Assembly (NCBI RefSeq): GCF_900129375.1
Contig: NZ_FQVN01000001.1
Location: 372,001 to 436,000, forward strand
From: Streptoalloteichus hindustanus
GTDB lineage: Bacteria > Actinomycetota > Actinomycetes > Mycobacteriales > Pseudonocardiaceae
DNA length: 64,000 nucleotides
Direction: 5' to 3'
This document shows positions 1 to 64,000 of this stretch, in pieces. The stretch's first letter is position 1, and every line of letters starts with the position of its first letter. The notes beneath the pieces were generated by a model, which did no database searches, had not been told where the DNA came from, and was given only the letters and a program-made list of their open reading frames with translations. Made by a program: the position numbers and the translations under genes.

Positions 1-374
1 GCCTCCACGAACGCCGTGTCCCGGACGAGGTCCAGGTGGACCACCCCGTCGAAGAGCACGGCGAGGATCCCGGTCTCGGCCCGCACCGCCGACAGCGCCC
101 TGAGCTCGTGCCCCGGCCCCGCCGACCACCGCAGGTCGACGGCGACCGAGGGCTGCGCGACCACGCGCAGCGCGAGATCGAGATCCGGGTGCACGGAGCC
201 GTCCGAGGCGGCGAGCTGACGCCCGCACAACGCGTCCCACGCCCGGTCGTCGAGCTGGCCGGCCTCGTCGAGTGTGCCGCCCTGCTCCGCCAGCGCCAGG
301 ACGAGCGGTCTCGCGCCCAGCCCCAGACGACGCCACAGCACGTTGAACTCGGCCCGGTCCAGCGCAATCGGCAC
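1..374 (-). CDS. EspG-family ESX secretion-associated protein (3' end outside window)
   Basis: About 124 residues are visible; the C-terminus lies before base 1. The N-terminus begins MPIALDRAEFNVLWRRLGLG and continues with alternating hydrophobic and charged segments typical of EspG, the cytosolic chaperone that holds PE/PPE-type substrates for the ESX (type VII) machine. I chose the GTG at 374-372 because GGAGGG lies 8-9 bases upstream. The track-independent reading was made directly from the complement. A second EspG gene lies at 13.4-14.3 kb. Family assignment is by sequence resemblance; the ESX system it serves is not visible. Confidence 0.72.
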   Translation of the reverse strand, partial: MPIALDRAEFNVLWRRLGLGARPLVLALAEQGGTLDEAGQLDDRAWDALCGRQLAASDGSVHPDLDLALRVVAQPSVAVDLRWSAGPGHELRALSAVRAETGILAVLFDGVVHLDLVRDTAFVE

Positions 375-439
375 GACGTTGGCCCCCTCCGGCGTCCGCT
401 GGTCGTCCCCATCCTGCCGCGCGGCGTGTGGGATCGGGA

Positions 440-1273
440 TCAGGCCCAGCGGTGAACCGTGAACGCGTCGCCGACCGAGATGGTGCCCGGCCGGACGACG
501 GCCGCCTTCATGCCGAACAGCACGCCGCCCTCGTCGGCGTCCCGTCGGTAGGTCGCCAGGGTGCGGGTGGGCTCGGGGCCGGCCCGGCGCCCGGTCTCCT
601 GGTCGACGGTGGGCACAACGCACCGCTTGCACCGCTTCTCGTAGCCGATCTCCACCTCGCCGACCAGGGCCGACCGGACGTCGTCCTCGGCGTGGGGCTC
701 GTCCCAGCCGGCCAGGACGACGTTCGGCCGGAACCGGTTCATCGGCAGCGCCGCGACGCCCCGCTCGGCGAGGCGCCGGTTCAGCTCGGCCAGCGACGCC
801 AACGAGGTGACCAGCAGTGCGTGGCCGTCGGCGAAGCCGGCCGTGCCACCGGTCTCGCCGGAGCTGACCCGGGCGTGGTCCGGCGGCACGCGGACCAGCC
901 GGCAGTCGACGCCGAGGACCGCGCCGAACCACGCGGCGGCGTCATCACCCTGGTCGACACCCGGACCGGTGAAGGAGAACACCGTCACGTCCCGGCGCGG
1001 GCCGTCCTCGGCCACGGGCACCTTGAGGTCCTCGACTCCGGGAGCGCCGAGCACGAGCGTCGCGCCGTCGTCGAGCACCCGGGGCTGGACGGTGGCCATC
1101 GCCGGGAGCTGCCGCTGGCTCAGGAACCGACCGGTGTCCGCCGCCACGAGCATGAACTCCCGGTCGTGGCGCAGCCCGCGCGCGGTCACCTCCGCCCGGT
1201 CCACCGCCGTGCCCGCGCACCCCTTGACCGGGTAGTACGCGAGGGCGTGGACCGCGATCGACGGCCCGGTCAC
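440..1273 (-). CDS. MOSC domain-containing protein
   Basis: A 277-residue protein with an N-terminal MOSC beta-barrel domain (about residues 5-120) and a C-terminal MOSC domain. The conserved cysteine region KRCKRCVVPTVD is at about 213-224, and such cysteines are thought to carry sulfur or bind molybdenum cofactor in YcbX/YiiM-like proteins. The family detoxifies N-hydroxylated compounds or transfers sulfur to the cofactor; the substrate here is unknown. The GTG start overlaps the purB stop as GTGA, so translation is probably coupled to purB. Confidence 0.88.
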   Translation of the reverse strand: MTGPSIAVHALAYYPVKGCAGTAVDRAEVTARGLRHDREFMLVAADTGRFLSQRQLPAMATVQPRVLDDGATLVLGAPGVEDLKVPVAEDGPRRDVTVFSFTGPGVDQGDDAAAWFGAVLGVDCRLVRVPPDHARVSSGETGGTAGFADGHALLVTSLASLAELNRRLAERGVAALPMNRFRPNVVLAGWDEPHAEDDVRSALVGEVEIGYEKRCKRCVVPTVDQETGRRAGPEPTRTLATYRRDADEGGVLFGMKAAVVRPGTISVGDAFTVHRWA

Positions 1274-2700
1274 AGGATCGGGGCCGGGGCGTAGGCCGCG
1301 GCCTCCGGGTGGCGGGCGACGACCTCCTCCACCCGTCGGACGACCTCGGCGACCTGGGCGGCGGCGGCGCCGGTGAACGGCAGCCGGTCGGCGAGCAGCG
1401 CGTCGAGCTCGCCCCGGTCCAGCGGGACGCGCTCGTCGGCCGCCAGCCGGTCGAGCAGGTCGTTGCGCTCGGCGCCCTTCTCCCGCATCGCCAGCGCGGC
1501 GGCCACCGCGTGCTCCTTGATCGCCTCGTGGGCGGTCTCCCTGCCGACCCCGGCTCGCACGGCCGCCATCAGCACCTTGGTGGTGGCCAGGAACGGCAGG
1601 TAGCGGTCCAGCTCCCTGGCGACCACGGCGGGGAAGGCGCCGAACTCGTCCAGGACGGTCAGGAACGTCTCGACCAGGCCGTCGAAGGCGAAGAAGGCGT
1701 CGGGCAGGGCCACGCGGCGCACCACCGAGCACGACACGTCGCCCTCGTTCCACTGGTCGCCGGCCAGCTCGCCCACCATGCCGGCGTAGCCGCGCAGGAT
1801 GACGGCGAGGCCGTTGACCCGCTCACACGACCGGGTGTTCATCTTGTGGGGCATGGCGGAGGAGCCCACCTGGCCGGGCTTGAAGCCCTCGGTGACCAGC
1901 TCGTGCCCGGCCATCAGCCGAATGGTCTTGGCCAGCGAGGACGGCGCGGCGGCGAGCTGGACGAGGGCGGTGACCACCTCGAAGTCCAGCGACCGCGGGT
2001 AGACCTGGCCGACGCTGGTGAACGCGTGGGCGAAGCCCAGGTGGGCGGCGACCCGGCGCTCCAGCTCGGCCAGCCGGTCGGCGTCGCCGCCGAGGAGGTC
2101 GAGCATGTCCTGGGCGGTGCCGACCGGCCCCTTGACGCCCCGCAGCGGGTACCGGGCGAGCAGCTCCTCCAGCCGGCCGAGGGCGACGAGCAGCTCGTCG
2201 GCGGCGGTCGCGAAGCGCTTGCCCAGGGTGGTGGCCTGCGCGGCGACGTTGTGCGAGCGCCCGGCCATCACCAGCTCGCCGTGCTCGGCGGCCAGCCGCG
2301 CGAGCCGGGCCAGCAGGGCCACGCACCGGTCCCTGACCAGTTCCAGGCTCAACCGGACCTGGAGCTGCTCGACGTTCTCGGTGAGGTCGCGCGAGGTCAT
2401 CCCCTTGTGCACGTGCTCGTGCCCGGCGAGCGCGTTGAACTCCTCGATCCGGGCCTTCACGTCGTGCCGGGTGACCCGCTCGCGCTCGGCGATGGAGGCG
2501 AGGTCGACCTGCTCCAGCACCCGCTCGTAGTCGGCGAGGGCCTGCGCGGGCACGTCGATGCCGAGGTCGGCCTGGGCGCGCAGCACGGCGAGCCAGAGGC
2601 GGCGCTCCAGCACCACCTTGTGCTCCGGGGACCACAGTCGGGCCAGCTCGACGGAGGCGTAGCGGGCGGCGAGCACGTCGGGGATGCGCGGCTTCGACAC
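1270..2700 (-). CDS. purB: adenylosuccinate lyase
   Basis: PurB (476 residues) cleaves SAICAR to AICAR and adenylosuccinate to AMP in purine synthesis. It belongs to the fumarase/aspartase superfamily; the signature GSSAMPHKMN is at residues 279-288, and the TSRDLTEN and GRSHNVAAQATT substrate loops are present. Length is normal for the actinobacterial type. The GTG start at 2700 has a TAGGCT box (complement of 2708-2713) seven bases upstream and no ribosome-binding site, so the mRNA is probably leaderless. purD and purA lie elsewhere in the window on the same strand but not in this operon. Confidence 0.96.
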   Translation of the reverse strand: MSKPRIPDVLAARYASVELARLWSPEHKVVLERRLWLAVLRAQADLGIDVPAQALADYERVLEQVDLASIAERERVTRHDVKARIEEFNALAGHEHVHKGMTSRDLTENVEQLQVRLSLELVRDRCVALLARLARLAAEHGELVMAGRSHNVAAQATTLGKRFATAADELLVALGRLEELLARYPLRGVKGPVGTAQDMLDLLGGDADRLAELERRVAAHLGFAHAFTSVGQVYPRSLDFEVVTALVQLAAAPSSLAKTIRLMAGHELVTEGFKPGQVGSSAMPHKMNTRSCERVNGLAVILRGYAGMVGELAGDQWNEGDVSCSVVRRVALPDAFFAFDGLVETFLTVLDEFGAFPAVVARELDRYLPFLATTKVLMAAVRAGVGRETAHEAIKEHAVAAALAMREKGAERNDLLDRLAADERVPLDRGELDALLADRLPFTGAAAAQVAEVVRRVEEVVARHPEAAAYAPAPIL

Positions 2701-2957
2701 GGGGTGCAGCCTAGGCGTTGACGTCGGCGGCCGCCCTCGGGGTCGTCGGCGACGCCCCAGGTCAGACGCGTCGGCACCGGGCAGGCGGCGGGCGGCGGGC
2801 GGCGGGCGGCGTCGCGAGCGGGCCCGGACGCGGCCGAAGCGGTCAAGCCGCCCGAACCCGACGTTCGGCGGGTTCCGGCGGGTGGCGGGGTCCCGACACT
2901 GGCTGTCACCGGCGCGACGACGCCCCCTGCCCTGTCGTCGCCCGGCGGGAGGTTCCC

Positions 2958-4289
2958 ATGTCGCGATCCCCGCTGCGCCGCGGACTCCTCGCCGCGGCTG
3001 TCGCCTTACCCCTCGTGCTGGCCGGCGCGCCGGCCGTGGCCGACCTCGCCCCACCCGACGGGGCCATCCCGTACGTCTGGCGGGTGACGGCCACCGACTC
3101 GCAGGTCAGGTCGCTGGCGGAAGCCGGCTTCGACGTCACCACGACACGTGACGGCGCGGCGCTCGTCGTCGGGCCGAGGTCCACCGCCGACCAACTCCGC
3201 GGCCTTGGCCACCGGCCGCGGTTCCACGACACGGTCCACAAGCCGGTCGAGGAGGCGGAGACCGCCGCCGCCGACACCTTCTACGGCGGCTACCACACCC
3301 CCGCCGCGCACGAGGCGCACCTGGACCGGGTGGCGAGGGAGCACCCGGAGCTGGCGACGGTGGTCGACATCGGCGACAGCTGGCGCAAGACCCGGGGGCT
3401 GGGCGGGCACGACATCAAGGCCGTCTGCCTGACCAGGAGGACCAGCGGCGACTGCGCGCTCCGCCCCGACGCGGCCAAGCCCCGGCTCGCCGTGATCGCC
3501 CAGATCCACGCCCGCGAGCTGTCGACCGGCGAACTGGCGTGGAAGTGGATCGACCACCTGGCCACCGGCTACGGCAGCGACGCCGAGGTGACCTCGGTGC
3601 TGGACAGCACCGAGGTCTGGGTGGTGCCGATGGCCAACCCGGACGGGGTCGACATCGTGGCCTCGGGCGGCAACCGGCCGAAGGCGCAGCGCAAGAACGC
3701 CAACACCAGCAACGGCGCCTGCACCGGCACCGGTGTCGGCGTCGACCTCAACCGCAACTCCAGCTTCCACTGGGGTGGCGACTCGACCCGCCCCTGCTCG
3801 GAGACCTACCAGGGGCCGCGGGCCGCGTCGGAGCCGGAGACCCGGGCGCTGGAGCAGTGGTTCCGCGCGCTCTTCCCCGTCCAGCGCGGCCCCGGCGACG
3901 ACGACCCGGCCCCCAGCACCGCCACCGGCGTGATGATCACGTTGCACAGCTACGGCGACTACGTCATCACCCCGTGGGGGTGGACGGAGGACCCGGCCCC
4001 CAACGACGCGGAGCTCCGCGCGCTGGGCCACCGGATGGCGGAGTCCAACGGGTACGTCGTGGGCACCAACGGCGACACCGTCGGGTACTCCACGAGTGGG
4101 ACGACCGACGACTTCACCTACGGCGTGCTGGGCGTCGCCAGCTACACCTTCGAGATGGGCTCGTCGAGCGGCTCGTGTGGCGGGTTCTTCCCACGGTACT
4201 CGTGCGTGGACAGCGATTTCTGGCCGAAGAACCGGGGTGCGTTGCTGACGGCGGCCAAGGCCGCCGCGGCGCCCTACCGCACCCCCTGA
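2958..4289 (+). CDS. secreted zinc carboxypeptidase (peptidase family M14)
   Basis: A 443-residue secreted metallocarboxypeptidase. Residues 1-28 form a signal peptide (MSRSPLRRG, hydrophobic core, APAVA). A prodomain follows to about residue 105. The M14 zinc ligands are visible: His184 and Glu187 in QIHARELSTGE, and His330 in TLHSYGDY. The catalytic Glu399 lies in SYTFEMG. GVDLNRN (261-267) supplies the substrate-carboxylate Asn-Arg pair. The overall form resembles carboxypeptidase T/SG, which remove C-terminal residues from peptides outside the cell. GGGAGG precedes the ATG by six bases. Cysteines near the C-terminus (SGSCGGF, YSCVD) could form a disulfide. Confidence 0.93.
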   Translation: MSRSPLRRGLLAAAVALPLVLAGAPAVADLAPPDGAIPYVWRVTATDSQVRSLAEAGFDVTTTRDGAALVVGPRSTADQLRGLGHRPRFHDTVHKPVEEAETAAADTFYGGYHTPAAHEAHLDRVAREHPELATVVDIGDSWRKTRGLGGHDIKAVCLTRRTSGDCALRPDAAKPRLAVIAQIHARELSTGELAWKWIDHLATGYGSDAEVTSVLDSTEVWVVPMANPDGVDIVASGGNRPKAQRKNANTSNGACTGTGVGVDLNRNSSFHWGGDSTRPCSETYQGPRAASEPETRALEQWFRALFPVQRGPGDDDPAPSTATGVMITLHSYGDYVITPWGWTEDPAPNDAELRALGHRMAESNGYVVGTNGDTVGYSTSGTTDDFTYGVLGVASYTFEMGSSSGSCGGFFPRYSCVDSDFWPKNRGALLTAAKAAAAPYRTP

Positions 4290-4300
4290 GCGCGTGACCG

Positions 4301-4342
4301 AGGGTGGCGCCGCCGCCGGCGGCTGGCGCGGCGCCGCCCTCC
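4301..4342. terminator. bidirectional hairpin between convergent genes
   Basis: GAGGGTGGCGCCGC (4301-4314) pairs with GCGGCGCCGCCCTC (4329-4342), with one G-T wobble. It lies between the carboxypeptidase stop and the tetR stop, so it can end transcription from both sides. There is no T-run, as is usual in very GC-rich actinomycetes. Confidence 0.6.
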
Positions 4343-4386
4343 CAGTCCGACCGCGTGCCGCCCACCCGAAGCCGAAGCCGACCGGA

Positions 4387-5004
4387 CTACAGGCCCTCCG
4401 CCAACGCGCTGTGGAGCATGCGCCGGGCGGCGCCACGCGGATCGGGGTGCACCTCGATCAACGCGTTCACCACGCTCCCGTCGACCAGGGCCACGAGCCG
4501 GTTGACCCGCTCGTGGTCGGCGGGGATGCCGCAGCGCGCCAGGGTCTCCAGCAGCAGCTCGTGCAGGTCCGCCGACAGTTCGCTCATCAGGGGGCGGAGG
4601 TGCGGCCGGCGCCCCGTGGCGACCAACCGCTCGTACCGCAGCACCACCGCCTCGGCGTCCCGTTCCGTCGCGGGGCCGAGGAGCTGGTCCAGGACGATCT
4701 CGACCACGCCGTCCACGTCGCGCCGCCCCGCGGTCAGCTCGGCGAGCTGCGCCCAGCCCCTGGCCAGCTCGCCGCGGCCGTGGTGCTCGGCCGCCGCGGC
4801 CACCAGGTCGTCGAGGTCGCGGAAGTAGTAGGTCGTGGAGGCCAGCGGCAGCCCGGCCCGCTCGGCCACCGCCCGGTGCCGGACGGCGTCGAACCCGCCC
4901 TCGACGAGAAGCCGCGCGGCGGCCTCGACGAGGGCCTGTCGCCGCCGCTCCCCCTTCGGCGTGCTCGCCGGGCTCCCTGCAGACATGGCTACGGATGGTG
5001 CCAT
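4387..5004 (-). CDS. TetR/AcrR-family transcriptional regulator
   Basis: About 205 residues with an N-terminal helix-turn-helix (about residues 20-65, GERRRQALVEAAARLLVEGG ... AVAERAGLPLASTTYYFRDL), typical of TetR repressors, and a variable ligand-binding C-terminal half. Two starts are possible: ATG 5004 (MAPSVAMSAG) and ATG 4986 (MSAGSPAST); neither has a good ribosome-binding site. The gene is divergent from the DUF2231 membrane protein gene, with a 13-bp palindrome in the shared intergenic region, so that gene is the obvious target. The ligand is unknown. Confidence 0.88.
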   Translation of the reverse strand: MAPSVAMSAGSPASTPKGERRRQALVEAAARLLVEGGFDAVRHRAVAERAGLPLASTTYYFRDLDDLVAAAAEHHGRGELARGWAQLAELTAGRRDVDGVVEIVLDQLLGPATERDAEAVVLRYERLVATGRRPHLRPLMSELSADLHELLLETLARCGIPADHERVNRLVALVDGSVVNALIEVHPDPRGAARRMLHSALAEGL

Positions 5005-5058
5005 CCCCGGCGGCGACGGCCGGTTGCGCCAGCCCCGGAAGGGGTAATCAGGCCGAGG

Positions 5059-5071
5059 GAACGGACCGTTC
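5059..5071. promoter_or_regulatory. candidate TetR operator
   Basis: GAACGG-A-CCGTTC is a perfect 6+1+6 palindrome lying between the divergent tetR and DUF2231 genes, just upstream of the DUF2231 ribosome-binding site. Position and symmetry fit a TetR-family operator; binding is inference. Confidence 0.4.
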
Positions 5072-5082
5072 GGAGGCTCCCC

Positions 5083-5652
5083 ATGCGCAGGACGCACGCA
5101 TCCCCCAAGCGCCCGCTCTCCGGGCTGGCGGGCCCCTACGGCCACCCGTTCCACCCGGTGCTCGTGCCGGTGCCGATCGGCGCGTGGATCTCGGCGGCGG
5201 TGCTGGACGTGGTGGCCCGGTCCGGGTACGAGCCGGGCACGCTGGCCAGGGCCGCCACGTGGTTGGTCGGCATCGGGGTGGTGGGCGCCGTCCTCGCCGC
5301 CGTGCCGGGTCTGCTCGACCTGCTGATCGTGCCCGCCCGGACGCGGGTCCGGGGTGTGGCGCTGCTCCACGTGGCGCTGAACAGCACCGCCCTGGTGGTG
5401 TTCGTCGTCGATCTCGTGCTGCGGTGGAACGCGCCGACCGACCGCGCGGCGCCGCTGGCCCCGTTCGTGTTGACCCTGGTCGGCGTGGTGCTGATGCTCG
5501 CCGGCGCGTTCCTGGGCGGCGAGCTCACCTTCCGCTACGGGATGCGGGTGGCCGACCAGCACGACCAGGCCGTCGGTTTCCGCACCGCCGACCTGCGGGA
5601 GGCGGTCAGCGAGTCGGTCAGTGAGTGGCACCGGCCAGGTTCAGCCCGATGA
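5083..5652 (+). CDS. DUF2231 membrane protein
   Basis: A 189-residue protein of the DUF2231 family with four predicted membrane segments (around residues 30-50, 62-82, 92-112 and 125-147) and the family motif GHPFHPVLVPVPIGAW near the N-terminus. The motif's histidines are conserved and might bind a metal or heme; the function is not established. The ATG at 5083 follows GGAGG by six bases. It is divergent from the tetR gene and its end overlaps the SMR gene on the other strand by 35 bp. Confidence 0.87.
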   Translation: MRRTHASPKRPLSGLAGPYGHPFHPVLVPVPIGAWISAAVLDVVARSGYEPGTLARAATWLVGIGVVGAVLAAVPGLLDLLIVPARTRVRGVALLHVALNSTALVVFVVDLVLRWNAPTDRAAPLAPFVLTLVGVVLMLAGAFLGGELTFRYGMRVADQHDQAVGFRTADLREAVSESVSEWHRPGSAR

Positions 5653-5941
5653 TGCCGGCGACGATGAGCAGCAGGGACACGATCTTCAGGGTGGAGACGC
5701 CGTCGCCGAGCCAGATCATGCCGATCACGGCGGCCAGCGCGGCCCCGGTGCCCGTCCACACCGCGTAGGCCGGCCCGACCGGCAACGACTTCAACGCCCA
5801 CGCCAGACCGGCGAGGCTGATCGCGGCGGCGACCACGAAGGTGATCGACCAGCCGAGCTTGCTGAACCCGTCGGACAGCTTGAGCGCGACCGCCCAGACG
5901 GCCTCGAACACCCCGGACAACAACAGGACGACCCATGCCAT
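5618..5941 (-). CDS. small multidrug resistance (SMR) efflux protein
   Basis: A 107-residue, four-helix inner-membrane protein of the QacE/SugE/Gdx family, which exports quaternary cations or guanidinium using the proton gradient. The essential membrane glutamate is Glu13 in GVFEAVWAVALKLSDGF, and the GPAYAVWTGTGAA motif of helix 3 is present. The family works as an antiparallel dimer. There is a single gene, not an SMR pair. Two palindromic repeats lie in its promoter region. The 3' end overlaps the convergent DUF2231 gene. Confidence 0.93.
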   Translation of the reverse strand: MAWVVLLLSGVFEAVWAVALKLSDGFSKLGWSITFVVAAAISLAGLAWALKSLPVGPAYAVWTGTGAALAAVIGMIWLGDGVSTLKIVSLLLIVAGIIGLNLAGATH

Positions 5942-5960
5942 CGGTTCCGCCCCCTTTTTC

Positions 5961-6000
5961 TAGTACGTGCGTACCAGAAGAAAGTAGCACGGCCGTACCA
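5961..6000. promoter_or_regulatory. two tandem operator-like palindromes upstream of the SMR gene
   Basis: TAGTACGTGCGTACCA (5961-5976) and TAGCACGGCCGTACCA (5985-6000) are near-identical, each roughly palindromic (GTACG-TG-CGTAC in the first), spaced 24 bp and each followed by GAA. They sit 20-60 bp upstream of the SMR start. Such paired sites are typical of TetR- or GntR-type repression; the regulator is not identified. Confidence 0.6.
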
Positions 6001-6139
6001 GAAAAACCGGCCGGCGGTGGCGACCCCCACACGTCGGGGTGAGCCAGGTCGCGCCCGGCACCGGAACTCCACCAGGCGACGAGCGCGGAGCGCCCCGCGC
6101 GCCCGGAGGCCGGGATCTGGCGATCAGACGCGCGGCGGG

Positions 6140-6937
6140 TCAGTAGCGCGCGGCAAGGCGCTGGGCGACACCGCTCAGCTGGTCGGCGAAGGGGGCGGTG
6201 GTCGACCCCTTCTGCGGCTCGCTCAACACCGTCAGCGACCGCCCGCGCGGCGTCGGCACGACGTGGCCCCGAGCCCCGTCCGGGCGGCTCAGCTCCCGGT
6301 TCTCCCCGCCGCTGCCCTCCGGCCCGAGCACCACGGACACGACCCCCACGACGTCCCGGTCCCGCAGCACGAACGCGGCGCCGGACGCGCCGCTCGGACA
6401 GTCCCCGGACGCCGGGCTGGGCTCCCGGCCGGCAGCGGCCGGGAGCTCGCCAGCGAGGGCGATGGCGAGCTCCCGGTCCGCCGGTCCGCACCCGCTCCGG
6501 GTGCCGCCGGTCCCTGGACCGGCGCTCCCCGAGGTACCGCCCCCCTGCTTAGGCGGATCCTCCGGGATGTCGTAGGGCGGCGGGCCACCGGAGGGGCGCG
6601 CGCTCGGCGCCTTCTCGGTCGCCCTGGGGTCCAGTGTTCCCGACTCCATGTGAGGTACGGGTGGGGCGCCGCGATCTCGCGCGTCGCCGGACGCCGGCCC
6701 GTCGGCCGCGCTGAGCGAGGCGGGCTGGCTGTCGGGCGCCCGGTCGAACAGATCGGTGCCCACCGCCACGCCGCCGAACAGCACCGCCGCGCCGAACGCC
6801 GAGCCGACCGCGAGGGCCGTGCGCTGCCGCGCCGCGGCCTGTCGCGAGGCCGCCGCCACGTCCCGCTCGTCGAAGGACGCCGGTGGCGCGTCGCGCACGG
6901 CGTCGCGGAACACCGCCGCGAGCTTGTGCTCGTCCAC
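6140..6937 (-). CDS. putative anti-sigma factor-like membrane protein
   Basis: A 265-residue protein with a charged cytoplasmic N-terminus (MDEHKLAAVFRDAVRDAPPASFDERDV, given here only as its theme of acidic and aromatic residues), one membrane segment at about residues 41-65 (TALAVGSAFGAAVLFGG), then a Pro/Gly/Ser-rich extracellular part. It lies 53 bp downstream of a SigE-family sigma gene on the same strand. That arrangement and the topology fit a membrane regulator of the sigma factor, although no zinc-finger motif is seen. AGGAGG precedes the GTG start. Confidence 0.7.
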   Translation of the reverse strand: MDEHKLAAVFRDAVRDAPPASFDERDVAAASRQAAARQRTALAVGSAFGAAVLFGGVAVGTDLFDRAPDSQPASLSAADGPASGDARDRGAPPVPHMESGTLDPRATEKAPSARPSGGPPPYDIPEDPPKQGGGTSGSAGPGTGGTRSGCGPADRELAIALAGELPAAAGREPSPASGDCPSGASGAAFVLRDRDVVGVVSVVLGPEGSGGENRELSRPDGARGHVVPTPRGRSLTVLSEPQKGSTTAPFADQLSGVAQRLAARY

Positions 6938-6990
6938 CTACAGCCACCTCCTCGACCACCGACCGCCCGTCGCGGCCCCTCGTCCCGGGC

Positions 6991-7509
6991 TCACGACGCC
7001 GACCGCAGGTCGTCCAACGCGTCGCCCAGCGCGTCCCGCAGGGCGTCCAACCCCCGGGCGGTCTGGCTCTTCACGGTCCCCTCGGTGCAGCCCAGCGCCT
7101 CGGCCGCGCCGGCGACGTCGAGCCCCTCCAGGAACCGCAGGACCAGCACCGCGCGTTGCCGCGGCGGCACCCGGCGCAGGCCGGCGAGCAGAGCCTCCCG
7201 CGTGGCCACCGCCTCGCCCGGCTCCCCGGAGGGGCTCGGCGTGTCGGGCACCTCGTCGGTGAACCGCTCCCGCCGCCACGGCCGACGCGACTCGTCGATC
7301 ACCGCGCGCACCAGCGTCTTGCGGACGTAGGCGTCGAGCGCTCCCTTGTCCCGCACCTTCCGCCACCGCCGGTGCAACGCGACGAACGCGGTCTGCGCCA
7401 GATCGTCCGCGCGGTGCCAGTCCCCGCAGAGCAGGAACGCCATGCGCCGCACGGCCTCCCGCCGAGCCACGAAGTACTCCGCGAACTCCTGCTCCTCGCG
7501 CTGGTCCAC
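6991..7509 (-). CDS. SigE-family RNA polymerase sigma factor
   Basis: A 172-residue ECF-type sigma factor. Region 2 (EFAEYFVARREAVRRMAFLL ... ADDLAQTAFVALHRRW) and region 4 (VPPRQRAVLVLRFLEGLDVA ... GCTEGTVKSQTARGLDALR) are clear. The length matches the actinobacterial SigE family (about 165-175 residues). I chose the GTG at 7509, which has GGAGAG upstream, over longer in-frame starts to 7593 that add a low-complexity tail. The membrane-protein gene follows in the same operon. Confidence 0.92.
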   Translation of the reverse strand: MDQREEQEFAEYFVARREAVRRMAFLLCGDWHRADDLAQTAFVALHRRWRKVRDKGALDAYVRKTLVRAVIDESRRPWRRERFTDEVPDTPSPSGEPGEAVATREALLAGLRRVPPRQRAVLVLRFLEGLDVAGAAEALGCTEGTVKSQTARGLDALRDALGDALDDLRSAS

Positions 7510-7725
7510 GCGGGACTCTCCGCTCGTCGTGCCTGCACCTTCCGGACGGACCGGCCACCGGAACCGGTTGCACGACCCGTCACCGAGATCCACGTCACCC
7601 TGGGGGCGTGGCCGACACGGTACTCAGGTCGCCGCCGGTCGCCACCGGGTCCCCGGCTCCGGCCCGCCGATCCCCGCCCGGCGCGGGGCGGCGGAACCGC
7701 GCCCCGGGTGTGGTGTGATCTCTTC

Positions 7726-8745
7726 GTGACCCTGCCGATCGATCTCCGCTCCGACACGGTGACCCGGCCGGACGACCGGATGCGGGCCGCGATGGCCGCC
7801 GCCGAGGTGGGCGACGACGTGCTCGACGGCGACCCCACCATGCGGGCGCTGGAGGACCGGGTCGCCGAGCTGCTCGGCGTCGAGGGGGCGCTGTGGGTGC
7901 CCAGCGGGTGCATGGGCAACACCATCGCCCTGATGGCGCACCTGGAGCGGGGCGACCGCTTCCTGGCGCCCAGGGCCGCGCACGTGCTCGGCAACGAGCT
8001 GGGCGCGCCCGCCTGGCTCGCCGGCGGGATGCCCGAGGCGCTGGCCTGGGAGCCGGGGCCGGGCCGGATCTCGCCCGAGACCGTGCGCGCCTGGGCCGGC
8101 GAGACCGGCCCCTACTACACGCTGCGCACCCGGCTGCTGTGCCTGGAGAACACGCACAACGCGGCCGGCGGGACCGTCCTGCCGCCGGACGAGCACGCGC
8201 GGCTCGTCGCCGCTGCGGTGGACTGCGGCCTGCGGGTGCACCTGGACGGCGCGCGGATCTGGAACGCCGCCGTCGCGCTGGAGGTGCCCCCGGCCGCGTT
8301 GACCGTCGGCGTGGACACGGTGCAGGTCTGCCTGAGCAAGGGGCTCGGCGCGCCGGTGGGCTCGCTCGTGGCCGGTTCCGCCGCGTTCGTCGCGGAGGCC
8401 CGCCGGCTGCGGAAGATGCTGGGCGGCGGAGTCCGCCAGGGCGGGGTGCTGGCGGCGGCCGGACTGGTGGCCCTGGACCGGATCGAGGACCTCGCGACCG
8501 ACCACGCCAACGCCGCGGCGCTGGCCGCCGGCCTGGCCGACCTGGGCTGGCCGGTGGACCGGCCGAGCACCAACATCGTGCTGGCGGGCGTCCCGGACGC
8601 CGCCGTGATGTCCCGCCGGCTCGCGGAGGCCGGTGTGCTCGCCGCTCCCATGAACGGCAGCATCAGGTTCGTGACGCACCGCGACGTCAACCGCGCGGCG
8701 ATCGAGGACGCCCTGCGCCGCGTCGCCTCCGTGACCACGCACTGA
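7726..8745 (+). CDS. low-specificity L-threonine aldolase
   Basis: A 339-residue fold-type I PLP enzyme of the beta-eliminating lyase group that splits L-threonine or allo-threonine into glycine and acetaldehyde. The start IDLRSDTVTRP is diagnostic of the family, and the PLP lysine is Lys205 in CLSKGLGAPVGS; ENTHNAAGGT and HLDGARIWNA also match. GTG at 7726 has no ribosome-binding site, and TGTGAT lies about nine bases upstream, so a leaderless transcript is possible. The gene is divergent from the sigma factor gene. Confidence 0.94.
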   Translation: MTLPIDLRSDTVTRPDDRMRAAMAAAEVGDDVLDGDPTMRALEDRVAELLGVEGALWVPSGCMGNTIALMAHLERGDRFLAPRAAHVLGNELGAPAWLAGGMPEALAWEPGPGRISPETVRAWAGETGPYYTLRTRLLCLENTHNAAGGTVLPPDEHARLVAAAVDCGLRVHLDGARIWNAAVALEVPPAALTVGVDTVQVCLSKGLGAPVGSLVAGSAAFVAEARRLRKMLGGGVRQGGVLAAAGLVALDRIEDLATDHANAAALAAGLADLGWPVDRPSTNIVLAGVPDAAVMSRRLAEAGVLAAPMNGSIRFVTHRDVNRAAIEDALRRVASVTTH

Positions 8746-8783
8746 ACCGGAAACCGTGTGACGCCGAGGCATTGGGGGCGGAC

Positions 8784-9386
8784 GTGGACATTCGTTGGGT
8801 TGTCTTCGACTACGGCGAGGTCATCAGCGAGCGGACCGACGCGTTGCCGGAGCTGGCCGAGCTGCTCGGCCGCCCGGCCGCGGACTTCGAGCGGGCCTAC
8901 TGGGCCGAACGCGACCCCTACGACCGCGGGTGTTCGCACCTGGACTACTGGCGCGCCGTGGGCGGCCGGCTCGGTGTCGCGGTGGACGACGACACGGCGG
9001 AGCGGCTGACCGAGATCGACAACCGGGGCTGGTTGACGGTCGACGCCGAGTCGATCCGGCTCATCGAGGAGCTGCGCGCCGCGGGGGTGCGCCTGGCGCT
9101 GCTGTCGAACGCCCCGGCCCCGTTCGCCCGAGCCGCGGAACGCCAGCCGTGGACGGTGTCCTTCGAGCACCTGGTGTTCTCCGGCGACTTGGCCACCGCC
9201 AAGCCCGACCCGGAGATCTGGGCGGAGCTGGTGCGCCGTCTGGACACCCGCCCCGAGCGGTGCCTGTTCCTCGACGACCGCCAGGTCAACGTCGACGGGG
9301 CCGTCGCGGCCGGGCTGCACGCCCGGCGGTGGCGGAACGCCCCCGACGCCCGACCGCACCTGCGCGATCTCGGGCTCCTGCCCTGA
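8784..9386 (+). CDS. HAD-superfamily hydrolase
   Basis: A 200-residue haloacid dehalogenase-like phosphatase. Motif I is FDYGEVI (nucleophile Asp9), motif II LLSNAP, motif III lysine in AKPDPEIW, and motif IV FLDDRQVNVDGA. The pattern matches the HAD-IA subfamily (epoxide hydrolase N-terminal/phosphoglycolate phosphatase-like). The second acidic residue of motif I, normally DxD, is Gly (DYG), as in many HAD-IA members of this type. The substrate is unknown. It lies 38 bp after the threonine aldolase gene and may be cotranscribed. Confidence 0.88.
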   Translation: MDIRWVVFDYGEVISERTDALPELAELLGRPAADFERAYWAERDPYDRGCSHLDYWRAVGGRLGVAVDDDTAERLTEIDNRGWLTVDAESIRLIEELRAAGVRLALLSNAPAPFARAAERQPWTVSFEHLVFSGDLATAKPDPEIWAELVRRLDTRPERCLFLDDRQVNVDGAVAAGLHARRWRNAPDARPHLRDLGLLP

Positions 9387-9684
9387 CCCTCGACCTTCGC
9401 CGCGGGATCGGCGGCCACCGTCCGAATCCGACACGGAGGCCGCGGATTTCGCACATGAGCGCGCAGAATGCGCTATCCCAGACCGCGTTTTCGTCCAAAA
9501 CAGCGTTACTCGGGGGAACCCCCAAAATTTATGATCTCGTGGCGCTGCGCGGCGGGGCAAGGCCCGGGTCGGGTGGTCGGCCCGGCGGGTGCGGGGAGCT
9601 TCTACCAGGCAGTTCACCGGTTGCCGACCCCTTCGTGATCAACCAGCGGTAGCGTGCCGCTGGTCGATCAGAAGGAGGGTTGGC
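9387..9684. other. intergenic region with AT-richer segment
   Basis: This 298-bp gap contains an AT-richer stretch at about 9450-9540. A short reading frame from ATG 9456 to 9652 (65 codons) reads MSAQNALSQTAFSSKTALLG and includes a TTA codon, but its third-position bias is weak, so I do not call a gene. A GGGGG-AA-CCCCC palindrome (9512-9523) followed by TATGAT (9530-9535) looks promoter-like. Confidence 0.5.
9512..9537 (+). promoter_or_regulatory. GGGGGAACCCCC motif with downstream TATGATCT
   Basis: The palindrome GGGGG-AA-CCCCC is preceded by GTTACTC. AAC (9517-9519) is followed after 15 bases by TCT (9535-9537), a spacing like ECF promoters of the AAC-N15/16-TCT type. The same 12-mer occurs once more, at 53844-53855, again in an otherwise empty intergenic gap. 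Confidence 0.35.
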
Positions 9685-10269
9685 GTGTCGCTGCCGACGC
9701 CGGATCACAACGCCCTGCGGTTCGTCCCCGCCGACGGTCCCGTGCTGGAGCCGGTGACGAAGTTCGGCGGGCAGCCGGTGTGGCTGGCCGAGCCGACCTG
9801 GCCGCTGTCCGCCGAGCTGGGCCGGCCGATGCGCTTCCTCGGTCAGATCAGGCTGCCGGGCGAGTCGGTGCGGCTCGCCTACCTGTTCCTGACCGACGAC
9901 CCGGAGGACGCGATCGACAGCACGTGGGAACTCGAGGCGGGCGAGAACGCGTGCTTCTGCGTCCCCGGCCAGGTGCCGGACTTCGTCACCGTCGCGTCCC
10001 TCAGACGGGGGCCGACCTTCGGTGAGGATCACCTGGTCGAGTTCGGCGCACCGCCCGAGGACGACGACGCGGACTCCCTGCACTCCCGGGTCGGCGGAGC
10101 CCCGAGCTGGCTGCAGGCCGAGGAGACGCCCGCCGGGGACTGGCGTTTCCTGGCCCAGCTCGACAGCTGCGACCTGCCGTTCGACGTGAACTTCGGGGAC
10201 GCCGGCGTCGGCTACGCCTTCGTCGACGAGACGACGGGCGAGGGGCGTTTCCTCTGGCAGTGCGGCTAA
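9685..10269 (+). CDS. DUF1963-like (YwqG-type) protein
   Basis: A 194-residue soluble protein resembling the DUF1963/YwqG family: FGGQPVWLAEPTWPLS near the N-terminus, MRFLGQIRLPG, and a C-terminal half containing WLQAEE and LAQLDSCDLPFDVNFGDAG, then GYAFVDE. No catalytic residues are known for the family. The start GTG 9685 has a near-perfect AAGGAGGG eight bases upstream. The last four bases overlap the stop of the small convergent membrane gene. Confidence 0.82.
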   Translation: MSLPTPDHNALRFVPADGPVLEPVTKFGGQPVWLAEPTWPLSAELGRPMRFLGQIRLPGESVRLAYLFLTDDPEDAIDSTWELEAGENACFCVPGQVPDFVTVASLRRGPTFGEDHLVEFGAPPEDDDADSLHSRVGGAPSWLQAEETPAGDWRFLAQLDSCDLPFDVNFGDAGVGYAFVDETTGEGRFLWQCG

Positions 10270-10430
10270 CGCCGCAGCTGCCGGTTCCCGCGCCGCGCCC
10301 AGCCGACGGCCGCCGTGGCGACGAACAGCACGCCGCCGATCACGGCCAGCCAGAACAGCCCCTTGATCACCGCGCCCAGAACGGACACGGCCAACCAGAT
10401 CACGAGCAGGGCGCCGATCACCCGCCACAT
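10266..10430 (-). CDS. small single-pass or two-pass membrane protein (54 aa)
   Basis: A 54-residue hydrophobic protein starting MWRVIGALLVIWLAVSVLG, with two short membrane-like segments (about residues 3-20 and 25-43) and a basic tail ARRGNRQLRR. GGGGGAGG lies six to seven bases before the ATG, which strongly supports translation. Similar tiny proteins are common in actinomycete genomes and have no known function. It is convergent with the DUF1963-like gene, overlapping it by three to four bases. Confidence 0.75.
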   Translation of the reverse strand: MWRVIGALLVIWLAVSVLGAVIKGLFWLAVIGGVLFVATAAVGWARRGNRQLRR

Positions 10431-10481
10431 CGCGAACCTCCCCCGTTCGGTCTTCGTCCTCCCAACGAACGAGGGAGTCGA

Positions 10482-11663
10482 TCAGTGCCCCAGGGTCGGC
10501 AACCACCCCTCGATCCGGCTCAACGCCTCGGCGACGTCCTCCGCCCCGCCGGCGAAGGACAGGCGCACGAACCGGCCTCCGTCCACCGGGTCGAAGTCGA
10601 TCCCGGGCACGATGGCGACCCCGGTCTCGTCCAGCAGCCGTCGGCAGAAGTCGGTGGAGTCGTCGGTGAGGTGGGAGACGTCGGCGTAGGCGTAGAAGGC
10701 GCCGTCGGCCGGGGCGATGCGCTCGATCCCCAGCCCGCGCAGCCCGGAGAGCAGGAGGTCCCGGTTCGCGCGGTAGCGGGCGACGTGCGCGTCCGCCTCC
10801 GCGTAGGACTCGGGGGTGAACGCCGCGACCGCCGCGTGCTGCGCGAGCGCCGGGGGGCAGAGGGTGAAGTTGCCGGTCAGGCGGTCGATCGCCCGCAGCA
10901 GCGCCCGGGGCGCCAGCAGCCAGCCCAAGCGCCAGCCGGTCATGGCGAAGTACTTCGAGAACGAGTTCACGACCACCGCGTCCGTGCTGCTCGCCCACGC
11001 GGACGTGAGGTGCCGGCCGTAGCTGATGCCGTGGTAGATCTCGTCGCTGATGAGCCGCACGCCGTTGGCCTCGCACCAGTTGGCGAGCGCGGCCAGTTCG
11101 GCGGGGTCCAGGACGGTGCCGGTGGGGTTGGCCGGGCTGGCCACCACCAGTCCCCTGATCGGGGCGTCCAGCGCCTCCAGCACGGAGACGGTGGGCTGGA
11201 ACCGGGTGTCCGGACCGCAGGGCAGCTCGACGACCTCGCAACCGAGCGCGGTGAGGATGTTGCGGTAGGCCGGGTAGCCGGGCCGGGCCAGGGCGACCCG
11301 GTCGCCCGCGTCGAACGCGGCGAGGAAGGCGAGCAGGAAGCCGCCGGAGGAACCCGTGGTGATCACGACGTCGTCGGGCTCGACGTCCAGGCCGTACCGG
11401 CTCCCGTAGTGGCCGGCGACCGCCTCGCGGAGCTCGGGGATGCCGAGTTGCTCGGTGTAGCCGAGGGGCTGGCGACGGAGCGCGTCCTCGGCGGCCGCGC
11501 GCACGGGTCGGGGCGCCGGGCTGGACGGCTGGCCCGCCGCCAGTGAGACCACGTCGCCGCGCTCCCGTTGTCGACGGGCCGCGGCGGAGAGCACCTCCAT
11601 CACGTGGAACGGCGGCACGGCGGCGCGCTGCGCCACCCCCAACGACGACACCAGCTCCGTCAT
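10482..11663 (-). CDS. pyridoxal phosphate-dependent aminotransferase (class I/II)
   Basis: A 393-residue fold-type I aminotransferase. The PLP lysine is Lys237 in SFSKYFAMTGWRLG; SPANPTGTV (175-183), the DEIYHGI aspartate (208) and FVRLSFA arginine near the C-terminus complete the active site. The closest families are aspartate/alanine/valine-type aminotransferases, and the amino donor cannot be fixed from sequence. It stands alone between the small membrane gene and the ESX operon, with 143 bp separating it from the operon end. Confidence 0.92.
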   Translation of the reverse strand: MTELVSSLGVAQRAAVPPFHVMEVLSAAARRQRERGDVVSLAAGQPSSPAPRPVRAAAEDALRRQPLGYTEQLGIPELREAVAGHYGSRYGLDVEPDDVVITTGSSGGFLLAFLAAFDAGDRVALARPGYPAYRNILTALGCEVVELPCGPDTRFQPTVSVLEALDAPIRGLVVASPANPTGTVLDPAELAALANWCEANGVRLISDEIYHGISYGRHLTSAWASSTDAVVVNSFSKYFAMTGWRLGWLLAPRALLRAIDRLTGNFTLCPPALAQHAAVAAFTPESYAEADAHVARYRANRDLLLSGLRGLGIERIAPADGAFYAYADVSHLTDDSTDFCRRLLDETGVAIVPGIDFDPVDGGRFVRLSFAGGAEDVAEALSRIEGWLPTLGH

Positions 11664-11806
11664 GCCGCCAGCCTGCCAGACGGGTGACCGGGGGACACCG
11701 ACCCGACGAGCCCGGACGGACGCGCCGGCTCAGCCGCTCGGACGCGGCCGCGGGAAGGGTGTGGGGACGTGTTCCGGCCGGTCCACGCCCCCACACCGCC
11801 GGGTCG

Positions 11807-12997
11807 TCAGTAGCCCCGGTAGCCCGAACCCGTCTTCATGCCGACGACGCCCGGCACGTTGGACACCGAGCCGTAGCGCTCGATCGAGTACCGGACCCCG
11901 GCGATGATGTTGTCGACGGGGTTCCAGATGTCCTTGTGCCCGGGCAGCGCCCAGCGGTTGAACGTCGGGTCGATCGTCTGCATCAGGCCCTTGGACGGCG
12001 TGCCCTTGGCCGCGTTCGAGTCCCAGTTGTTGATCGCCTGCGGGTTGCCGCCCGACTCGTGCTGGATGATCATCCAGATGTCGTTCGGGTTCATCTTCTC
12101 GACCGGGTAGCCCTGGGCCTTGAGGATCTCGATGGCCTGCTGGATCCACTCGGCCACCTGGCCCTTCGGCGCGGGGCCGCCGCCCGGGGGCGGACCGCCG
12201 CTGGGGCCGAGGCCGCCACCACCGCCACCACCGCCACCGGAGTGGCCACCACCGCCGCCGCCGTAGCCGCCTCCGCCACCACCGCCGGAGTGACCGCCAC
12301 CGCCACCGCCCGAATGACCGCCACCGGTCGGCTGCGGGGCCTCGGAACCGGTGCCCTGCGGGGTGGTCGTGCCCGGCTCCGGGGGCGGGGTGGGGGTCCA
12401 TTCGACCTTGCGCCCCGGCGCCGGGGTGAACGGCTGCCCGTCCGGCGCCGGCAGGCTGGAGAACTTCGGCGCGATGTCGCCCACGTACCCGTTGAGCTTG
12501 CCCAACGCGGTCCGCAACGCGTTCTCGGCCTCAGCGACCCTGGGCCGCGCCTCGTCGGCGGACTCGCCGGCCAGCCGCTCGATCTGCGCGTTCAGCTCCT
12601 GCTCTGGCTTGTCCTTGTGCTCCGCCCTGAGCTTCCTGACCTCCTGGAGCAGCCGCTCGCAGATGTTGTTCACCGAGGTCTCGGCGGCCTGCAGGGCCTC
12701 GGCCGCGGCGTTCAACGCGCCCGCCGCGCCGCCCAGCGCCGTCTGCAGGGCCGTGCCGGCCTGCTTGACCTGCCCCATGTAGCTGACGAACCCGTCGGCC
12801 GATGAGCCCTGCCACGCGCCGTCCAGCGCGGCCACGGAGCGGTCGACCGCGCCGGCGGCCTCCCCGCACTTGGTCACGCTCTCCTGCCAGTGCCGGGCGA
12901 TGCCGCGGACCGCCTCCGGGTCGCCGTCCACCTTGTTGGCGAGCTCGGCCAGCGCCTGCCCCCCGGGCAGACCCGCCACCTCATCCTTCGCGCTCAA
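11807..12997 (-). CDS. WXG100-like domain fused to lytic transglycosylase (SLT) domain
   Basis: A 396-residue protein in three parts. Residues 1-160 are a helical ESX substrate domain with the WxG turn AWQGSSADGFVSYM. A Pro region and a Gly/His-rich linker (GGGHSGGGGGG repeats, about 215-275) follow. The C-terminal SLT domain has the catalytic Glu in WMIIQHESGGNPQAINNWD and GLMQTIDPTFN. It would be exported by an ESX system and cut peptidoglycan glycan strands. There is no signal peptide. I chose TTG 12997 because GGAGG lies five to six bases upstream. It is the last gene of the ESX operon, 17 bp after the small ESX gene. Confidence 0.86.
   Translation of the reverse strand: MSAKDEVAGLPGGQALAELANKVDGDPEAVRGIARHWQESVTKCGEAAGAVDRSVAALDGAWQGSSADGFVSYMGQVKQAGTALQTALGGAAGALNAAAEALQAAETSVNNICERLLQEVRKLRAEHKDKPEQELNAQIERLAGESADEARPRVAEAENALRTALGKLNGYVGDIAPKFSSLPAPDGQPFTPAPGRKVEWTPTPPPEPGTTTPQGTGSEAPQPTGGGHSGGGGGGHSGGGGGGGYGGGGGGHSGGGGGGGGGLGPSGGPPPGGGPAPKGQVAEWIQQAIEILKAQGYPVEKMNPNDIWMIIQHESGGNPQAINNWDSNAAKGTPSKGLMQTIDPTFNRWALPGHKDIWNPVDNIIAGVRYSIERYGSVSNVPGVVGMKTGSGYRGY
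12185..12325 (-). repeat. Gly/His-rich linker repeat inside the transglycosylase gene
   Basis: Imperfect repeats of codons for Gly with interspersed His-Ser (GGGHSGGGGGG units) encode a flexible linker between the WXG-like and SLT domains. Such simple repeats can change length by slippage. Confidence 0.7.
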
Positions 12998-13014
12998 CGT
13001 CCCCTCCAGACGCC

Positions 13015-13323
13015 TCAGCCGGCCGGCGTCATCGTGCGCACGGCGGAGTCCTCCGCCTGCTGCACGCTCTGCTGCACCGCGTCCAACGCCCGCTCGACCT
13101 TGCCCATCAGGGACTCGGCCGCGGCGAACTCCGCACCCACCAGGGCGGTGAACTTGTCCACCGCCGAGGACAACCCCGCCGAGCCGTCCAGCCTGCCGAA
13201 GATCGACGGGTTGCCGCACTGGTTGGGGAAACCGTCGCCGATGGCCCCGAACTGGCTGGCCTGACCGCTGATCGTCGTGCGGCACTGTTCCAGCGCCTCA
13301 CTGTTGAACTGGCTGACTGCCAC
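13015..13323 (-). CDS. small ESX (type VII) secreted-protein-like
   Basis: A 102-residue, helical, Cys-poor protein starting VAVSQFNSEALEQCRTTISG. Its size, two-helix pattern and place directly before a WXG-like gene fit an ESX/EsxA-like or EspC-like partner. A canonical WxG is not seen; the turn region reads CGNPSIFGRLDG. I chose the GTG at 13323 because AGGGGG is nine bases upstream; a TTG at 13332 is also in frame. It probably forms a heterodimer with the product of the next gene. Confidence 0.68.
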   Translation of the reverse strand: MAVSQFNSEALEQCRTTISGQASQFGAIGDGFPNQCGNPSIFGRLDGSAGLSSAVDKFTALVGAEFAAAESLMGKVERALDAVQQSVQQAEDSAVRTMTPAG

Positions 13324-13356
13324 TCCTGCCAACCCCCTTTTGGCGACCTGCGACGC

Positions 13357-14271
13357 TCAGTCTGACGGGTGACGATCAGCTTCGGTTCCGCGGCCACGGG
13401 CGACGCGGGCGGACAGGGTTGCCGGCGTTCCCCCGACGGCGCGTCCCTCGGCCAGGCGGCGCGTGGTGTCGAGCAGGTCCTGGACGTGCCGTGCCAGGCA
13501 CGCGTTGTCCGTGGGCGCGACGGTGGCCCAGCGCCGTCCGTCGGCGGCGGACCGCTCCTCGACCAGGTAGCGCCCGTCGGCCGTGTCGTGGAAGGCCACC
13601 ACCCGGGACGCACGTCGCCGCCGGCCGTGGCGGTCGAGCACGGCGGCGCCGAACTGCCCCCGCCGCCGGGCGCCCCCGACCATCCGGGCCAGCCCCCGCG
13701 CGTCGGCCGCGCCGACCCCCTGCCGGACCAGCCCCCGCGCGAACGCCGTCGGCGAGGGCCCCGCGCACCGGGCCGCGAGGTCGATGGCCGCACGCGGCGC
13801 CGACACCGGCCGGCCGGGGCCGGCGGGGTGCTCCGCCAGCAGGCCGACGGCCTCCCGCCCCAGTGCGCCGTCGTAGAGGTAGCGCAGCCGCAGCGCCGAG
13901 TCGTGCAGCACGGCCACCACCCCGATCTCGCCGCTGGTGGCGACGAGCGCCCGCACCTCTCCCCGGTCGACGGTGCCGATCCGGGCGTCGACGGCCTGGC
14001 GGGGGTCCGCGAGCACGGCGAGCGCGTCCCCCAGCACCGGGTCGAGGCGGTGGCGGGCCGCCAGGCCCAGACGCTCCAGCTCGGCCCAGGCGTCCGCGAC
14101 CACGACGGCGCGTTCCTCGGCCAGAAAACCCCGGGGCGGCACGTGCAGCACGACCGGCGGCGGACCGAGCCGCAGCGCCGACCACGCCACCTGGTAGGCG
14201 GAGGCGCTGATCACCACCGCCGGACCCGTCCCCGGCGTCCGCGTCGACCGCGGCGTCCCCGGGCGGGTCAC
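13357..14271 (-). CDS. EspG-family ESX secretion-associated protein
   Basis: A 304-residue EspG-like cytosolic chaperone. Features include YQVAWSALRLGPPPVVLHVP near the N-terminus, an ADAWAELERLGL helix and a C-terminal beta-rich part with GRYLVEERS. EspG proteins bind the tip of PPE-like substrates and deliver them to the ESX ATPase. The PPE-like partner is encoded immediately upstream, and its stop overlaps this GTG start as GTGA, suggesting matched production. GGAG lies nine bases before the GTG; the TTG at 14280 has no usable site. Confidence 0.84.
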   Translation of the reverse strand: MTRPGTPRSTRTPGTGPAVVISASAYQVAWSALRLGPPPVVLHVPPRGFLAEERAVVVADAWAELERLGLAARHRLDPVLGDALAVLADPRQAVDARIGTVDRGEVRALVATSGEIGVVAVLHDSALRLRYLYDGALGREAVGLLAEHPAGPGRPVSAPRAAIDLAARCAGPSPTAFARGLVRQGVGAADARGLARMVGGARRRGQFGAAVLDRHGRRRRASRVVAFHDTADGRYLVEERSAADGRRWATVAPTDNACLARHVQDLLDTTRRLAEGRAVGGTPATLSARVARGRGTEADRHPSD

Positions 14272-14972
14272 CTCTGACAACTCCGACCACTGGCGCCCAC
14301 CGGACAGGGCGTCCCCAGCCGATGGTCCGCGATCGGCCGGCCCGTGTCACCGCTGATCAGTCGATCGGGTGCGCCGCCCGCCCCGTCTCCGGCGGCGGCC
14401 CCGCCCCGGGGCCACGCCGCGCGGCCGGCCCCCGGCACGTCGACGACGACGTCCGGCGGCGGGACGAACACGGGCATGCCGTTCACCACGGTCCCGCTCG
14501 TCGCCTCGTACTCCCGCATCAGCCCGGCCGCACGTTCGTGTGCTTCCCGCGCCGCCTCCTCGACCGGCTCGCGATCGACCGTATTCTCGAAGACGCCGGC
14601 GATCCCGCCCGCCACCTGCTCTTGGTCGCCGGCCGGCACCGGCATCGAGTCCCTGGTCCGGACGAAGGCCTCCCCCTGCTCGGAGACCAGGTCCACCGCG
14701 ATCACCGCGCCGAGCTGGGCGTCCGCCGTCCACGCCGCGAGCCCGCCCACCGCGCCGAGCGCCGCCTGCGCCCTGGCGCCCTCGTAGGCGATGCCGATCC
14801 GGCGCAGGCCGTCGGCGATGTCCCGCTCCGCACGCGCGAACGCGGCGCCGACCGCCTCGCACCGACGGCGGGCGTCCTCGATGCCCCGTTCGCCGGGTCC
14901 GGTGCGGATGTCGTCGTAGATCTGCTGGTGCGGGACGGCCAACCAGTTCCGCCCCCGGCCGAACTCACCCAT
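14268..14972 (-). CDS. PPE-like ESX substrate
   Basis: A 234-residue protein with an N-terminal helical domain starting NWLAVPHQQIYDDIRTGPG, the PPE-like form usual outside mycobacteria, then a helix pair (DARRRCEAVGAAFARAERDI, GIAYEGARAQAALGAVGG) and a Pro/Gly-rich C-terminus. PPE proteins are exported by ESX systems with EspG help, and the EspG gene follows directly with a GTGA overlap. GGGAGAAGG precedes the ATG. No classical PE partner gene is visible; the small 120-residue protein at the head of the operon may fill that role. Confidence 0.78.
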   Translation of the reverse strand: MGEFGRGRNWLAVPHQQIYDDIRTGPGERGIEDARRRCEAVGAAFARAERDIADGLRRIGIAYEGARAQAALGAVGGLAAWTADAQLGAVIAVDLVSEQGEAFVRTRDSMPVPAGDQEQVAGGIAGVFENTVDREPVEEAAREAHERAAGLMREYEATSGTVVNGMPVFVPPPDVVVDVPGAGRAAWPRGGAAAGDGAGGAPDRLISGDTGRPIADHRLGTPCPVGASGRSCQR

Positions 14973-15009
14973 GTGGCCCGCCTTCTCCCACGACTGCCGT
15001 GCGACCGGT

Positions 15010-15624
15010 CTAACGCCGCTCCCGCAAGGTGGTCAACACCGCTTCGCTGACGAGGACCCCCTTGGCGCACAGGGCGTCCTGCGACCGCGCCGGTCCGGAC
15101 CGCTGGCCGACCGCGACCCGGAGGAACTGCCCCTCGGCGACGCGCACGCTCACCTCGCAGGAGCCGGCGCCCGACGGGGAGCCGTCCGTCGTGGGACGGG
15201 CCTCCCGCGCGGGCACGCCGGCAACGGTGATCTCGCGGGTGCGGCGGTCGGGCCGCTGTCGCGCGTGGAGGTCGGTGGGCACGACGGCGCCCACCGCGAC
15301 CACGTCGACCTGGAGTTCGGCCGCCTCGGCGGCGAACACGCAGCCGGGTGCGTCCAGGGTGGCGTCGTGGTCGGGCCGGGGAGGTTGGTCCACACCGAGC
15401 TCCCGCCGCTGGCCCTCGGTCAACAGCCGGCAGGGGTCCACTTCGGACAGTGGGCGGTCACCGGTCGGCCGGGTCGCCGCGGTCGTGCGGGCGTCCGGTG
15501 GCGGCCCCTCGGGGGTGCCGCATCCGGGCAACGCGCCGAGTACTGCCAGGAACACCGTGGCGGCCATCGGCGTGAAAAGACGAGAGAACCGAACGCGACC
15601 GCCACCTGGCCCGGCCACGCTCAC
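15010..15624 (-). CDS. DUF3558-type lipoprotein
   Basis: A 204-residue exported lipoprotein. The N-terminus is basic (GGGRVRFSRLF), followed by a hydrophobic stretch and lipobox LPGC-G at about residue 38. The mature part has SEVDPCRLLTEGQRRELGV, typical of DUF3558 proteins, and paired cysteines (PCRLL, PGCVF, SCEVSV, ALCAKG). The family sits on the outer face of the membrane and is often found with ESX genes; its function is unknown. The GTG start overlaps the upstream gene's stop as GTGA. Confidence 0.82.
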   Translation of the reverse strand: MSVAGPGGGRVRFSRLFTPMAATVFLAVLGALPGCGTPEGPPPDARTTAATRPTGDRPLSEVDPCRLLTEGQRRELGVDQPPRPDHDATLDAPGCVFAAEAAELQVDVVAVGAVVPTDLHARQRPDRRTREITVAGVPAREARPTTDGSPSGAGSCEVSVRVAEGQFLRVAVGQRSGPARSQDALCAKGVLVSEAVLTTLRERR

Positions 15625-15983
15625 GACTCCTGGCCGGGCGAGGGGGGTGGGGCGGTGGCTCCAGTGGCGCGCCGCACCGCCTCCAGCTGGTCGACGATCG
15701 AGCGGATCTGCGCGACGGCGCCCTCCCACGCGCGGAGCGCGGAGTTCGCGCCGTCGAGGCTGCGCCGACTCAGCGCCAGCGCGGCGTCGACGCTCACCTG
15801 GTCCGAGCCGGGCGCGAGCACCCGCAGCTCGCGCCGCGCCTCGGCGATCCTCGGCTCGAGTTCGGCGAGCGCGCGCCGGAACACCACGATCGCCCCGTCG
15901 ACCTGGTCGGGTTCGATCCGCAGCACCCCGGTCGCCCCGTCCGGCGACCCGACGGTTCCGGCCCGGTCCCACACGAAAGGCAT
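15621..15983 (-). CDS. WXG100-like/ESX small helical protein
   Basis: A 120-residue helical protein, first gene of the ESX operon. The N-terminus MPFVWDRAGTVGSPDGATG is followed by two long amphipathic helices (PDQVDGAIVVFRRALAELEP ... and GANSALRAWEGAVAQIRSI), with W-E-G at about 90-92 as a possible WxG turn. A tail rich in Ala/Pro ends the protein. GGGAGG is five to six bases before the ATG at 15983. Its length is slightly above the usual 100 residues. Confidence 0.68.
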   Translation of the reverse strand: MPFVWDRAGTVGSPDGATGVLRIEPDQVDGAIVVFRRALAELEPRIAEARRELRVLAPGSDQVSVDAALALSRRSLDGANSALRAWEGAVAQIRSIVDQLEAVRRATGATAPPPSPGQES

Positions 15984-16035
15984 GGCCACCTCCCGACACG
16001 CCCCGCCCGCCACCCCGTCAGGGGGACGTAACGGC

Positions 16036-16057
16036 CGGGAACGCGGTTCCGTTCCCG
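16036..16057. terminator. hairpin after purD
   Basis: CGGGAACG (16036-16043) and CGTTCCCG (16050-16057) pair around a six-base loop, about 30 bp after the purD stop. The same bases on the minus strand read GGAAC-N17-CGTT, so an ECF-type promoter for the ESX operon is an alternative reading. Confidence 0.45.
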
Positions 16058-16085
16058 CCGTCGGTTGGGCCGGACGGCCGTGGGG

Positions 16086-17357
16086 TCACGCCTCCTGCGG
16101 GCTGGGAACCGTGATCTCGCCGCGCACCGCGCGCAGGGCGATGTCGGTGCGGTGGTGCGAGCCGGTGAGGTGCACGTTGGCGATCCGGCGGTAGACGTCC
16201 TCCCTGGCCGCCTCAAGGTCGTCACCCACCCCGACCACCGAGAGGACCCGCCCACCGGCGGACACGACTGCGCCGTCCTCCCGCCGCCGCGTGCCGGCGT
16301 GCAACACGCCGTCGGCCTCAGACCCGGCGATCACGTCTCCGGTTCGCGGCCGCCCGGGGTAGCCCTCGGCGGCGACCACGACGGTCACGGCCGCGCCCTC
16401 AGCCCACTCCAGCGGCGGGTGCTCGATCAGCCGACCGGTGGCGGTGGCGAGCAGCAGCCCGGCGATCGGAGTGCGCAGCAGGGCCAGCACGGCCTGCGTC
16501 TCCGGGTCGCCGAACCGGCAGTTGAACTCGATCACCTGCGGGCCGCGGGAGGTCAGCGCGAGGCCGGCGTAGAGCAGGCCGGTGAACGGCGTGCCCCGCC
16601 GGGCCAGCTCGTCGACCGTGGGCTGCACGACCCGCCGCACCACGTCGTCGACCAGGTCGCCCGGGGCCCACGGCAGCGGCGCGTAGGCGCCCATGCCGCC
16701 GGTGTTCGGGCCGCTGTCGCCGTCGCCGACGCGCTTGAAGTCCTGGGCCGGCAGCAACGGCACCACGGTGCCGCCGTCGACCAGGCAGAACAGCGACGCC
16801 TCCGGACCATCCAGGAAGGACTCCAGCAGCACGGGGTGCCCGTCGTCGAGCAGGCCCATGGCGTGCGCGCGGGCCGCGTCCAGGTCGCTGGTCACCACGA
16901 CGCCCTTGCCGGCGGCCAGGCCGTCGTCCTTGACCACGTACGGCGCGCCGAAGCGGGACAGCGCGGCGTCCAGCCGGGCGGGGTTGTCCACGACCTCGCT
17001 GTGCGCCGTGGGCACCCCGGCGGCGGTCATGACGTCCTTGGCGAACGCCTTGGAGCCCTCGATCCTGGCGGCGGCCCTGGACGGGCCGAAGCACGGGACG
17101 CCGGCCGCCCGGATCGCGTCGGCCGCGCCGGCCACCAGCGGGATCTCCGGGCCGACCACCACGAGGTCGGCCCGCCAGGACGTGGCCAGCTCGGCCACGG
17201 CGGCGGCGTCGCCGACGTCGACGCCGGGTGTCTCGGCGAGCGCCGCGATGCCGGCGTTGCCCGGCGCGCACGCCAACGCGGTCACCGCGGGGTCGTGGGA
17301 CAGAGCGAGGACCAGGGCATGCTCACGGGCGCCAGACCCGATCACCAGGACACGCAC
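16086..17357 (-). CDS. purD: phosphoribosylamine--glycine ligase
   Basis: PurD (423 residues) joins glycine to 5-phosphoribosylamine, step two of purine synthesis. The N-terminal fold begins [15 protein letters not shown]; the ATP-grasp domain has [13 protein letters not shown] and [10 protein letters not shown], and [12 protein letters not shown] carries metal-binding residues. Length is standard. The GTG start at 17357 lacks a ribosome-binding site and has TACGCT eight bases upstream (complement of 17366-17371), so the transcript is likely leaderless. It is divergent from the GDPD gene. Confidence 0.95.
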
Positions 17358-17628
17358 GGGGAGCCAGCGTAGAGGCTGCTCAGTGGACCATTCGGCGGAC
17401 CCCTTCGTCGCGGCCGCCGCACGCCCGCCCACCCGTCCGCGGCGGACGCGGACGGGTGGGCTCCCCAGCCGGCCTCCGGGCCACGGGGAAAGAACGACAT
17501 CGTTCGTTCACCGGGCCGTGCGGTGCCGGACCCCCTGCGGTGGTCCGCGCGTCGCGAGGCGCGGTGAGGGTGGCCGTCCAGCGGCCCTCCCGGCCGCGCG
17601 TGGTGGGCACTACTGAGGAGGTCACCCG

Positions 17629-18750
17629 ATGCGGAAGGCCATGACGACCCGGTTGACCGGGGCCGTCGTCTCCGCCATGGCGCTGGTCGGCGTCACGTCG
17701 CTGCCCTCGGCCGTGGCGGAGCCGTCGGCCGCCGAGGCCGCGCACCGCCCGTCCGGACCGCTGGTGATCGGTCACCGGGGGGCGTCCGGCTACCGGCCCG
17801 AGCACACGTTGGCCAGCTACGAGCTGGCCGCCAGGATGGGCGCCGACTACATCGAGCCCGACCTCGTCCCGACCAGGGACGGCGTGTTGGTGGCCCGGCA
17901 CGAGAACGAGATCGGCGGCACGACGGACGTCGCCAGCCGGCCGGAGTTCGCCGCGCGCAAGACCACCAAGACGATCGACGGCCAGCGGCTCACCGGCTGG
18001 TTCACCGAGGACTTCACGCTGGCGGAGCTGAAGACGCTGCGCGCCAAGGAGCGCATCCCGCAGCACCGCCCGCGCAACACCCTGTACGACGGCCGCTACG
18101 AGGTGCCCACCTTCCAGGAGGTGATCGACCTCGCCCGGCGGCTGTCCAGGGAGCTGCGGCGGGACATCGGCATCTACCCGGAGACCAAGCACCCGACCTA
18201 CTTCCGCAAGGCGGGGCTGGCACTGGAGCCGCGGCTCGTCGAGGCGCTCAACCGCAACGGGCTGAACCGCCCCGGCGCCAAGGTGTTCGTGCAGTCCTTC
18301 GAGGTGTCCAACCTCAAGGAGCTGCGCCGCCACCTGCGCGTGCCGTTGGTGCAGCTCATCGACGAGAGCGGCGCCCCTGCCGACTTCGTCGACGCCGGCG
18401 ACCGGCGCACCTACGACGACCTGGTGACGCCGGCCGGCCTCGCCGAGATCGCGAAGTACGCCAAGGGCGTGGGGCCGAGCAAGAGCCGCGTGATCCCCCG
18501 GGACGACAGGGGCTTCCTGAAGCAGCCCACCACCCTGGTGCGCGACGCGCACGCCAGGGGCCTCGTCGTGCACCCGTGGACCTTCCGCAACGAGAACGCC
18601 TTCCTGCCCGCGGACTTCCGCGGTTCGACCAACCCGGCGGACTACGGCAGGGCGTTCGCGGAGTACGAGCTGTTCCTGAAGCAGGGGGTGGACGGCGTGT
18701 TCAGCGACAACCCGGACACCGCGGTCGCCGCCCGCGCCGAACGGGCCTGA
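17629..18750 (+). CDS. secreted glycerophosphodiester phosphodiesterase
   Basis: A 373-residue GDPD (GlpQ-like) enzyme that releases glycerol-3-phosphate from deacylated phospholipids. A signal peptide covers residues 1-30 (TSLPSAVAEP). Catalytic-site motifs are IGHRGASGYRPEHT (His49), YIEPDLV (Glu76, Asp78) and ARHENEIG (His91); PETKHPTYFR and FVQSFE complete the TIM barrel. It acts outside the cell and probably feeds phosphate and glycerol uptake. GAGGAGG precedes the ATG by seven bases. No Pho box was recognised in the 271-bp divergent region. Confidence 0.94.
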   Translation: MRKAMTTRLTGAVVSAMALVGVTSLPSAVAEPSAAEAAHRPSGPLVIGHRGASGYRPEHTLASYELAARMGADYIEPDLVPTRDGVLVARHENEIGGTTDVASRPEFAARKTTKTIDGQRLTGWFTEDFTLAELKTLRAKERIPQHRPRNTLYDGRYEVPTFQEVIDLARRLSRELRRDIGIYPETKHPTYFRKAGLALEPRLVEALNRNGLNRPGAKVFVQSFEVSNLKELRRHLRVPLVQLIDESGAPADFVDAGDRRTYDDLVTPAGLAEIAKYAKGVGPSKSRVIPRDDRGFLKQPTTLVRDAHARGLVVHPWTFRNENAFLPADFRGSTNPADYGRAFAEYELFLKQGVDGVFSDNPDTAVAARAERA

Positions 18751-18758
18751 CCGGACGA

Positions 18759-18810
18759 CCGGAGGGACCCGCGCGGCGGGGAGGACGAGCCGCCGCACGG
18801 GTCCCTCCGG
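18759..18810. terminator. strong bidirectional terminator
   Basis: CCGGAGGGACCCG (18759-18771) is perfectly complementary to CGGGTCCCTCCGG (18798-18810), with an inner CGGCGG/CCGCCG stem. It lies between the convergent GDPD gene and the end of the sulfonate operon. Confidence 0.85.
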
Positions 18811-18824
18811 GTCCCGCGGCCGCC

Positions 18825-19457
18825 CTAGTCGTAGGCGGCGCGGGAGGTGGTGGGGGGCGTCCTGCCCGCCCCGTACCGCTCGCCCAGCCGGCGGCGCGCG
18901 TCCAGCAAACCCACGAGGTCGGGGATGACCCCGGGCAACCACCGGTGGATGGCGGTCCGGTGCACTCCGGTGTCCACATCGGACTCCAGGAGCGCGAGCC
19001 CGCGCCCCGGCACGCTCGCGCCCAGCTCGGTGAGCAGCGGCCGAAGCTGGAGCTCGACGGCCAGCGCGTGCCGTGGCGAGGCCCCCAGCATCACCGGAAC
19101 CGCGACGACCGGCGTGAGCAGTCCGGCCGGCGCGTGGTCCAGCAACGCCTTGAGCAGCCCGCTGTAGCTCGCGCGGAGCGTGGGCGAGGCGACCACCAGC
19201 ACGTCCGCCAGCGCCAACGACTCCAGTTCGTCGGCGATCACCCGCGCGCCCGCCGGGTCGAACAGGGAGCCCGCCAGGTCGACGGCGTCCACCACCTGAC
19301 CCGCGACCGCCGGCCGCTCGGCGGCGACCAGCGCGTTCGTCAGCACGTCCCGCACGCCGAGCGCGGCCCGGTGGACGCGGGAGCGCGCCCGGGGATCGCC
19401 CACCAGCGCGGCCACCGCGAGCGGCCACCGGCGCGGCGTCGACCCGCGCCGGGTCAC
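18825..19457 (-). CDS. NADPH-dependent FMN reductase (SsuE-like)
   Basis: A 210-residue flavodoxin-fold protein, last gene of the sulfonate operon. It has the NADPH-dependent FMN reductase pattern ALADVLVVASPTLRASYSGL and TPVVAVPVMLGASPRHALAV. Its role is probably to supply reduced FMN to the SsuD monooxygenase encoded just upstream; the two genes overlap as GTGA. The N-terminus (RWPLAVAALVGDPRARSRVH) fits the phosphate-binding loop region, although the usual GS-x-R pattern is loose. An FMN-binding role outside sulfur metabolism cannot be excluded. Confidence 0.85.
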   Translation of the reverse strand: MTRRGSTPRRWPLAVAALVGDPRARSRVHRAALGVRDVLTNALVAAERPAVAGQVVDAVDLAGSLFDPAGARVIADELESLALADVLVVASPTLRASYSGLLKALLDHAPAGLLTPVVAVPVMLGASPRHALAVELQLRPLLTELGASVPGRGLALLESDVDTGVHRTAIHRWLPGVIPDLVGLLDARRRLGERYGAGRTPPTTSRAAYD

Positions 19458-20599
19458 GCCGGGACCCGCAGGTCGGCCGGCGGCGCCGACCGGTCCGCCA
19501 GCAGGCCGCGACGGGCCAGCACCGGGCGGACGCCCTCGCCGAACCAGTACGCCTCCTCCAGGTGGGGGTAGCCGCTGAGGACGAACTCCTCGATCCCCAG
19601 CTCGTGGTACTCCTCGATCCGGTCGGCGACCTCGTCGTGGCTGCCGACCAGGGCGGTTCCGGCGCCGCCCCGCACCAGCCCGATGCCGGCCCACAGGTTC
19701 GGCGCGATCTCCAGCGAGTCGCGCCCGCCGTGCCGCCGGTAGTCCTCGTGCAGGGACAGCATCCGCTGCTGGCCCACCGACTCGCTGGCGGCGAGCTGCC
19801 GCTGGGCGCGGTCCACGGCCGCCGGGTCGAGCGCGTCGAGCAGCCGACCGGCCTCCCGCCACGCGTCGTCCGCGCTGTCCCTGCTGATCACGTGCAGTCG
19901 GATGCCGAAGCGGAGCGCGCGGCCCTCGGCCCCGGCGAGGGCCCGCACCTTGTCGATCTTCTCCCGCACCAGGTGCGGGGGCTCGCCCCAGGTCAGGTAG
20001 ACGTCGGCCCGCCGGGCCGCCACCGGCAGCGCCGCGGCCGACGAGCCGCCGAAGTACAGCGGGGGCACCGGGTCCGGCGGGGCGAGCAGGGTGGCTCCCT
20101 CGACGCGGTAGTGCTCTCCGGCGAACTCGACGGGGCTGCCGCCCCACACCTGCCGCACGATCGCCAGGAACTCGTCGGTGCGCGCGTAGCGCTGGTCGTG
20201 GTCGAGCCAGTCGCCGAAGCGCCGCTGCTCGACGGCGTCGCCCCCGGTGACCACGTTGAGCAGCAGTCGGCCGCGGGAGATCCGTTGGTAGGTCGACGCC
20301 ATCTGGGCGGCCAACGTCGGGGAGAGCACCCCCGGCCGGAACGCCACCAGGAACTTCAGCCGCTCGGTCTGGCTGATCAGCGCGGCGGTGGTCAGCCACG
20401 CGTCCTCGCACCACGTCCCGGTCGGTGTCAGGACGCCCGTGAAGCCGAGTTGCTCCGCGGCCCGGGCGATCTGCGCCAGGTAGTCGATGTCCGGCTCGCG
20501 GAGGGCGGTGGCGCCGGCCTCGGCCGAGGCGTGGAAGCGGTCCAGGACGGTGCGGCCGTCGCCGGCCGTCGGCAGGAACCAGTGCAGCACGACGTTCAT
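19454..20599 (-). CDS. ssuD: alkanesulfonate monooxygenase (LLM-class flavin-dependent oxidoreductase)
   Basis: SsuD (381 residues) uses FMNH2 and oxygen to split alkanesulfonates into aldehyde and sulfite. The bacterial luciferase-like barrel is clear: HWFLPTAGDGR, LIARAAEQLGFTGVLTPTGTW-like segment, KFLVAFRPGVLSPTLAAQMA, GRLLLNVVTGGD and YFGGSSAAALPVAA. The C-terminal LSGYPHLEEAYWFGEGV is typical of SsuD rather than other LLM enzymes. GAGGAGAACCC precedes the ATG. It lies 59 bp after ssuA and is coupled to the reductase gene. Confidence 0.93.
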   Translation of the reverse strand: MNVVLHWFLPTAGDGRTVLDRFHASAEAGATALREPDIDYLAQIARAAEQLGFTGVLTPTGTWCEDAWLTTAALISQTERLKFLVAFRPGVLSPTLAAQMASTYQRISRGRLLLNVVTGGDAVEQRRFGDWLDHDQRYARTDEFLAIVRQVWGGSPVEFAGEHYRVEGATLLAPPDPVPPLYFGGSSAAALPVAARRADVYLTWGEPPHLVREKIDKVRALAGAEGRALRFGIRLHVISRDSADDAWREAGRLLDALDPAAVDRAQRQLAASESVGQQRMLSLHEDYRRHGGRDSLEIAPNLWAGIGLVRGGAGTALVGSHDEVADRIEEYHELGIEEFVLSGYPHLEEAYWFGEGVRPVLARRGLLADRSAPPADLRVPA

Positions 20600-20658
20600 G
20601 GGTTCTCCTCGCGGAAGGTCTGGCGGGGCGGTCAGGGCTGGTGCGGCTGGTGCGGCGG

Positions 20659-21678
20659 TCACCGGACGGCGGCGAGCACGTCCTGGTCGTGGCGGCGGTC
20701 CACGTGGTCGGCGAACCGGACGCGCGACGGCACCAGCCGCGCGTCGGCGAAGGCGTCCGCCAGTTGCTGCTCGGAGTCGATGGCCGCCTGGTCGAGCGGC
20801 ACGGCCAGGTCGCCGCCCCGCTCGACCGCGGCCCTGGTCACCTCGACCGGGAGCCCGGTCTCCCGCGACCACACGGCCGCCCGCTGTTCCCGGTGCGCGT
20901 CCGCCCAGGCCATGGCCCTGGCGTAGCGGATCAGGTAGTCGCGGATCGCGGTGTTCCTGCCGGGGTCGGCCAACGCCGCCCGGCTCGCCACCTGGAAGCT
21001 GAGCCCGTTCGTCAGCCCCGCGGAGCCGTCCACGAGCACCCGGGCGCCGGTCTCGCGCAGCGCCTGGGACGTGTAGGGCTCCCAGATCGCCCACGCGTCG
21101 ACCCTGCGCTGGCTGAACGCCGCGTACGCCTCGGCGGGGGCGAGGTAGGCGATGTTGACGTCGGAGGGCGCGAGGTTCGCCCTGCGCAGGGCGGACAACA
21201 GCACCCCGTGCGCCGAGCTGCCCTTCGCGACGGCGACGGTGCGGCCGCGGAGCCCGGCGAGATCGCGGAGCGGCGAGTCGGCCGGCACCAGGACGGCGTC
21301 CCCGGTGAGGTCGCCCCGGGCGGCCGACACCACCGAGACCTTCGCGTTGGCGGCCGCGGCGAAGATCGGGGGTGTGTTGCCCACGCCGCCGAGGTCGATC
21401 GCGCCGGCGGAGGCGGCCTCCAGCAACGGCGGCCCGGCCGCGAAGGTCGACCACTCGATCCGGTAGGGAACGTTGTCCAGCAACCCGGCCGCTGCCAGCA
21501 TGGACTTCGCCCCGCCCTTCTGGTCGCCCACTCGCAGGACGACCTGGGCGAGCCCCGCGTCACTCACCAACGAGGGCACCGGAGCTCGGTCCGCGCTCGG
21601 CGCGCCGCTGCCGCAAGCGGTCAGCAGCACTCCGAGCAGGGCGAGGACCGCCACGCCACTACGCCACCACACGCCCAC
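20659..21678 (-). CDS. ssuA: aliphatic sulfonate ABC transporter substrate-binding lipoprotein
   Basis: A 339-residue exported lipoprotein (lipobox LLTAC-GSG at about residue 22) that captures sulfonates outside the membrane. It has the SsuA/NMT1 pattern: LRVGDQKGGAKSMLAAAGLL, VEWSTFAAGPPLLEA-like, GAIDLGGVGNTPPIFAAAA, GRTVAVAKGSSAHG and VDAWAIWEPYTSQA. The GTG start lies 20 bp inside the end of ssuB, a strong sign of coupled translation. Confidence 0.93.
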   Translation of the reverse strand: MGVWWRSGVAVLALLGVLLTACGSGAPSADRAPVPSLVSDAGLAQVVLRVGDQKGGAKSMLAAAGLLDNVPYRIEWSTFAAGPPLLEAASAGAIDLGGVGNTPPIFAAAANAKVSVVSAARGDLTGDAVLVPADSPLRDLAGLRGRTVAVAKGSSAHGVLLSALRRANLAPSDVNIAYLAPAEAYAAFSQRRVDAWAIWEPYTSQALRETGARVLVDGSAGLTNGLSFQVASRAALADPGRNTAIRDYLIRYARAMAWADAHREQRAAVWSRETGLPVEVTRAAVERGGDLAVPLDQAAIDSEQQLADAFADARLVPSRVRFADHVDRRHDQDVLAAVR

Positions 21679-22615
21679 TCACCCCCAGGTGATCCAGCAC
21701 GAGCGCGCGCAGCTCGGTCAGGTCGGCCCGCCGACGTGGCCGGGACAGCGGGATCGCGTGTTCCGCCGCGATCCGGCCGTCGGCCAGCACCAGCACCCGG
21801 TCGGCCAGCGTCAGCGCCTCGTCGACGTCATGCGTCACCAGCAGCACGGCTGGCGCGTGGTGTTGCCAGAGCTGGAGGACCAGGCGGTGCATGGAGAGCC
21901 GGGTCAACGCGTCCAGCGCGCCGAACGGTTCGTCGAGGAGCAGCAGGTCCGGCTCGCGGACCAGTGCCCGGGCCAACGACACCCGCTGCGCCTCGCCGCC
22001 GGACAGCGTCAGCGGCCACGCGTCGCGGTGCCCGGTGAGGCCGACCTCGTCGAGCGCGCGCTCGACGACCTCGTCGGCGTCCGGCCGACGAAGTCCGAGA
22101 CGGACGTTGTGCGCCACTCGGCGCCACGGCAACAACCGAGCGTCCTGGAACGCCACCGACACCCGGCCGGGCACGTCCACCGTGCCCGGGCGATCGGGGG
22201 CGCTGGTGAGGTGCGGGGTGCGCTCAACGGTCGGACTGCGCTGGCCGCGGGCCTCCCCGTCGGGCTCGCGCGTCTCGATGTCCGTGGCGTCTCGGTCTAG
22301 GTCCACACGGGTCGACGCGCCGTCGACCCGGGCAGAGCCGTACCCGCGGTGGTTCCGGGAGCTCTGGTTCCGGGAGCTCTGGGCGCGGGAGCCCCGGTCG
22401 GGGAAACCGGGGACCGGGGTGTCGTGGTCGGGCGAGTGGGCGTCCGGGAAGTCGAGCCCGGCGAGCAGGCGCAGCAGCGTCGACTTGCCGGAGCCGCTGC
22501 GGCCCAGCAACGCCACGAACTCGCCGCGGGCGATCGTCAGGTCGACCCCGGCCAGCACCTGCCGGCCGGCGAAGGTCCTGCGCACGCCGCGCAGGCGGGC
22601 GGCGTGGGCGCTCAC
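21659..22615 (-). CDS. ssuB: aliphatic sulfonate ABC transporter ATP-binding protein with internal insertion
   Basis: SsuB (318 residues) powers sulfonate import. Walker A is GRSGSGKST (39-46), the Q-loop is VAFQDARLLPW (154-164), the signature LSGGEAQRVSLARAL, Walker B LLLLDEPFGALDAL and the switch VTHDVDEAL. Between LAGLDFPDAH and the Q-loop there are about 75 extra, polar and charged residues where relatives have about 25 in total. They include a tandem 5-codon repeat. The GTG start overlaps the ssuC stop as GTGA. The insertion keeps the frame and all catalytic motifs, so the protein is probably functional. Confidence 0.92.
   Translation of the reverse strand: MSAHAARLRGVRRTFAGRQVLAGVDLTIARGEFVALLGRSGSGKSTLLRLLAGLDFPDAHSPDHDTPVPGFPDRGSRAQSSRNQSSRNHRGYGSARVDGASTRVDLDRDATDIETREPDGEARGQRSPTVERTPHLTSAPDRPGTVDVPGRVSVAFQDARLLPWRRVAHNVRLGLRRPDADEVVERALDEVGLTGHRDAWPLTLSGGEAQRVSLARALVREPDLLLLDEPFGALDALTRLSMHRLVLQLWQHHAPAVLLVTHDVDEALTLADRVLVLADGRIAAEHAIPLSRPRRRADLTELRALVLDHLGVSGRVVA
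22351..22380 (-). repeat. two tandem 15-bp repeats inside ssuB
   Basis: GGTTCCGGGAGCTCT occurs twice head to tail (22351-22365, 22366-22380), followed by a degenerate third copy. It encodes the SRN-QSSRN part of the inserted segment, so the insertion grew in part by in-frame duplication. Confidence 0.9.
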
Positions 22616-23451
22616 CGCCGGGTCGTGGTCCGCCACCGCAGGACCCTCCTCTCCACTAGGCGCACCACCGCGTCGGTGAGCAACCCGAGCGCCGCGTAGA
22701 CCAGCAGGCCGACGACGATGACGTCGGTACGCAGGAAGTCCCTGGCGATGTTGATCAGGTAGCCGAGGCCGGCGTCGGCGTTGACCTGCTCGCCGATGAT
22801 CAGCGACAGCCAGGCGGCGCCGAGTCCCTGGCGCAGCCCGACCAGGCCCTGCGGCACCGCGGCCGGCGCGACCACGTGCCGCAGCCGCTCCCAGCGGGTG
22901 AAGCCGAGCACCTCGGCCGCCTCCAACAGCCGGCCGTCCACCGCCCGGATCCCGGCGTGGACGTTGAGGTAGAGCGGGAAGGCCACACCGAGGGCGACCA
23001 GGGCGACCTTGGGCGCCTCCCCGATGCCGAACCACAGGATGAGCAGCGGGATCAGCCCGAGGAATGGCAGGGTGCGCAGCATCTGCACCGGGGGGTCGAG
23101 CAGCACCTCGCCCCAGCGGGACAGGCCGGCCACCGCACCGAGCAGGACGCCGACCGCCGCGCCGAGCGCGAACCCGACCGCCACCCGGCTGACCGAGACG
23201 ACGAACGCGTCGCCCAGTTCGCCGGAGGCGGCCAGGTCGACGGCCGAGCGCAGCACGGTGAGCGGCGCGGCCAGCTTGTCCGCGGGCAGGACACCCGCGG
23301 CGCTGGCCAGCTGCCAGGCCACGACCAACGCGAGCGGACTGATCCAGCGCCGCAGGTCGGGCAGGCGTGCCCGGCGGCGCGGGGCCGCCCCCGGTCCGGC
23401 GGACACGGCGTTTCCGGGGCGCGCGAGAGCGCCCGCCGTCGAGAGAGACAC
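22612..23451 (-). CDS. ssuC: aliphatic sulfonate ABC transporter permease
   Basis: SsuC (279 residues) has six membrane segments and the binding-protein-dependent permease loop AAEVLGFTRWERLRHVVAPAA. WISPLALVVAWQLASAAGVL and DPPVQMLRTLPFLGLIPLLI are typical of the SsuC/TauC group. GTG 23451 is preferred (GGGGAG five to eight bases upstream) over the TTG at 23454. It is the first structural gene of the operon, 136 bp downstream of the leader peptide, with an attenuator hairpin between. Confidence 0.93.
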   Translation of the reverse strand: MSLSTAGALARPGNAVSAGPGAAPRRRARLPDLRRWISPLALVVAWQLASAAGVLPADKLAAPLTVLRSAVDLAASGELGDAFVVSVSRVAVGFALGAAVGVLLGAVAGLSRWGEVLLDPPVQMLRTLPFLGLIPLLILWFGIGEAPKVALVALGVAFPLYLNVHAGIRAVDGRLLEAAEVLGFTRWERLRHVVAPAAVPQGLVGLRQGLGAAWLSLIIGEQVNADAGLGYLINIARDFLRTDVIVVGLLVYAALGLLTDAVVRLVERRVLRWRTTTRR

Positions 23452-23503
23452 CAATGCTCCCCACGAGTCGGTACGTCAGGAAGAAAGAGGAGGAAAAGGA
23501 ATT

Positions 23504-23537
23504 CCCGGCGCGATGAGAACGACGGTCATCGCGCGGG
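23504..23537 (-). terminator. attenuator-like hairpin upstream of ssuC
   Basis: GCGCGATGA (23508-23516) pairs perfectly with TCATCGCGC (23526-23534), and CCC (23504-23506) pairs with GGG (23535-23537) across one bulged base. In the minus-strand RNA it is followed by AAUUCCUUUUCCUCCUCUUU, a pyrimidine-rich tract like that of an intrinsic terminator. A second hairpin (CCCGCG-GTA-CGCGGG, 23555-23569) lies between it and the leader peptide. Confidence 0.65.
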
Positions 23538-23587
23538 AAACGCAGGGCACCCCGCCCGCGGTACGCGGGGCGACGGCGCGGAGGAAA

Positions 23588-23668
23588 TCAGTGAGCGCGA
23601 CAGATGGCGCTGGCCTGACGTCGCAGGTCGACGTGCAGTCGCGCGATGAGGACGTCGCGTCCGGTCAC
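23588..23668 (-). CDS. sulfur-responsive leader peptide (upstream ORF)
   Basis: A 26-codon reading frame ending LHVDLRRQASAICRAH. The HVDLxRxASAxC pattern with one Cys near the end matches the putative leader peptides placed before cysteine, sulfate and sulfonate genes in actinomycetes; in mycobacteria similar cysteine-containing uORFs sense cysteine supply. TTGACA (complement of 23699-23704), a 17-bp spacer and GACGAT lie so that transcription should begin at the GTG itself, making it leaderless. Ribosome stalling at Cys23 (TGT) is expected to govern the downstream hairpins. The peptide has no other expected role. Confidence 0.8.
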   Translation of the reverse strand: MTGRDVLIARLHVDLRRQASAICRAH

Positions 23669-23675
23669 GTGATCG

Positions 23676-23704
23676 ATCGTCTCCGCGACCCCGCCCCGTG
23701 TCAA
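23676..23704 (-). promoter_or_regulatory. promoter of the ssu leader
   Basis: On the minus strand TTGACA (-35, complement of 23699-23704) is followed by 17 bases and GACGAT (-10, complement of 23676-23681). The expected start point coincides with the GTG of the leader peptide at 23668. Confidence 0.65.
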
Positions 23705-23835
23705 CAAGTCGTTTTCAGTTCCCACTCGGCGGAACCGGGGATACCGGCGTCGACAGAAACAGCGCCGGCCGGAACGGCACCGCCCATGGCGTCGGCCTTC
23801 CGCGCGCACTGGCGGGGAGGCGCCACCGGAACGCC

Positions 23836-23886
23836 GACGGCCTCCCCGGCGCGCGACACAGCGGTCGCGCGGCCGGGGAGGCCGTC
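23836..23886 (-). terminator. strong hairpin after purA
   Basis: GACGGCCTCCCCGGC (23836-23850) is perfectly complementary to GCCGGGGAGGCCGTC (23872-23886), with an inner GCGCGAC/GTCGCGC stem. It lies about 20 bp beyond the purA stop. Confidence 0.85.
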
Positions 23887-23904
23887 TCGTCGTCAGCGGT
23901 CAGG

Positions 23905-25940
<2,036 letters not shown>

Positions 25941-26067
25941 CGACCGGTTGATCACCGAGGGTTCAGGATTCCGCTGCGACAGAGACACGTGGAGGTCTTG
26001 CGACATCCACTCCGGTGAGTGACGGTCAACGCATCGTCGGGAGATCAACGACTCACTGGAGGTCCGG

Positions 26068-26706
26068 ATGACAGTCGGACGGTTACTCCGCGCCCTGCTC
26101 GCGGGGTTGGCTTTCACCCTGGTCGTGACGCTGGGCTGGGCGGTCCCGGCCTCGGCCGCGCCGCCGAACATCCCCAGCGCGGCCACCGCGCGCAGCGAGC
26201 TGGCCGCGTTACGGGTGGCCGCGCCCGGCTCGATGTCCGGCTACTCGCGCAAGAAGTTCCCGCACTGGATCACCATCTCGGGCTCCTGCAACACCCGGGA
26301 GACGGTGCTCAAGCGCGACGGCGACGACGTGGACACCGACGAGGACTGCTACCCCACGTCGGGGACCTGGTACAGCCCCTACGACGGCGAGACCGTGGAC
26401 TCGCCCTCCGACATCGACATCGACCACGTCGTGCCGCTGGCCAACGCCTGGCGCTCGGGCGCGTCGTCGTGGACCACGGAGAAGCGCAGGCAGTTCGCCA
26501 ACGACCTCCGCTACCCGCAGCTCATCGCGGTGACCGCCAGCAGCAACCGGGCCAAGGGCGACCAGTCCCCTGACGACTGGAAGCCGCCGGTCAGGTCGTA
26601 CTGGTGCACCTACGCGAAGATGTGGGTTCACGTCAAGCACCACTACGCGCTGACCATCACGTCCAGCGAGAAGGGCGCGTTGTCGGACATGCTGGGTCGG
26701 TGCTGA
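26068..26706 (+). CDS. secreted HNH-family nuclease (DUF1524-like)
   Basis: A 212-residue exported nuclease. A signal peptide with a basic start (MTVGRLLRAL) and AxA cleavage site (ASAA) covers about 33 residues. The HNH-like centre is DIDIDHVVPLANAWRSGA with a following ANDLRYPQLIAVTASSNRAKG and DQSPDDWKPP, the pattern of DUF1524 actinobacterial extracellular nucleases. Paired cysteines (CNTRE, EDCY, WCTY, GRC) fit a secreted protein. GGAGGTCCG precedes the ATG. Probable role: extracellular DNA degradation and nutrient recovery. Confidence 0.9.
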   Translation: MTVGRLLRALLAGLAFTLVVTLGWAVPASAAPPNIPSAATARSELAALRVAAPGSMSGYSRKKFPHWITISGSCNTRETVLKRDGDDVDTDEDCYPTSGTWYSPYDGETVDSPSDIDIDHVVPLANAWRSGASSWTTEKRRQFANDLRYPQLIAVTASSNRAKGDQSPDDWKPPVRSYWCTYAKMWVHVKHHYALTITSSEKGALSDMLGRC

Positions 26707-26957
26707 CCAACGAGCTGAGTTCGGAGTTCACGGCGGCCCCCGGCGGCGTGATGACCGACGAGGTCGGGGTGATCACGGGTGACCTGGAGCTGCGCACCCG
26801 GTGCGGGCAGGACGGAACGGTGACGGTGGAGGTCCGCTACGCCGGCGCGGACGAGTGGTACCGGCTCAGCGCGGCCGACGCCCGGCTGAACGACCCGAGG
26901 GACCACGCCGTGCTCCACCGGTCCCTGCTGGGCGTCCTGCACCGGCCCCAGGGCTGA
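26700..26957 (+). CDS. small hypothetical protein
   Basis: An 85-residue acidic protein starting VLTNELSSEFTAAPGGVMTD and containing DGTVTVEVRYAGADEWYRLS. The GTG start overlaps the last codons of the nuclease gene, suggesting coupling; an internal ATG at 26751 would give 68 residues. Third-position GC is high throughout. I do not recognise the family. Its place after a secreted nuclease raises the possibility of an immunity-like partner, but nothing in the sequence demonstrates this. Confidence 0.6.
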   Translation: MLTNELSSEFTAAPGGVMTDEVGVITGDLELRTRCGQDGTVTVEVRYAGADEWYRLSAADARLNDPRDHAVLHRSLLGVLHRPQG

Positions 26958-27081
26958 ACTCCGCCCCCGATCGGGACCCCAGCGGATTCGACGCCTCCCG
27001 GGTCGACCGGGAGGACCGGACACGAGGGCCGTCGGCGCGCGCTCCCCGCCGCGCCGGCGGCCTTCCGACGTCCCACCTGAG

Positions 27082-27125
27082 GACAGCCCCCACCCGTCCC
27101 GGGGGGCGAGCCCCGCTCCAGCCTA
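27082..27125 (-). repeat. 44-bp dispersed element, copy A
   Basis: Read on the minus strand it begins TAGGCTGGAGCGGGGCTCGC and ends GGGTGGGGGCTGTC. It matches copy B at 48091-48134 in 41 of 44 positions, in the opposite orientation. The sequence forms a GCCCCC/GGGGGC hairpin just after a TAGGCT box. Confidence 0.9.
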
Positions 27126-27165
27126 TCGATCAGCGAAGAGCGGGCCAACACACCGACGAAAAAAC

Positions 27166-27226
27166 TGTGGACAACTCCGGAAATGGCATCGCCCAACCGG
27201 GTTAGAACGGCCCGTCCTGTGGACAA
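27166..27226 (-). promoter_or_regulatory. two DnaA-box-like sites (TTGTCCACA)
   Basis: TGTGGACAA occurs at 27166-27174 and 27218-27226; on the minus strand both read AGTTGTCCACA. TTGTCCACA is the DnaA-box consensus of high-GC actinomycetes. They lie upstream of copy A of the 44-bp element. Binding is not shown by sequence alone. Confidence 0.55.
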
Positions 27227-27389
27227 CTCCGCTTCCCGACTTGCGGGCATGTCCGAACGATGCGATAAGGAAGAATTGCCCACGAGCCACCAAGCAGGAG
27301 AAAGCGGACCGCGCCCCGAATCCCTTTCCCGAGACTCCGGCGGTCCGGGTTCTTCGCCGCGGGAAAGGCCCCGGACTCAGCGTTCCCGT

Positions 27390-28484
27390 TCACCTTTCCG
27401 GGCGTTTCCCCCCGACCGCCGGTAGCGCGGCGGAGGCGTCCTCCCGGTTCATCCCGGTCGCCTGGAGCAGGTCGACCACGATCGACCGCAACTGCGCCAC
27501 GACCACCCGCATCGAGAACCCGGCGCCGCTCGCCAGCTCACCGGTCGCGGCCCGGCCGGCCGCCAGCGCGGCCCGGCGCGCCCGCACCGGCTCCTCGCCC
27601 TTCGCGAGCTCGTCCCGCAGCACGGTGGTCGCCTCGGCCAGCGCCCGCAGCACCTCCGGCAGGTGCTCCGGCACCCGCTCCTCGTCCCGCAGGGCGGCCA
27701 CGGTCCGCCGCAGCAGGACCCGCGTGTTGCGCATCGCGTAGTCCACCGGCGCCGCCGCCGCGCGGTAGTGCTCCAGCTCGTTCCTGCGCCGCCACCGCAG
27801 CGGCGCGATCGTGGCGATCTCGCTGCCCGTCTCCAGCGCGGACCGGAAGTCCTCCAACGCCTTCTGGCTGCCCCGCGCCCGGGACAGCGCCGCGGCCGCC
27901 CGCCCGGGGTCCCGTTCCTCGGCCGCCGTCGCCGCGCCCCGCAGCGCCTGCGCGAGCTCGCCGAACACGGCCCGCCCCTGGCGGTGCGCCACGGTGATCG
28001 GGTTGGCCGGGATCAGGGCCGCGACGCCGAGGCCGATCAGCCCGCCGATCAACGCGTCGACCATCCGGTTGAACCCGGCGCTGTCCCCCGGTGGCAGCAA
28101 CGTGGCCACCAGGACGGCCGACGACCCGGACTGCAACGCGATCACCGTGCCGCTGTCCAGCAGCACGGCGGTGCTCATGGCCAACGCGACCACGAGCGCG
28201 ATCTGCCACGGGCCCGACCCGATCAGCGAGATCAGCAGGTCGCCGACCCCGATGCCGACGCTCACCCCGACCACCAGCTCGCCCACGCGCCGCAGCCGCT
28301 GGCCGAGCGAGACGCCGAGGACCACGACCCCGGCGATGGGCGCGAAGAACGGCCGCGCGTGGCCCACGAGGTCCTTGGCGACCACCCACGCCAGTCCCGC
28401 CGCGATGGCGCACTGCAGGATGGGAAGCGCGGTGCGCGCCAACCTGCGCAGCCGACGGCGGACCTCTTCGCGCACTCCGTCCAC
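27390..28484 (-). CDS. FUSC-family membrane protein
   Basis: A 364-residue protein with an N-terminal membrane domain of about six segments (residues 18-165, including LPILQCAIAAGLAWVVAKDL and APIAGVVVLGVSLGQRLRRVG) and a cytoplasmic helical C-terminal half. This is the FUSC/aromatic-acid-exporter-like architecture, linked to efflux of small organic acids. The substrate is unknown. GGGAGAATCAACGTC precedes the GTG start. It stands alone. Confidence 0.87.
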   Translation of the reverse strand: MDGVREEVRRRLRRLARTALPILQCAIAAGLAWVVAKDLVGHARPFFAPIAGVVVLGVSLGQRLRRVGELVVGVSVGIGVGDLLISLIGSGPWQIALVVALAMSTAVLLDSGTVIALQSGSSAVLVATLLPPGDSAGFNRMVDALIGGLIGLGVAALIPANPITVAHRQGRAVFGELAQALRGAATAAEERDPGRAAAALSRARGSQKALEDFRSALETGSEIATIAPLRWRRRNELEHYRAAAAPVDYAMRNTRVLLRRTVAALRDEERVPEHLPEVLRALAEATTVLRDELAKGEEPVRARRAALAAGRAATGELASGAGFSMRVVVAQLRSIVVDLLQATGMNREDASAALPAVGGKRPER

Positions 28485-28606
28485 GACGTTGATTCTCCCG
28501 CCCGTGTCCCGCCCGTCGACGTCGGAACGCCCGAGGCGCCGCCGCCGCGAACAGCTCGGCACCGCGCCGTCGGGGACGACAGCGCGGCGCCGTGGGCGCG
28601 TCTTCC

Positions 28607-29227
28607 TCAACGGCGACGCAGGACGCGCGTGAGGGCCAACGCTCCGCCCCCGAGCACGGCCAGCGCGCCGAGGACCGGCAGGGGGCCGGCGGCGGTGCGC
28701 CGCGGCGGCGCGGGCACCGCGGCGGCCTCGGACGCGGTTCTCGCCCGCCGCCGCAGCAGTTCGACGTGGAGGCTGCGTTCGCCCTGGGTCATCGCCCACC
28801 GGTGGTTGGCGGCGAAGACCGGTCGGAGGACCGGGGAGAACCACCGCAGCAACGGCTTGTTGGCCCGCACCCGCCAGTCGAACAGCACCTCGACCACCGG
28901 TCCCCGTTGCGTCAGCCGGAACTCACCGCGACCGGCGAGGTCGCCGGTCGCGGTGAACACCGAGCTGTCGGGGGCGTGCCGGGTCACGTGCATGTGCCAG
29001 CGCAGGGTGTAGGGCAGCCAACCGGTCGTGTGCAGGTCGAACCGGGCGCCGACACCGTCCTCGTCGGCCGGCGCGACCTGGCGGACCTTCAGGTAGACCG
29101 ACGGCCACCACCGGATCAGGTCCTCCGGGTCGAAGAGGACGTCGGCGACCTCGGTGACGCCGCCGGGCACCAGCCACCGGGTCTCGAAGCGGTAGTGGTG
29201 CGCCCGGGACCGGGTCGACTCAGCCAT
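28607..29227 (-). CDS. SRPBCC-fold (polyketide cyclase/START-like) protein with C-terminal membrane helix
   Basis: A 206-residue protein. Residues 10-150 form an SRPBCC lipid/ligand-binding fold (ETRWLVPGGVTEVADVLFDP, WWPSVYLKVRQV, FDLHTTGWLPYTLRWHMHV), then an Ala/Pro-rich linker and a C-terminal membrane helix (GPLPVLGALAVLGGGALALT) with a basic end. It probably binds a hydrophobic molecule at the membrane face. GGAGGGG precedes ATG 29227. It follows the DUF3151 gene by 21 bp. Confidence 0.83.
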   Translation of the reverse strand: MAESTRSRAHHYRFETRWLVPGGVTEVADVLFDPEDLIRWWPSVYLKVRQVAPADEDGVGARFDLHTTGWLPYTLRWHMHVTRHAPDSSVFTATGDLAGRGEFRLTQRGPVVEVLFDWRVRANKPLLRWFSPVLRPVFAANHRWAMTQGERSLHVELLRRRARTASEAAAVPAPPRRTAAGPLPVLGALAVLGGGALALTRVLRRR

Positions 29228-29248
29228 GTGTCGCCCCTCCGACACCGA

Positions 29249-29665
29249 TCAGGCGAGGCCGGTGGCGGCGGCCGCCGCCGGGTCGCTGTCCGCGAGGAAC
29301 TGGCGGCAGCGCTCGTACTCGGCCGTCTCGCCGATCTCGCCCGCCGCCATGGCCAGCGCGGCGAGCGCGCGCAGGAAGCCCTGGTTGGGCCGGTGTGACC
29401 AGGGCACCGGGCCGTGCCCCTTCCAGCCGGCCCTGCGGAGCTGGTCGAGGCCGCGGTGGTAGCCGGTGCGGGCGTAGGCGTAGGCCGCGACCGGGTCGCC
29501 GGCCGCCAGCGCGGCCTCGGCGAGCGCGGCCCACGCCGCGCTGAACTCGGGGTGGGCGCGGGCGACGTCGGCCGGGGGCCGCCCGGCGTCGAGCGCGTCC
29601 CGGGGTTCGTCGTTGTCCGGGAGCAGGGTGGGTTCGGGGCCGAGCAGGTTGCCCTGGAGCGTCAT
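29249..29665 (-). CDS. DUF3151 family protein
   Basis: A 138-residue soluble helical protein matching DUF3151: MTLQGNLLGPEPTLLPDN at the N-terminus, HPEFSAAWAALAEAAL, AYAYARTGYHRGLDQLRRAG, GPVPWSHRPNQGFLRAL and AEYERCRQFL. The helices resemble TPR-like pairs. The function is unknown, but the family is widely conserved in actinobacteria near central-metabolism genes such as fba, as here. A CACGAT box six bases before the ATG suggests a leaderless message. Confidence 0.86.
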   Translation of the reverse strand: MTLQGNLLGPEPTLLPDNDEPRDALDAGRPPADVARAHPEFSAAWAALAEAALAAGDPVAAYAYARTGYHRGLDQLRRAGWKGHGPVPWSHRPNQGFLRALAALAMAAGEIGETAEYERCRQFLADSDPAAAAATGLA

Positions 29666-30058
29666 GCGCCCATCGTGCCGCACCCCGGGCCCTCACGCGG
29701 ATTCCCAGCCAGGATTCCCGGTGCCGAGGTCGGTCGGCTCACCGGCCCCGGTGTCACCCTCGTGGGGGCCGCCGGCGGCCGGGCGCACCGGGCGGTCGCC
29801 GGCGGGCGCCGCCGCGCCGGCTGGCCCGTTCCGCCTGACGAGCACGGTGCCACCACCGATCCCGGCCGGCGTCCGCCCGGTCCGCCGGCGTTCGCCCGGA
29901 CGACGACGACACCGCTCCATCCGGTGATGTCGCCGAACGGCAGGGAATCCACCCGCACGGTCGGCTCTCCCGGCCCGGCCGTCACCCGGACCGGGGAGCG
30001 TGTCCCCGGTCCGCCGGCGCCACGGCCGGGGGACCGGGGACACGACCGCGCGGAGCGC
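29666..30058. other. intergenic region between DUF3151 gene and fba
   Basis: 393 bp. The fba terminator occupies 30000-30043. A 107-codon minus-strand frame (29985-29662) ends in an ATGA overlap with the DUF3151 start, but it is low-complexity and only about 80% GC at third positions, so I do not call it a gene. Confidence 0.6.
30000..30043 (-). terminator. fba terminator
   Basis: GTGTCCCCGGTCC (30000-30012) is perfectly complementary to GGACCGGGGACAC (30031-30043), with an inner CCGGC/GCCGG stem. It begins 16 bp after the fba stop. Confidence 0.88.
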
Positions 30059-31093
<1,035 letters not shown>

Positions 31094-31397
31094 CGGTCGT
31101 CCTCCTTGGCGAGCCCTGCCGTTTGCCCGCATCCTACGAGCCCCGGGGTTGGTCGGAGGCACCGCCGCGAACCCGACGAACAGGACCTCCCGCCACGCGG
31201 ATTTCCAGCCCCCGTCCGGCTGAATCGAACGCTGAATCGAAGGCACCTGCACGAGGCCGTTCCGCCGCCGCGGACCTCGGATCGCCGTGATGACGTGGTC
31301 AGAGTCGCCGCGCCGAGAGGAACGCCACGATCTGACGCGATTCGGCGCCGCCGCTGACCGTCACCGAACTCCGGCCGCGCCGGCGGAACCCCGGCCG
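31094..31397 (-). promoter_or_regulatory. fba upstream region
   Basis: 304 bp without a gene. On the minus strand a TAGGAT -10-like box (complement of 31131-31136) lies about 40 bp before the fba start; no convincing -35 or operator is seen in the remainder. Confidence 0.45.
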
Positions 31398-31733
31398 TCA
31401 GCGGCCGGCGGCGCCGGGATGGCCCTCCGGCCAGCCGTTCCGCGCGACGTACCCCTCGAAGTCCTCGCACAGGTACTCGCGCTTCAACGGCTTGAGCCGG
31501 ATCTGCGGCTGCTCGTCCATCCACCAGATCTCGAAGTCGAGCACCTCGCCGTCACCCGGCCAACGCCCCTGGTCGGACGGCAGCAACGCGACGTCCACGA
31601 AACCGGCCACCGGCAGCCCCAGGTCGACGAACACGCCGGCCACGCACGACGGCGGGCGCACGACGGCTCCGCTCAACCACTGTCCCAGCCGCAGCGTCGG
31701 CCGCAGCCGCTCCCACTCCTCGATCCCCGGCAC
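31398..31733 (-). CDS. hypothetical protein
   Basis: A 111-residue protein starting VPGIEEWERLRPTLRLGQWL with a beta-rich middle (CVAGVFVDLGLPVAGFVDVAL) and a C-terminal acidic/aromatic stretch (LDFEIWWMDEQPQIRLKPLK). I do not recognise the family. Third-position GC is high, supporting coding. The GTG at 31733 has GAGGGG ten bases upstream. It lies 32 bp after the HAD gene start-to-end junction on the same strand and may be cotranscribed. Confidence 0.65.
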   Translation of the reverse strand: MPGIEEWERLRPTLRLGQWLSGAVVRPPSCVAGVFVDLGLPVAGFVDVALLPSDQGRWPGDGEVLDFEIWWMDEQPQIRLKPLKREYLCEDFEGYVARNGWPEGHPGAAGR

Positions 31734-31764
31734 CCCTCCATCATCCCCTCGGCGGATGCCCAGG

Positions 31765-32574
31765 TCAGGTGAACAACCGCTCCAGGACGCGCGCCACACC
31801 GTCGTCGTCGTTGCTGCCGGCGTGCCGCCGCGTCGCCGCGAGCACGGCGGGGTGGGCGTTGGCCATGGCGTAGGCGCTGCCGGCCCAGCCGAGCACGTCG
31901 AGGTCGTTCGGCATGTCGCCGAAGGCCAGCACCTCGTCCGGCGCGATGCCCCGCTCGGCGCAGTACCCGGCCAGGGTGCTGGCCTTGCTGACCCCGATCG
32001 CGCTGATCTCGACCAGTCCGGTGCCGCCCGAGTGGGTGCACTCCCCGTGCTCCGCCGCGACGGCCCTGGCCATCTCCAGCAACGGGTCGGACTGGTGGTC
32101 CGCCGACCACACGAAGAACTTCGCGATCGACTCCGCCAGCCGCAGGACGTCGTCGACGGTCGGCACGACGACGTGTCGGTGGTCGTGGTCCCAGCGCGGC
32201 CCGAAGCCGGTCGCGGCGATCACCCGGATGCCGGTCTCCACGGCGAAACCCGCGCCCGGCAACCGTTCCCGCAGCGTCTCGGCCATCGCCGTGGCCGCCT
32301 CGGCCGCCACCGGCCGGGTGTGGACGATCCGCTCGCGGGCCAGTTCGTAGGTGACCGCGCCGTTCACGCAGATCGCGGTGCCGAGGTGGCCGACCTGCTC
32401 GGCGATGTGGGCGATGGCGCGGGGCGGCCGCGCGGTCACGAACACGATCTCCGCGCCGCCGGCCGCCGCGGCGCACAGCGCGGTACGGGTGCGGGCGGAG
32501 ACCGTGCCGTCGCTGCGGAGCAGCGTGCCGTCCAGGTCGGTGGCGACGAGTCGAGGCGCGGGCGGCGTGATCAC
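31765..32574 (-). CDS. Cof-type HAD-IIB phosphatase
   Basis: A 269-residue HAD hydrolase. Motif I is VATDLDGTLLRSDG with the DxD pair, motif II FVTARPPRAIA, motif III lysine in GVSKASTLAGY and motif IV FGDMPNDLDVLGWAG; the type IIB cap lies between motifs II and III. Such Cof/YidA-like enzymes dephosphorylate sugar phosphates or flavin precursors. The specific substrate is unknown. GTG start with GACGAT six bases upstream. Confidence 0.93.
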   Translation of the reverse strand: MITPPAPRLVATDLDGTLLRSDGTVSARTRTALCAAAAGGAEIVFVTARPPRAIAHIAEQVGHLGTAICVNGAVTYELARERIVHTRPVAAEAATAMAETLRERLPGAGFAVETGIRVIAATGFGPRWDHDHRHVVVPTVDDVLRLAESIAKFFVWSADHQSDPLLEMARAVAAEHGECTHSGGTGLVEISAIGVSKASTLAGYCAERGIAPDEVLAFGDMPNDLDVLGWAGSAYAMANAHPAVLAATRRHAGSNDDDGVARVLERLFT

Positions 32575-32748
32575 GTCGCGATCGTCGCACGACAGCCCGT
32601 GATGCCGTCGCGCGTTACCGCGCCCTCCATCGAGTGATCCTGAACCTCACCCGGTGGGCTTTACGCCTGGTTCCTCACGTGCCGTCACCTCTGTCGTCCC
32701 AGATTCCCAGATCCAGGGAAACCCATCGCCCAACCGGGACCGCGGGGT

Positions 32749-32754
32749 TAGGTT
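32749..32754 (+). promoter_or_regulatory. leaderless -10 box of the aldo/keto reductase gene
   Basis: TAGGTT ends eight bases before the GTG at 32763, so transcription should start at or next to the start codon. No ribosome-binding site is present. Confidence 0.6.
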
Positions 32755-32762
32755 GCGGCGCC

Positions 32763-33698
32763 GTGACGACCATCAACGGCACGGATCTGGACGTCTTCCC
32801 GCTCTGCTTCGGCGGCAACGTCTTCGGCTGGACCGCCGACCAGGACACGTCCTTCGCGGTCCTGGACGCCTACGCGGCGGCCGGCGGGAACTTCCTGGAC
32901 ACCGCCGACGCCTATTCCGCCTGGGTTGACGGCAACTCCGGCGGCGAGTCGGAGACCATCATCGGCCGGTGGCTCGCCGCCAGGGGCAACCGGGACGACG
33001 TCGTGATCGCGACCAAGTGCGGTCGCCTGCCGGGGCTGACCGGTCTGTCCGCCGGGACCATCCGCACCGCGGCCGAGAACTCGCTGCGCCGCCTCGGCGT
33101 CGACCACGTCGACGTGCTCTACGCGCACCGGGACGACCCGGACACCCCGTTGGAGGAGACGCTCACCGCGTTCGACGCGCTCGTCCGCGAGGGCAAGGTG
33201 CGTCACGTCGCCGCGTCCAACTACTCACCAGGGCGACTGGCCGAGGCGCTGGAGATCCAGCGGCGGGAGGGCCTCGCCCCGTTCGTCGCGCTCCAGCCGC
33301 AGTACAACCTGATGGACCGGGACGAGTACGAGACCGAGCTGGCCGGTCTGGTGGCCGCCAACGACCTCGCCGTCTTCCCCTACTACGCGCTGGCGTCCGG
33401 CTTCCTCACCGGCAAGTACCGCCCCGGCTCGACCGTGGACGGCGCCCGCGCGAGCAAGGCCGAGCAGTACCTGGACGAACGCGGTGTCCGCGTCCTCGCG
33501 GCACTGGACGAGGCCGCGGCGGCGCACTCCACCACGGTGTCCGCCGTCGCGCTGGCCTGGCTCGCCGCGCAGCCGACCGTCACCGCGCCGATCGCCAGCG
33601 CGCGCACCCCGGAGCAGCTCGCGGACCTGCTCCCGATGGCCGACCTGAAGCTCGACCAGGACGAGCTGGACCGGCTCACCGCGGCGTCCGCGCGCTGA
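32763..33698 (+). CDS. aldo/keto reductase
   Basis: A 311-residue NADPH-dependent oxidoreductase of the AKR superfamily. The barrel has FGGNVFGWTADQ, the catalytic DTADAYSAW (Asp, Tyr), KCGRL (Lys) and YAHRDDPDTPLEETL (His), plus VRHVAASNYSPGRL and the NADP-binding PIASARTPEQL near the C-terminus. It is closest to the YdhF/voltage-channel-beta-like group. The substrate is unknown. A strong terminator follows. Confidence 0.95.
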   Translation: MTTINGTDLDVFPLCFGGNVFGWTADQDTSFAVLDAYAAAGGNFLDTADAYSAWVDGNSGGESETIIGRWLAARGNRDDVVIATKCGRLPGLTGLSAGTIRTAAENSLRRLGVDHVDVLYAHRDDPDTPLEETLTAFDALVREGKVRHVAASNYSPGRLAEALEIQRREGLAPFVALQPQYNLMDRDEYETELAGLVAANDLAVFPYYALASGFLTGKYRPGSTVDGARASKAEQYLDERGVRVLAALDEAAAAHSTTVSAVALAWLAAQPTVTAPIASARTPEQLADLLPMADLKLDQDELDRLTAASAR

Positions 33699-33726
33699 GC
33701 CCGTCCGCCCCCCGGACAACGAGCGG

Positions 33727-33758
33727 GCACGCCGGACCGTCGCCTCGGTCCGGCGTGC
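33727..33758 (+). terminator. terminator after the aldo/keto reductase gene
   Basis: GCACGCCGGACC (33727-33738) pairs perfectly with GGTCCGGCGTGC (33747-33758) around an eight-base loop, followed by CTTCC. Confidence 0.85.
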
Positions 33759-33876
33759 CTTCCGGGTCGTGTTCGTCCCCCACCAGCGGAATCACCCGGG
33801 TGGAACCGCCCGGGGGGTGGGTTTCACCGGGCACGCTGACGGTCATCCGGCGGTGGGGGGAGCACGGGGAGAGCAC

Positions 33877-34398
33877 GTGTCGGACGCAGGACCACCGCAG
33901 AGCGCCGTGGCGCTCGTCGAGCGGCTGCTCGTGACGCACCGGGCGCAGATGTTGGCGATCGCCCGGTCGATGCTCGGCGACGCCCACGACGCGGAGGACG
34001 CCGTGCAGCGGGCCTCGCTGCTGGCCTGGCGCAAGGCCGCCCAGCTCCGCGACTCGGGTGCGGCGCCGGCCTGGCTGGCCACGATCACCCGGCGGGTGTG
34101 CCTGCAGATCGGCAGGGAGCGGCCCGACTGGGACCTGTGGTCGGACCCGCCGGGCGGGGACCTGCCGACGACGTGGTCGCTCGACCCGGCGCTGCAGGTG
34201 GCCGCGGCCGACCTGCTGGCCCGGTTGCGCGCCGCCTTCGCCGACCTGCCCGAGCAGGCGCGGACCATCTGGCGGCTGAAGTTCGTGGAGAACCTGCCCA
34301 ACCCGGAGATCGCCGAGCGGACCGGGTTGTCCCGCGGCGCGGTGGGCAGCCAGGTGTACCGCGCGCGGACGGCGCTCCGGCGCGCGACGACGGGCTGA
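33877..34398 (+). CDS. ECF-type RNA polymerase sigma factor
   Basis: A 173-residue sigma factor. Region 2: LLVTHRAQMLAIARSMLGDA with DAEDAVQRASLLAWRKAA; region 4: FADLPEQARTIWRLKFVENL with PEIAERTGLSRGAVGSQVYRARTAL. The first half of region 2 departs somewhat from SigE family members. The start GTG 33877 has GGGGAG six to seven bases upstream. A YciI gene and another sigma factor gene follow. No anti-sigma gene is evident. Confidence 0.88.
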   Translation: MSDAGPPQSAVALVERLLVTHRAQMLAIARSMLGDAHDAEDAVQRASLLAWRKAAQLRDSGAAPAWLATITRRVCLQIGRERPDWDLWSDPPGGDLPTTWSLDPALQVAAADLLARLRAAFADLPEQARTIWRLKFVENLPNPEIAERTGLSRGAVGSQVYRARTALRRATTG

Positions 34399-34538
34399 AC
34401 CGGACCGGCCCATCGGATCAGCCCAACGGTTCAGTCCGGCGGGTCAGCCCGTCGGATCGGTCAGAATCGGCCTCGGAGCCGGTCGCCGCTGTGCGCTGTC
34501 GATCACCGATCACCGAGGGCCGAGGGCCGGTCGGACGG

Positions 34539-34817
34539 TCAGAGCCACTGGCCGGTGCGCGGGGTCCACTCCCGGATGGTCACCTTCTCGATGACGCCGG
34601 CGGGGGTGTACGGGTCGGCGTCGAGCACGCCGCGCAGCTCGTCGACGTCGGTCGCGGAGTAGACGAGCATCGCGCCGGAGTCGTCCGCCCACGGCCCGCC
34701 GGCCAGGAGCACGCCCTCCTCCGCCAGTCGCTTGGCGTACTCCCGGTGCGCGGGGCGGACCTCCTCCAGACGCGCGCGGTCGGGGCCGTAGACCAGCTCG
34801 ACGGCGAAGTGGGACAT
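34539..34817 (-). CDS. YciI-family protein
   Basis: A 92-residue ferredoxin-like alpha+beta protein: MSHFAVELVYGPDRARLEEV, RPAHREYAKRLAEEGVLLAG, GPWADDSGAMLVYSA and DPYTPAGVIEKVTIREW. The His in the RPAHREY helix and the Asp of DDSGAM are the conserved pair of the family. YciI/YCII proteins may be small hydrolases or dehalogenases and are often found near ECF sigma genes, as here. GGAGG precedes the ATG at 34817. It is convergent with one sigma gene and divergent from the other. Confidence 0.9.
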   Translation of the reverse strand: MSHFAVELVYGPDRARLEEVRPAHREYAKRLAEEGVLLAGGPWADDSGAMLVYSATDVDELRGVLDADPYTPAGVIEKVTIREWTPRTGQWL

Positions 34818-34876
34818 GTCCACCTCCAGGGCGGCTGCGGGCAGGGCATCCCGACCGTACCGGTACCGTCGAGTCC

Positions 34877-35464
34877 GTGGGCGGGGTTGGTTGGCACAGC
34901 ACGGGCCAGGGGGTCGAGCGCACGGTCGAGCGCACGCTCGGCCATCTGCGGACGTTGGACGCCGCGCCGGCCCAGCCGGCCGGGCCGCTGACGCTGGAGG
35001 ACCTCTACCGGCAGCACCGGATGCGCCTGGTCCGGCTGGCGGTGCTGCTCGTCGACGACGCGGCGACCGCGGAGGACGTGGTGCAGGAGGCGTTCACCGG
35101 CCTGCACCGGCACTGGTCCGGCCTGCGGGACGCCGCCGCGGCCGTCGGCTACCTGCGGACCGCGGTCGTGAACGGCAGCCGGTCGGTGCTGCGGCGGCGC
35201 AAGACCGCACGCGAGTACACGCCACCGCACACGACGACCGCCCGGTCCGCCGAGTCGCTGGCCATGCTCACCGCGGAGCACCAGGCCGTGGTGGCGGCGC
35301 TGGGCAAGCTGCCGCCCCGGCAGCGGGAGGTCCTCGTCCTGCGCTACTACGGCGGGCTGTCCGAGGCCGAGATCGCGGAGGCGACCGGGATCAGCCGGGG
35401 CACGGTGAAGTCGACCGCGAGCCGGGCGCTGGACGCGTTGCAGCGCATCATGACCGCCGGCTGA
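34877..35464 (+). CDS. SigE-family RNA polymerase sigma factor
   Basis: A 195-residue ECF-type sigma factor with region 2 (LYRQHRMRLVRLAVLLVDDA, AEDVVQEAFTGLHRHW) and region 4 (KLPPRQREVLVLRYYGGLSE, EIAEATGISRGTVKSTASRA). The GTG at 34877 follows TACCGT (34864-34869) by seven bases, so it is probably leaderless. About 40 N-terminal residues precede region 2, longer than in the sigma factor at 7 kb. No anti-sigma gene follows. Confidence 0.9.
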   Translation: MGGVGWHSTGQGVERTVERTLGHLRTLDAAPAQPAGPLTLEDLYRQHRMRLVRLAVLLVDDAATAEDVVQEAFTGLHRHWSGLRDAAAAVGYLRTAVVNGSRSVLRRRKTAREYTPPHTTTARSAESLAMLTAEHQAVVAALGKLPPRQREVLVLRYYGGLSEAEIAEATGISRGTVKSTASRALDALQRIMTAG

Positions 35465-35513
35465 GACCCGGCCGTCCCGCCGGCTCCGGGCCCGCGGGGC
35501 ACGGACGCGGGCT

Positions 35514-35837
35514 TCAGCCGTCCCGCTCCTGGTCCTCCAGGGCCCGGGTGGCGTACTCGACGGCGAGCTGCACCGCGCGCGCCTGCGCCGGGCTCTGGTC
35601 CTCCAGCCACTCGTCCTCGTCCTCCGGGTCGAGCTCCTCCGCCTCGTCGGCCTCCTCGTCGTCGTGGATCTCGGGCAGGGCGTTCTCCAGCGCCACGATG
35701 TGCGCGGCGTGCTCGCGGGCGAGCTGCTCCACGCGGGGGTCGTCGGGCGCGACGTCGGCCAGCTCCTGGTACCGGTCGGCCAGCCGACGCGCCTCCGCCA
35801 TGAGCTCCTCGGGCAGCAGCGTCGAGTTCGGTTCCAT
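35514..35837 (-). CDS. small acidic hypothetical protein
   Basis: A 107-residue, very acidic helical protein starting MEPNSTLLPEELMAEARRLA with an Asp/Glu-rich middle (EEADEAEELDPEDEDEWLED). Two helices rich in Ala/Glu/Arg suggest a coiled coil or a protein-binding module. No family is recognised. No clear ribosome-binding site is present. Confidence 0.65.
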   Translation of the reverse strand: MEPNSTLLPEELMAEARRLADRYQELADVAPDDPRVEQLAREHAAHIVALENALPEIHDDEEADEAEELDPEDEDEWLEDQSPAQARAVQLAVEYATRALEDQERDG

Positions 35838-35966
35838 GTGTCCAGAAGACCAGACCCCGCCGGGACCGCATCTCGACGGGTCCCATCGGGTGTGCCCGGC
35901 CGTGGCGCCGGAAGTCGTGGCGGGCGGGAAGGGGCCCGTCGTGGCGGGCCGCCGCCCCCAGCCGGC

Positions 35967-35988
35967 CCGCCCGCTCCGGAGCGGGCGG
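35967..35988 (-). terminator. 22-bp perfect palindrome after the permease operon
   Basis: CCGCCCGCTCC (35967-35977) is directly followed by its complement GGAGCGGGCGG (35978-35988), eight bases beyond the permease stop at 35996. It can form a hairpin in the minus-strand RNA. Confidence 0.65.
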
Positions 35989-35995
35989 AGGGCGG

Positions 35996-36856
35996 TCACT
36001 TCACCGCTCCCACCGTCATCCCCTCGATGATCCGGCGGCCGAGCCAGAGGTAGAGGAGCAGCATGGGCACGACCAGGATGGCCACGCCGGCGAAGAGCGC
36101 GCCGTAGTCCGCGCCCGAGTACTGCTGGGTCTGGAGGAACCCCAGCAACGACAGGGCGAGGGTCTGCTTCGCGCTGTCCTGCACGAAGACCAGGGCGACG
36201 AAGGTCTCGTTCCACAGCCCCACGAGGTTGAGCAGGAACGCGGTGAGCAGTCCGTTGCGCGCCAGGGGGAGCACGATCTGCGCGAAGGTGCGCACGGCGC
36301 CGGCGCCGTCGATCGCGGCGGCCTCCTCGACCTCGTCGGGCAGCGAGCCGAAGAACCCGGTCAGCAGGAACACCGTGAACGGCACGGACAACGCGACGTA
36401 GAGCACGAACAGCCCGGTCAGGCTGTTGACCAGCCCCGCGTCCTGCATCAGCGCGAACAGCGGGATGACGATCACCTGCGTCGGGATGCCGATGCCGACG
36501 GCGAACAGCACCGCCATCATCCCGGACAGCCGGGTCCTGGTCTTGGCGAGCGCGTAGGACGCCGGCGCGGAGATCAGGACGACCACCACCGACGCGCCGA
36601 CGGCCACCAGCGCCGTGTTCCCGGCGGCCCGCCCGAAGTCGCTGTCCGACCACGCCCTGACGAAGTTCCCGAACTGGCCGAGGGAGTCCAGCCCCCAGGG
36701 GTCGCGGAAGATGGCCGTGTGCTCCCGCAGCGCCGCGACCAGCAGCCAGCCGAGCACACCCACGTTGAAGGCGACCAGCAGCCACACACCCGCCGTGCCG
36801 ATCCGGCGCAGCGGGCCGCGCTCGGCCCGCAGGGACCTGGCGACCACGTGCCCCAC
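35996..36856 (-). CDS. carbohydrate ABC transporter permease (MalG type)
   Basis: A 286-residue inner-membrane permease with six segments and the EAA loop DEVEEAAAIDGAGAVRTFAQIVLP that docks to the ATPase. It forms a heterodimer with the MalF-type permease encoded seven bases upstream. Typical MalG ending RRIIEGMTVGAVK. There is no ATP-binding gene in the operon, so a shared MsiK-like ATPase is expected. The nearby amino-sugar genes suggest an amino sugar or its oligomer as substrate. Confidence 0.92.
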   Translation of the reverse strand: MGHVVARSLRAERGPLRRIGTAGVWLLVAFNVGVLGWLLVAALREHTAIFRDPWGLDSLGQFGNFVRAWSDSDFGRAAGNTALVAVGASVVVVLISAPASYALAKTRTRLSGMMAVLFAVGIGIPTQVIVIPLFALMQDAGLVNSLTGLFVLYVALSVPFTVFLLTGFFGSLPDEVEEAAAIDGAGAVRTFAQIVLPLARNGLLTAFLLNLVGLWNETFVALVFVQDSAKQTLALSLLGFLQTQQYSGADYGALFAGVAILVVPMLLLYLWLGRRIIEGMTVGAVK

Positions 36857-36863
36857 CCCCTCG

Positions 36864-37877
36864 CTAGAACTGGACGGTCTCGCGCCGCATCAGGCGGCGC
36901 AGCAGGACGACGAGCACGGTCACCGCGGCCAGGGTGACCACGGCGGATGCGGACGCGTACCCGTACTGGTACTGCGGCGACCGCCCGCCGAAGGTGGTCC
37001 CGTAGACGAACAGGGCGCTGTTCCAGACGTCCAGCGGCGGCATATCGTTGGTGGTGCCGCCGAAGGCGTAGACGAACTCGAAGATCTTCAGCGAGGAGAT
37101 CGTCCACAGCACGGCGGCGGTGGCCACGACCTCCCACGACAGCGGCAGCGTGACGTGCCGGAACCGCTGCCAGCCGGTCGCGCCGGCCAGCGCGCAGTCC
37201 TCGTACAGGTCGGGCGGGATGCGGTCGACCCCGGCCATGATGACGGTGGTGTAGAAGCCGGTGTTGACCCAGACCAGGCCCAGCACGATCACCGCGAACA
37301 GGTGGTCGCCCAGCCAGTTCGGGCCGTCCGCGCCGCTCACCGCGCGCCACGCGGAGTTGACCAGCCCCTCGGGCGAGCGGAACAGGAAGCCCCACAGCAC
37401 GGACAGCACGACCGGCGCGACGATGTGCGGGAAGAACAGCACCGCCCGGACGAACCGGCGGCCGCGCATGTCCCGGAGCACCATGGTCAGCGCGAAGCTC
37501 AGCGCGAAGGTCGTCGCGCCGACCAGCACGAGGATGGTCATCGTGTTGGCGAACGCGCCGAGGAACGACGAGTCGTCGAACAGGATCCGGTAGTTCTCCA
37601 GGCCCCTGGGCTCCATCTCGCCCACGCCGTCCCAGCGGTGGAAGCTGATCCACAGCGACGCGAGCGCGGGTCCGACGAAGAACACGACGTACAGCGCGAG
37701 GGCGGGCGCCAGGAACGGCCAGAAGAGGCGGCGTCGGCGGCGGTCCAGCGGGTTCCGCGCGCCCGGGGAGAGCGCCGCCCGCCCCGGACGCCGCAGCGCC
37801 GCGCCCCACCGAGGACTGTCCACTGAGGACGGACGCTGGCGCGCGCCGGTGCCCGCCGCCACGGCCTTCCCGGCCAT
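36864..37877 (-). CDS. carbohydrate ABC transporter permease (MalF type)
   Basis: A 337-residue permease with a long, Arg/Pro-rich cytoplasmic N-terminus (about 60 residues), six membrane segments and the EAA loop ALAGATGWQRFRHVTLPLSW. WPFLAPALALYVVFFVGPAL marks the first segment. The ATG overlaps the stop of the binding-protein gene by one base (TGATG), so translation is coupled. Confidence 0.92.
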   Translation of the reverse strand: MAGKAVAAGTGARQRPSSVDSPRWGAALRRPGRAALSPGARNPLDRRRRRLFWPFLAPALALYVVFFVGPALASLWISFHRWDGVGEMEPRGLENYRILFDDSSFLGAFANTMTILVLVGATTFALSFALTMVLRDMRGRRFVRAVLFFPHIVAPVVLSVLWGFLFRSPEGLVNSAWRAVSGADGPNWLGDHLFAVIVLGLVWVNTGFYTTVIMAGVDRIPPDLYEDCALAGATGWQRFRHVTLPLSWEVVATAAVLWTISSLKIFEFVYAFGGTTNDMPPLDVWNSALFVYGTTFGGRSPQYQYGYASASAVVTLAAVTVLVVLLRRLMRRETVQF

Positions 37878-39175
37878 CAGCGGTTCTTCTTCCAGTAGTT
37901 GACCTGCTTCTCGCCGATCTGCCCCAGGAAGCCGTCCACGTCGGTCTGGCCGCGGAGGAGCTGGTCGTTGGCCGGCCAGAGGACTTCCTCGACGTAGCCG
38001 GGGAAGTCCTCGGCGACACCGTCCTGCACCCGGGCCAGCGGAAGCGAGCGGGTGGCCTCGGCGAGACCGGCCAGCTCGTCCGGCACGGGCAGCGCCGGGT
38101 TGGGCGTGAGGTTCCTGGCCACCGACGAGATGCGGCCCAGGTGCTCGTCCCGCAGGAAGTACGCGACGAACCGCTCGGCGGCCTCGGCGTTCTTCGCCCG
38201 CCGGGGAATCGCGAAGCCGATCGACTCGACCGGCACGTACCGCTGCCGCCCCGCGCTCGGCAGCGCCGCGAAGCGGTACTGGAAGCCGGCCCTGGCCTTC
38301 GCCCCGGTCTCGCTGGGGGCCCAACTGCCCATCAACAGGAAGTCCGCCTGGCCCTGCGCCCACTTCTCCTGCGCCGCCGGCCACTTGCCGCCGTTGTGGC
38401 CGGCGGCGAAGAACCCGCTCCTGGCCAGACCGGCCACGTCGTCGAGGACCGCGCGAACCTCCGGTCGGCGCCACGCCTCTCCGGAGCGGTCCCTGGCCAG
38501 CTCGTTGACCTTGTCCTTGCCGAGCGCGCCCTGCAACGCCCCGACCGTCCACAGCGCGTTGTACTGGCCGATGTCGCCGTCCAGCGCCAGCGGGGCCGCG
38601 CCCGCCGCCTTGCGGGCGGACAGCAGCGCGGTGAACTCGGACCAGGTTCCGGGCGGGCTGGCCGCCACCTCGGGCAGGGCGGCGCCGTCGAACCACAGCC
38701 CGTAGCCGATGACCTCGTAGGGCACCAGGTACGGCTTGCCGTCCCTGCGCACCAGGTCGCTGTACCTCGCGGACACGACGTCGGAGACCTTGCGACCGGC
38801 CACGTCGGCGGCGTAGAGGCCGGTCAGGTCGCGGTGCGCGTCCGCGGCGACCAGGGTGGAGCGCACCAGCGCCTGGTCCTGGTCGACCAGGTCGGGCAGG
38901 TCGCCGCCGCGTAACGCCGGGGCGACCTTCTTCAACACGTCCCTGCCCTGCCACTGGATGACGACGCGGACGCCGTGCTCCCGCTCGAAGGCCTGCGCCG
39001 CCTCCCGGAGCACCCGGGCCTGCGGCTCGTTCTCCTTCCACATCGACCAGTAGGTCAGGGACCTGCCGTCGCCGGAGCCGCTGTCGGAGCCGGCGCAGGC
39101 GGTCAGCGAGAGCGCGAGGGCGCTGGCCACCGTGACGGACAGGAGGGCGGAGCCGCGTTTGCCGTGCCGGACCAT
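37877..39175 (-). CDS. carbohydrate ABC transporter substrate-binding lipoprotein
   Basis: A 432-residue lipoprotein (lipobox LTAC-AGS at about residue 27) of the family 1 solute-binding proteins: LTYWSMWKENEPQARVLREA, QWQGRDVLKKVAPALRGGDL, YLVPYEVIGYGLWFDGAAL, FLLMGSWAPSE and a C-terminal QVNYWKKNR. It captures the sugar for the MalFG pair encoded next. The ATG at 39175 has GGGGAGAGG upstream. A 14-bp inverted repeat lies in the promoter region. Substrate is inferred from neighbours (amino sugar). Confidence 0.92.
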   Translation of the reverse strand: MVRHGKRGSALLSVTVASALALSLTACAGSDSGSGDGRSLTYWSMWKENEPQARVLREAAQAFEREHGVRVVIQWQGRDVLKKVAPALRGGDLPDLVDQDQALVRSTLVAADAHRDLTGLYAADVAGRKVSDVVSARYSDLVRRDGKPYLVPYEVIGYGLWFDGAALPEVAASPPGTWSEFTALLSARKAAGAAPLALDGDIGQYNALWTVGALQGALGKDKVNELARDRSGEAWRRPEVRAVLDDVAGLARSGFFAAGHNGGKWPAAQEKWAQGQADFLLMGSWAPSETGAKARAGFQYRFAALPSAGRQRYVPVESIGFAIPRRAKNAEAAERFVAYFLRDEHLGRISSVARNLTPNPALPVPDELAGLAEATRSLPLARVQDGVAEDFPGYVEEVLWPANDQLLRGQTDVDGFLGQIGEKQVNYWKKNR

Positions 39176-39189
39176 GGCCTCTCCCCGTG

Positions 39190-39227
39190 TGAGCGAAATC
39201 GCGTCCACCGGTGCGCGATTTCGCTCA
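39190..39227. promoter_or_regulatory. long inverted repeat operator upstream of the binding-protein gene
   Basis: TGAGCGAAATCGCG (39190-39203) and CGCGATTTCGCTCA (39214-39227) are perfect 14-base arms around a 10-base spacer. It begins 15 bp upstream of the ATG, overlapping the expected transcription start, as a repressor site would. The DeoR regulator encoded next is the likely ligand-responsive binder. Confidence 0.75.
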
Positions 39228-39255
39228 TGCTGGCGAGGTTCCGATCACGAGTCAA
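39227..39255 (-). promoter_or_regulatory. promoter of the amino-sugar importer operon
   Basis: TTGACT (complement of 39250-39255), 17 bases, then CAGCAT (complement of 39227-39232). The -10 is weak (three of six). The inverted repeat follows directly. Confidence 0.45.
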
Positions 39256-39311
39256 CAGGTGTCGACACACTTTGTGTGCGACTCCGTCGCCACCCGGCCG
39301 GGCAGCGGACG

Positions 39312-39330
39312 GTCCCCGGCGCTCGGGGAC
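39312..39330 (-). terminator. short hairpin after the deoR gene
   Basis: GTCCCCG-GCGCT-CGGGGAC, seven-base stem, about 55 bp beyond the DeoR stop. Confidence 0.35.
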
Positions 39331-39384
39331 GACCTGGACGGCCAGTGGCGGGAGGGCGCCCCGGCTCACCGTGCCGAGCGACGC

Positions 39385-40170
39385 TCAGACGCGCAAGACC
39401 TCCACGCCGCGCTCCTCGAACCGGCGCACGTCCTCGTCGGTGGCGTCCCGGTCCGTGACCAGGACGTGGAACTCGTCGACGGCGCAGATCCGGGCGAAGG
39501 CGCGCGCGCCGAGCTTGGACGAGTCCGCGACCACCACCACCCTGCGCGCCCTGGCGGCCAGCAGCCGGTTGATGCTGGCCTCGCCCTCGTGGTGCGCGCT
39601 GGCCCCGGTCACCGGGTCGACCGCGTCCACGCCGAGGAAGGTCACGTCCAGCGTCAGCTCGTCCAGGACGCGGGTGCCGAGCGGGCCGATCAGCTCGTAG
39701 GACTGCGGCCGGGCGACGCCCCCGGTGACCACCAGCTTGACCTGGGGGCGCACCGCGAGCTCGTTGGCGATGTTCAGCGCGTTGGTGACCACGGTGACGG
39801 CGCTCTCGCCCTCGGCGTGGTGCAGGTCGGCGCGGGTGGCCATCGCCCTGGCCACCTCGGTGGCCGTGGTGCCGCCGTTGAGGCCGACCACCGCGCCGCG
39901 CGCGGCCAGCGCGGCGGCGGCCTTGCCGATGCGTTGCTTCTCGTCGGCGTGCCGGACGGACTTGTACCGCAGCGGCAGGTCGTAGGACACCGCGTGCGCG
40001 ACCGCACCTCCCCGGGTGCGCGTCAGCAGCTGCTGGTCCGCCAGGTGGTCCAGGTCCCGCCGGATCGTCGCGGCGGAGACGTCCAGCTCCGCGGCGATCT
40101 CGTCGACCTCGATCCGACCACGCTCCGCGAGGATCTCCAGCAGCGCGTTCAGTCGCTCGTACCGGTTCAC
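39385..40170 (-). CDS. DeoR-family transcriptional regulator of the amino-sugar locus
   Basis: A 261-residue repressor. Residues 1-57 hold the DeoR helix-turn-helix (RYERLNALLEILAERGRIEV, AAELDVSAATIRRDLDHLAD), followed by the sugar-phosphate-binding DeoRC domain with GLNGGTTATEVARAM, TVVTNALNIANELA and VVVADSSKLGARAFARI. Relatives AgaR and GlpR respond to sugar phosphates. The gene sits between the importer operon and the divergent catabolic operon, ideally placed to control both. GGAGGTGAC precedes the GTG. Confidence 0.93.
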   Translation of the reverse strand: MNRYERLNALLEILAERGRIEVDEIAAELDVSAATIRRDLDHLADQQLLTRTRGGAVAHAVSYDLPLRYKSVRHADEKQRIGKAAAALAARGAVVGLNGGTTATEVARAMATRADLHHAEGESAVTVVTNALNIANELAVRPQVKLVVTGGVARPQSYELIGPLGTRVLDELTLDVTFLGVDAVDPVTGASAHHEGEASINRLLAARARRVVVVADSSKLGARAFARICAVDEFHVLVTDRDATDEDVRRFEERGVEVLRV

Positions 40171-40216
40171 ACCGTCACCTCCGCACCCATGATCGCGTAT
40201 GCCCTCTCGACGAGCG

Positions 40217-40277
40217 AGTGCATGATCGTGCACTATCGACGGTTGTTGTGCGCAGTTAGTTGCACAAGCGCGCAGTT
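40217..40277. promoter_or_regulatory. operator-like repeats between deoR and the amino-sugar operon
   Basis: AGTGCATGATCGTGCACT (40217-40234) has perfect six-base arms, and GCGCAGTT is repeated at 40250-40257 and 40270-40277, 20 bp apart. Direct repeats in the promoter are common for DeoR regulators. They lie 20-80 bp before the first catabolic gene. Confidence 0.45.
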
Positions 40278-40297
40278 CTCGACAGGGAGGCCGCGGG

Positions 40298-41200
40298 GTG
40301 ACCGAAGCACACGTGGGGCAGCCGTTCGTCAGTACCGAGATCGCCACCCAGCCGGACTGCTGGCGGCGGGCGGCGGAGCTGGCCGGCCGGTCCGCCGCGG
40401 CGGCGCCGCGCCCCGGGGAACGGGTGGCGGTGGTCGGCTGCGGGACCTCCTGGTTCGTCGCGCAGTCCTATGCCGTCCTGCGCGAGGCCGCCGGACAGGG
40501 CGAGACCGACGCGTTCGCCGCGTCGGAGTTCCCCCGACGGCGGCCCTACGACCGGGTCCTCGCGATCACGCGGTCGGGCACCACCACCGAGGTGCTGGAC
40601 CTGCTGCGGGACGTCCGGGGCGCGGTGCGCACGGCGGTGGTCACCGGGGACGGCGACACCCCGGTCGTCGAGCTGGCCGACGACGTCGTCCTGCTCGACT
40701 TCGCCGACGAGCGCTCGGTGGTGCAGACCCGGTTCGCCACCTCGACCCTGGCCCTGCTGCGGGCCACCCTCGGCGAGTCCGTGGCGCGGGCGGCCGAGGA
40801 CGCCGAGCGGGCGCTCGCCGCGCCGCTGGACGAGCTGGTCGACGCCGAGCAGTTCACCTTCCTGGGCCGGGGCTGGACCTGCGGCCTCGCGCAGGAGGCG
40901 GCGCTGAAGACGCGGGAGGCCGCCGGCGCGTGGGCCGAGGCGTACCCGGCGATGGAGTACCGGCACGGCCCGATCAGCGTGACCGGGCCGGACCGCGTCG
41001 CGTGGATGTTCGGCGAGCCGCCGGCCGGGCTGCCCGCGCAGGTGCTCGCCACCGGCGGGCGCTTCCGGGCGACGGCGGCCGATCCGATGGCCGAGCTGGT
41101 CGTGGCGCAGCGCCTGGCGGTGGAGCTGGCCCGCCGCCGGGGGCTGGACCCGGACCGCCCCCGGCACCTGACGCGCTCGGTCGTCCTCGACCACGGCTGA
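40298..41200 (+). CDS. SIS-domain amino-sugar phosphate deaminase/isomerase (AgaS-like)
   Basis: A 300-residue protein with two SIS domains. The first has VAVVGCGTSWFVAQSYAVLR and LAITRSGTTTEVLDLL, the second FLGRGWTCGLAQEAALKTRE and AMEYRHGPISV, the pattern of GlmS isomerase and AgaS. Without the glutamine-amidotransferase domain it should deaminate/isomerise glucosamine- or galactosamine-6-phosphate. First gene of the plus-strand operon; GGGAGG precedes the GTG start. Confidence 0.9.
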   Translation: MTEAHVGQPFVSTEIATQPDCWRRAAELAGRSAAAAPRPGERVAVVGCGTSWFVAQSYAVLREAAGQGETDAFAASEFPRRRPYDRVLAITRSGTTTEVLDLLRDVRGAVRTAVVTGDGDTPVVELADDVVLLDFADERSVVQTRFATSTLALLRATLGESVARAAEDAERALAAPLDELVDAEQFTFLGRGWTCGLAQEAALKTREAAGAWAEAYPAMEYRHGPISVTGPDRVAWMFGEPPAGLPAQVLATGGRFRATAADPMAELVVAQRLAVELARRRGLDPDRPRHLTRSVVLDHG

Positions 41201-41224
41201 CCGGAACACGCCCGAACGGGCGGG

Positions 41225-41236
41225 TGGTGTAGACCA
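41225..41236. promoter_or_regulatory. DasR dre-like site
   Basis: TGGTGTAGACCA differs by one base from the core TGGTCTAGACCA of the DasR responsive element that governs GlcNAc genes in Streptomyces. It lies 30 bp upstream of the ROK kinase start, ahead of the nagA-like gene. Regulation by a DasR homologue is inference. Confidence 0.5.
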
Positions 41237-41266
41237 ATGGTGGGCGGATGCCGCAGGATCGCAGGC

Positions 41267-42199
41267 GTGTCATCCCTCCGCTACGTGGTCGCCGTCGACG
41301 TCGGCGGCACCGAGACGAAGGCCGCGCTGGTCAACGGCGGTCCCGGCGCGGCGACCGTGCTCGCCGAGCGCCGGCGTCCCACCCCCCGCCTCGACGACGG
41401 CGCCGCCACGGCGGCCGCGGTCGTCGACTCGGTCATCGACCTGGCCGCCGAGCTGGGCGACCTGGCCGAGGGCCCGGTCGAGGCGCTCGGCGTCGTCGTC
41501 CCCGGGGTGGTCGACGAGGAGCGCGGGGTGGGGGTGCTGTCGGCCAACCTCGGCTGGCGGGACGTCCCGTTCCACCGGCTCCTCGCCGAGCGGACCGCGC
41601 TGCCGGTGGCCTTCGGCCACGACGTGCGGGCCGGCGGGCTCGCCGAGCTGCGGCTCGGCGCGGCCAGGGGCAGCACCGACGCCGTCTTCCTGCCGATCGG
41701 CACCGGCATCGCGGCCGCGCTGATCATGGGCGGCCGGGTGCAGAGCGGAGGGGGCTACGCCGGCGAGATCGGGCACGTCGACATCGGCCACGGCGAACCG
41801 TGCGGCTGCGGGCAACGCGGCTGCCTGGAACGCGTGGCCTCGTCGGCGGCCGTGGCCCGCCGCTACGCCGCCCGCACCGGCCGGCGGGTCCGGGGCGCGG
41901 TCGACGTGGCGGAGGCGGTCCGCGCCGGCGACCCGGACGCCGTGCTGGTCTGGGACGAGGCGGTCGACGCGCTGGCCAGGGCGCTGCTGCTGACCTCGAC
42001 CCTGCTCGGCCCCGAGATCGTCGTGCTGGGCGGCGGGCTGGCCCTCGCGGGCGACCTGCTCACCGCGCCGCTCGGGCGACGACTGACCGACCTGATCTCC
42101 TTCCAGCGCCGGCCGGAGCTCCGGCTGGCGGAGCTGGGCGACGCGGCCGGATGCCTGGGCGCCGCCCTGCTCGCCGTCGACCTGTTGGAGGCCCGATGA
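41267..42199 (+). CDS. ROK-family sugar kinase
   Basis: A 310-residue ROK kinase. The ATP-binding loop is VVAVDVGGTETKAALV, the catalytic region FGHDVRAGGLAELRLGAARG and the zinc motif HVDIGHGEPCGCGQRGCLER (His and three Cys). Without an N-terminal DNA-binding domain it should act as a kinase, probably of N-acetylhexosamine at C6. I chose GTG 41267; ATG 41237 would add ten residues that overlap the dre-like site. Its stop overlaps the nagA-like start as ATGA. Confidence 0.92.
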   Translation: MSSLRYVVAVDVGGTETKAALVNGGPGAATVLAERRRPTPRLDDGAATAAAVVDSVIDLAAELGDLAEGPVEALGVVVPGVVDEERGVGVLSANLGWRDVPFHRLLAERTALPVAFGHDVRAGGLAELRLGAARGSTDAVFLPIGTGIAAALIMGGRVQSGGGYAGEIGHVDIGHGEPCGCGQRGCLERVASSAAVARRYAARTGRRVRGAVDVAEAVRAGDPDAVLVWDEAVDALARALLLTSTLLGPEIVVLGGGLALAGDLLTAPLGRRLTDLISFQRRPELRLAELGDAAGCLGAALLAVDLLEAR

Positions 42200-43344
42200 G
42201 CACGCTGCTGCGCGATGGCAAGGTCGTCACCCCGGACGGGGTGCTCGACGACGGCTGGGTGGCCGTCGACGGCGGCCGGATCACCGCCGTCGGATCGGGT
42301 CCCGCGCCCGCCGAGCACGGCGGTGGCGAGGTCGTGGACCTCGCGGGGCAGTGGGTGGTGCCCGGTTTCGTCGACATCCACTGCCACGGCGGCGGCGGCG
42401 CGTCGTTCGGCTCCGCCGACCCCGAGCAGGTCGCCGCGGCCGTGGCCGCGCACCAGCGGCACGGCACGACGACGCTGCTGGCCAGCCTGGTCACCGAGCC
42501 CATCCCCGAGCTGTCCCGGCAGGTCGCCGTGCTCGCCGAGCTGGCCGAGGACGGGCTGGTCGCCGGCGTGCACCTGGAGGGCCCGTTCCTGGCCGCCGCC
42601 CGCTGCGGCGCCCACGACCCGGCCATCCTGCGGCCCCCGGCCCGCGCGGACGTCCAAGCCCTGCTGGACGCCGGCCGCGGCGCCGTGCGGATGTGCACCC
42701 TGGCGCCCGAGCTGGAGGGCGCGGTCGAGGCCGTGCGGCAGCTCGTCGACCACGGCGCCATCGCCGCCGTCGGGCACACCGACGCGGTGGAGGCCCAGGT
42801 GCGGCCGGCCGTCGACGCCGGCGCGACCGTGGCCACTCACCTGTTCAACGGCATGCGCCCGCTGCACCACCGCGAGCCCGGCCCGATCGGCGCGCTCCTG
42901 GACGACGAGCGCGTCACCGTCGAGCTGATCTGCGACCTCGTGCACCTGGCCCCCACGGTGGTCCGGCTGGCCGCCCGGCACGCGGGCGCCGGCCGCACGG
43001 TGCTGGTCACCGACGCGATCTCGGCGACCGGCGCCGGCGACGGCAGCTACCGGCTGGGCGAGCTGGAGGTCACCGTCGCCAACGGCGAGCCCCGCCTCGC
43101 CGACGGCTCGCTCGCCGGCAGCACGCTGACCATGGACGTCGCGTTCCGCAACCTGGTGCTGGCCTGCGGGCTGGACGTCGTGGACGCGGTGGCCGCCGCC
43201 GCGACCCGGCCGGCGGCCCTGCTCGGCCTCGCCGAGCGCACCGGCGCGGTCCGCGCCGGCCTGGACGCTGACCTCGTGCTGCTCGACGCCGACCTGCGCC
43301 CGACCCGGGTCCTGCGCCGGGGGAGCTGGGTGCCCCGAGCATGA
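42196..43344 (+). CDS. nagA: N-acetylglucosamine/galactosamine-6-phosphate deacetylase
   Basis: A 382-residue amidohydrolase-fold deacetylase. The metal-site motifs are VDIHCHGGGGASF, GVHLEGPFL with the conserved Glu, AVGHTDA (His), ATHLFNGMRPLHHREPG and LVTDAISATG with the catalytic Asp. NagA and AgaA cannot be told apart from sequence. It removes acetate from the 6-phosphorylated amino sugar made by the ROK kinase, giving the substrate of the SIS enzyme. Confidence 0.94.
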   Translation: MSTLLRDGKVVTPDGVLDDGWVAVDGGRITAVGSGPAPAEHGGGEVVDLAGQWVVPGFVDIHCHGGGGASFGSADPEQVAAAVAAHQRHGTTTLLASLVTEPIPELSRQVAVLAELAEDGLVAGVHLEGPFLAAARCGAHDPAILRPPARADVQALLDAGRGAVRMCTLAPELEGAVEAVRQLVDHGAIAAVGHTDAVEAQVRPAVDAGATVATHLFNGMRPLHHREPGPIGALLDDERVTVELICDLVHLAPTVVRLAARHAGAGRTVLVTDAISATGAGDGSYRLGELEVTVANGEPRLADGSLAGSTLTMDVAFRNLVLACGLDVVDAVAAAATRPAALLGLAERTGAVRAGLDADLVLLDADLRPTRVLRRGSWVPRA

Positions 43345-43361
43345 CGACCAGGAGGTAGACC

Positions 43362-44198
43362 GTGCCGCTCACCCCGACCAGCGACATCGTCGACGCCGCC
43401 GCCCGCGACGGGCGCGGCGTGGGCGCGTTCAACGTCATCCAGCTCGAACACGCCGAGGCGCTGGTCGCGGGGGCCGAACGGGCGGGAGCCCCGGTGGTCC
43501 TCCAGATCAGCCAGAACTGCGTCCGCTACCACGGCGTGCTGGAACCGCTGGCGCTCGCCACGCTCGCCATCGCGCACCGCGCGTCGGTGCCGGTGGCGGT
43601 GCACCTCGACCACGCCGAGGACGTCGAGCTGGTGCACGAGGCCGTGGACCTCGGTTTCACGAGCGTCATGTACGACGGCTCCCGGCTGGAGTACGCGGAC
43701 AACGTCCGCGCCACCGCGGCGGTCGTGGCGCACTGCCACCGCAACGGCGTGCACGTGGAGGCCGAGCTGGGCGAGATCGGCGGCAAGGACGGGGTGCACG
43801 CCCCCGGCGCGCGCACCGACCCGGCCGAGGCGGCGGCGTTCGTCGCGGCGACCGGCGTCGACTCGCTGGCGGTCGCGGTCGGCACGTCGCACGCCATGGC
43901 GACCAGGGACGCCGCGCTCGACTTCGAGCTCATCGGCCGGTTGCGCGCGGCCGTCCCGACCCCGCTCGTGCTGCACGGCTCGTCCGGGGTGGCCGACGAG
44001 GACCTGGCCAGGGCGGTCGCCGCCGGGATGACCAAGATCAATATCGCGACGCACCTGAACCGGGCGTTCACGCACGCCGTGCGGGACCACCTCGCCACCC
44101 ACCCGACCACCGTCGACACCCGGAAGTACCTGGCCCCGGGGCGCGAGGCCGTCGCGACCGAGGTGACGCGGCTGTTGGGCGTCCTCAAGGCCGCCTGA
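43362..44198 (+). CDS. class II aldolase of the tagatose/fructose-bisphosphate group (KbaY/GatY-like)
   Basis: A 278-residue zinc-dependent aldolase, the short type of GatY/KbaY. Zinc and substrate segments: VHLDHAEDVELVHEAV, VEAELGEIGGKDGVH, AVGTSHAM, LHGSSGVADEDLARAV and KINIATHLNRAFTHAV. The length and absence of the long-form inserts separate it from the housekeeping fba at 30 kb. The neighbours make tagatose-1,6-bisphosphate its likely substrate. AGGAGGTAGACC precedes the GTG. Confidence 0.88.
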   Translation: MPLTPTSDIVDAAARDGRGVGAFNVIQLEHAEALVAGAERAGAPVVLQISQNCVRYHGVLEPLALATLAIAHRASVPVAVHLDHAEDVELVHEAVDLGFTSVMYDGSRLEYADNVRATAAVVAHCHRNGVHVEAELGEIGGKDGVHAPGARTDPAEAAAFVAATGVDSLAVAVGTSHAMATRDAALDFELIGRLRAAVPTPLVLHGSSGVADEDLARAVAAGMTKINIATHLNRAFTHAVRDHLATHPTTVDTRKYLAPGREAVATEVTRLLGVLKAA

Positions 44199-44260
44199 GC
44201 CGGCCGGTCGGCGGGCCGCCACCGCTCCCGCCTCCGGCCCGATGCCCGGTCTCCGGTCAG

Positions 44261-44287
44261 CGCCCGGCGCGCGCCCCGCGCCGGGCG
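44261..44287 (+). terminator. hairpin after the amino-sugar operon
   Basis: CGCCCGGCGCG (44261-44271) and CGCGCCGGGCG (44277-44287) form a perfect 11-bp stem with a five-base loop, 62 bp after the aldolase stop. Confidence 0.65.
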
Positions 44288-44478
44288 ACCCGCCGGCCGA
44301 CGGCGACCGGGCGGAGAGCGATGAGCGAGGATCGCTCCGGTGGCCGTGGCCCCCGAACGAGGGCCCCGGATGGGGCCCCGCAAGAGGGCCCCGGACGAGG
44401 AGGGTGATACGACGCGGGGCGAGCCTCCGATACCTGGATCGGGGTGGTCGAGAGACCATTACGGTGAGGGGGGTGAGC

Positions 44479-44730
44479 ATGGCCGACAACGCGGAGCGCC
44501 TGCTCTCGGAGGCGTTGCGGGCGCAGGCCGTGACCGGCGGCGCGCCGACGCCGGCCGGGCGGCCCCAGCCGGCCTCGGGGCCGGGCGCGGCGCCGGCCAC
44601 CGCGGCGGGCACGGCGCCGGCCGGCGAGGAGCCGTCGGCGACCGGTCTGCCGGCGCGGTGGGTGCTGCTGTTCGCGGTGCTGCTCGGTCTCGCGGTGGGA
44701 ACCGTGGCCGGGTTCATCTCCGTCCTGTGA
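44479..44730 (+). CDS. small membrane protein (83 aa)
   Basis: Residues 1-25 are helical (MADNAERLLSEALRAQAVTG), the middle is Ala/Pro/Gly-rich, and residues 60-80 form one membrane helix (WVLLFAVLLGLAVGTVAGFI). GAGGGGGG lies shortly before the ATG. No family is recognised. It is about 175 bp upstream of a DedA gene, perhaps under a separate promoter. Confidence 0.75.
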   Translation: MADNAERLLSEALRAQAVTGGAPTPAGRPQPASGPGAAPATAAGTAPAGEEPSATGLPARWVLLFAVLLGLAVGTVAGFISVL

Positions 44731-44904
44731 CCGAAAAGGCGCGGGAGCGCCCCGAACTGTCACCGTGCGGAGTCGGGGCGGCCCCGGAGCTGGCCGGACC
44801 AGCACCGGACCCGGACGGGTGAACCGGGTCGGACCGGGAAGCGCCGATCAAGAAAGCCGGTCCGGGCGACGAGTGCGGTCACCCTGCCGGTACCGTGGGT
44901 TCCC

Positions 44905-45621
44905 GTGACGTCCGTTTTGCCCGCCGTCGCGAGCACGGCCGCCCCGCTCGCCCTGGGCCCGAAATGGCTCGACCCGGAATACCTGATCACCTCGATGGGC
45001 GCCTTCGCCCTGCTCGGGCTGTGCCTGATCGTCTTCGCCGAGTGCGGAATCCTGGCCTTCTTCCTCCCCGGTGACTCGCTGTTGTTCGTCGCCGGGATGT
45101 TCGTGGCGCGCGGCTGGATCGACACGCCGATCTGGCTGGTGTGCGTGCTGCTGACGGCGTCGGCGATGCTCGGCAACGTGGTCGGTTACGGGATCGGGTG
45201 GAAGATCGGCCCGGCCCTGTTCAAACCGAGGTCGCGGTTCCTGAAGAAGGAACACGTCGACAAGACGCACGAGTTCTTCGACCGGCACGGCGCCAGGGCG
45301 ATCGTGCTCGCCCGTTTCGTGCCGATCGTGCGCACGTTCATCACCGCGATGGCGGGCGTGGGCCGGATGGACCCGAAGCGCTACTTCACCTACTCGTTCA
45401 TCGGCGGCGTCGCCTGGGCCGCCGGCGTGACGTTGCTCGGCTACTTCCTGGGCAACATCTCGTTCGTCAAGAACAACATCGAGTCCATCTTCATCGGCAT
45501 CGTGCTCCTCTCGATCATTCCGCTCGTCATCGAGTTCGTGCGGGGCCGGCGCGAGAAGAAGCTCGCGCAGAAGCTCGCGTTGGACGTCACCCAGGAGATC
45601 CCGCGGCAGGACGTCCGCTGA
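44905..45621 (+). CDS. DedA-family membrane protein
   Basis: A 238-residue DedA (SNARE-associated/VTT) protein with about five membrane segments. The motif FAECGILAFFLPGDSLLFVA and the RFVPIVRTFITAMAGVGRMD region, with its conserved Arg and Pro, are diagnostic. DedA proteins flip undecaprenyl phosphate or phospholipids and maintain the proton gradient. The GTG start follows TACCGT (44891-44896) by eight bases, so it is leaderless. A second DedA lies at 47.2 kb. Confidence 0.93.
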   Translation: MTSVLPAVASTAAPLALGPKWLDPEYLITSMGAFALLGLCLIVFAECGILAFFLPGDSLLFVAGMFVARGWIDTPIWLVCVLLTASAMLGNVVGYGIGWKIGPALFKPRSRFLKKEHVDKTHEFFDRHGARAIVLARFVPIVRTFITAMAGVGRMDPKRYFTYSFIGGVAWAAGVTLLGYFLGNISFVKNNIESIFIGIVLLSIIPLVIEFVRGRREKKLAQKLALDVTQEIPRQDVR

Positions 45622-45641
45622 CCGCGGTCCGGGCCCAGTGC

Positions 45642-45672
45642 GGAGCCGGTGTCCCCCGGGGACACCGGCTCC
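45642..45672. terminator. strong bidirectional terminator
   Basis: GGAGCCGGTGTCCCC (45642-45656) and GGGGACACCGGCTCC (45658-45672) are perfect 15-base arms around one C, between the convergent DedA and FAD-oxidase genes. Confidence 0.88.
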
Positions 45673-45708
45673 TCGCTTCTCCGGCTCGTCGGGGCCGGTC
45701 CGACGCGG

Positions 45709-47109
45709 TCAGTCCAGCTCGAACATGGACCCCGGGTTGAATAGGTTCCCCGGGTCGAGCGCCGCCTTGATCGCCCGGTGGGTCCGCAGCGCGACCGGGC
45801 CGATCTCCCGAGCCAGCCAGTCCCGCTTGACCTTGCCGACACCGTGCTCGCCGGTGATCGTGCCGCCGAGGGACAGCCCCAGCTCCATGATCTCGTCGAA
45901 CGCCCGGCGCGCCCGCGCGCGCTGCTCCTCCGAGGCGGGGTCGTAGACGATCGTCGGGTGCATGTTGCCGTCGCCGGCGTGGCCCACGACGGCGACGAGC
46001 AGCCCGTGCCGCGCGCCGACGGCCTCGCTGCCGTTGATCAGGTCGGCGATCCGGGTGCGGGGCACGCAGACGTCCTCGGTCAGCCAGGAGCCGTAGAGCT
46101 CCAGCGACGGCAGCACCGCCCGCCGGGCCGCCATCAGCGTCCGCCCCTCGGCCAGGTCCTCGGTCCAGTGGACCAGCTCGCTGCCCGCGTCGGCGCAGAT
46201 CCGCTCGATCGCGGCGATCTCCCGCCGGGCGGCCTCGCCACCGCTGTCGGACTGGCACAGCAGCAGCGCGGCGCTGCCCGCGCCCGCGCCCAACTCGGTC
46301 CGCAGGTTCTGCTCCACGGCCACGATCGACGCCCGGTCCATGATCTCCATCAGGGACGGGACCGCGCCCGCGCGCACGATCCGGCTGACCGCCGTGGCTG
46401 CGGCGGCCGTCGAGCCGAACGCGGCGACCAGGGTGACCGGCGCCTGGGGCAGCGGGCGCAACGCGAGGGTGGCCCTGGTGATCACCCCGAGGGTCCCCTC
46501 GGAGCCGACGAAGAGCTTGGTGAGGTCGTACCCGGCGACGCCCTTCACGGTGCGGCGCCCGGTGCGCAGCAGCGAGCCGTCGGCGAGGACGACGTCGAGC
46601 CCGAGTACCGAGTCCGTGGTCACGCCGTACTTCACGCAGCACAGGCCGCCGGCGTTGGTGGCGAGGTTGCCGCCGATCGTGCACCAGTCGTAGCTGGAGG
46701 GGTCGGGCGGGTAGAACAGCCCGTGCTCCTCCACGGCGCGCCGCAGGTCGAGGTTCACCACGCCGGGCTCCACCACGGCGAGCCGGTTGTCCGGGTCGAC
46801 CTCCAGGACGCGGTTCATGCGCGTGGTCGCGAGGACGACGCAGCCGTCGACGGCGTTCGCCGCGCCCGACAGCCCGCTGCCGGCGCCGCGCGGGACGATC
46901 GGCGCGCCGGCGGCGGCGCAGGCCCGGACGACCGCCCGGACCTGCTCGGCGTCGGCGGGCAGCGCCACCGCGCGGGGCACCCCGGCCGGGGCCAGCGGCA
47001 TCATGTCCCGCCGGTAGCTGTCGAGGACGTCGAGGTCGTCGAGCACCCCCTCCGGTCCCAGCACCGCACGGAGTTCCTCCACCAGGTGATCGCCCAGAGT
47101 GGTGCTCAC
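45709..47109 (-). CDS. FAD-linked oxidase (glycolate oxidase/D-lactate dehydrogenase type)
   Basis: A 466-residue flavoprotein of the GlcD/D-2-hydroxyacid dehydrogenase group. The N-terminal FAD domain has IVPRGAGSGLSGAANAVDG, PPDPSSYDWCTIGGNLATNA and GSEGTLGVITRATLAL; the C-terminal domain ends with GDGNMHPTIVYD, GLSLGGTITGEHGVGKVKRD and ALDPGNLFNPG. It oxidises a 2-hydroxyacid, probably passing electrons to the membrane quinone pool. TACCTT seven bases before GTG 47109 implies a leaderless transcript. It is divergent from the second DedA gene. Confidence 0.93.
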   Translation of the reverse strand: MSTTLGDHLVEELRAVLGPEGVLDDLDVLDSYRRDMMPLAPAGVPRAVALPADAEQVRAVVRACAAAGAPIVPRGAGSGLSGAANAVDGCVVLATTRMNRVLEVDPDNRLAVVEPGVVNLDLRRAVEEHGLFYPPDPSSYDWCTIGGNLATNAGGLCCVKYGVTTDSVLGLDVVLADGSLLRTGRRTVKGVAGYDLTKLFVGSEGTLGVITRATLALRPLPQAPVTLVAAFGSTAAAATAVSRIVRAGAVPSLMEIMDRASIVAVEQNLRTELGAGAGSAALLLCQSDSGGEAARREIAAIERICADAGSELVHWTEDLAEGRTLMAARRAVLPSLELYGSWLTEDVCVPRTRIADLINGSEAVGARHGLLVAVVGHAGDGNMHPTIVYDPASEEQRARARRAFDEIMELGLSLGGTITGEHGVGKVKRDWLAREIGPVALRTHRAIKAALDPGNLFNPGSMFELD

Positions 47110-47198
47110 CTGACCCAAGGTAGTCCGCTGGGACGAGTGGGCCACACCTCCTTTCGAATCGACCGACCCCGGTGGCGTCAGCACCTACCCTCGATGAC

Positions 47199-47885
47199 GT
47201 GCAGACCGACCTCCCGGCCGCGGTGGCGCTGGCGGCGTCGCCGCTGGAGGCGGCGGGGCCGGTCGCGGTGTGGCTCGTCGTCCTGGGTTTCGTGTTCGCG
47301 GAGTGCGCTTTCATCGTCGGGCTGTTCCTGCCGGGCGACTCCCTCCTGCTGACCGCCGGGGTCGTGCTCGCCCAGCACGACCACGAGCTGGGCGTGTGGC
47401 TGCTGTCGCTGACCGTGACCGGGGTGGCGGTGGCCGGCAACCACGTGGGCTACGTCATCGGGTCCCGAACGGGTCTGCGGCTGGTGGCCCGGCGCGGGGG
47501 CAAGGTGCTGAGCCGGGAGAACCTGGAGCGTGCCAAGCGGTTCTTCGACCGGTGGGGCTTCTGGGCGATCGTGGCGGCGCGCTGGCTGCCGTGGGTGCGC
47601 ACGTTGGCGCCGCTGCTGGCTGGCGCGGCGCAGATGGACCGGCGCAGGTACCTGGTCGCGAGCGTCTCCGGCGCGATCGTCTGGGCGCCGACGCTCATGC
47701 TGGTCGGCTACTACGCGGCCGGGCTGCTCGACCGCAACCCCTGGGTGCGGACGGTCGCGGTGATCGGCTTCCTGACGTTCGTGGTCGGCGGGACGGTCTA
47801 CGGCCTGTGGCGGTACCGGCAGGAGATGCGCCGGCCGGTGGAGGAGGTGGCGAGTTTGTCCTCCACTCCCGGTGACGACTCCTGA
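47199..47885 (+). CDS. DedA-family membrane protein (second copy)
   Basis: A 228-residue DedA protein: FVFAECAFIVGLFLPGDSLL, NHVGYVIGSRTGLRL, RWGFWAIVAARWLPWVRTLA with AGAAQMDRRRY, and five predicted membrane segments. It is about a third identical by eye to the first DedA at 44.9 kb, so they are separate lineages rather than a recent duplication. I chose GTG 47199, seven bases after TACCCT (47186-47191), as a leaderless start; GTG 47172 would add nine residues. Confidence 0.92.
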   Translation: MQTDLPAAVALAASPLEAAGPVAVWLVVLGFVFAECAFIVGLFLPGDSLLLTAGVVLAQHDHELGVWLLSLTVTGVAVAGNHVGYVIGSRTGLRLVARRGGKVLSRENLERAKRFFDRWGFWAIVAARWLPWVRTLAPLLAGAAQMDRRRYLVASVSGAIVWAPTLMLVGYYAAGLLDRNPWVRTVAVIGFLTFVVGGTVYGLWRYRQEMRRPVEEVASLSSTPGDDS

Positions 47886-48022
47886 CCGATCCGCCGCTCC
47901 ACTTCGCTCCTTCGGGGCACCCCAGGCCCGGCCGGCCCCGCTCGCCGCTGGGCTCCGCGCGCAAGGCACGACGCCGCAGCAGCCCCCTTTCGAGGGAAAA
48001 GATCACTCGTTCGTGAGGGCAG

Positions 48023-48050
48023 TTGTCCCCAGGTCCGCGAGTTGTCCACA
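48023..48050 (+). promoter_or_regulatory. DnaA-box-like sites
   Basis: AGTTGTCCCCA and AGTTGTCCACA lie 19 bp apart. The second is followed by GCGGGCCGTT, and copy A has ACGGGCCGTT at the same relative place after its outer box, so the similarity extends beyond the 44-bp core. Confidence 0.55.
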
Positions 48051-48090
48051 GCGGGCCGTTGTCCGCTCGAACACGCTGGTCACGGCCGAC

Positions 48091-48134
48091 TAGGCTGGAG
48101 CAGGGCTCGCCCCCCAGGGCGGGTGGGGGCTGTC
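48091..48134 (+). repeat. 44-bp dispersed element, copy B
   Basis: Begins TAGGCTGGAGCAGGGCTCGC and ends GGGTGGGGGCTGTC; 41 of 44 positions match copy A (27082-27125), which lies on the other strand. The hairpin GCCCCCCAGGGCGGGTGGGG is conserved in both. Confidence 0.9.
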
Positions 48135-48144
48135 GCCGGGCAGG

Positions 48145-48798
48145 TCAGCGGACGGCGTGGATGACGAGGTCGGCCGAGTCCGCGGTGGGGGCGACCCGCT
48201 CGGCGTTGGCCTGGTCGGAGCCGAGCGCGCGGGCGCGCGCCTCGTCCGGTCCGCGGCCGTAGCGCCGGTGCCGGGCGACCAGCCAGGCGACCCGGTCCGC
48301 CTCGTCCGGCGCGAGGAACCACACCTCGTCCAGCACCTCCCGGACGTGTTTCCACGGCTCGTCGTCCAGCAGCAGGTAGTTGCCCTCCGTAACCACCAGC
48401 GGGACGTCGGGCGCGACGGGGACCGCGCAGGCCACCGGCTCCTCGATCTCCCGGCGGAACTCGGGCGCGTAGACCGTGGCCGCGTCCGGCGAGCCCGGCC
48501 CGTTGCGGCGCAGCCGGCGCAGCAGGTCGAGGTAGCCGTCGCCGTCGAAGGTGTCCGGCGCGCCCTTGCGGTCGGCCCTGCCCAGCCGCTCCAGCTCGCG
48601 CTGGGCGAGGTGGAACCCGTCCATGCCGACCAGCGCCGCGCGGCCGCCCAGCGCGCCGACCAGCCGCCCGGCCACCGTCGACTTGCCGGCGCCCGGCGGC
48701 CCGGTGATGCCCAGCAGCCGGCGCTGACCGCCGGCGGCCAACGCCGTCGCCCGCGCGACCAGCTCGTCGAACGTGACGTCCCTCGCCGCCGCGGTCAC
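48145..48798 (-). CDS. nucleoside/sugar kinase of the PanK-uridine kinase-like group (FrcK-like)
   Basis: A 217-residue P-loop kinase. Walker A is GITGPPGAGKSTVAGRL, followed by ALVGMDGFHLAQRELERLG and RKGAPDTFDGDGYLDLL, and a lid region VARHRRYGRG. This pattern defines the PanK-like group that includes FrcK, the kinase of rhizobial fructose transport operons. Its place at the end of a sugar ABC operon supports that role. The GTG start overlaps the PfkB stop as GTGA. A nucleoside substrate is the alternative. Confidence 0.8.
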   Translation of the reverse strand: MTAAARDVTFDELVARATALAAGGQRRLLGITGPPGAGKSTVAGRLVGALGGRAALVGMDGFHLAQRELERLGRADRKGAPDTFDGDGYLDLLRRLRRNGPGSPDAATVYAPEFRREIEEPVACAVPVAPDVPLVVTEGNYLLLDDEPWKHVREVLDEVWFLAPDEADRVAWLVARHRRYGRGPDEARARALGSDQANAERVAPTADSADLVIHAVR

Positions 48799-49712
48799 CT
48801 CGTCTCCTCCCGATCGCGAACCGGCGCCACCCAGGCCCTCGGCCCGACGTGGCTCACCCGCAGCCCCGCCACGTCGTTGGCCGCCCGGATCAGCGACGGC
48901 AGCTCGGCGGGGCCGGGCACCCGCCCCAGGCAGGCGACGCCCAACGCGAGCACCCCGTGCCACACGTCGCCGGCGCCGAGGGTGTCCCTCGCCGGCACGG
49001 GCGTCACCGGCTCGGCGCCGGTGTTCGGACCGCCGGCCACGGCGACCGGCGGCGCGCAGCTCCACCGTACGGGGCGCGGCCCGTCGGTCCTGGTCACCAC
49101 GGGGATGCCGAGCCCGTGCAGCGCCGCGACCGGGTCGTGCGCGCCCGGGACCGCGAAGGCCGCCGAGCAGGCGCAGACGTCGACCAGCGGCAGCAGCTCG
49201 TCGAGGACGCGCTTCCAGCTCCCGGCGTCGAGCACCACCGGGACGCCCCGCACCCGCGCCGCGCCGGCGGCCGCGAGCGCCGGTCGGGGGTGGTGGCCGT
49301 CGAGCAGCAACGCGCCCGCGCCGGCCACCAGGTCCTCAAGGAGGTCGGCGGCGGCCGGGACCGCCAGCGCCGAGGCGTTGCGCGACACCACGGTGCGTTC
49401 GCCGTCGGACTCCCGCACCGCCACCGCGCTCAACGCCGGTGGCTCGGCCCGCGACGGGTCGAGGTCGATCACCCGGACCCCGCACTCCTCCAGGTCGGCG
49501 CGGGCGAGGGCGGCGAGCGGGTGCCGCCCCAGGGCGGTGACCAGGGTGGGACGACCCCCGGCCGCCGCCACCGCGACCGCGGCGTTGGCCGCCGGCCCGC
49601 CCGCCGCCACGTTCATCCCCGCGGACTGCACCTTGTCACCCGGCGCGGGCAGCTCGGTCACCCACTGCACCAGGTCGACCGTGCACAGCCCGACCAGCAG
49701 GACATCCCTCAC
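48795..49712 (-). CDS. PfkB-family carbohydrate kinase
   Basis: A 305-residue ribokinase-fold kinase. The sugar site has GGPAANAAVAVAAAGGRPTL, and the ATP/anion-hole motif DTLGAGDVWHGVLALGVA carries the catalytic Asp. Fructokinase, ribokinase and tagatose-6-phosphate kinase all fit. Its position between an ABC ATPase gene and an FrcK-like kinase gene, overlapping both as GTGA, ties it to sugar import. It is a candidate for the tagatose-6-phosphate kinase missing from the amino-sugar locus, but no regulatory link is seen. Confidence 0.9.
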   Translation of the reverse strand: MRDVLLVGLCTVDLVQWVTELPAPGDKVQSAGMNVAAGGPAANAAVAVAAAGGRPTLVTALGRHPLAALARADLEECGVRVIDLDPSRAEPPALSAVAVRESDGERTVVSRNASALAVPAAADLLEDLVAGAGALLLDGHHPRPALAAAGAARVRGVPVVLDAGSWKRVLDELLPLVDVCACSAAFAVPGAHDPVAALHGLGIPVVTRTDGPRPVRWSCAPPVAVAGGPNTGAEPVTPVPARDTLGAGDVWHGVLALGVACLGRVPGPAELPSLIRAANDVAGLRVSHVGPRAWVAPVRDREETR

Positions 49713-50572
49713 TCGGCGGTCCCTCCACCGGTTCTGGTCACACCCGTGCGCACAGCGTCGCGCACCTCCTCCAGCGCCCCGTCCGCACCCACCCGCAACG
49801 CGCCGGTGATGAGCCCCACCACCTCGTTCATGGTGCGCTCCGCCGGGGAGACGACGGCGACCCGGCGGCCGAGACGGTGGACGTGGACGCGGTCGGCGAT
49901 GTCGAAGACGTGCGGCATGTTGTGGCTGATCAGCACGACCGGCAGGCCGCGGGCGCGCAGGCGGTCGATGAGGTCGAGCACCCTGGCCGACTCGGCGACG
50001 CCGAGCGCGGCCGTCGGCTCGTCCATGATCACCACCCGGGTGCCGAAGGCCGCCGCGCGGGCCACCGCCACACCCTGCCGCTGGCCGCCGGACAGCGTCT
50101 CGACCGGCTGGCTCGTGCTCCGCACGCCGATCCCCAGCTCGTCGAGCACCCGCTCGGCCTCGGCCCGCATGCCCCGGGTGTCGAGCAGCCGGAAGACGCG
50201 GCCGAGCAGGCCGGGCCGCCGGCGCTCCCTGCCGAGGAACAGGTTGCTGGCGACGTCCTGCGCCGGCGCGAGCGCGAGGTCCTGGTACACGGTCTCGATG
50301 CCGTGCCGCCGCGCGTCCAGCGGGCCGTGGAACCGCACCGGCCGGCCGGCCACCCTGACCTCCCCGGCGTCCGGGGTCAGCGCCCCCGACAACGCCTTGA
50401 TCAGGCTGGACTTGCCGGCCCCGTTGTCGCCGACCACGGCGAGCACCTCGCCCGGCAGCAGGTCGAAGTCGGCCCCGTCGATCGCCGTCACCCGGCCGAA
50501 CCGCTTGACCAGGCCCCGCGCCGACAGCACCGGGTCGGGCGCCGGCGCGTCCCGCCCGTCCGGGTCGCTCAT
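49709..50572 (-). CDS. sugar ABC transporter ATP-binding protein (FrcA-like, single domain)
   Basis: A 287-residue ATPase with Walker A GDNGAGKSS, Q-loop VYQDLALAPAQ, signature LSGGQRQGVAVARA and Walker B VVIMDEPTAAL, and HNMPHVFDIADRV as switch. One nucleotide-binding domain, unlike the double RbsA, as in FrcA and related. The ATG overlaps the permease stop as ATGA. Confidence 0.92.
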   Translation of the reverse strand: MSDPDGRDAPAPDPVLSARGLVKRFGRVTAIDGADFDLLPGEVLAVVGDNGAGKSSLIKALSGALTPDAGEVRVAGRPVRFHGPLDARRHGIETVYQDLALAPAQDVASNLFLGRERRRPGLLGRVFRLLDTRGMRAEAERVLDELGIGVRSTSQPVETLSGGQRQGVAVARAAAFGTRVVIMDEPTAALGVAESARVLDLIDRLRARGLPVVLISHNMPHVFDIADRVHVHRLGRRVAVVSPAERTMNEVVGLITGALRVGADGALEEVRDAVRTGVTRTGGGTAE

Positions 50573-51549
50573 CGCTGCCTCCTCCGCGCGAACCGGTCGA
50601 CGGCGACCGCGGCGATCACCAGCACCCCGGTCGCGACGTCCTGGTACAGGTTGTCGATCCCGGCCTGGGTGAGGCCCGACCGCAGCACGGCGACGATCAA
50701 CGCGCCGACCAGCGTGCCGAGCACGCTGCCGCGCCCGCCGAACAGGCTGGTGCCGCCGAGCACGACCGCCGTGACCGAGTCCAGGTTGCCCGTCTGGAAG
50801 GCGTTCGGGTCGGCGTTGGGCACCCGGCCCAGCGCCTGCCACGCGGCGACGCCGTAGACCAGCCCGGCGACCACGTAGACCGACAGCAGCGTGCGCCGCA
50901 CGTGGATGCCGGACAGGCGGGCCGCCTCGGAGTCGTTGCCGACCGCGTAGACGTGCCTGCCCCACGCCGTGCGCGTCAGCGAGTACCAGAGCAGCAGGTA
51001 CATCCCGAGCGCGACGCCCATGCCGATGGTGAGCTCGATCTGCCCGAACAGGTACTGCCGGGTGCCGAGCAGGCCGAGCAGGCCGTCGGTGACCGGGAAG
51101 CTCTGGCCGCCCGCGTAGATCCGGCTGGCCGCGGTGACGATCGCCAGCACGCCCAACGTGACGATGAACGGCGGCAGCCCCAGCGCGGTGACGACGCCGC
51201 CGGTGGTCGCGCCGACGGCGACGACGACGGCGATCCCGGCGAGCAGGGCCAGCGGCGCGGCGACGCCGTCGGCCACGAGCCTGGCCATCAGCAGCGTCCC
51301 GAGCACGCAGGCGGCGGCGTTGGCGAGGTCGATGCCGCCGGTGAGGATCACCAGCGTCTGGCCGAGCGCCAACGTGCCGACCACCAGGGACTGCTGCACG
51401 ACGAGCGAGAGGTTGTCGACGTCGAGGAACGTGTCGGTGGTCAGCGAGAACAGCGCCACCGCGACCACCAGCGCGATCGTGGGGCCGACCGCGGGCGTGC
51501 GCAGGACGAACTCGCCGACGCCGGTCCGCCGGAGGGCGGTCGTGGTCAT
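50569..51549 (-). CDS. sugar ABC transporter permease (RbsC/FrcC type)
   Basis: A 326-residue permease with eight to ten membrane segments. TLVILTGGIDLANAAACVLG is the hallmark of the RbsC/BPD_transp_2 family, with VYAVGNDSEAARLSGIHV and GGTSLFGGRGSVLGTLVGAL. It lies four bases downstream of the binding-protein gene. Confidence 0.93.
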   Translation of the reverse strand: MTTTALRRTGVGEFVLRTPAVGPTIALVVAVALFSLTTDTFLDVDNLSLVVQQSLVVGTLALGQTLVILTGGIDLANAAACVLGTLLMARLVADGVAAPLALLAGIAVVVAVGATTGGVVTALGLPPFIVTLGVLAIVTAASRIYAGGQSFPVTDGLLGLLGTRQYLFGQIELTIGMGVALGMYLLLWYSLTRTAWGRHVYAVGNDSEAARLSGIHVRRTLLSVYVVAGLVYGVAAWQALGRVPNADPNAFQTGNLDSVTAVVLGGTSLFGGRGSVLGTLVGALIVAVLRSGLTQAGIDNLYQDVATGVLVIAAVAVDRFARRRQR

Positions 51550-51553
51550 CCCG

Positions 51554-52585
51554 TCACCCCCAGCAGTTCGCCAGGGCCCACGCGGTGTCCCTGCTGTCGA
51601 CACCGGGCACCGGCCGGTCGGTGACCACCGCGGAGCCGGTGTCCACGAACCCGCTGGGTCTGGTGCCCGTCCTCGTGAACTCGACCGCCGCGCGCACACC
51701 CTCCTCGGCCATCCTCCTCGGGAACTGCATGACGGTGACGGCGTACCTGCCCTCCCGGACGTCCCGGACGCCCTGGCAGCCGCCGTCGACCGACCCCACC
51801 ACGACCTGCCCCGCGACGCCGCGCGCCTGGAGCGCGGAGTGCGCGCCCCGGGCCGCCGGCTCGTTGAGCGTGTAGACCGCGTTGACCCCGTTCGCCCGCT
51901 GGAGCAGGTTCTCCATCGCCTGCTGGGCCCTGCTCTGGTCACCGTTGGTCGGCTGCCTGCCCAGCACCCTGGGGTCGTTCTCGCCCAGGCCGAACCCGTC
52001 GAGGAAACCCCGGTGCCGCTGCTCGTCCACGGTTCCGCCCGGGGTGCCGTCGAGCATGAGGAGCCGGGGGTCCCGCTCCGCCAGCGCGGCCCGCACGTAC
52101 CGGCCCTGCGACCGGCCGGCCTCGACGTTGTCGGTCGCGAAGGTCGCGTCCACGGCGTCCCGCGGGCTGGTCTCGGTGTCCAGCGCCACCACCAGGATTC
52201 CCCGGTCCCTGGCGTGCCGGATCGCGCCCAGGATGCCGCTGGAGTTGTTCGGCGTGACCAGGATGGCGTCCACACCCTGCTGCACGAGGTTCTCCAGGGC
52301 GGCCACCTGGCCGTCGTTGTCGCCGTCGAACTTGCCGGCCAGCGCGACGAGCTCGGCGCCGTCCGCGGCGGCCCGCGCCTTCGCCGCCTCCCGCAGCGCG
52401 ACGAAGAACGGGTTGCTGTCGGTCTTGGTGACCAGGCCGATCCTGGTCCGGCCGTCGGCCTTGCCGCCGACGCCGGGGGTCGCGGTCCGCTGGCTGGTGC
52501 AGGCCGCGCCCACCACGGCGAGCGCGCCGGCGAGCAGCACGGCGACACCCCGTCCGGACCGGCCGAGGGGACCTCGTCGTCCCAT
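51554..52585 (-). CDS. sugar ABC transporter substrate-binding lipoprotein (RbsB/FrcB type)
   Basis: A 343-residue periplasmic-binding-type lipoprotein (lipobox VGAAC-TSQ at about residue 29) with the type 1 fold: IGLVTKTDSNPFFVALREAA, AALENLVQQGVDAILVTPNN, FATDNVEAGRSQGRYV, VYTLNEPAARGAHSAL and VVGSVDGGCQGV. It binds a monosaccharide such as fructose or ribose. GGGAGGCAGGCA precedes the ATG. The promoter lies in the divergent region shared with the LacI gene. Confidence 0.92.
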   Translation of the reverse strand: MGRRGPLGRSGRGVAVLLAGALAVVGAACTSQRTATPGVGGKADGRTRIGLVTKTDSNPFFVALREAAKARAAADGAELVALAGKFDGDNDGQVAALENLVQQGVDAILVTPNNSSGILGAIRHARDRGILVVALDTETSPRDAVDATFATDNVEAGRSQGRYVRAALAERDPRLLMLDGTPGGTVDEQRHRGFLDGFGLGENDPRVLGRQPTNGDQSRAQQAMENLLQRANGVNAVYTLNEPAARGAHSALQARGVAGQVVVGSVDGGCQGVRDVREGRYAVTVMQFPRRMAEEGVRAAVEFTRTGTRPSGFVDTGSAVVTDRPVPGVDSRDTAWALANCWG

Positions 52586-52644
52586 TGCCTGCCTCCCTGA
52601 TCCCTGCGCCCCTCCCGGGGCGAGCGGCCAAACAGGTGGCGGGG

Positions 52645-52673
52645 AAGCTAGCGGCCCGGTTGACGGAGGCCAA
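52645..52673 (-). promoter_or_regulatory. promoter of the Frc-like operon
   Basis: TTGGCC (complement of 52668-52673), 17 bases, then TAGCTT (complement of 52645-52650), 60 bp before the binding-protein start. The LacI operator abuts the -35. Confidence 0.6.
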
Positions 52674-52674
52674 G

Positions 52675-52693
52675 CGTTTGCGCAAACGTTTGC
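52675..52693. promoter_or_regulatory. composite LacI-type operator
   Basis: CGTTTGC-GCAAACG (52675-52688) and GCAAAC-GTTTGC (52682-52693) are two perfect overlapping palindromes with the central CG typical of LacI-family sites. They abut the -35 of the transport promoter and lie just before the lacI start, so they can repress both. Confidence 0.85.
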
Positions 52694-52697
52694 ACCC

Positions 52698-53705
52698 GTG
52701 GTCACCATGCGCGATGTCGCCCACCTGGCCGGAGTCTCGATCACGACGGTCTCGCACGTCGTGAACGGCACCAGGGCGGTGGCCGACGAGACCCGGCGCC
52801 GCGTCCTCGACGCCGTCGCGGCGACCGGCTACACCGGCAACGCGATCGCCCGCTCCCTCGTCACCGGCGGCACCCGCTCCCTGGGGGTGGCGATCTCCCT
52901 GGTGGCCAACCCGTACTTCGCCGAGCTGATCCAGGCGATCGAGAGCGAGGCCGGCCGGGCCGGGTTCACACTGGTCCTGGTCGACACCCGGGACCAGCCG
53001 GAGGCCGAGCACGCCGCGGTCCGCGCGCTGCGGTCGCGGCGGGTCGACGGGATGCTGCTCACCCCCTCCCCCGGCGCGGCGAACACCGTGCTCCCCGAGC
53101 TGCGCCAGCTCGGCGTGCCCACGGTGCTGGTCGACCGGCTGCCCGGCTCGGGCCTGGTGGACCAGGTCGGCCCGGAGAACGTCGGGGCCACGGCCGCGCT
53201 GGTGGAGCACCTGGCGGAGCTGGGCCACCGCCGGATCGGCCTGGTGAGCGGCGCGCCCGGCCTGACGACGACAAGCGAGCGCGTGCACGGGTACCGGCTG
53301 GGGCTGCACCGCGCCGGCCTGGAGCTCGACGCGGAGCTGATGGCCTCCGGCGGCTCGGCGGTCAAGCCGGCCGAGGCGGCGCTGCGCCGCCTGCTCACCC
53401 TGGCGGACCCGCCGACCGCGGTCGTCGCGGCGAACAACAACATGATGGTCGGCGTGTTGCACGCCGCCAGGGAGCTCGACGTGAAGGTCGGCATCGACCT
53501 CGCCGTGGTCGGCTACGACGAGGTGGAGTGGGCGGACCTCGTCGACCCCCCGCTCACCACGATGGCGCAGCCGGTCGCCGAGATCGGCCGCACGGCGGTG
53601 CGCATGCTGCTCTCCCGCATCGCCGACCCCGACCAGCCGCCCCGCACCGTCCGCCTGCCGGCGCGGTTCATGCACCGCCGCTCGTGCGGCTGCAACACTC
53701 CCTGA
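52698..53705 (+). CDS. LacI-family transcriptional regulator
   Basis: A 335-residue repressor. The N-terminal helix-turn-helix VTMRDVAHLAGVSITTVSHV and hinge NAIARSLVTGGTRSLG precede a sugar-binding domain (GVAISLVANPYFAELIQAIE, VDGMLLTPSPG, VVGYDEVEWADLVDPPLTTM). It should sense a sugar and control the divergent Frc-like operon and itself. GTG 52698 is used; ATG 52707 is an alternative. The C-terminal HRRSCGCNTP is unusual in having two close cysteines. Confidence 0.94.
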   Translation: MVTMRDVAHLAGVSITTVSHVVNGTRAVADETRRRVLDAVAATGYTGNAIARSLVTGGTRSLGVAISLVANPYFAELIQAIESEAGRAGFTLVLVDTRDQPEAEHAAVRALRSRRVDGMLLTPSPGAANTVLPELRQLGVPTVLVDRLPGSGLVDQVGPENVGATAALVEHLAELGHRRIGLVSGAPGLTTTSERVHGYRLGLHRAGLELDAELMASGGSAVKPAEAALRRLLTLADPPTAVVAANNNMMVGVLHAARELDVKVGIDLAVVGYDEVEWADLVDPPLTTMAQPVAEIGRTAVRMLLSRIADPDQPPRTVRLPARFMHRRSCGCNTP

Positions 53706-53958
53706 CGCCGGGATTTCCCAGGCACCACAACACCTTGCCGGAAGCCCTTATGCTCCAACGGAAACTCTCGACGCTTCGGCGCTCCTCGGGCCGAGGATCT
53801 GCGCGAGGAACGACGGCCCGCCTCGCCTACAGCCCAGAAGTTAGGGGGAACCCCCATCTCAAGTATTCCAAGCTGGACTGACATTTCCGGGCGGGAGGCT
53901 CACGAGAACGGGTGAGGAGCGGGAGAGTCCCACCTCATCGGGTGGTGCGCGCACGCGC
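53706..53958. other. intergenic region with second GGGGGAACCCCC motif
   Basis: 253 bp. A 43-codon frame from ATG 53750 to 53881 (MLQRKLSTLRRSSGRGSARG...) has weak codon bias and no ribosome-binding site, so it is not called. The motif is at 53844-53855. Confidence 0.55.
53844..53869 (+). promoter_or_regulatory. second GGGGGAACCCCC motif
   Basis: GTTAGGGGGAACCCCC followed, after AAC-N15, by TCC (53867-53869). Same 12-mer and spacing as the site at 9512-9537. It reads toward the end of the convergent COG0523 gene. Confidence 0.35.
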
Positions 53959-55101
53959 TCAGTGCCGGTGCTCCCCGGCGAAGTGCGAAGCCTCCCAATC
54001 GGGCAGCGGATCGGGGAACCGGCGCCAGCCCTCGGGTCCCTCGGCCAGTTCGGCGTCGGTCAGCAAGGCGGGGTCGAGCCGGCGGAAGGGCTCTGCGGGA
54101 TCGAGGTCGACGCCGATGAACGCGATCTCCTGCCCTCGATGTCCGTCCATTGTGGACCACAGGGCGGCGGGCTCCAGCGCGATGTTCGGACCGGCCTGCG
54201 ACCACAGGCCGGCGACGTCCGGCCGGGTGGCCAGCCAGAAGAAACCCTTGCTGCGCAACAGTTCCGGCCACTCCCGGTGGAGCACGCCCGCGAGTCGCTC
54301 CGGGTGGAACGGCCGGCGCGCGCGGTAGACGACGCCGCGGATGCCGTACTCCTCCGTCTCCGGTGTGTGCGTCCCGGCCAGTTCCCGCGCCCAGCCCGGC
54401 GCCTGCGCGGCGGCCTCGCGGTCGTACCGCCGCGTGTCCAGCAGGTCGGCCACGGGCAGCACGCCGTAGCGGGTGCGCACGCGGCGCGCCGTCGGGTTGA
54501 GGTGCGTCAGCACGGCTTCCACCCGGGCCAGGTGGTCGCCGTCCACGAGGTCGGTCTTGTTCAGCACCAACAGGTCGGCGAACTCCACCTGGTCGACCAG
54601 GAGCTCGGCGAGGCTCCGCTCGTCGGACTCGTCGACGCCGATCCGCTCCCCGGCCAGCGTGGCGTCCACCCGGACGAGGTCGAGGAACGTCGACACGTCG
54701 ACCACGGTGGTCATGGAGTCCAGGCGGGCGACGTCGTACAGCGCGGCCCCGTCCCCGAGGTCCCACTCGAAGGTCGCGGCGACCGGGAGCGGCTCGGAGA
54801 TGCCGGTGGACTCCACGACGATCGCGTCGAACCGCCCCCGCTCCGCCAGCTCGGCCACGCTGTCCAGCAGGTCGGCCCGCAACGTGCAGCAGATGCAGCC
54901 GTTGGTCAGCTCGACGAGCCGCTCCGGCGCGCGTTCCAGGTGTCCGCCGCCGACCAGCGCGGCGTCGACGTTGACCTCGCTCATGTCGTTGACGACGACG
55001 GCGACGCGCCGGCCCTCCCGGTTGACGAGCAGGTGGTTGAGCACGGTCGTCTTGCCGCTGCCGAGGAAACCGGACAGCACGGTGACGGGCACACGGGACA
55101 T
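53959..55101 (-). CDS. COG0523-family GTPase (CobW/zinc-chaperone type)
   Basis: A 380-residue G3E GTPase. GTP motifs: Walker [22 protein letters not shown], Walker B region [13 protein letters not shown] and the base-specifying NKTDLVD. The metal-binding NGCICC motif is at about residues 67-72. A CobW C-terminal domain follows, with ATRPD and ending FAGEHRH. Members regulated by Zur deliver or husband zinc in shortage. A Zur-like box overlaps the -10 and the transcript should be leaderless (TATCAT seven bases before the ATG). No cobalamin genes are nearby, favouring the zinc role. Confidence 0.93.
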
Positions 55102-55108
55102 AACAAGA

Positions 55109-55123
55109 TGATAATCGTTATCA
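55109..55123. promoter_or_regulatory. Zur-like box
   Basis: TGATAA-TCG-TTATCA is a perfect 6+3+6 palindrome similar to actinobacterial Zur boxes (TGAAAA-N3-TTTTCA class). It overlaps the -10 (TATCAT, complement of 55108-55113) of the GTPase gene, so a bound repressor would block RNA polymerase. Confidence 0.75.
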
Positions 55124-55146
55124 GCTACGGCTGGCGGTGGGGTCGG

Positions 55147-56343
55147 TCAGAGCCCCGCCTGCCGCCGGGCCGTGAGGCCGCTGCGCTCCAACAACGCGGC
55201 CGCCTCCAGCACCATCCAGCCGGAGAGCTGGACCGAGAGGTCCTGTTCCGCCGGCGCGACGCTGCGCACCGACCCGCCGCCCGCCCGGTGCGGGCGCGGC
55301 TCGTCCGGGACGCTCGCCGGCATCGTCCAGTCGGGGCCGAACAGCGGACCGCCCGGGGCGCCCGCCCGGTTCCGCCACGCCCCCTCCGCGGAGAGCAGCA
55401 CCAGGTCCGCCGCCTGGTGCCGCGCCTCGGGCGCGCTGTACAGCCGCAGCGCGGCCTGCGCCAGGTAGCGGGTGAGGATGCCGGTGAACAGCCCCCCGTC
55501 ACCCCCGCCGTGCCCGCGCAGCACGCCCTCCTGGCTGGTCAGGTGCTGGGCGACCGCGTCGATGGTGCGCATCGCCCGCCTGGTCCACGTCGGGTCGCCC
55601 GTCGCGTCGGCCAGCTCGACGTAGGCGCCCAGCAGGACGCCCTGGCAGTAGGTGTAGACCGCCTTCTCCACGTCCCGGACCGACCCGTCCCGGTTGACCC
55701 GCAGGCCGTCCCACACCAGCCCGGTGCGCGGGTCGACCAGGTGCGTCTCGATCCACTCGGCGATGTCGCGGGCGCGCCCGAGGTCCCCGGGCTCGCCGGC
55801 GGGCGGCCCCTCCGCGGCCAGGCGCACGAACAGGATCGCGGCGGGCCCGTTGGCCGGCACGTTCTTGAAGTTGTCCCGGCGCCGCCACCAGATGCCGCCC
55901 CCGCCGGCGGCGGTCCACCCGCCGCGGAGCTGACGGGCGACGGCCGCCAGCGCCCGGGGCCGGTCGACGCCGGTGACCTTGCTCGCCCGGTGCAGGGCGA
56001 GCCCCAGCCAGGCGACGTCGTCGTAGTACCTGTTGGTCCAGCTCGTGATGTTGCGGAGGCGGATTCCCCTGGTCAGCGCGCGCACCGCCGCCACCCGTTG
56101 GACGGTCGGCCGCCGGAGCTGGGCGTCGACCACGCAGTCCAGGAGGTGCGCCTGCCACCAGTAGTTCCACCACACGAACCAGCGCTGACCGGAGGTGGCC
56201 GGCCAACGCGTGGTGCCCAGCAGAGTCGCGGGCATCCACCACGCCCGGTGCAGGTGCCTGGTCCAGACGCCACGTTCGGCCACGCCGGCCCGGGCCGCCC
56301 ACAGCCGGGGCCGCTCCACCGCTGCCGCCGACTGCTCGATCAT
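55147..56343 (-). CDS. glycoside hydrolase family 76-like protein
   Basis: A 398-residue (alpha/alpha)6-barrel protein resembling GH76 alpha-1,6-mannanases. The double-Asp catalytic pattern appears in NRYYDDVAWLGLALHRA, with GGIWWRRRDNFKNVPANGPA, TYCQGVLLGAYVELA and FTGILTRYLAQA as further family markers. No signal peptide is visible, so it may be cytosolic, acting on imported or internal mannan-like chains. The gene stands alone. Confidence 0.85.
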   Translation of the reverse strand: MIEQSAAAVERPRLWAARAGVAERGVWTRHLHRAWWMPATLLGTTRWPATSGQRWFVWWNYWWQAHLLDCVVDAQLRRPTVQRVAAVRALTRGIRLRNITSWTNRYYDDVAWLGLALHRASKVTGVDRPRALAAVARQLRGGWTAAGGGGIWWRRRDNFKNVPANGPAAILFVRLAAEGPPAGEPGDLGRARDIAEWIETHLVDPRTGLVWDGLRVNRDGSVRDVEKAVYTYCQGVLLGAYVELADATGDPTWTRRAMRTIDAVAQHLTSQEGVLRGHGGGDGGLFTGILTRYLAQAALRLYSAPEARHQAADLVLLSAEGAWRNRAGAPGGPLFGPDWTMPASVPDEPRPHRAGGGSVRSVAPAEQDLSVQLSGWMVLEAAALLERSGLTARRQAGL

Positions 56344-56407
56344 GTCCCCATCGTCGGGGGTGAACCGATCCAGAGGCAGCGCGAACGGGCGACCGCCGGA
56401 AACATCT

Positions 56408-57067
56408 TCACCAAGCCGTGTCCAGGTCGGCGTGCCGCCGCACCCAGCTGTGCATGACCACGCCAGCGGCCACCCCCGCGTTGATGGACCGGGTGGAGCC
56501 GAACTGGGCGATCGAGACGACCAGGTCGGCGCCGGCCCGCGCCTGCTCCGTCAGCCCCGGCCCCTCCTGGCCGAACAGCAGCAGGCTCCGGCGGGGCAGC
56601 TCGGTGCGCTCCAGCCGCACCGCGTCGGGGGTGTTGTCCACCGCCACCACGACCAGCTCCCGCGCCCGCGCGTAGTCGAGGAGATCGCCCACCTGGGGGT
56701 GGTGGTGCACGTGTTGGTAGCGGTCGGTCACCATCGCGCCGCGTCGGTTCCACCGGCGCCGCCCCACGACGTGCACGGCCTCGGCGAGGAACGCGTTGGC
56801 GGTGCGCACGACCGTGCCGATGTTGTGGTCGTGCTGGAAGTTCTCGATGGCGACGTGGAACTCGTGCCGCCGGGCGTCCAACTCGGCCACGATCGCCTCG
56901 CGCCGCCAGTAGCGGTAGCGGTCCACGACGTTGCGGCGGTCGCCCTCGGCCAACAGCTCCGGGTCGTACCGCTCGTCGGTCGGCCACGGCCCCGCCCACG
57001 GCCCGACGCCGACCTCCGGCCGGTCACCGCCCCACTCGGTGGGTCCTGGCTCCAGTTCCTCGTGCAC
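56408..57067 (-). CDS. TrmH/SpoU-family RNA methyltransferase
   Basis: A 219-residue SPOUT-fold methyltransferase with knot motifs: EFHVAIENFQHDHNIGTVVR (motif 1), LLLFGQEGPGLTEQA (motif 2) and GSTRSINAGVAAGVVMHSWV (motif 3). It 2'-O-methylates a ribose in tRNA or rRNA. The target is unknown. TAAGGT six bases before the GTG implies a leaderless start even though the first 44 bp lie inside the DUF2784 gene. Confidence 0.92.
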   Translation of the reverse strand: MHEELEPGPTEWGGDRPEVGVGPWAGPWPTDERYDPELLAEGDRRNVVDRYRYWRREAIVAELDARRHEFHVAIENFQHDHNIGTVVRTANAFLAEAVHVVGRRRWNRRGAMVTDRYQHVHHHPQVGDLLDYARARELVVVAVDNTPDAVRLERTELPRRSLLLFGQEGPGLTEQARAGADLVVSIAQFGSTRSINAGVAAGVVMHSWVRRHADLDTAW

Positions 57068-57410
57068 CGCGCCACCTTAGGTACACGCCCAGCCAGGACG
57101 TCGCGACGACCGCGGCCGCGACCACCTGGGCCGTCACCCCGTGCCGCGTCGGGTAGAGCACCCCGCTGACGTAGGTGTCGATGAAGACGACGACGCCGGG
57201 CTGGCCCGCGGCGCGGCGGAAGTGGTCCTCGACGATCGTGAGGGGGCAGTCCAGCCAGGGGATGGTGACGATCAGCGCGCCCCATGCCGCGGCCACGAGG
57301 TGCGGCACGAGCGCCCTGGGCCACCACCACGCGAGGAAGCCGCCGAGCACGACGTAGGCCAGGAACGCGAAGTGCGTCAGCATCGTGAGCTCGGCGAGCA
57401 GGCTGGCCAT
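57024..57410 (-). CDS. DUF2784 membrane protein
   Basis: A 128-residue protein with four membrane segments (about residues 8-30, 38-55, 76-95 and 92-112) and the DUF2784 pattern AYVVLGGFLAWW and TIPWLDCPLTIVEDHFRR, with an Arg-rich tail. Function unknown. GGGAGG precedes the ATG. Its 3' end overlaps the start of the TrmH gene by 44 bp. Confidence 0.87.
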   Translation of the reverse strand: MASLLAELTMLTHFAFLAYVVLGGFLAWWWPRALVPHLVAAAWGALIVTIPWLDCPLTIVEDHFRRAAGQPGVVVFIDTYVSGVLYPTRHGVTAQVVAAAVVATSWLGVYLRWRGARGTGARTHRVGR

Positions 57411-57613
57411 GGGACCTCCCAGGGCCAGCGTAGGTCGACATCCCCGATTCGGCTGATCATCAGATCGGGTGATGCATGACCGTGGGTCGTCCCCGACCCC
57501 CGGCGATGCGCCGGTGTCACCCCGGGCGCGTCATCCCTGACCAGGCGCTCCGAGAGGTCTGCCCTACCCACGGTCACCCGATGCCAGGCCCACGGCCCCG
57601 GCGACGCGTGCCG

Positions 57614-57641
57614 GGGTGAGGCGGCGTGGACCGCCTCACCC
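57614..57641 (-). terminator. pyrE terminator
   Basis: GGGTGAGGCGG (57614-57624) pairs perfectly with CCGCCTCACCC (57631-57641), loop six bases, nine bp after the pyrE stop. Confidence 0.85.
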
Positions 57642-57649
57642 GGCGTCGG

Positions 57650-58213
57650 TCACGCCAGGCCGAGGTCGGCCAGGGAGAGCAGGAAGCGGTAGGGCAGGCC
57701 CTCGGCCTCGATCGCCTCCCGGGCGCCGGTGGCGCGGTCGACGATCGTCGCGACGCCGACCACCTCCGCGCCGGCCTCGCGCAGCGCCTCGACCGCGGTC
57801 AGCACGCTGCCCCCGGTGGTGGAGGTGTCCTCGACGGCGAGCACCCGACGGCCGGCGACCTCGGCGCCCTCGATGCGCCGCTGCATGCCGTGCTGCTTGA
57901 CCGCCTTGCGGACGACGAACGCGTCCAGCTCCTCGCCGTCGGCGGCGGCCGAGTGCATCATCGCGCAGGCCACCGGGTCAGCGCCCAGGGTCAGGCCGCC
58001 CACCGCGACGTACTCCCAGTCCGCGGTGAGCTGGCGGAGCAGGCGGCCGACCAGCGGCGCCGCGCGGTGGTTCAGGGTGGCGCGCCGGAGATCGACGTAG
58101 TAGTCGGCCTCCTTGCCCGAGGAGAGCACGACCCTGCCGTGCACGACAGCCAGTTCGGTCACCACGCGCGCCAGCTCGGCCTTGGCCGTGGCGTCGACTT
58201 CCGGGAATCCCAC
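57650..58213 (-). CDS. pyrE: orotate phosphoribosyltransferase
   Basis: PyrE (187 residues) converts orotate and PRPP to OMP in pyrimidine synthesis. Key motifs: SSGKEADYYVDLRRATL, GGLTLGADPVACAM, VRKAVKQHGMQRRIEG and the PRPP-binding VLAVEDTSTTGGSVLTAVEAL. Length is normal. The gene is unlinked to other pyr genes, as is usual in this group. Confidence 0.96.
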   Translation of the reverse strand: MGFPEVDATAKAELARVVTELAVVHGRVVLSSGKEADYYVDLRRATLNHRAAPLVGRLLRQLTADWEYVAVGGLTLGADPVACAMMHSAAADGEELDAFVVRKAVKQHGMQRRIEGAEVAGRRVLAVEDTSTTGGSVLTAVEALREAGAEVVGVATIVDRATGAREAIEAEGLPYRFLLSLADLGLA

Positions 58214-58261
58214 GAGGCCCTAGCGTCGCACATCACCCGACCGGGAGCACATCCGCGCTGG

Positions 58262-59041
58262 TCAGGTGCGGTTGCGCGCGGACGGCGTCCGGTTGGCGAG
58301 CCGGCGCAGCAACGCGCGCGGCACCAGCCGGCCCAGCGCCACCACGGTCTTGTACTGCGTGCCGGGCACCGACAGCGCCCGACCCCGCCGCAGGTCGGCC
58401 AGGCACTCGTGGACCACCTGGTCGGCGTCCAGCCACGCCCAGCCGGGCGCCTCGGCCATGTCGATGCCGGCGCGGGCGTGGAACTCGGTGCGGGTGAAGC
58501 CGGGGCACAGGGCCAGCACCCGGACGCCGGTGCCGTCCAGCGCGGTGGCCAGGCCCTCGGAGAACGAGGTCACGTAGGCCTTGCTGGCGCTGTAGGTGGA
58601 GCCGCGACCGGCGAAGAAGGCGGCCACGCTGGACACGTTGACCACGTCGCCGCGACCGCGTTCCAGCATGGCGGGCAGCACGGCGTGCGTGAGCTGCACG
58701 ACCGCGGTGACGTTGACGTCGAGCTGCGCCTGGATCCGCGCGTAGTCGGTGGACCAGAACTCCCCGGACGTGCCGAACCCGGCGTTGTTGACCAGCAGGT
58801 CCACCGGCCGGTCCCGGTCGGCGAGGCGGTCGGCGACCCGCTGCCGGTCCCCGGCGTCCGCGAGGTCGGCCGGCAGCACCTCGACCGCGACGCCGTGGCG
58901 GTCGCGCAGCTGGCTGGCCAGCGCCTCCAGCCGTTCGACGTCCCTGGCGACGAGCACGAGGTCCTGGCCCTCGGCGGCGAGTCGGCGGGCGAAGGAGGCC
59001 CCGATGCCTGCGGTGGGTCCGGTGACGAGCGCGGTGGGCAT
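58262..59041 (-). CDS. short-chain dehydrogenase/reductase
   Basis: A 259-residue classical SDR. The nucleotide site is [20 protein letters not shown] (TGxxxGIG), with [11 protein letters not shown], the catalytic Ser in [12 protein letters not shown] and the YSASK Tyr-Lys pair. Arg-rich C-terminus. Substrate unknown. TAGCGT seven bases before the ATG implies a leaderless mRNA. Confidence 0.95.
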
Positions 59042-59224
59042 GGTCCCGACGCTAGCGGCTTTCCCTCGTCGGTGGGATCCCCTTGCCTGGTCCGGTGATT
59101 CTGGGGGCGCCGGTCCGTCCCGATACCAGCGGGGACGCCCGACGCGGCGGCGGCGCGGCGGGTTCCCCGCCCCGGGACCGCCCGCGGTGGGCGGACGGTT
59201 GGACGCCGGAGGAGTGCGATCACC

Positions 59225-59497
59225 ATGTGGGGTTCGGGATCACGGCGGGTCTCGCGCGCCGTGTTGTCCGCGTCGTTCGTGTCCGGGCTGGCGCTGGCGT
59301 TGGGCGCGGCGGAGCCGCCGCCGCGCGGGCCGGACGCGGCGCCCTGCGACGAGCGGACGGCGCCGACGGCGTGCGTCTGGGACACCCAGGTCCAGCGGTG
59401 TCGGGGCGCCTGCGCGAGCGGCCGGGTGTGCGCCCAGGTCGACGAGACGCGGAACTGCTACTGCGTCCGGCCGGAGGCGAGTCCGGCCCGGCGCTAG
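59225..59497 (+). CDS. small secreted cysteine-rich protein
   Basis: A 90-residue precursor. A signal peptide covers about residues 1-29 (ALALGAAEP). The mature part of about 60 residues has seven cysteines (APCDE, TACVW, QRCRG, GACAS, RVCAQ, NCYC), spaced as in small disulfide-bonded extracellular domains. GGAGGAG lies about 11 bases before the ATG. No family is recognised. A 20-bp tandem repeat begins at its stop codon. Confidence 0.75.
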
Positions 59498-59570
59498 GAC
59501 GGGCGGAACGACGCCGGGACGGGCGGGACGACGCCGGGACGGGCGGAGCGGCGTCAGGACGGGCGGAGCC
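59497..59570 (+). repeat. 20-bp tandem repeat, 3.7 copies
   Basis: Units GGACGGGCGGAACGACGCCG start at 59497, 59517, 59537 and 59557 (last partial), with few substitutions (AACGACGCCG, GACGACGCCG, AGCGGCGTCA). It begins on the last base of the preceding stop codon. The array is non-coding. Confidence 0.92.
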
Positions 59571-59621
59571 GACGACGGGCTCCGGCGGTGGGCGTCGGCC
59601 GATGGCGGTGCCGCGCGGAGG

Positions 59622-60353
59622 TCAGGACGACGGGCGTCCGGCGCGCGGCAGCTCGCGGACGTTGGACGGCAGGCCGCGAGCGCCCGCGTCCGCGGGCTCG
59701 CCCTCCTCGTCGTCCTCGCTGTCCAGCGGGTCGACGATGTCGGCCAGCTCGCCGAGGTCGCGCAGCAGCCGCTCCAGCCGCGCGGGGCCGGCGCTGGCCG
59801 GGGCCGCCGCGACGACCCAGGCGTCCTCCAGCCAGACCGCGGTCACGTCGTCGCCGATCTCGTCGGCGGCGTCCACCAGGTCCGGGGTGATCAGCGGGCG
59901 GGCCGACGGCAGGTCGGAGACGAAGGCGTACCGGTCGCCGACCGGGCCGAGCAGGTCCAGCTCGCCCTCCCTGGGCACCGGCACGCTGGGCAGCCACAGC
60001 TCGACGACGGTGGACATCGGACGCCGGCGGTGCACGGCGACCAGCACGGCGGTGGTCTTGCCGTTGACCTCGTGGTCCAGCACGTGGACCCGGCGGCGGC
60101 CGTCGGCGGTGAAGGTCGAGCCGGTCACCACGTCCCGGCCGACGCCCCGGCCGGTGACCGCGATCAGCCCGTGCTGCCACCGGGTCGGCAGCACCTGGTC
60201 CACCTCGGCGAACTGCCAGCCGCGCAGACCGGCCCAGCGGCGGCGTTCCCGGTTGCGTGCCGTCCGCTGCGCCCGGTCCGTGGCGAACAACGCCGCCGCG
60301 GCTCCAGCCGCGACGACGGCGATCGTGAACCAGACCCAAGCCGGTGCGCCCAC
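59622..60353 (-). CDS. membrane-anchored hypothetical protein
   Basis: A 243-residue protein with one N-terminal membrane helix (WVWFTIAVVAAGAAAALFAT), a basic stretch (RAQRTARNRERRRW) and a soluble domain, ending in an acidic Asp/Glu-rich tail. Segments such as RRVHVLDHEVNGKTTAVLVA and RYAFVSDLPSARPLITPDLV may mark a DUF3137-like or similar domain, but I am not certain. TACGCT seven bases before the GTG implies a leaderless start. Confidence 0.78.
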   Translation of the reverse strand: MGAPAWVWFTIAVVAAGAAAALFATDRAQRTARNRERRRWAGLRGWQFAEVDQVLPTRWQHGLIAVTGRGVGRDVVTGSTFTADGRRRVHVLDHEVNGKTTAVLVAVHRRRPMSTVVELWLPSVPVPREGELDLLGPVGDRYAFVSDLPSARPLITPDLVDAADEIGDDVTAVWLEDAWVVAAAPASAGPARLERLLRDLGELADIVDPLDSEDDEEGEPADAGARGLPSNVRELPRAGRPSS

Positions 60354-60585
60354 GCGACGAAGCGTAGCGCCGGCCAGCGGGCGGAGCGAAGATCACTTCT
60401 CCGGTGCCGCCACCCGGGTGTGTCCAACGACCGTGACGGTCGCTACGCGACGAGGTTGACCACACGGTCCGTGACAAGGATTCGGGCCGATCGTGCGGGG
60501 CCGCCCCCACTCCCCTCACGGCCATCCGGGTGAACCTCGGAACCCAGTGACCACACGGCGTGTCCGCCCCGGGAATCCGCCGGGA

Positions 60586-61062
60586 TCAGCCCCTGCGCAT
60601 CACGACGGCGACGATCAGCCCCTCGGCCGTCAACAGCGCCAGACCGGCGAGCAGCCCGCCCCGCGGACCGGACGGGGTCGCGGTCGCCTCAAGCCTGGCC
60701 GCCCCAATCCTGGCCGGGACCGTCCTGCCGCGCGAGGGGAGGGGACGGTCCGCGCGCGTGGGACCGCTCGAAGGGCGCGCGGACTCGACGGAGGACGGCG
60801 GATGGACCGTCGGCTGGGCACAGAGCAGAAAAGCACCGGCGAGCATCACCAGCACGACCCAGTTGACCCACTCCGGCTGGCTCGCCTGCGCGCGGTGCGC
60901 CAACCACATCACCACCGCCACGACGCCGAGGACGACACCGAGCGCGGACACGTCGTGCTGCCACGCGTCCGACGTCGCCCACCACGGCAGCCAACTGGCG
61001 TTCACGAACAACGCCAGGAGGAGGCAGACGGTCAGTTCGGGACGTCCCCACCGCTCGATCAC
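60586..61062 (-). CDS. multipass membrane hypothetical protein
   Basis: A 158-residue protein with three or four membrane segments (ELTVCLLLALFVNASWLPWW, VSALGVVLGVVAVVMWLAH, WVNWVVLVMLAGAFLLC, GLLAGLALLTAEGLIVAVVM) and a Ser/Arg-rich loop. No family is recognised. I chose GTG 61062 because GGGAGG lies five bases upstream; longer frames to 61140 lack such a site. Confidence 0.75.
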   Translation of the reverse strand: MIERWGRPELTVCLLLALFVNASWLPWWATSDAWQHDVSALGVVLGVVAVVMWLAHRAQASQPEWVNWVVLVMLAGAFLLCAQPTVHPPSSVESARPSSGPTRADRPLPSRGRTVPARIGAARLEATATPSGPRGGLLAGLALLTAEGLIVAVVMRRG

Positions 61063-61168
61063 CGCCGCCTCCCGCGAGGGTTTCCCAGTGGCACGGCAGT
61101 TTCCTGCGTCATGATCGGCGTAGGAAGGGACGGACACCATGCGTGCGGGGAATCCGCGCGACGCGGGG

Positions 61169-62002
61169 TCAGGCGCGCATCGCGCCCGCGAAGGAGAAGC
61201 CGGCGCCCAGCGCGCGGGAGACCAACAGGTACAGCAGGACGACCGGTGTCGTGTAGACCAGGGAGTAGGCGGCGAGCTGGCCGTACGCGGCCATGCCGCG
61301 CTGGCCGAAGTAGCTGAGGACGCCGACCGCGGCCGGCTGCTTGGCCGGGTCCAGCAGCAGGACGAACGGCACGAAGAAGTTCCCCCACAGGCTGACGAAC
61401 ACGAACGTCGAGACCACGGCGACGCCCGGCGCCATGAGCGGCAGCACGACGGAGCGCAGCGCGCGCGTCGGCGTGGCGCCGTCCGTCCAGGCGGCCTCCT
61501 CCAGTTCGAGCGGCACGCCGTCCAGGTAGTTCTTGGTCATCCAGATCGCGAACGGCAGCGCGGTCGCGGAGAGGAACACCGTGGTGCCGACCCGGCTGTC
61601 GATCAGGTCGAGCCGGACGAACAGCCCGTACACCGGGACCATGATCGCGGTCAGCGGCAGGCCGGTCGCGAGGAGCAGGGTGTAGAGCAGGGGGCGGCGA
61701 AACCGGAGCTGGTACCGCGACAGCGGGTAGGCGCACAGCGTCGCGCTGACGACCGTCAGCGCCGTCGCGCCGCCGCACAGCAGCAGCCCGTTCCACAGTG
61801 GACGCCCACCGGACCGCCAGGACAGCACCGCGGTGAAGTGGGCGCCGGTGAGCCGGGGGACGGACGCCCGGGCACCGGCCGAGGCGTCGAGGGAGGCGGT
61901 GAACAACCACAACAGAGGCGCGGCGAACGCCAGCGCGAGCAGAGCCAGGACCAGGTGGACCGCGACCGCGGGGGCGCGGCGGCGACCGGAGCGGACCAGC
62001 AC
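61169..62002 (-). CDS. carbohydrate ABC transporter permease (MalG type)
   Basis: A 277-residue permease with six membrane segments and the EAA loop ELEEAAWTDGATPTRALRSV. Last gene of a second importer operon, one base after the MalF-type gene. No ATPase follows before the end of the operon at 61169. Confidence 0.92.
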   Translation of the reverse strand: MLVRSGRRRAPAVAVHLVLALLALAFAAPLLWLFTASLDASAGARASVPRLTGAHFTAVLSWRSGGRPLWNGLLLCGGATALTVVSATLCAYPLSRYQLRFRRPLLYTLLLATGLPLTAIMVPVYGLFVRLDLIDSRVGTTVFLSATALPFAIWMTKNYLDGVPLELEEAAWTDGATPTRALRSVVLPLMAPGVAVVSTFVFVSLWGNFFVPFVLLLDPAKQPAAVGVLSYFGQRGMAAYGQLAAYSLVYTTPVVLLYLLVSRALGAGFSFAGAMRA

Positions 62003-62003
62003 C

Positions 62004-62882
62004 TCACACCTCCTCCCGCAGACCCCGCGCGTAGACCGCCGCGAACGTCCCGGCGACCACGAGCAGGACGAACGCGACGGTCGTCCCGTAGCCGATCTCG
62101 CCGAACCCGAACGCGCGCTCGTACATCAGCAGCGGCAGGGTCTGGCTCGCCGTTCCGGGGCCACCGGCCGTCATCACGTAGACCAGGGTGAAGACGCCCA
62201 CCGTCTGCAACGTGACCAGCATTAGGTTGGTCACCACGGTGCGCCGCAGCAGCGGCAGCACGACGTGCCAGAAGCGCCGCAGCGGCCCGGCGCCGTCGAC
62301 CTGGGCCGCCTCCACCAACTCCGTCGGCACCTCGGCCAACGCCGCCTGGTAGACCAGCATGGAGAACGCCGTCCCGCGCCAGACGTTGCCGAGCACGACC
62401 GCGAGCACGGGCGCGCTGTAGAGCCAGTCCTGGCCGCCGAGACCGAGCGCGGCCAGGACCGCGTTGAGCGTGCCGTCCGCGGTGAGGAAGGCCTGGAGGG
62501 CGAAGGCGGCGACGATCTCCGGCAGCACCCACGCCGCCACCACGGTCCCGCCGACGACATTCCGCACCACCCGGTGTCTTCGGTGCAACAACACCGCGAG
62601 GAGCATCCCCAGGCAGTTCTGGCCCAGCACCGCCGAACCGACGGTGAAGACGACGGTCAACCAGACCGCCTGACCGAGTTCCGGGTCCGTCAGCACGCGG
62701 TGGAAGTTGTCGAGACCCACGTACTCCGGGGCGCGCGCCGCCGCCCCGGACATCGCGGCGTTGGTGAACGCGGTGTGGAGGCACCACAGGATCGGCCCGG
62801 CGACGAACACCAGGAGCAGCAGCAACGCCGGCCCCATCGGCAGCAGCCAGGCCAGCGGCCCCCGGCGGCGACGGCCGGCCAT
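62004..62882 (-). CDS. carbohydrate ABC transporter permease (MalF type)
   Basis: A 292-residue permease: WLLPMGPALLLLLVFVAGPI, GLDNFHRVLTDPELGQAVWL and the EAA loop LVEAAQVDGAGPLRRFWHVV. Its ATG overlaps the binding-protein stop by one base (TGATG). Confidence 0.92.
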   Translation of the reverse strand: MAGRRRRGPLAWLLPMGPALLLLLVFVAGPILWCLHTAFTNAAMSGAAARAPEYVGLDNFHRVLTDPELGQAVWLTVVFTVGSAVLGQNCLGMLLAVLLHRRHRVVRNVVGGTVVAAWVLPEIVAAFALQAFLTADGTLNAVLAALGLGGQDWLYSAPVLAVVLGNVWRGTAFSMLVYQAALAEVPTELVEAAQVDGAGPLRRFWHVVLPLLRRTVVTNLMLVTLQTVGVFTLVYVMTAGGPGTASQTLPLLMYERAFGFGEIGYGTTVAFVLLVVAGTFAAVYARGLREEV

Positions 62883-64000
62883 CAGCCGCTCCGCGTCCGT
62901 TCGACGCCCACGACCTGCCGCACCCGCTCCGCCCACGCCCTGGCCGCCTCCTCGGGGTCGGCGCCGTTGACGACCTGCTCCATCGCCACCTGGATCTCCT
63001 GCGAGACCCTGGGGTACTCGACCAGCGTCGGCCGGTAGCGGGTGATCTCCAGCAACGAGGACCAGAAGGCGATCGTGGGGTTCTGCTCGCCCACCCGGGG
63101 ATCGGCCGCGACGTCTTTGCGGACGGGCAGGTCGCTGGCGGCCGTGTTGTAGGCCAGCGCGCCCTCCCTGCTCAACGCCTTCGTCACGAAGGCGAAGGCG
63201 GCGTCCTTGTCGCGGCTGCCCGCGCCGACCGACAGCAGCCAGCCGCCGGACAGGCTCACCCGGCCCGGGTGCTGGCCGCGCTGGGTCGGCATCGGCGCGG
63301 TGCCCATGATCTGGCGCCACTCCGGCCACTCCACCGGCGCTCCCGAGAGCCAGTTCCCGGGCAGCCAGCTGCCGTCCAGCCGGATCGCGACCCGACCGGA
63401 GCGGGTCAGCTCCTCCTTGCCGGACTTGCTGTAGTACGGGTCGGCGACCTGCGCGGGGGTGGGTCCGAGCCCGGAGGCGAAGACCTCGCGGACGAACCGC
63501 AGCGCGTCGGCGAATCCCGCGCTGGGCGCCACCCACCGCCCCTCCCGCTCGTCGTAGAGGACGCCGGTGTCCGTGCCGTGCAACAACATCTGCATGCTCT
63601 GCATGGCGGCGGCCTCGCCGACCGGCCGTCCGGCGGGCATGTCGAACGCGATGACGTCCGGCAGCCTGGCCTTGACGGCGCGGGCGGCGGCCAGCACGTC
63701 GGCCCAGCTCGCCGGCCGCCAGTCGGTGGGCAGCCCGGCCTGCGCGAAGAGCCGCCGGTTGTACCAGAGCCCCCGGGTGTCGGTGCCGATGGGAACGCCG
63801 TAGGTCCGGCCGTCCACCGCGCGGCCCGCCTGCCTGGTCGACTCGACGAACTGCGCCCAGTCGGGCCAGCGCGCGAGGTGGTCGTCGAGCGGGTGGAGGT
63901 AGCCGGCCGCGACGTCGGCGTTGACGTGGTAGCTGTCCTCGTAGAGCACGTCCGGCGCGGTGGCCGGCGCGCGGAGCATGAGCCGCACCTTGGGCAGGTA
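62882..64000 (-). CDS. carbohydrate ABC transporter substrate-binding protein (5' end outside window)
   Basis: At least 372 residues of a family 1 solute-binding protein; the N-terminus with its signal peptide lies beyond base 64000. Visible segments: YGVPIGTDTRGLWYNRRLFA, LDGSWLPGNWLSGAP, VSLSGGWLLSVGAGSRDKDA and EEAARAWAERVRQVV at the end. The frame remains open to the window edge, so the ATG at 63988 is not the start. Substrate unknown. Confidence 0.92.
   Translation of the reverse strand, partial: YLPKVRLMLRAPATAPDVLYEDSYHVNADVAAGYLHPLDDHLARWPDWAQFVESTRQAGRAVDGRTYGVPIGTDTRGLWYNRRLFAQAGLPTDWRPASWADVLAAARAVKARLPDVIAFDMPAGRPVGEAAAMQSMQMLLHGTDTGVLYDEREGRWVAPSAGFADALRFVREVFASGLGPTPAQVADPYYSKSGKEELTRSGRVAIRLDGSWLPGNWLSGAPVEWPEWRQIMGTAPMPTQRGQHPGRVSLSGGWLLSVGAGSRDKDAAFAFVTKALSREGALAYNTAASDLPVRKDVAADPRVGEQNPTIAFWSSLLEITRYRPTLVEYPRVSQEIQVAMEQVVNGADPEEAARAWAERVRQVVGVERTRSG

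Follow-up and report, generated by a model that had tools for sequence, protein, structure and literature searches.

The 64,000 nt window of the Streptoalloteichus hindustanus genome analysed here contains two inverted copies of a short module in which DnaA-box-like sequences stand at fixed distances from a −10-like hexamer and a dyad of C and G tracts. The module is repeated many times in this genome, occurs widely in the Pseudonocardiaceae, and in seven genomes is concentrated around dnaA. Judged by its sequence, the best explanation is an origin-proximal DnaA-binding module that would titrate or sense DnaA, a reading given a probability slightly above one half (about 0.55).

Two copies in the window and the layout of the module

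The reverse complement of nt 27082–27125 (copy A) agrees with nt 48091–48134 (copy B) at 41 of 44 positions, as described in the initial annotation of the window, and the TTGTCCACA boxes and TAGGCT hexamers it placed at both copies are present. The repeat is real, but the conserved unit is longer than the 44 bp element proposed, at about 100–125 bp, and extends from the distal box to a CTG. The parts of the two copies are as follows.

27084..27110, minus strand: copy A, 27-base GC-dyad core (CTCGCCCCCCGGGACGGGTGGGGGCTG), among the 86 copies with no more than three mismatches
27120..27125, minus strand: copy A, −10-like hexamer TAGGCT, at a fixed distance from box and core
27143..27148, minus strand: copy A, possible −35 sequence TTGGCC, 17 bp from TAGGCT; weakly supported
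27166..27174, minus strand: copy A, proximal DnaA box TTGTCCACA, starting 49 bp upstream of TAGGCT
27218..27226, minus strand: copy A, distal DnaA box TTGTCCACA, starting 101 bp upstream of TAGGCT (usually 67–68 bp)
48023..48031, plus strand: copy B, distal box variant TTGTCCCCA
48042..48050, plus strand: copy B, proximal DnaA box TTGTCCACA, starting 49 bp upstream of TAGGCT
48091..48096, plus strand: copy B, −10-like hexamer TAGGCT
48106..48132, plus strand: copy B, 27-base GC-dyad core (CTCGCCCCCCAGGGCGGGTGGGGGCTG), a match to the core

Copy A is flanked by the 3′ ends of a 258 bp ORF without a Pfam match and of a FUSC-type gene, and copy B by those of a VTT-domain gene and a phosphoribulokinase/uridine-kinase-type gene. 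They lie 252 kb (A) and 231 kb (B) from dnaA. Upstream of the 258 bp ORF, to the left of copy A, is a gene (nt 26068–26706) with a GmrSD_C domain, not DUF222.

With up to three mismatches allowed, the 27-base core is found 86 times in the 7.28 Mb genome, against none for a reversed-pattern control, and is repeated far beyond chance. A DNA search with copy A returned many more sites (the best 40 of 135 candidates were scored). Among 20 further sites inspected, 18 of them taken from the list of exact boxes in the genome and two from another comparison, five are modules with a variant core (L292, L294, L299, L309, L310) and 15 have boxes without the core. The genome-wide search suggested by the initial annotation therefore yields a family of at least 91 copies (86 core matches and five variant-core modules); they are neither a solitary pair nor all contained in one known repeat family. 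Three sites (L291, L293 and L302, on contigs C8, C11 and C8) carry paired boxes with no −10 hexamer or core, one of the six boxes being the TTGTCCCCA variant, and may be decayed copies or represent another type of element.

The module has a constant layout, in which the TTGTCCACA-type boxes, of which there are one or two, are followed by the hexamer TAGGCT and then by CGCCCCCC-N5-GGG(T/C)GGGGGCTG. All 86 copies have a proximal 9-mer within two mismatches of TTGTCCACA that starts 48–49 bp upstream of the −10-like hexamer (no mismatch in 63, one in 13, two in 10). A second box with no more than two mismatches is present in 61 copies, usually 18–20 bp farther out, and both boxes are within one mismatch in 52 copies but not in the remaining 34, so that most copies, though not all, have at least two DnaA-box sequences close together outside oriC. 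Seven of the ten two-mismatch proximal boxes are TCCTCCACA, off the DnaA consensus, and 25 copies have no second box at the usual place; both observations count against a DnaA-binding module. The 86 copies hold 125 exact TTGTCCACA and 13 TTATCCACA sequences, the former making up 125 of the 228 exact occurrences in the whole genome (114 per strand, against 32 for a reversed control). The sequence CGGGCCGTT, which had been pointed out near a box, is incidental, being found within 130 bp upstream in only three of 86 copies.

A −35-type signal, consisting of two T positions at 1.2–1.3 bits with 17 bp spacing, is seen in S. hindustanus copies only. Beyond the CTG little is conserved, apart from a TCC partly kept in S. 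hindustanus. Two main alleles of the core are found in this genome, CCCCCCAGGGCGGG and CCCCCCGGGACGGG; among the listed copies, those with CCCCCCGGGACGGG have GCGGGG in front of it. Where the distal box is missing, several copies (e.g., L052, L063, L078, L079, L106) carry a palindrome of the type ACCCGA-nnn-TCGGGTGA at some distance upstream of the proximal box.

Distribution in the Pseudonocardiaceae and position relative to dnaA

A model of the module (R1) was built from 44 copies and used to search other genomes, with no more than 29 candidates scored in each. At E ≤ 0.001 it matches 93 of 120 Pseudonocardiaceae genomes and 40 of 46 genera, where matches near the limit may be due to chance; at E ≤ 1e-10 the figures are 56 of 120 genomes and 26 of 46 genera (counted by hand). 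A search of 148 genomes sampled from the class, S. hindustanus included, whose filters lose some weak matches, gave no convincing copy in the 147 others, only three of which had a match at all (E 3e-5 to 5e-5). When 84,980 species, each represented by one genome, were scanned for the core pattern, in a set that may omit records close to the S. hindustanus genome, 17 stretches were found, all from Pseudonocardiaceae (Goodfellowiella, Amycolatopsis, Kutzneria, Actinokineospora, Streptoalloteichus and Longimycelium), and in all 17, retrieved by the core only, at least one box could be recognised upstream by eye. In three Amycolatopsis stretches (L159, L168, L170) the second box points the opposite way to the first.

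Spacing is maintained across genera. In 53 aligned copies from other genera, chosen for possessing a box and a TA...T, the box is 46–49 bp from the hexamer and the hexamer 16–17 bp from CGCCCCC; no −35 signal is present in these copies. Among 65 core matches outside the genus at the loci examined, which were not selected for TA...T, 61 have TA...T at the −10 place, and the four exceptions come from two genomes (G034, G091) of one genus. A box lies at −75 to −50 in all 65, many of the loci having been retrieved with a model that includes the box. A congener of S. hindustanus has 128 core matches at no more than three mismatches, and copy number in the family ranges from 1–2 to 128 per genome, which is odd for an essential brake. 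No description of the repeat was found among the titles and abstract openings listed in searches of open-licence papers.

The classic DnaA box is quoted in a passage of PMC4210621 as TT(G/A)TCCACA, and the module boxes fit this pattern by their letters. The same pattern occurs upstream of dnaA in all seven genomes examined (TTGTCCACA in five, TTATCCACA in two). An origin of the module from the rpmH–dnaA region was considered and rejected, as a DnaA box is kept there but by eye no −10 hexamer or core lies at the module distance. A separate box-like cluster (TTRTCCACA, then -TCCACAG and TTRTCCCCAG), without the module core, is found in all seven genomes examined shortly after a gene that we take to be recF (at 12367 in L275, 8232 in L277, 8220 in L278, 5759 in L279, 6272 in L280, 7853 in L281 and 7576 in L282). 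The dnaA–dnaN spacer of S. hindustanus has only three TT(A/G)TNCACA sites; sites with no more than one mismatch to TTGTCCACA number six there, compared with 0.09 in shuffled sequences. The presence of only three TT(A/G)TNCACA sites counts against the reading as a DnaA-binding module, as does the oriC of Kutzneria, reported in a passage of PMC4210621 to be without a classic DnaA box.

Clustering around dnaA was examined in six single-contig genomes and one two-contig genome, representing seven genera, using R1 at E ≤ 1e-4 (weak matches included) and rounded genome lengths. The 88 matches have a median distance from dnaA of 7% of the half-chromosome, 49 of them within 10%, and when pooled depart strongly from uniformity (one-sided KS, p = 1.8e-27), under a null that disregards the old core and housekeeping genes lying near oriC. 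Housekeeping genes near oriC are reported for Kutzneria in a passage of PMC4210621. Taken singly, the seven genomes give KS p values of 8e-10 to 0.04, with only two matches each in two of them. Orientation relative to replication is unbiased (48 of 88). As is characteristic of origin-proximal DnaA-box clusters, the modules lie near oriC. On the S. hindustanus contig that carries dnaA (C19), 27 copies show a weak gradient towards the gene (KS p = 0.04); copy density differs among 14 contigs (chi-square p = 3e-6), and three contigs, 1.96 Mb together, hold four copies.

Many genomes have a copy in the cyd operon. Besides S. hindustanus, 105 genomes of the family gave a CydA match; the survey covered 96 of these, omitting nine in which the match was weaker. 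Contig ends truncated several of the stretches, and in 16 of the 96 no more than 1.5 kb past cydA was covered. The module is found in the cydA–cydB gap in 19 of 96 genomes (18 of 30 in one search, with a weakest E of 8e-9, plus G110) and in cydDC in 10, giving, with S. hindustanus, 30 of 97 genomes; five more cydA–cydB gaps with weak matches (E 8e-5 to 2e-3) were left uncounted. By the strands listed, all 30 copies are antisense to the operon. Within cydDC, seven of the ten matches break the protein alignment near residues 290–309 or 824–845 and the other three lie near residue 300 by position; the two places are occupied in different genera and would correspond to the linkers before the two nucleotide-binding domains. 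The frame is open through the module at the four cydDC loci read, from two genera (L064, which is the S. hindustanus locus, L185, L187 and L190); the other cydDC loci with the module are L342, L345, L348, L350, L351, L352, L353, L358, L363 and L369. Six of the eight aligned cydA–cydB gaps (e.g., L192, L196, L200) share, next to the distal box, a conserved palindrome, GTTTCAGGTGAAAC, reminiscent of parS. A functional tie to the operon was considered, given the 30 genomes with a copy there, and set aside. In the seven genomes with dnaA placed, the operon is about 125–335 kb from that gene (126 kb in S. hindustanus), so that location may explain the cyd copies, and single matches can sit elsewhere, that of G093 adjoining another gene.

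Constraint, turnover and alternative readings

Seven ortholog places were found among 20 congener stretches compared with S. hindustanus. Mismatches in these pairs amount to 8/117 in the boxes, 0/42 in the −10 hexamer and 4/202 in the core; in the same pairs the spacer shows 120/439 and the flanks 355/1076 (27–33% divergence). Nine chosen near-duplicate pairs within S. hindustanus have 0/135 mismatches in the boxes, 0/54 in the −10 hexamer, 1/261 in the core and 137/878 in the spacer. Pair members had to match the core pattern and a box with up to two mismatches, which biases the core and, less so, the boxes. The seven places are uninformative on turnover because the S. hindustanus stretches were chosen for holding copies. 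Turnover is seen in one stretch, where S. hindustanus lacks three congener copies at two sites, an absence that counts against the DnaA-binding module. The congener also has close tandem copies.

This turnover bears on a selfish, non-autonomous interspersed repeat of the REP or MITE type, whose route of spreading is left unspecified and which would survive mainly in 3′–3′ gaps near oriC, its DnaA-box sequences serving its own propagation. The family is dispersed, in many copies, with near-duplicates (copy A and L094 are 90% identical over 214 bp, L309 and L014 95.6% over 294 bp), as expected of such elements, and the very uneven copy number, the three missing copies and the copies inside cydDC also favour this origin. 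Where a hairpin or terminal repeats would be looked for, there is a sequence dyad without excess stability or covariation, and the duplicates have ragged ends; inspected by eye, neither of the two empty sites shows a target duplication. Moreover, orthologous copies are constrained in boxes, −10 hexamer and core, and the same motifs are kept in aligned cydA–cydB gaps from eight genomes of five genera. Searches of 72,556 plasmid and 50,697 phage records gave no match to copy B, and spread by plasmid or phage was rejected on this result. A selfish repeat is, on balance, an unlikely explanation.

The initial annotation had offered a small RNA gene as one possibility. A DnaA-responsive promoter for a short RNA, starting near GGGG and containing the C and G tracts, would fit the TA...T seen at the −10 place in other genera and, in S. 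hindustanus, the two partly conserved −35-type T positions; set against it are the missing −35 signal of those genera and the low conservation past CTG. The transcript itself finds no support in folding, covariation or Rfam. The GCCCCC/GGGGGC hairpin proposed for the core is conserved as sequence, but its dyad folds no better than shuffled sequences (z 0.03 to 0.96) and, across 44 sequences, no pair has changed on both sides, six of the seven pairs never varying and hence being uninformative either way. At the gathering score there is no Rfam match in the window; around copy A there are two sub-threshold matches (p27_CRE, E 0.1; mir-484, E 0.35). A short-RNA promoter thus appears quite improbable. 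A G-quadruplex, assessed by eye only, was also rejected, one G-tract not being kept (loop variants GGTGA and GGAGA).

By the gene calling of this study, 85 of 86 copies are intergenic, and the single exception lies inside the fused cydDC transporter gene, the frame passing through it without a stop. The arrangement of the 85 (47 convergent, 3 divergent and the rest tandem, 19 in one direction and 16 in the other) and the position of convergent stop codons, from 8 bp off the core, are what a bidirectional terminator at convergent gene ends would show. In the listed copies the dyad is not followed by a T-tract, the tandem placements are even, therefore favouring neither side, and the fixed boxes and clustering at oriC would be left unexplained, making a terminator very unlikely. 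The remaining suggestion, that a gene of the HNH/DUF222 (REP13E12-like) type has left behind a decayed 5′ leader, had as its sole argument a resemblance pointed out in the initial annotation. It is contradicted in this genome, where none of 23 scored candidates matches DUF222 at E ≤ 0.001, and the motifs are constrained all the same.

Two other suggestions made there, a DnaA-titrating site and a dispersed regulatory element, fare better. Box spacing, box constraint and clustering around dnaA make the former the best supported reading, in which binding and titration are predicted activities, and the latter is compatible with it because the −10-like hexamer is conserved.

A possible role in replication control and comparison with known systems

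Because they crowd around the start of replication in related species, the DnaA-box-like modules are probably part of replication control. Each copy, nearly always intergenic, would bind the initiator DnaA through one or two boxes, usually about two helical turns apart and held at a fixed distance from the −10-like hexamer and the C/G-tract dyad. Being concentrated near oriC, the copies would be duplicated soon after initiation and would then take up DnaA, making re-initiation harder. The conserved −10 and dyad part may make the site transcriptionally responsive to DnaA, or may recruit a partner; any role in transcription is put forward here as a prediction.

Titration alone leaves the −10-like hexamer and the dyad unexplained, which counts against the DnaA-binding module as described and is why a bolder version is kept open. 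In this tentative proposal, which we regard as possible and would not favour, a DnaA site has been turned into a standardised two-part repeat, with about 100 copies near oriC in some genera, forming a distributed replication-control array that would read the DnaA level, double after initiation and possibly couple DnaA occupancy to local transcription.

Several known systems resemble the modules in part. The datA, DARS1 and DARS2 loci of E. coli are non-coding, contain several DnaA boxes and control DnaA, with partner sites for IHF and Fis; they are single loci, unlike the dispersed modules described here. In Streptomyces, a DnaA-box cluster is reportedly involved in regulating replication (Smulczyk-Krawczyszyn 2006). 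Streptomyces clusters of this kind are individual loci and are not known to form a repeat family; R1 has no convincing copy in the 147 other genomes of the class. REP/BIME and RPE repeats also occur as many short intergenic copies, some of them in frame inside genes, whereas the present module has DnaA boxes at fixed spacing and clusters at oriC, and its hairpin is unsupported by folding or covariation. What is new relative to known DnaA-box clusters is a standardised, dispersed unit with about 90–130 copies in the genus. The part played by DnaA titration in setting the timing of initiation has long been debated.

The B. subtilis DnaA-box clusters reviewed in PMC5295017 are similar in that they are DnaA boxes outside oriC, and removal of all six oriC-proximal clusters gave early initiation. 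They number six, as against tens to more than 100 standardised modules in which the −10-like hexamer and C/G dyad are fixed features, and their binding and phenotype are known, whereas for the modules both would be predictions. A sink role is suggested for the six clusters in a passage of PMC5295017, an analogy weakened by a passage on B. subtilis. In E. coli, according to passages of PMC12371093, DnaA boxes accumulate around oriC and titration sites double early, which is argued to make them a sink; these are scattered motifs with a degenerate consensus, while here the boxes lie inside a conserved repeat unit. The same 2025 paper states in one passage that experimental evidence for a titration role was lacking before it.

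The modules would provide a natural family with from one to more than 100 copies of one standard DnaA-box unit concentrated near oriC, in which copy number and position could be compared with replication timing across related species, and the same family would be open to deletion tests of DnaA titration. It may also bear on the oriC of Kutzneria, which a passage of PMC4210621 reports to be without classic DnaA boxes.
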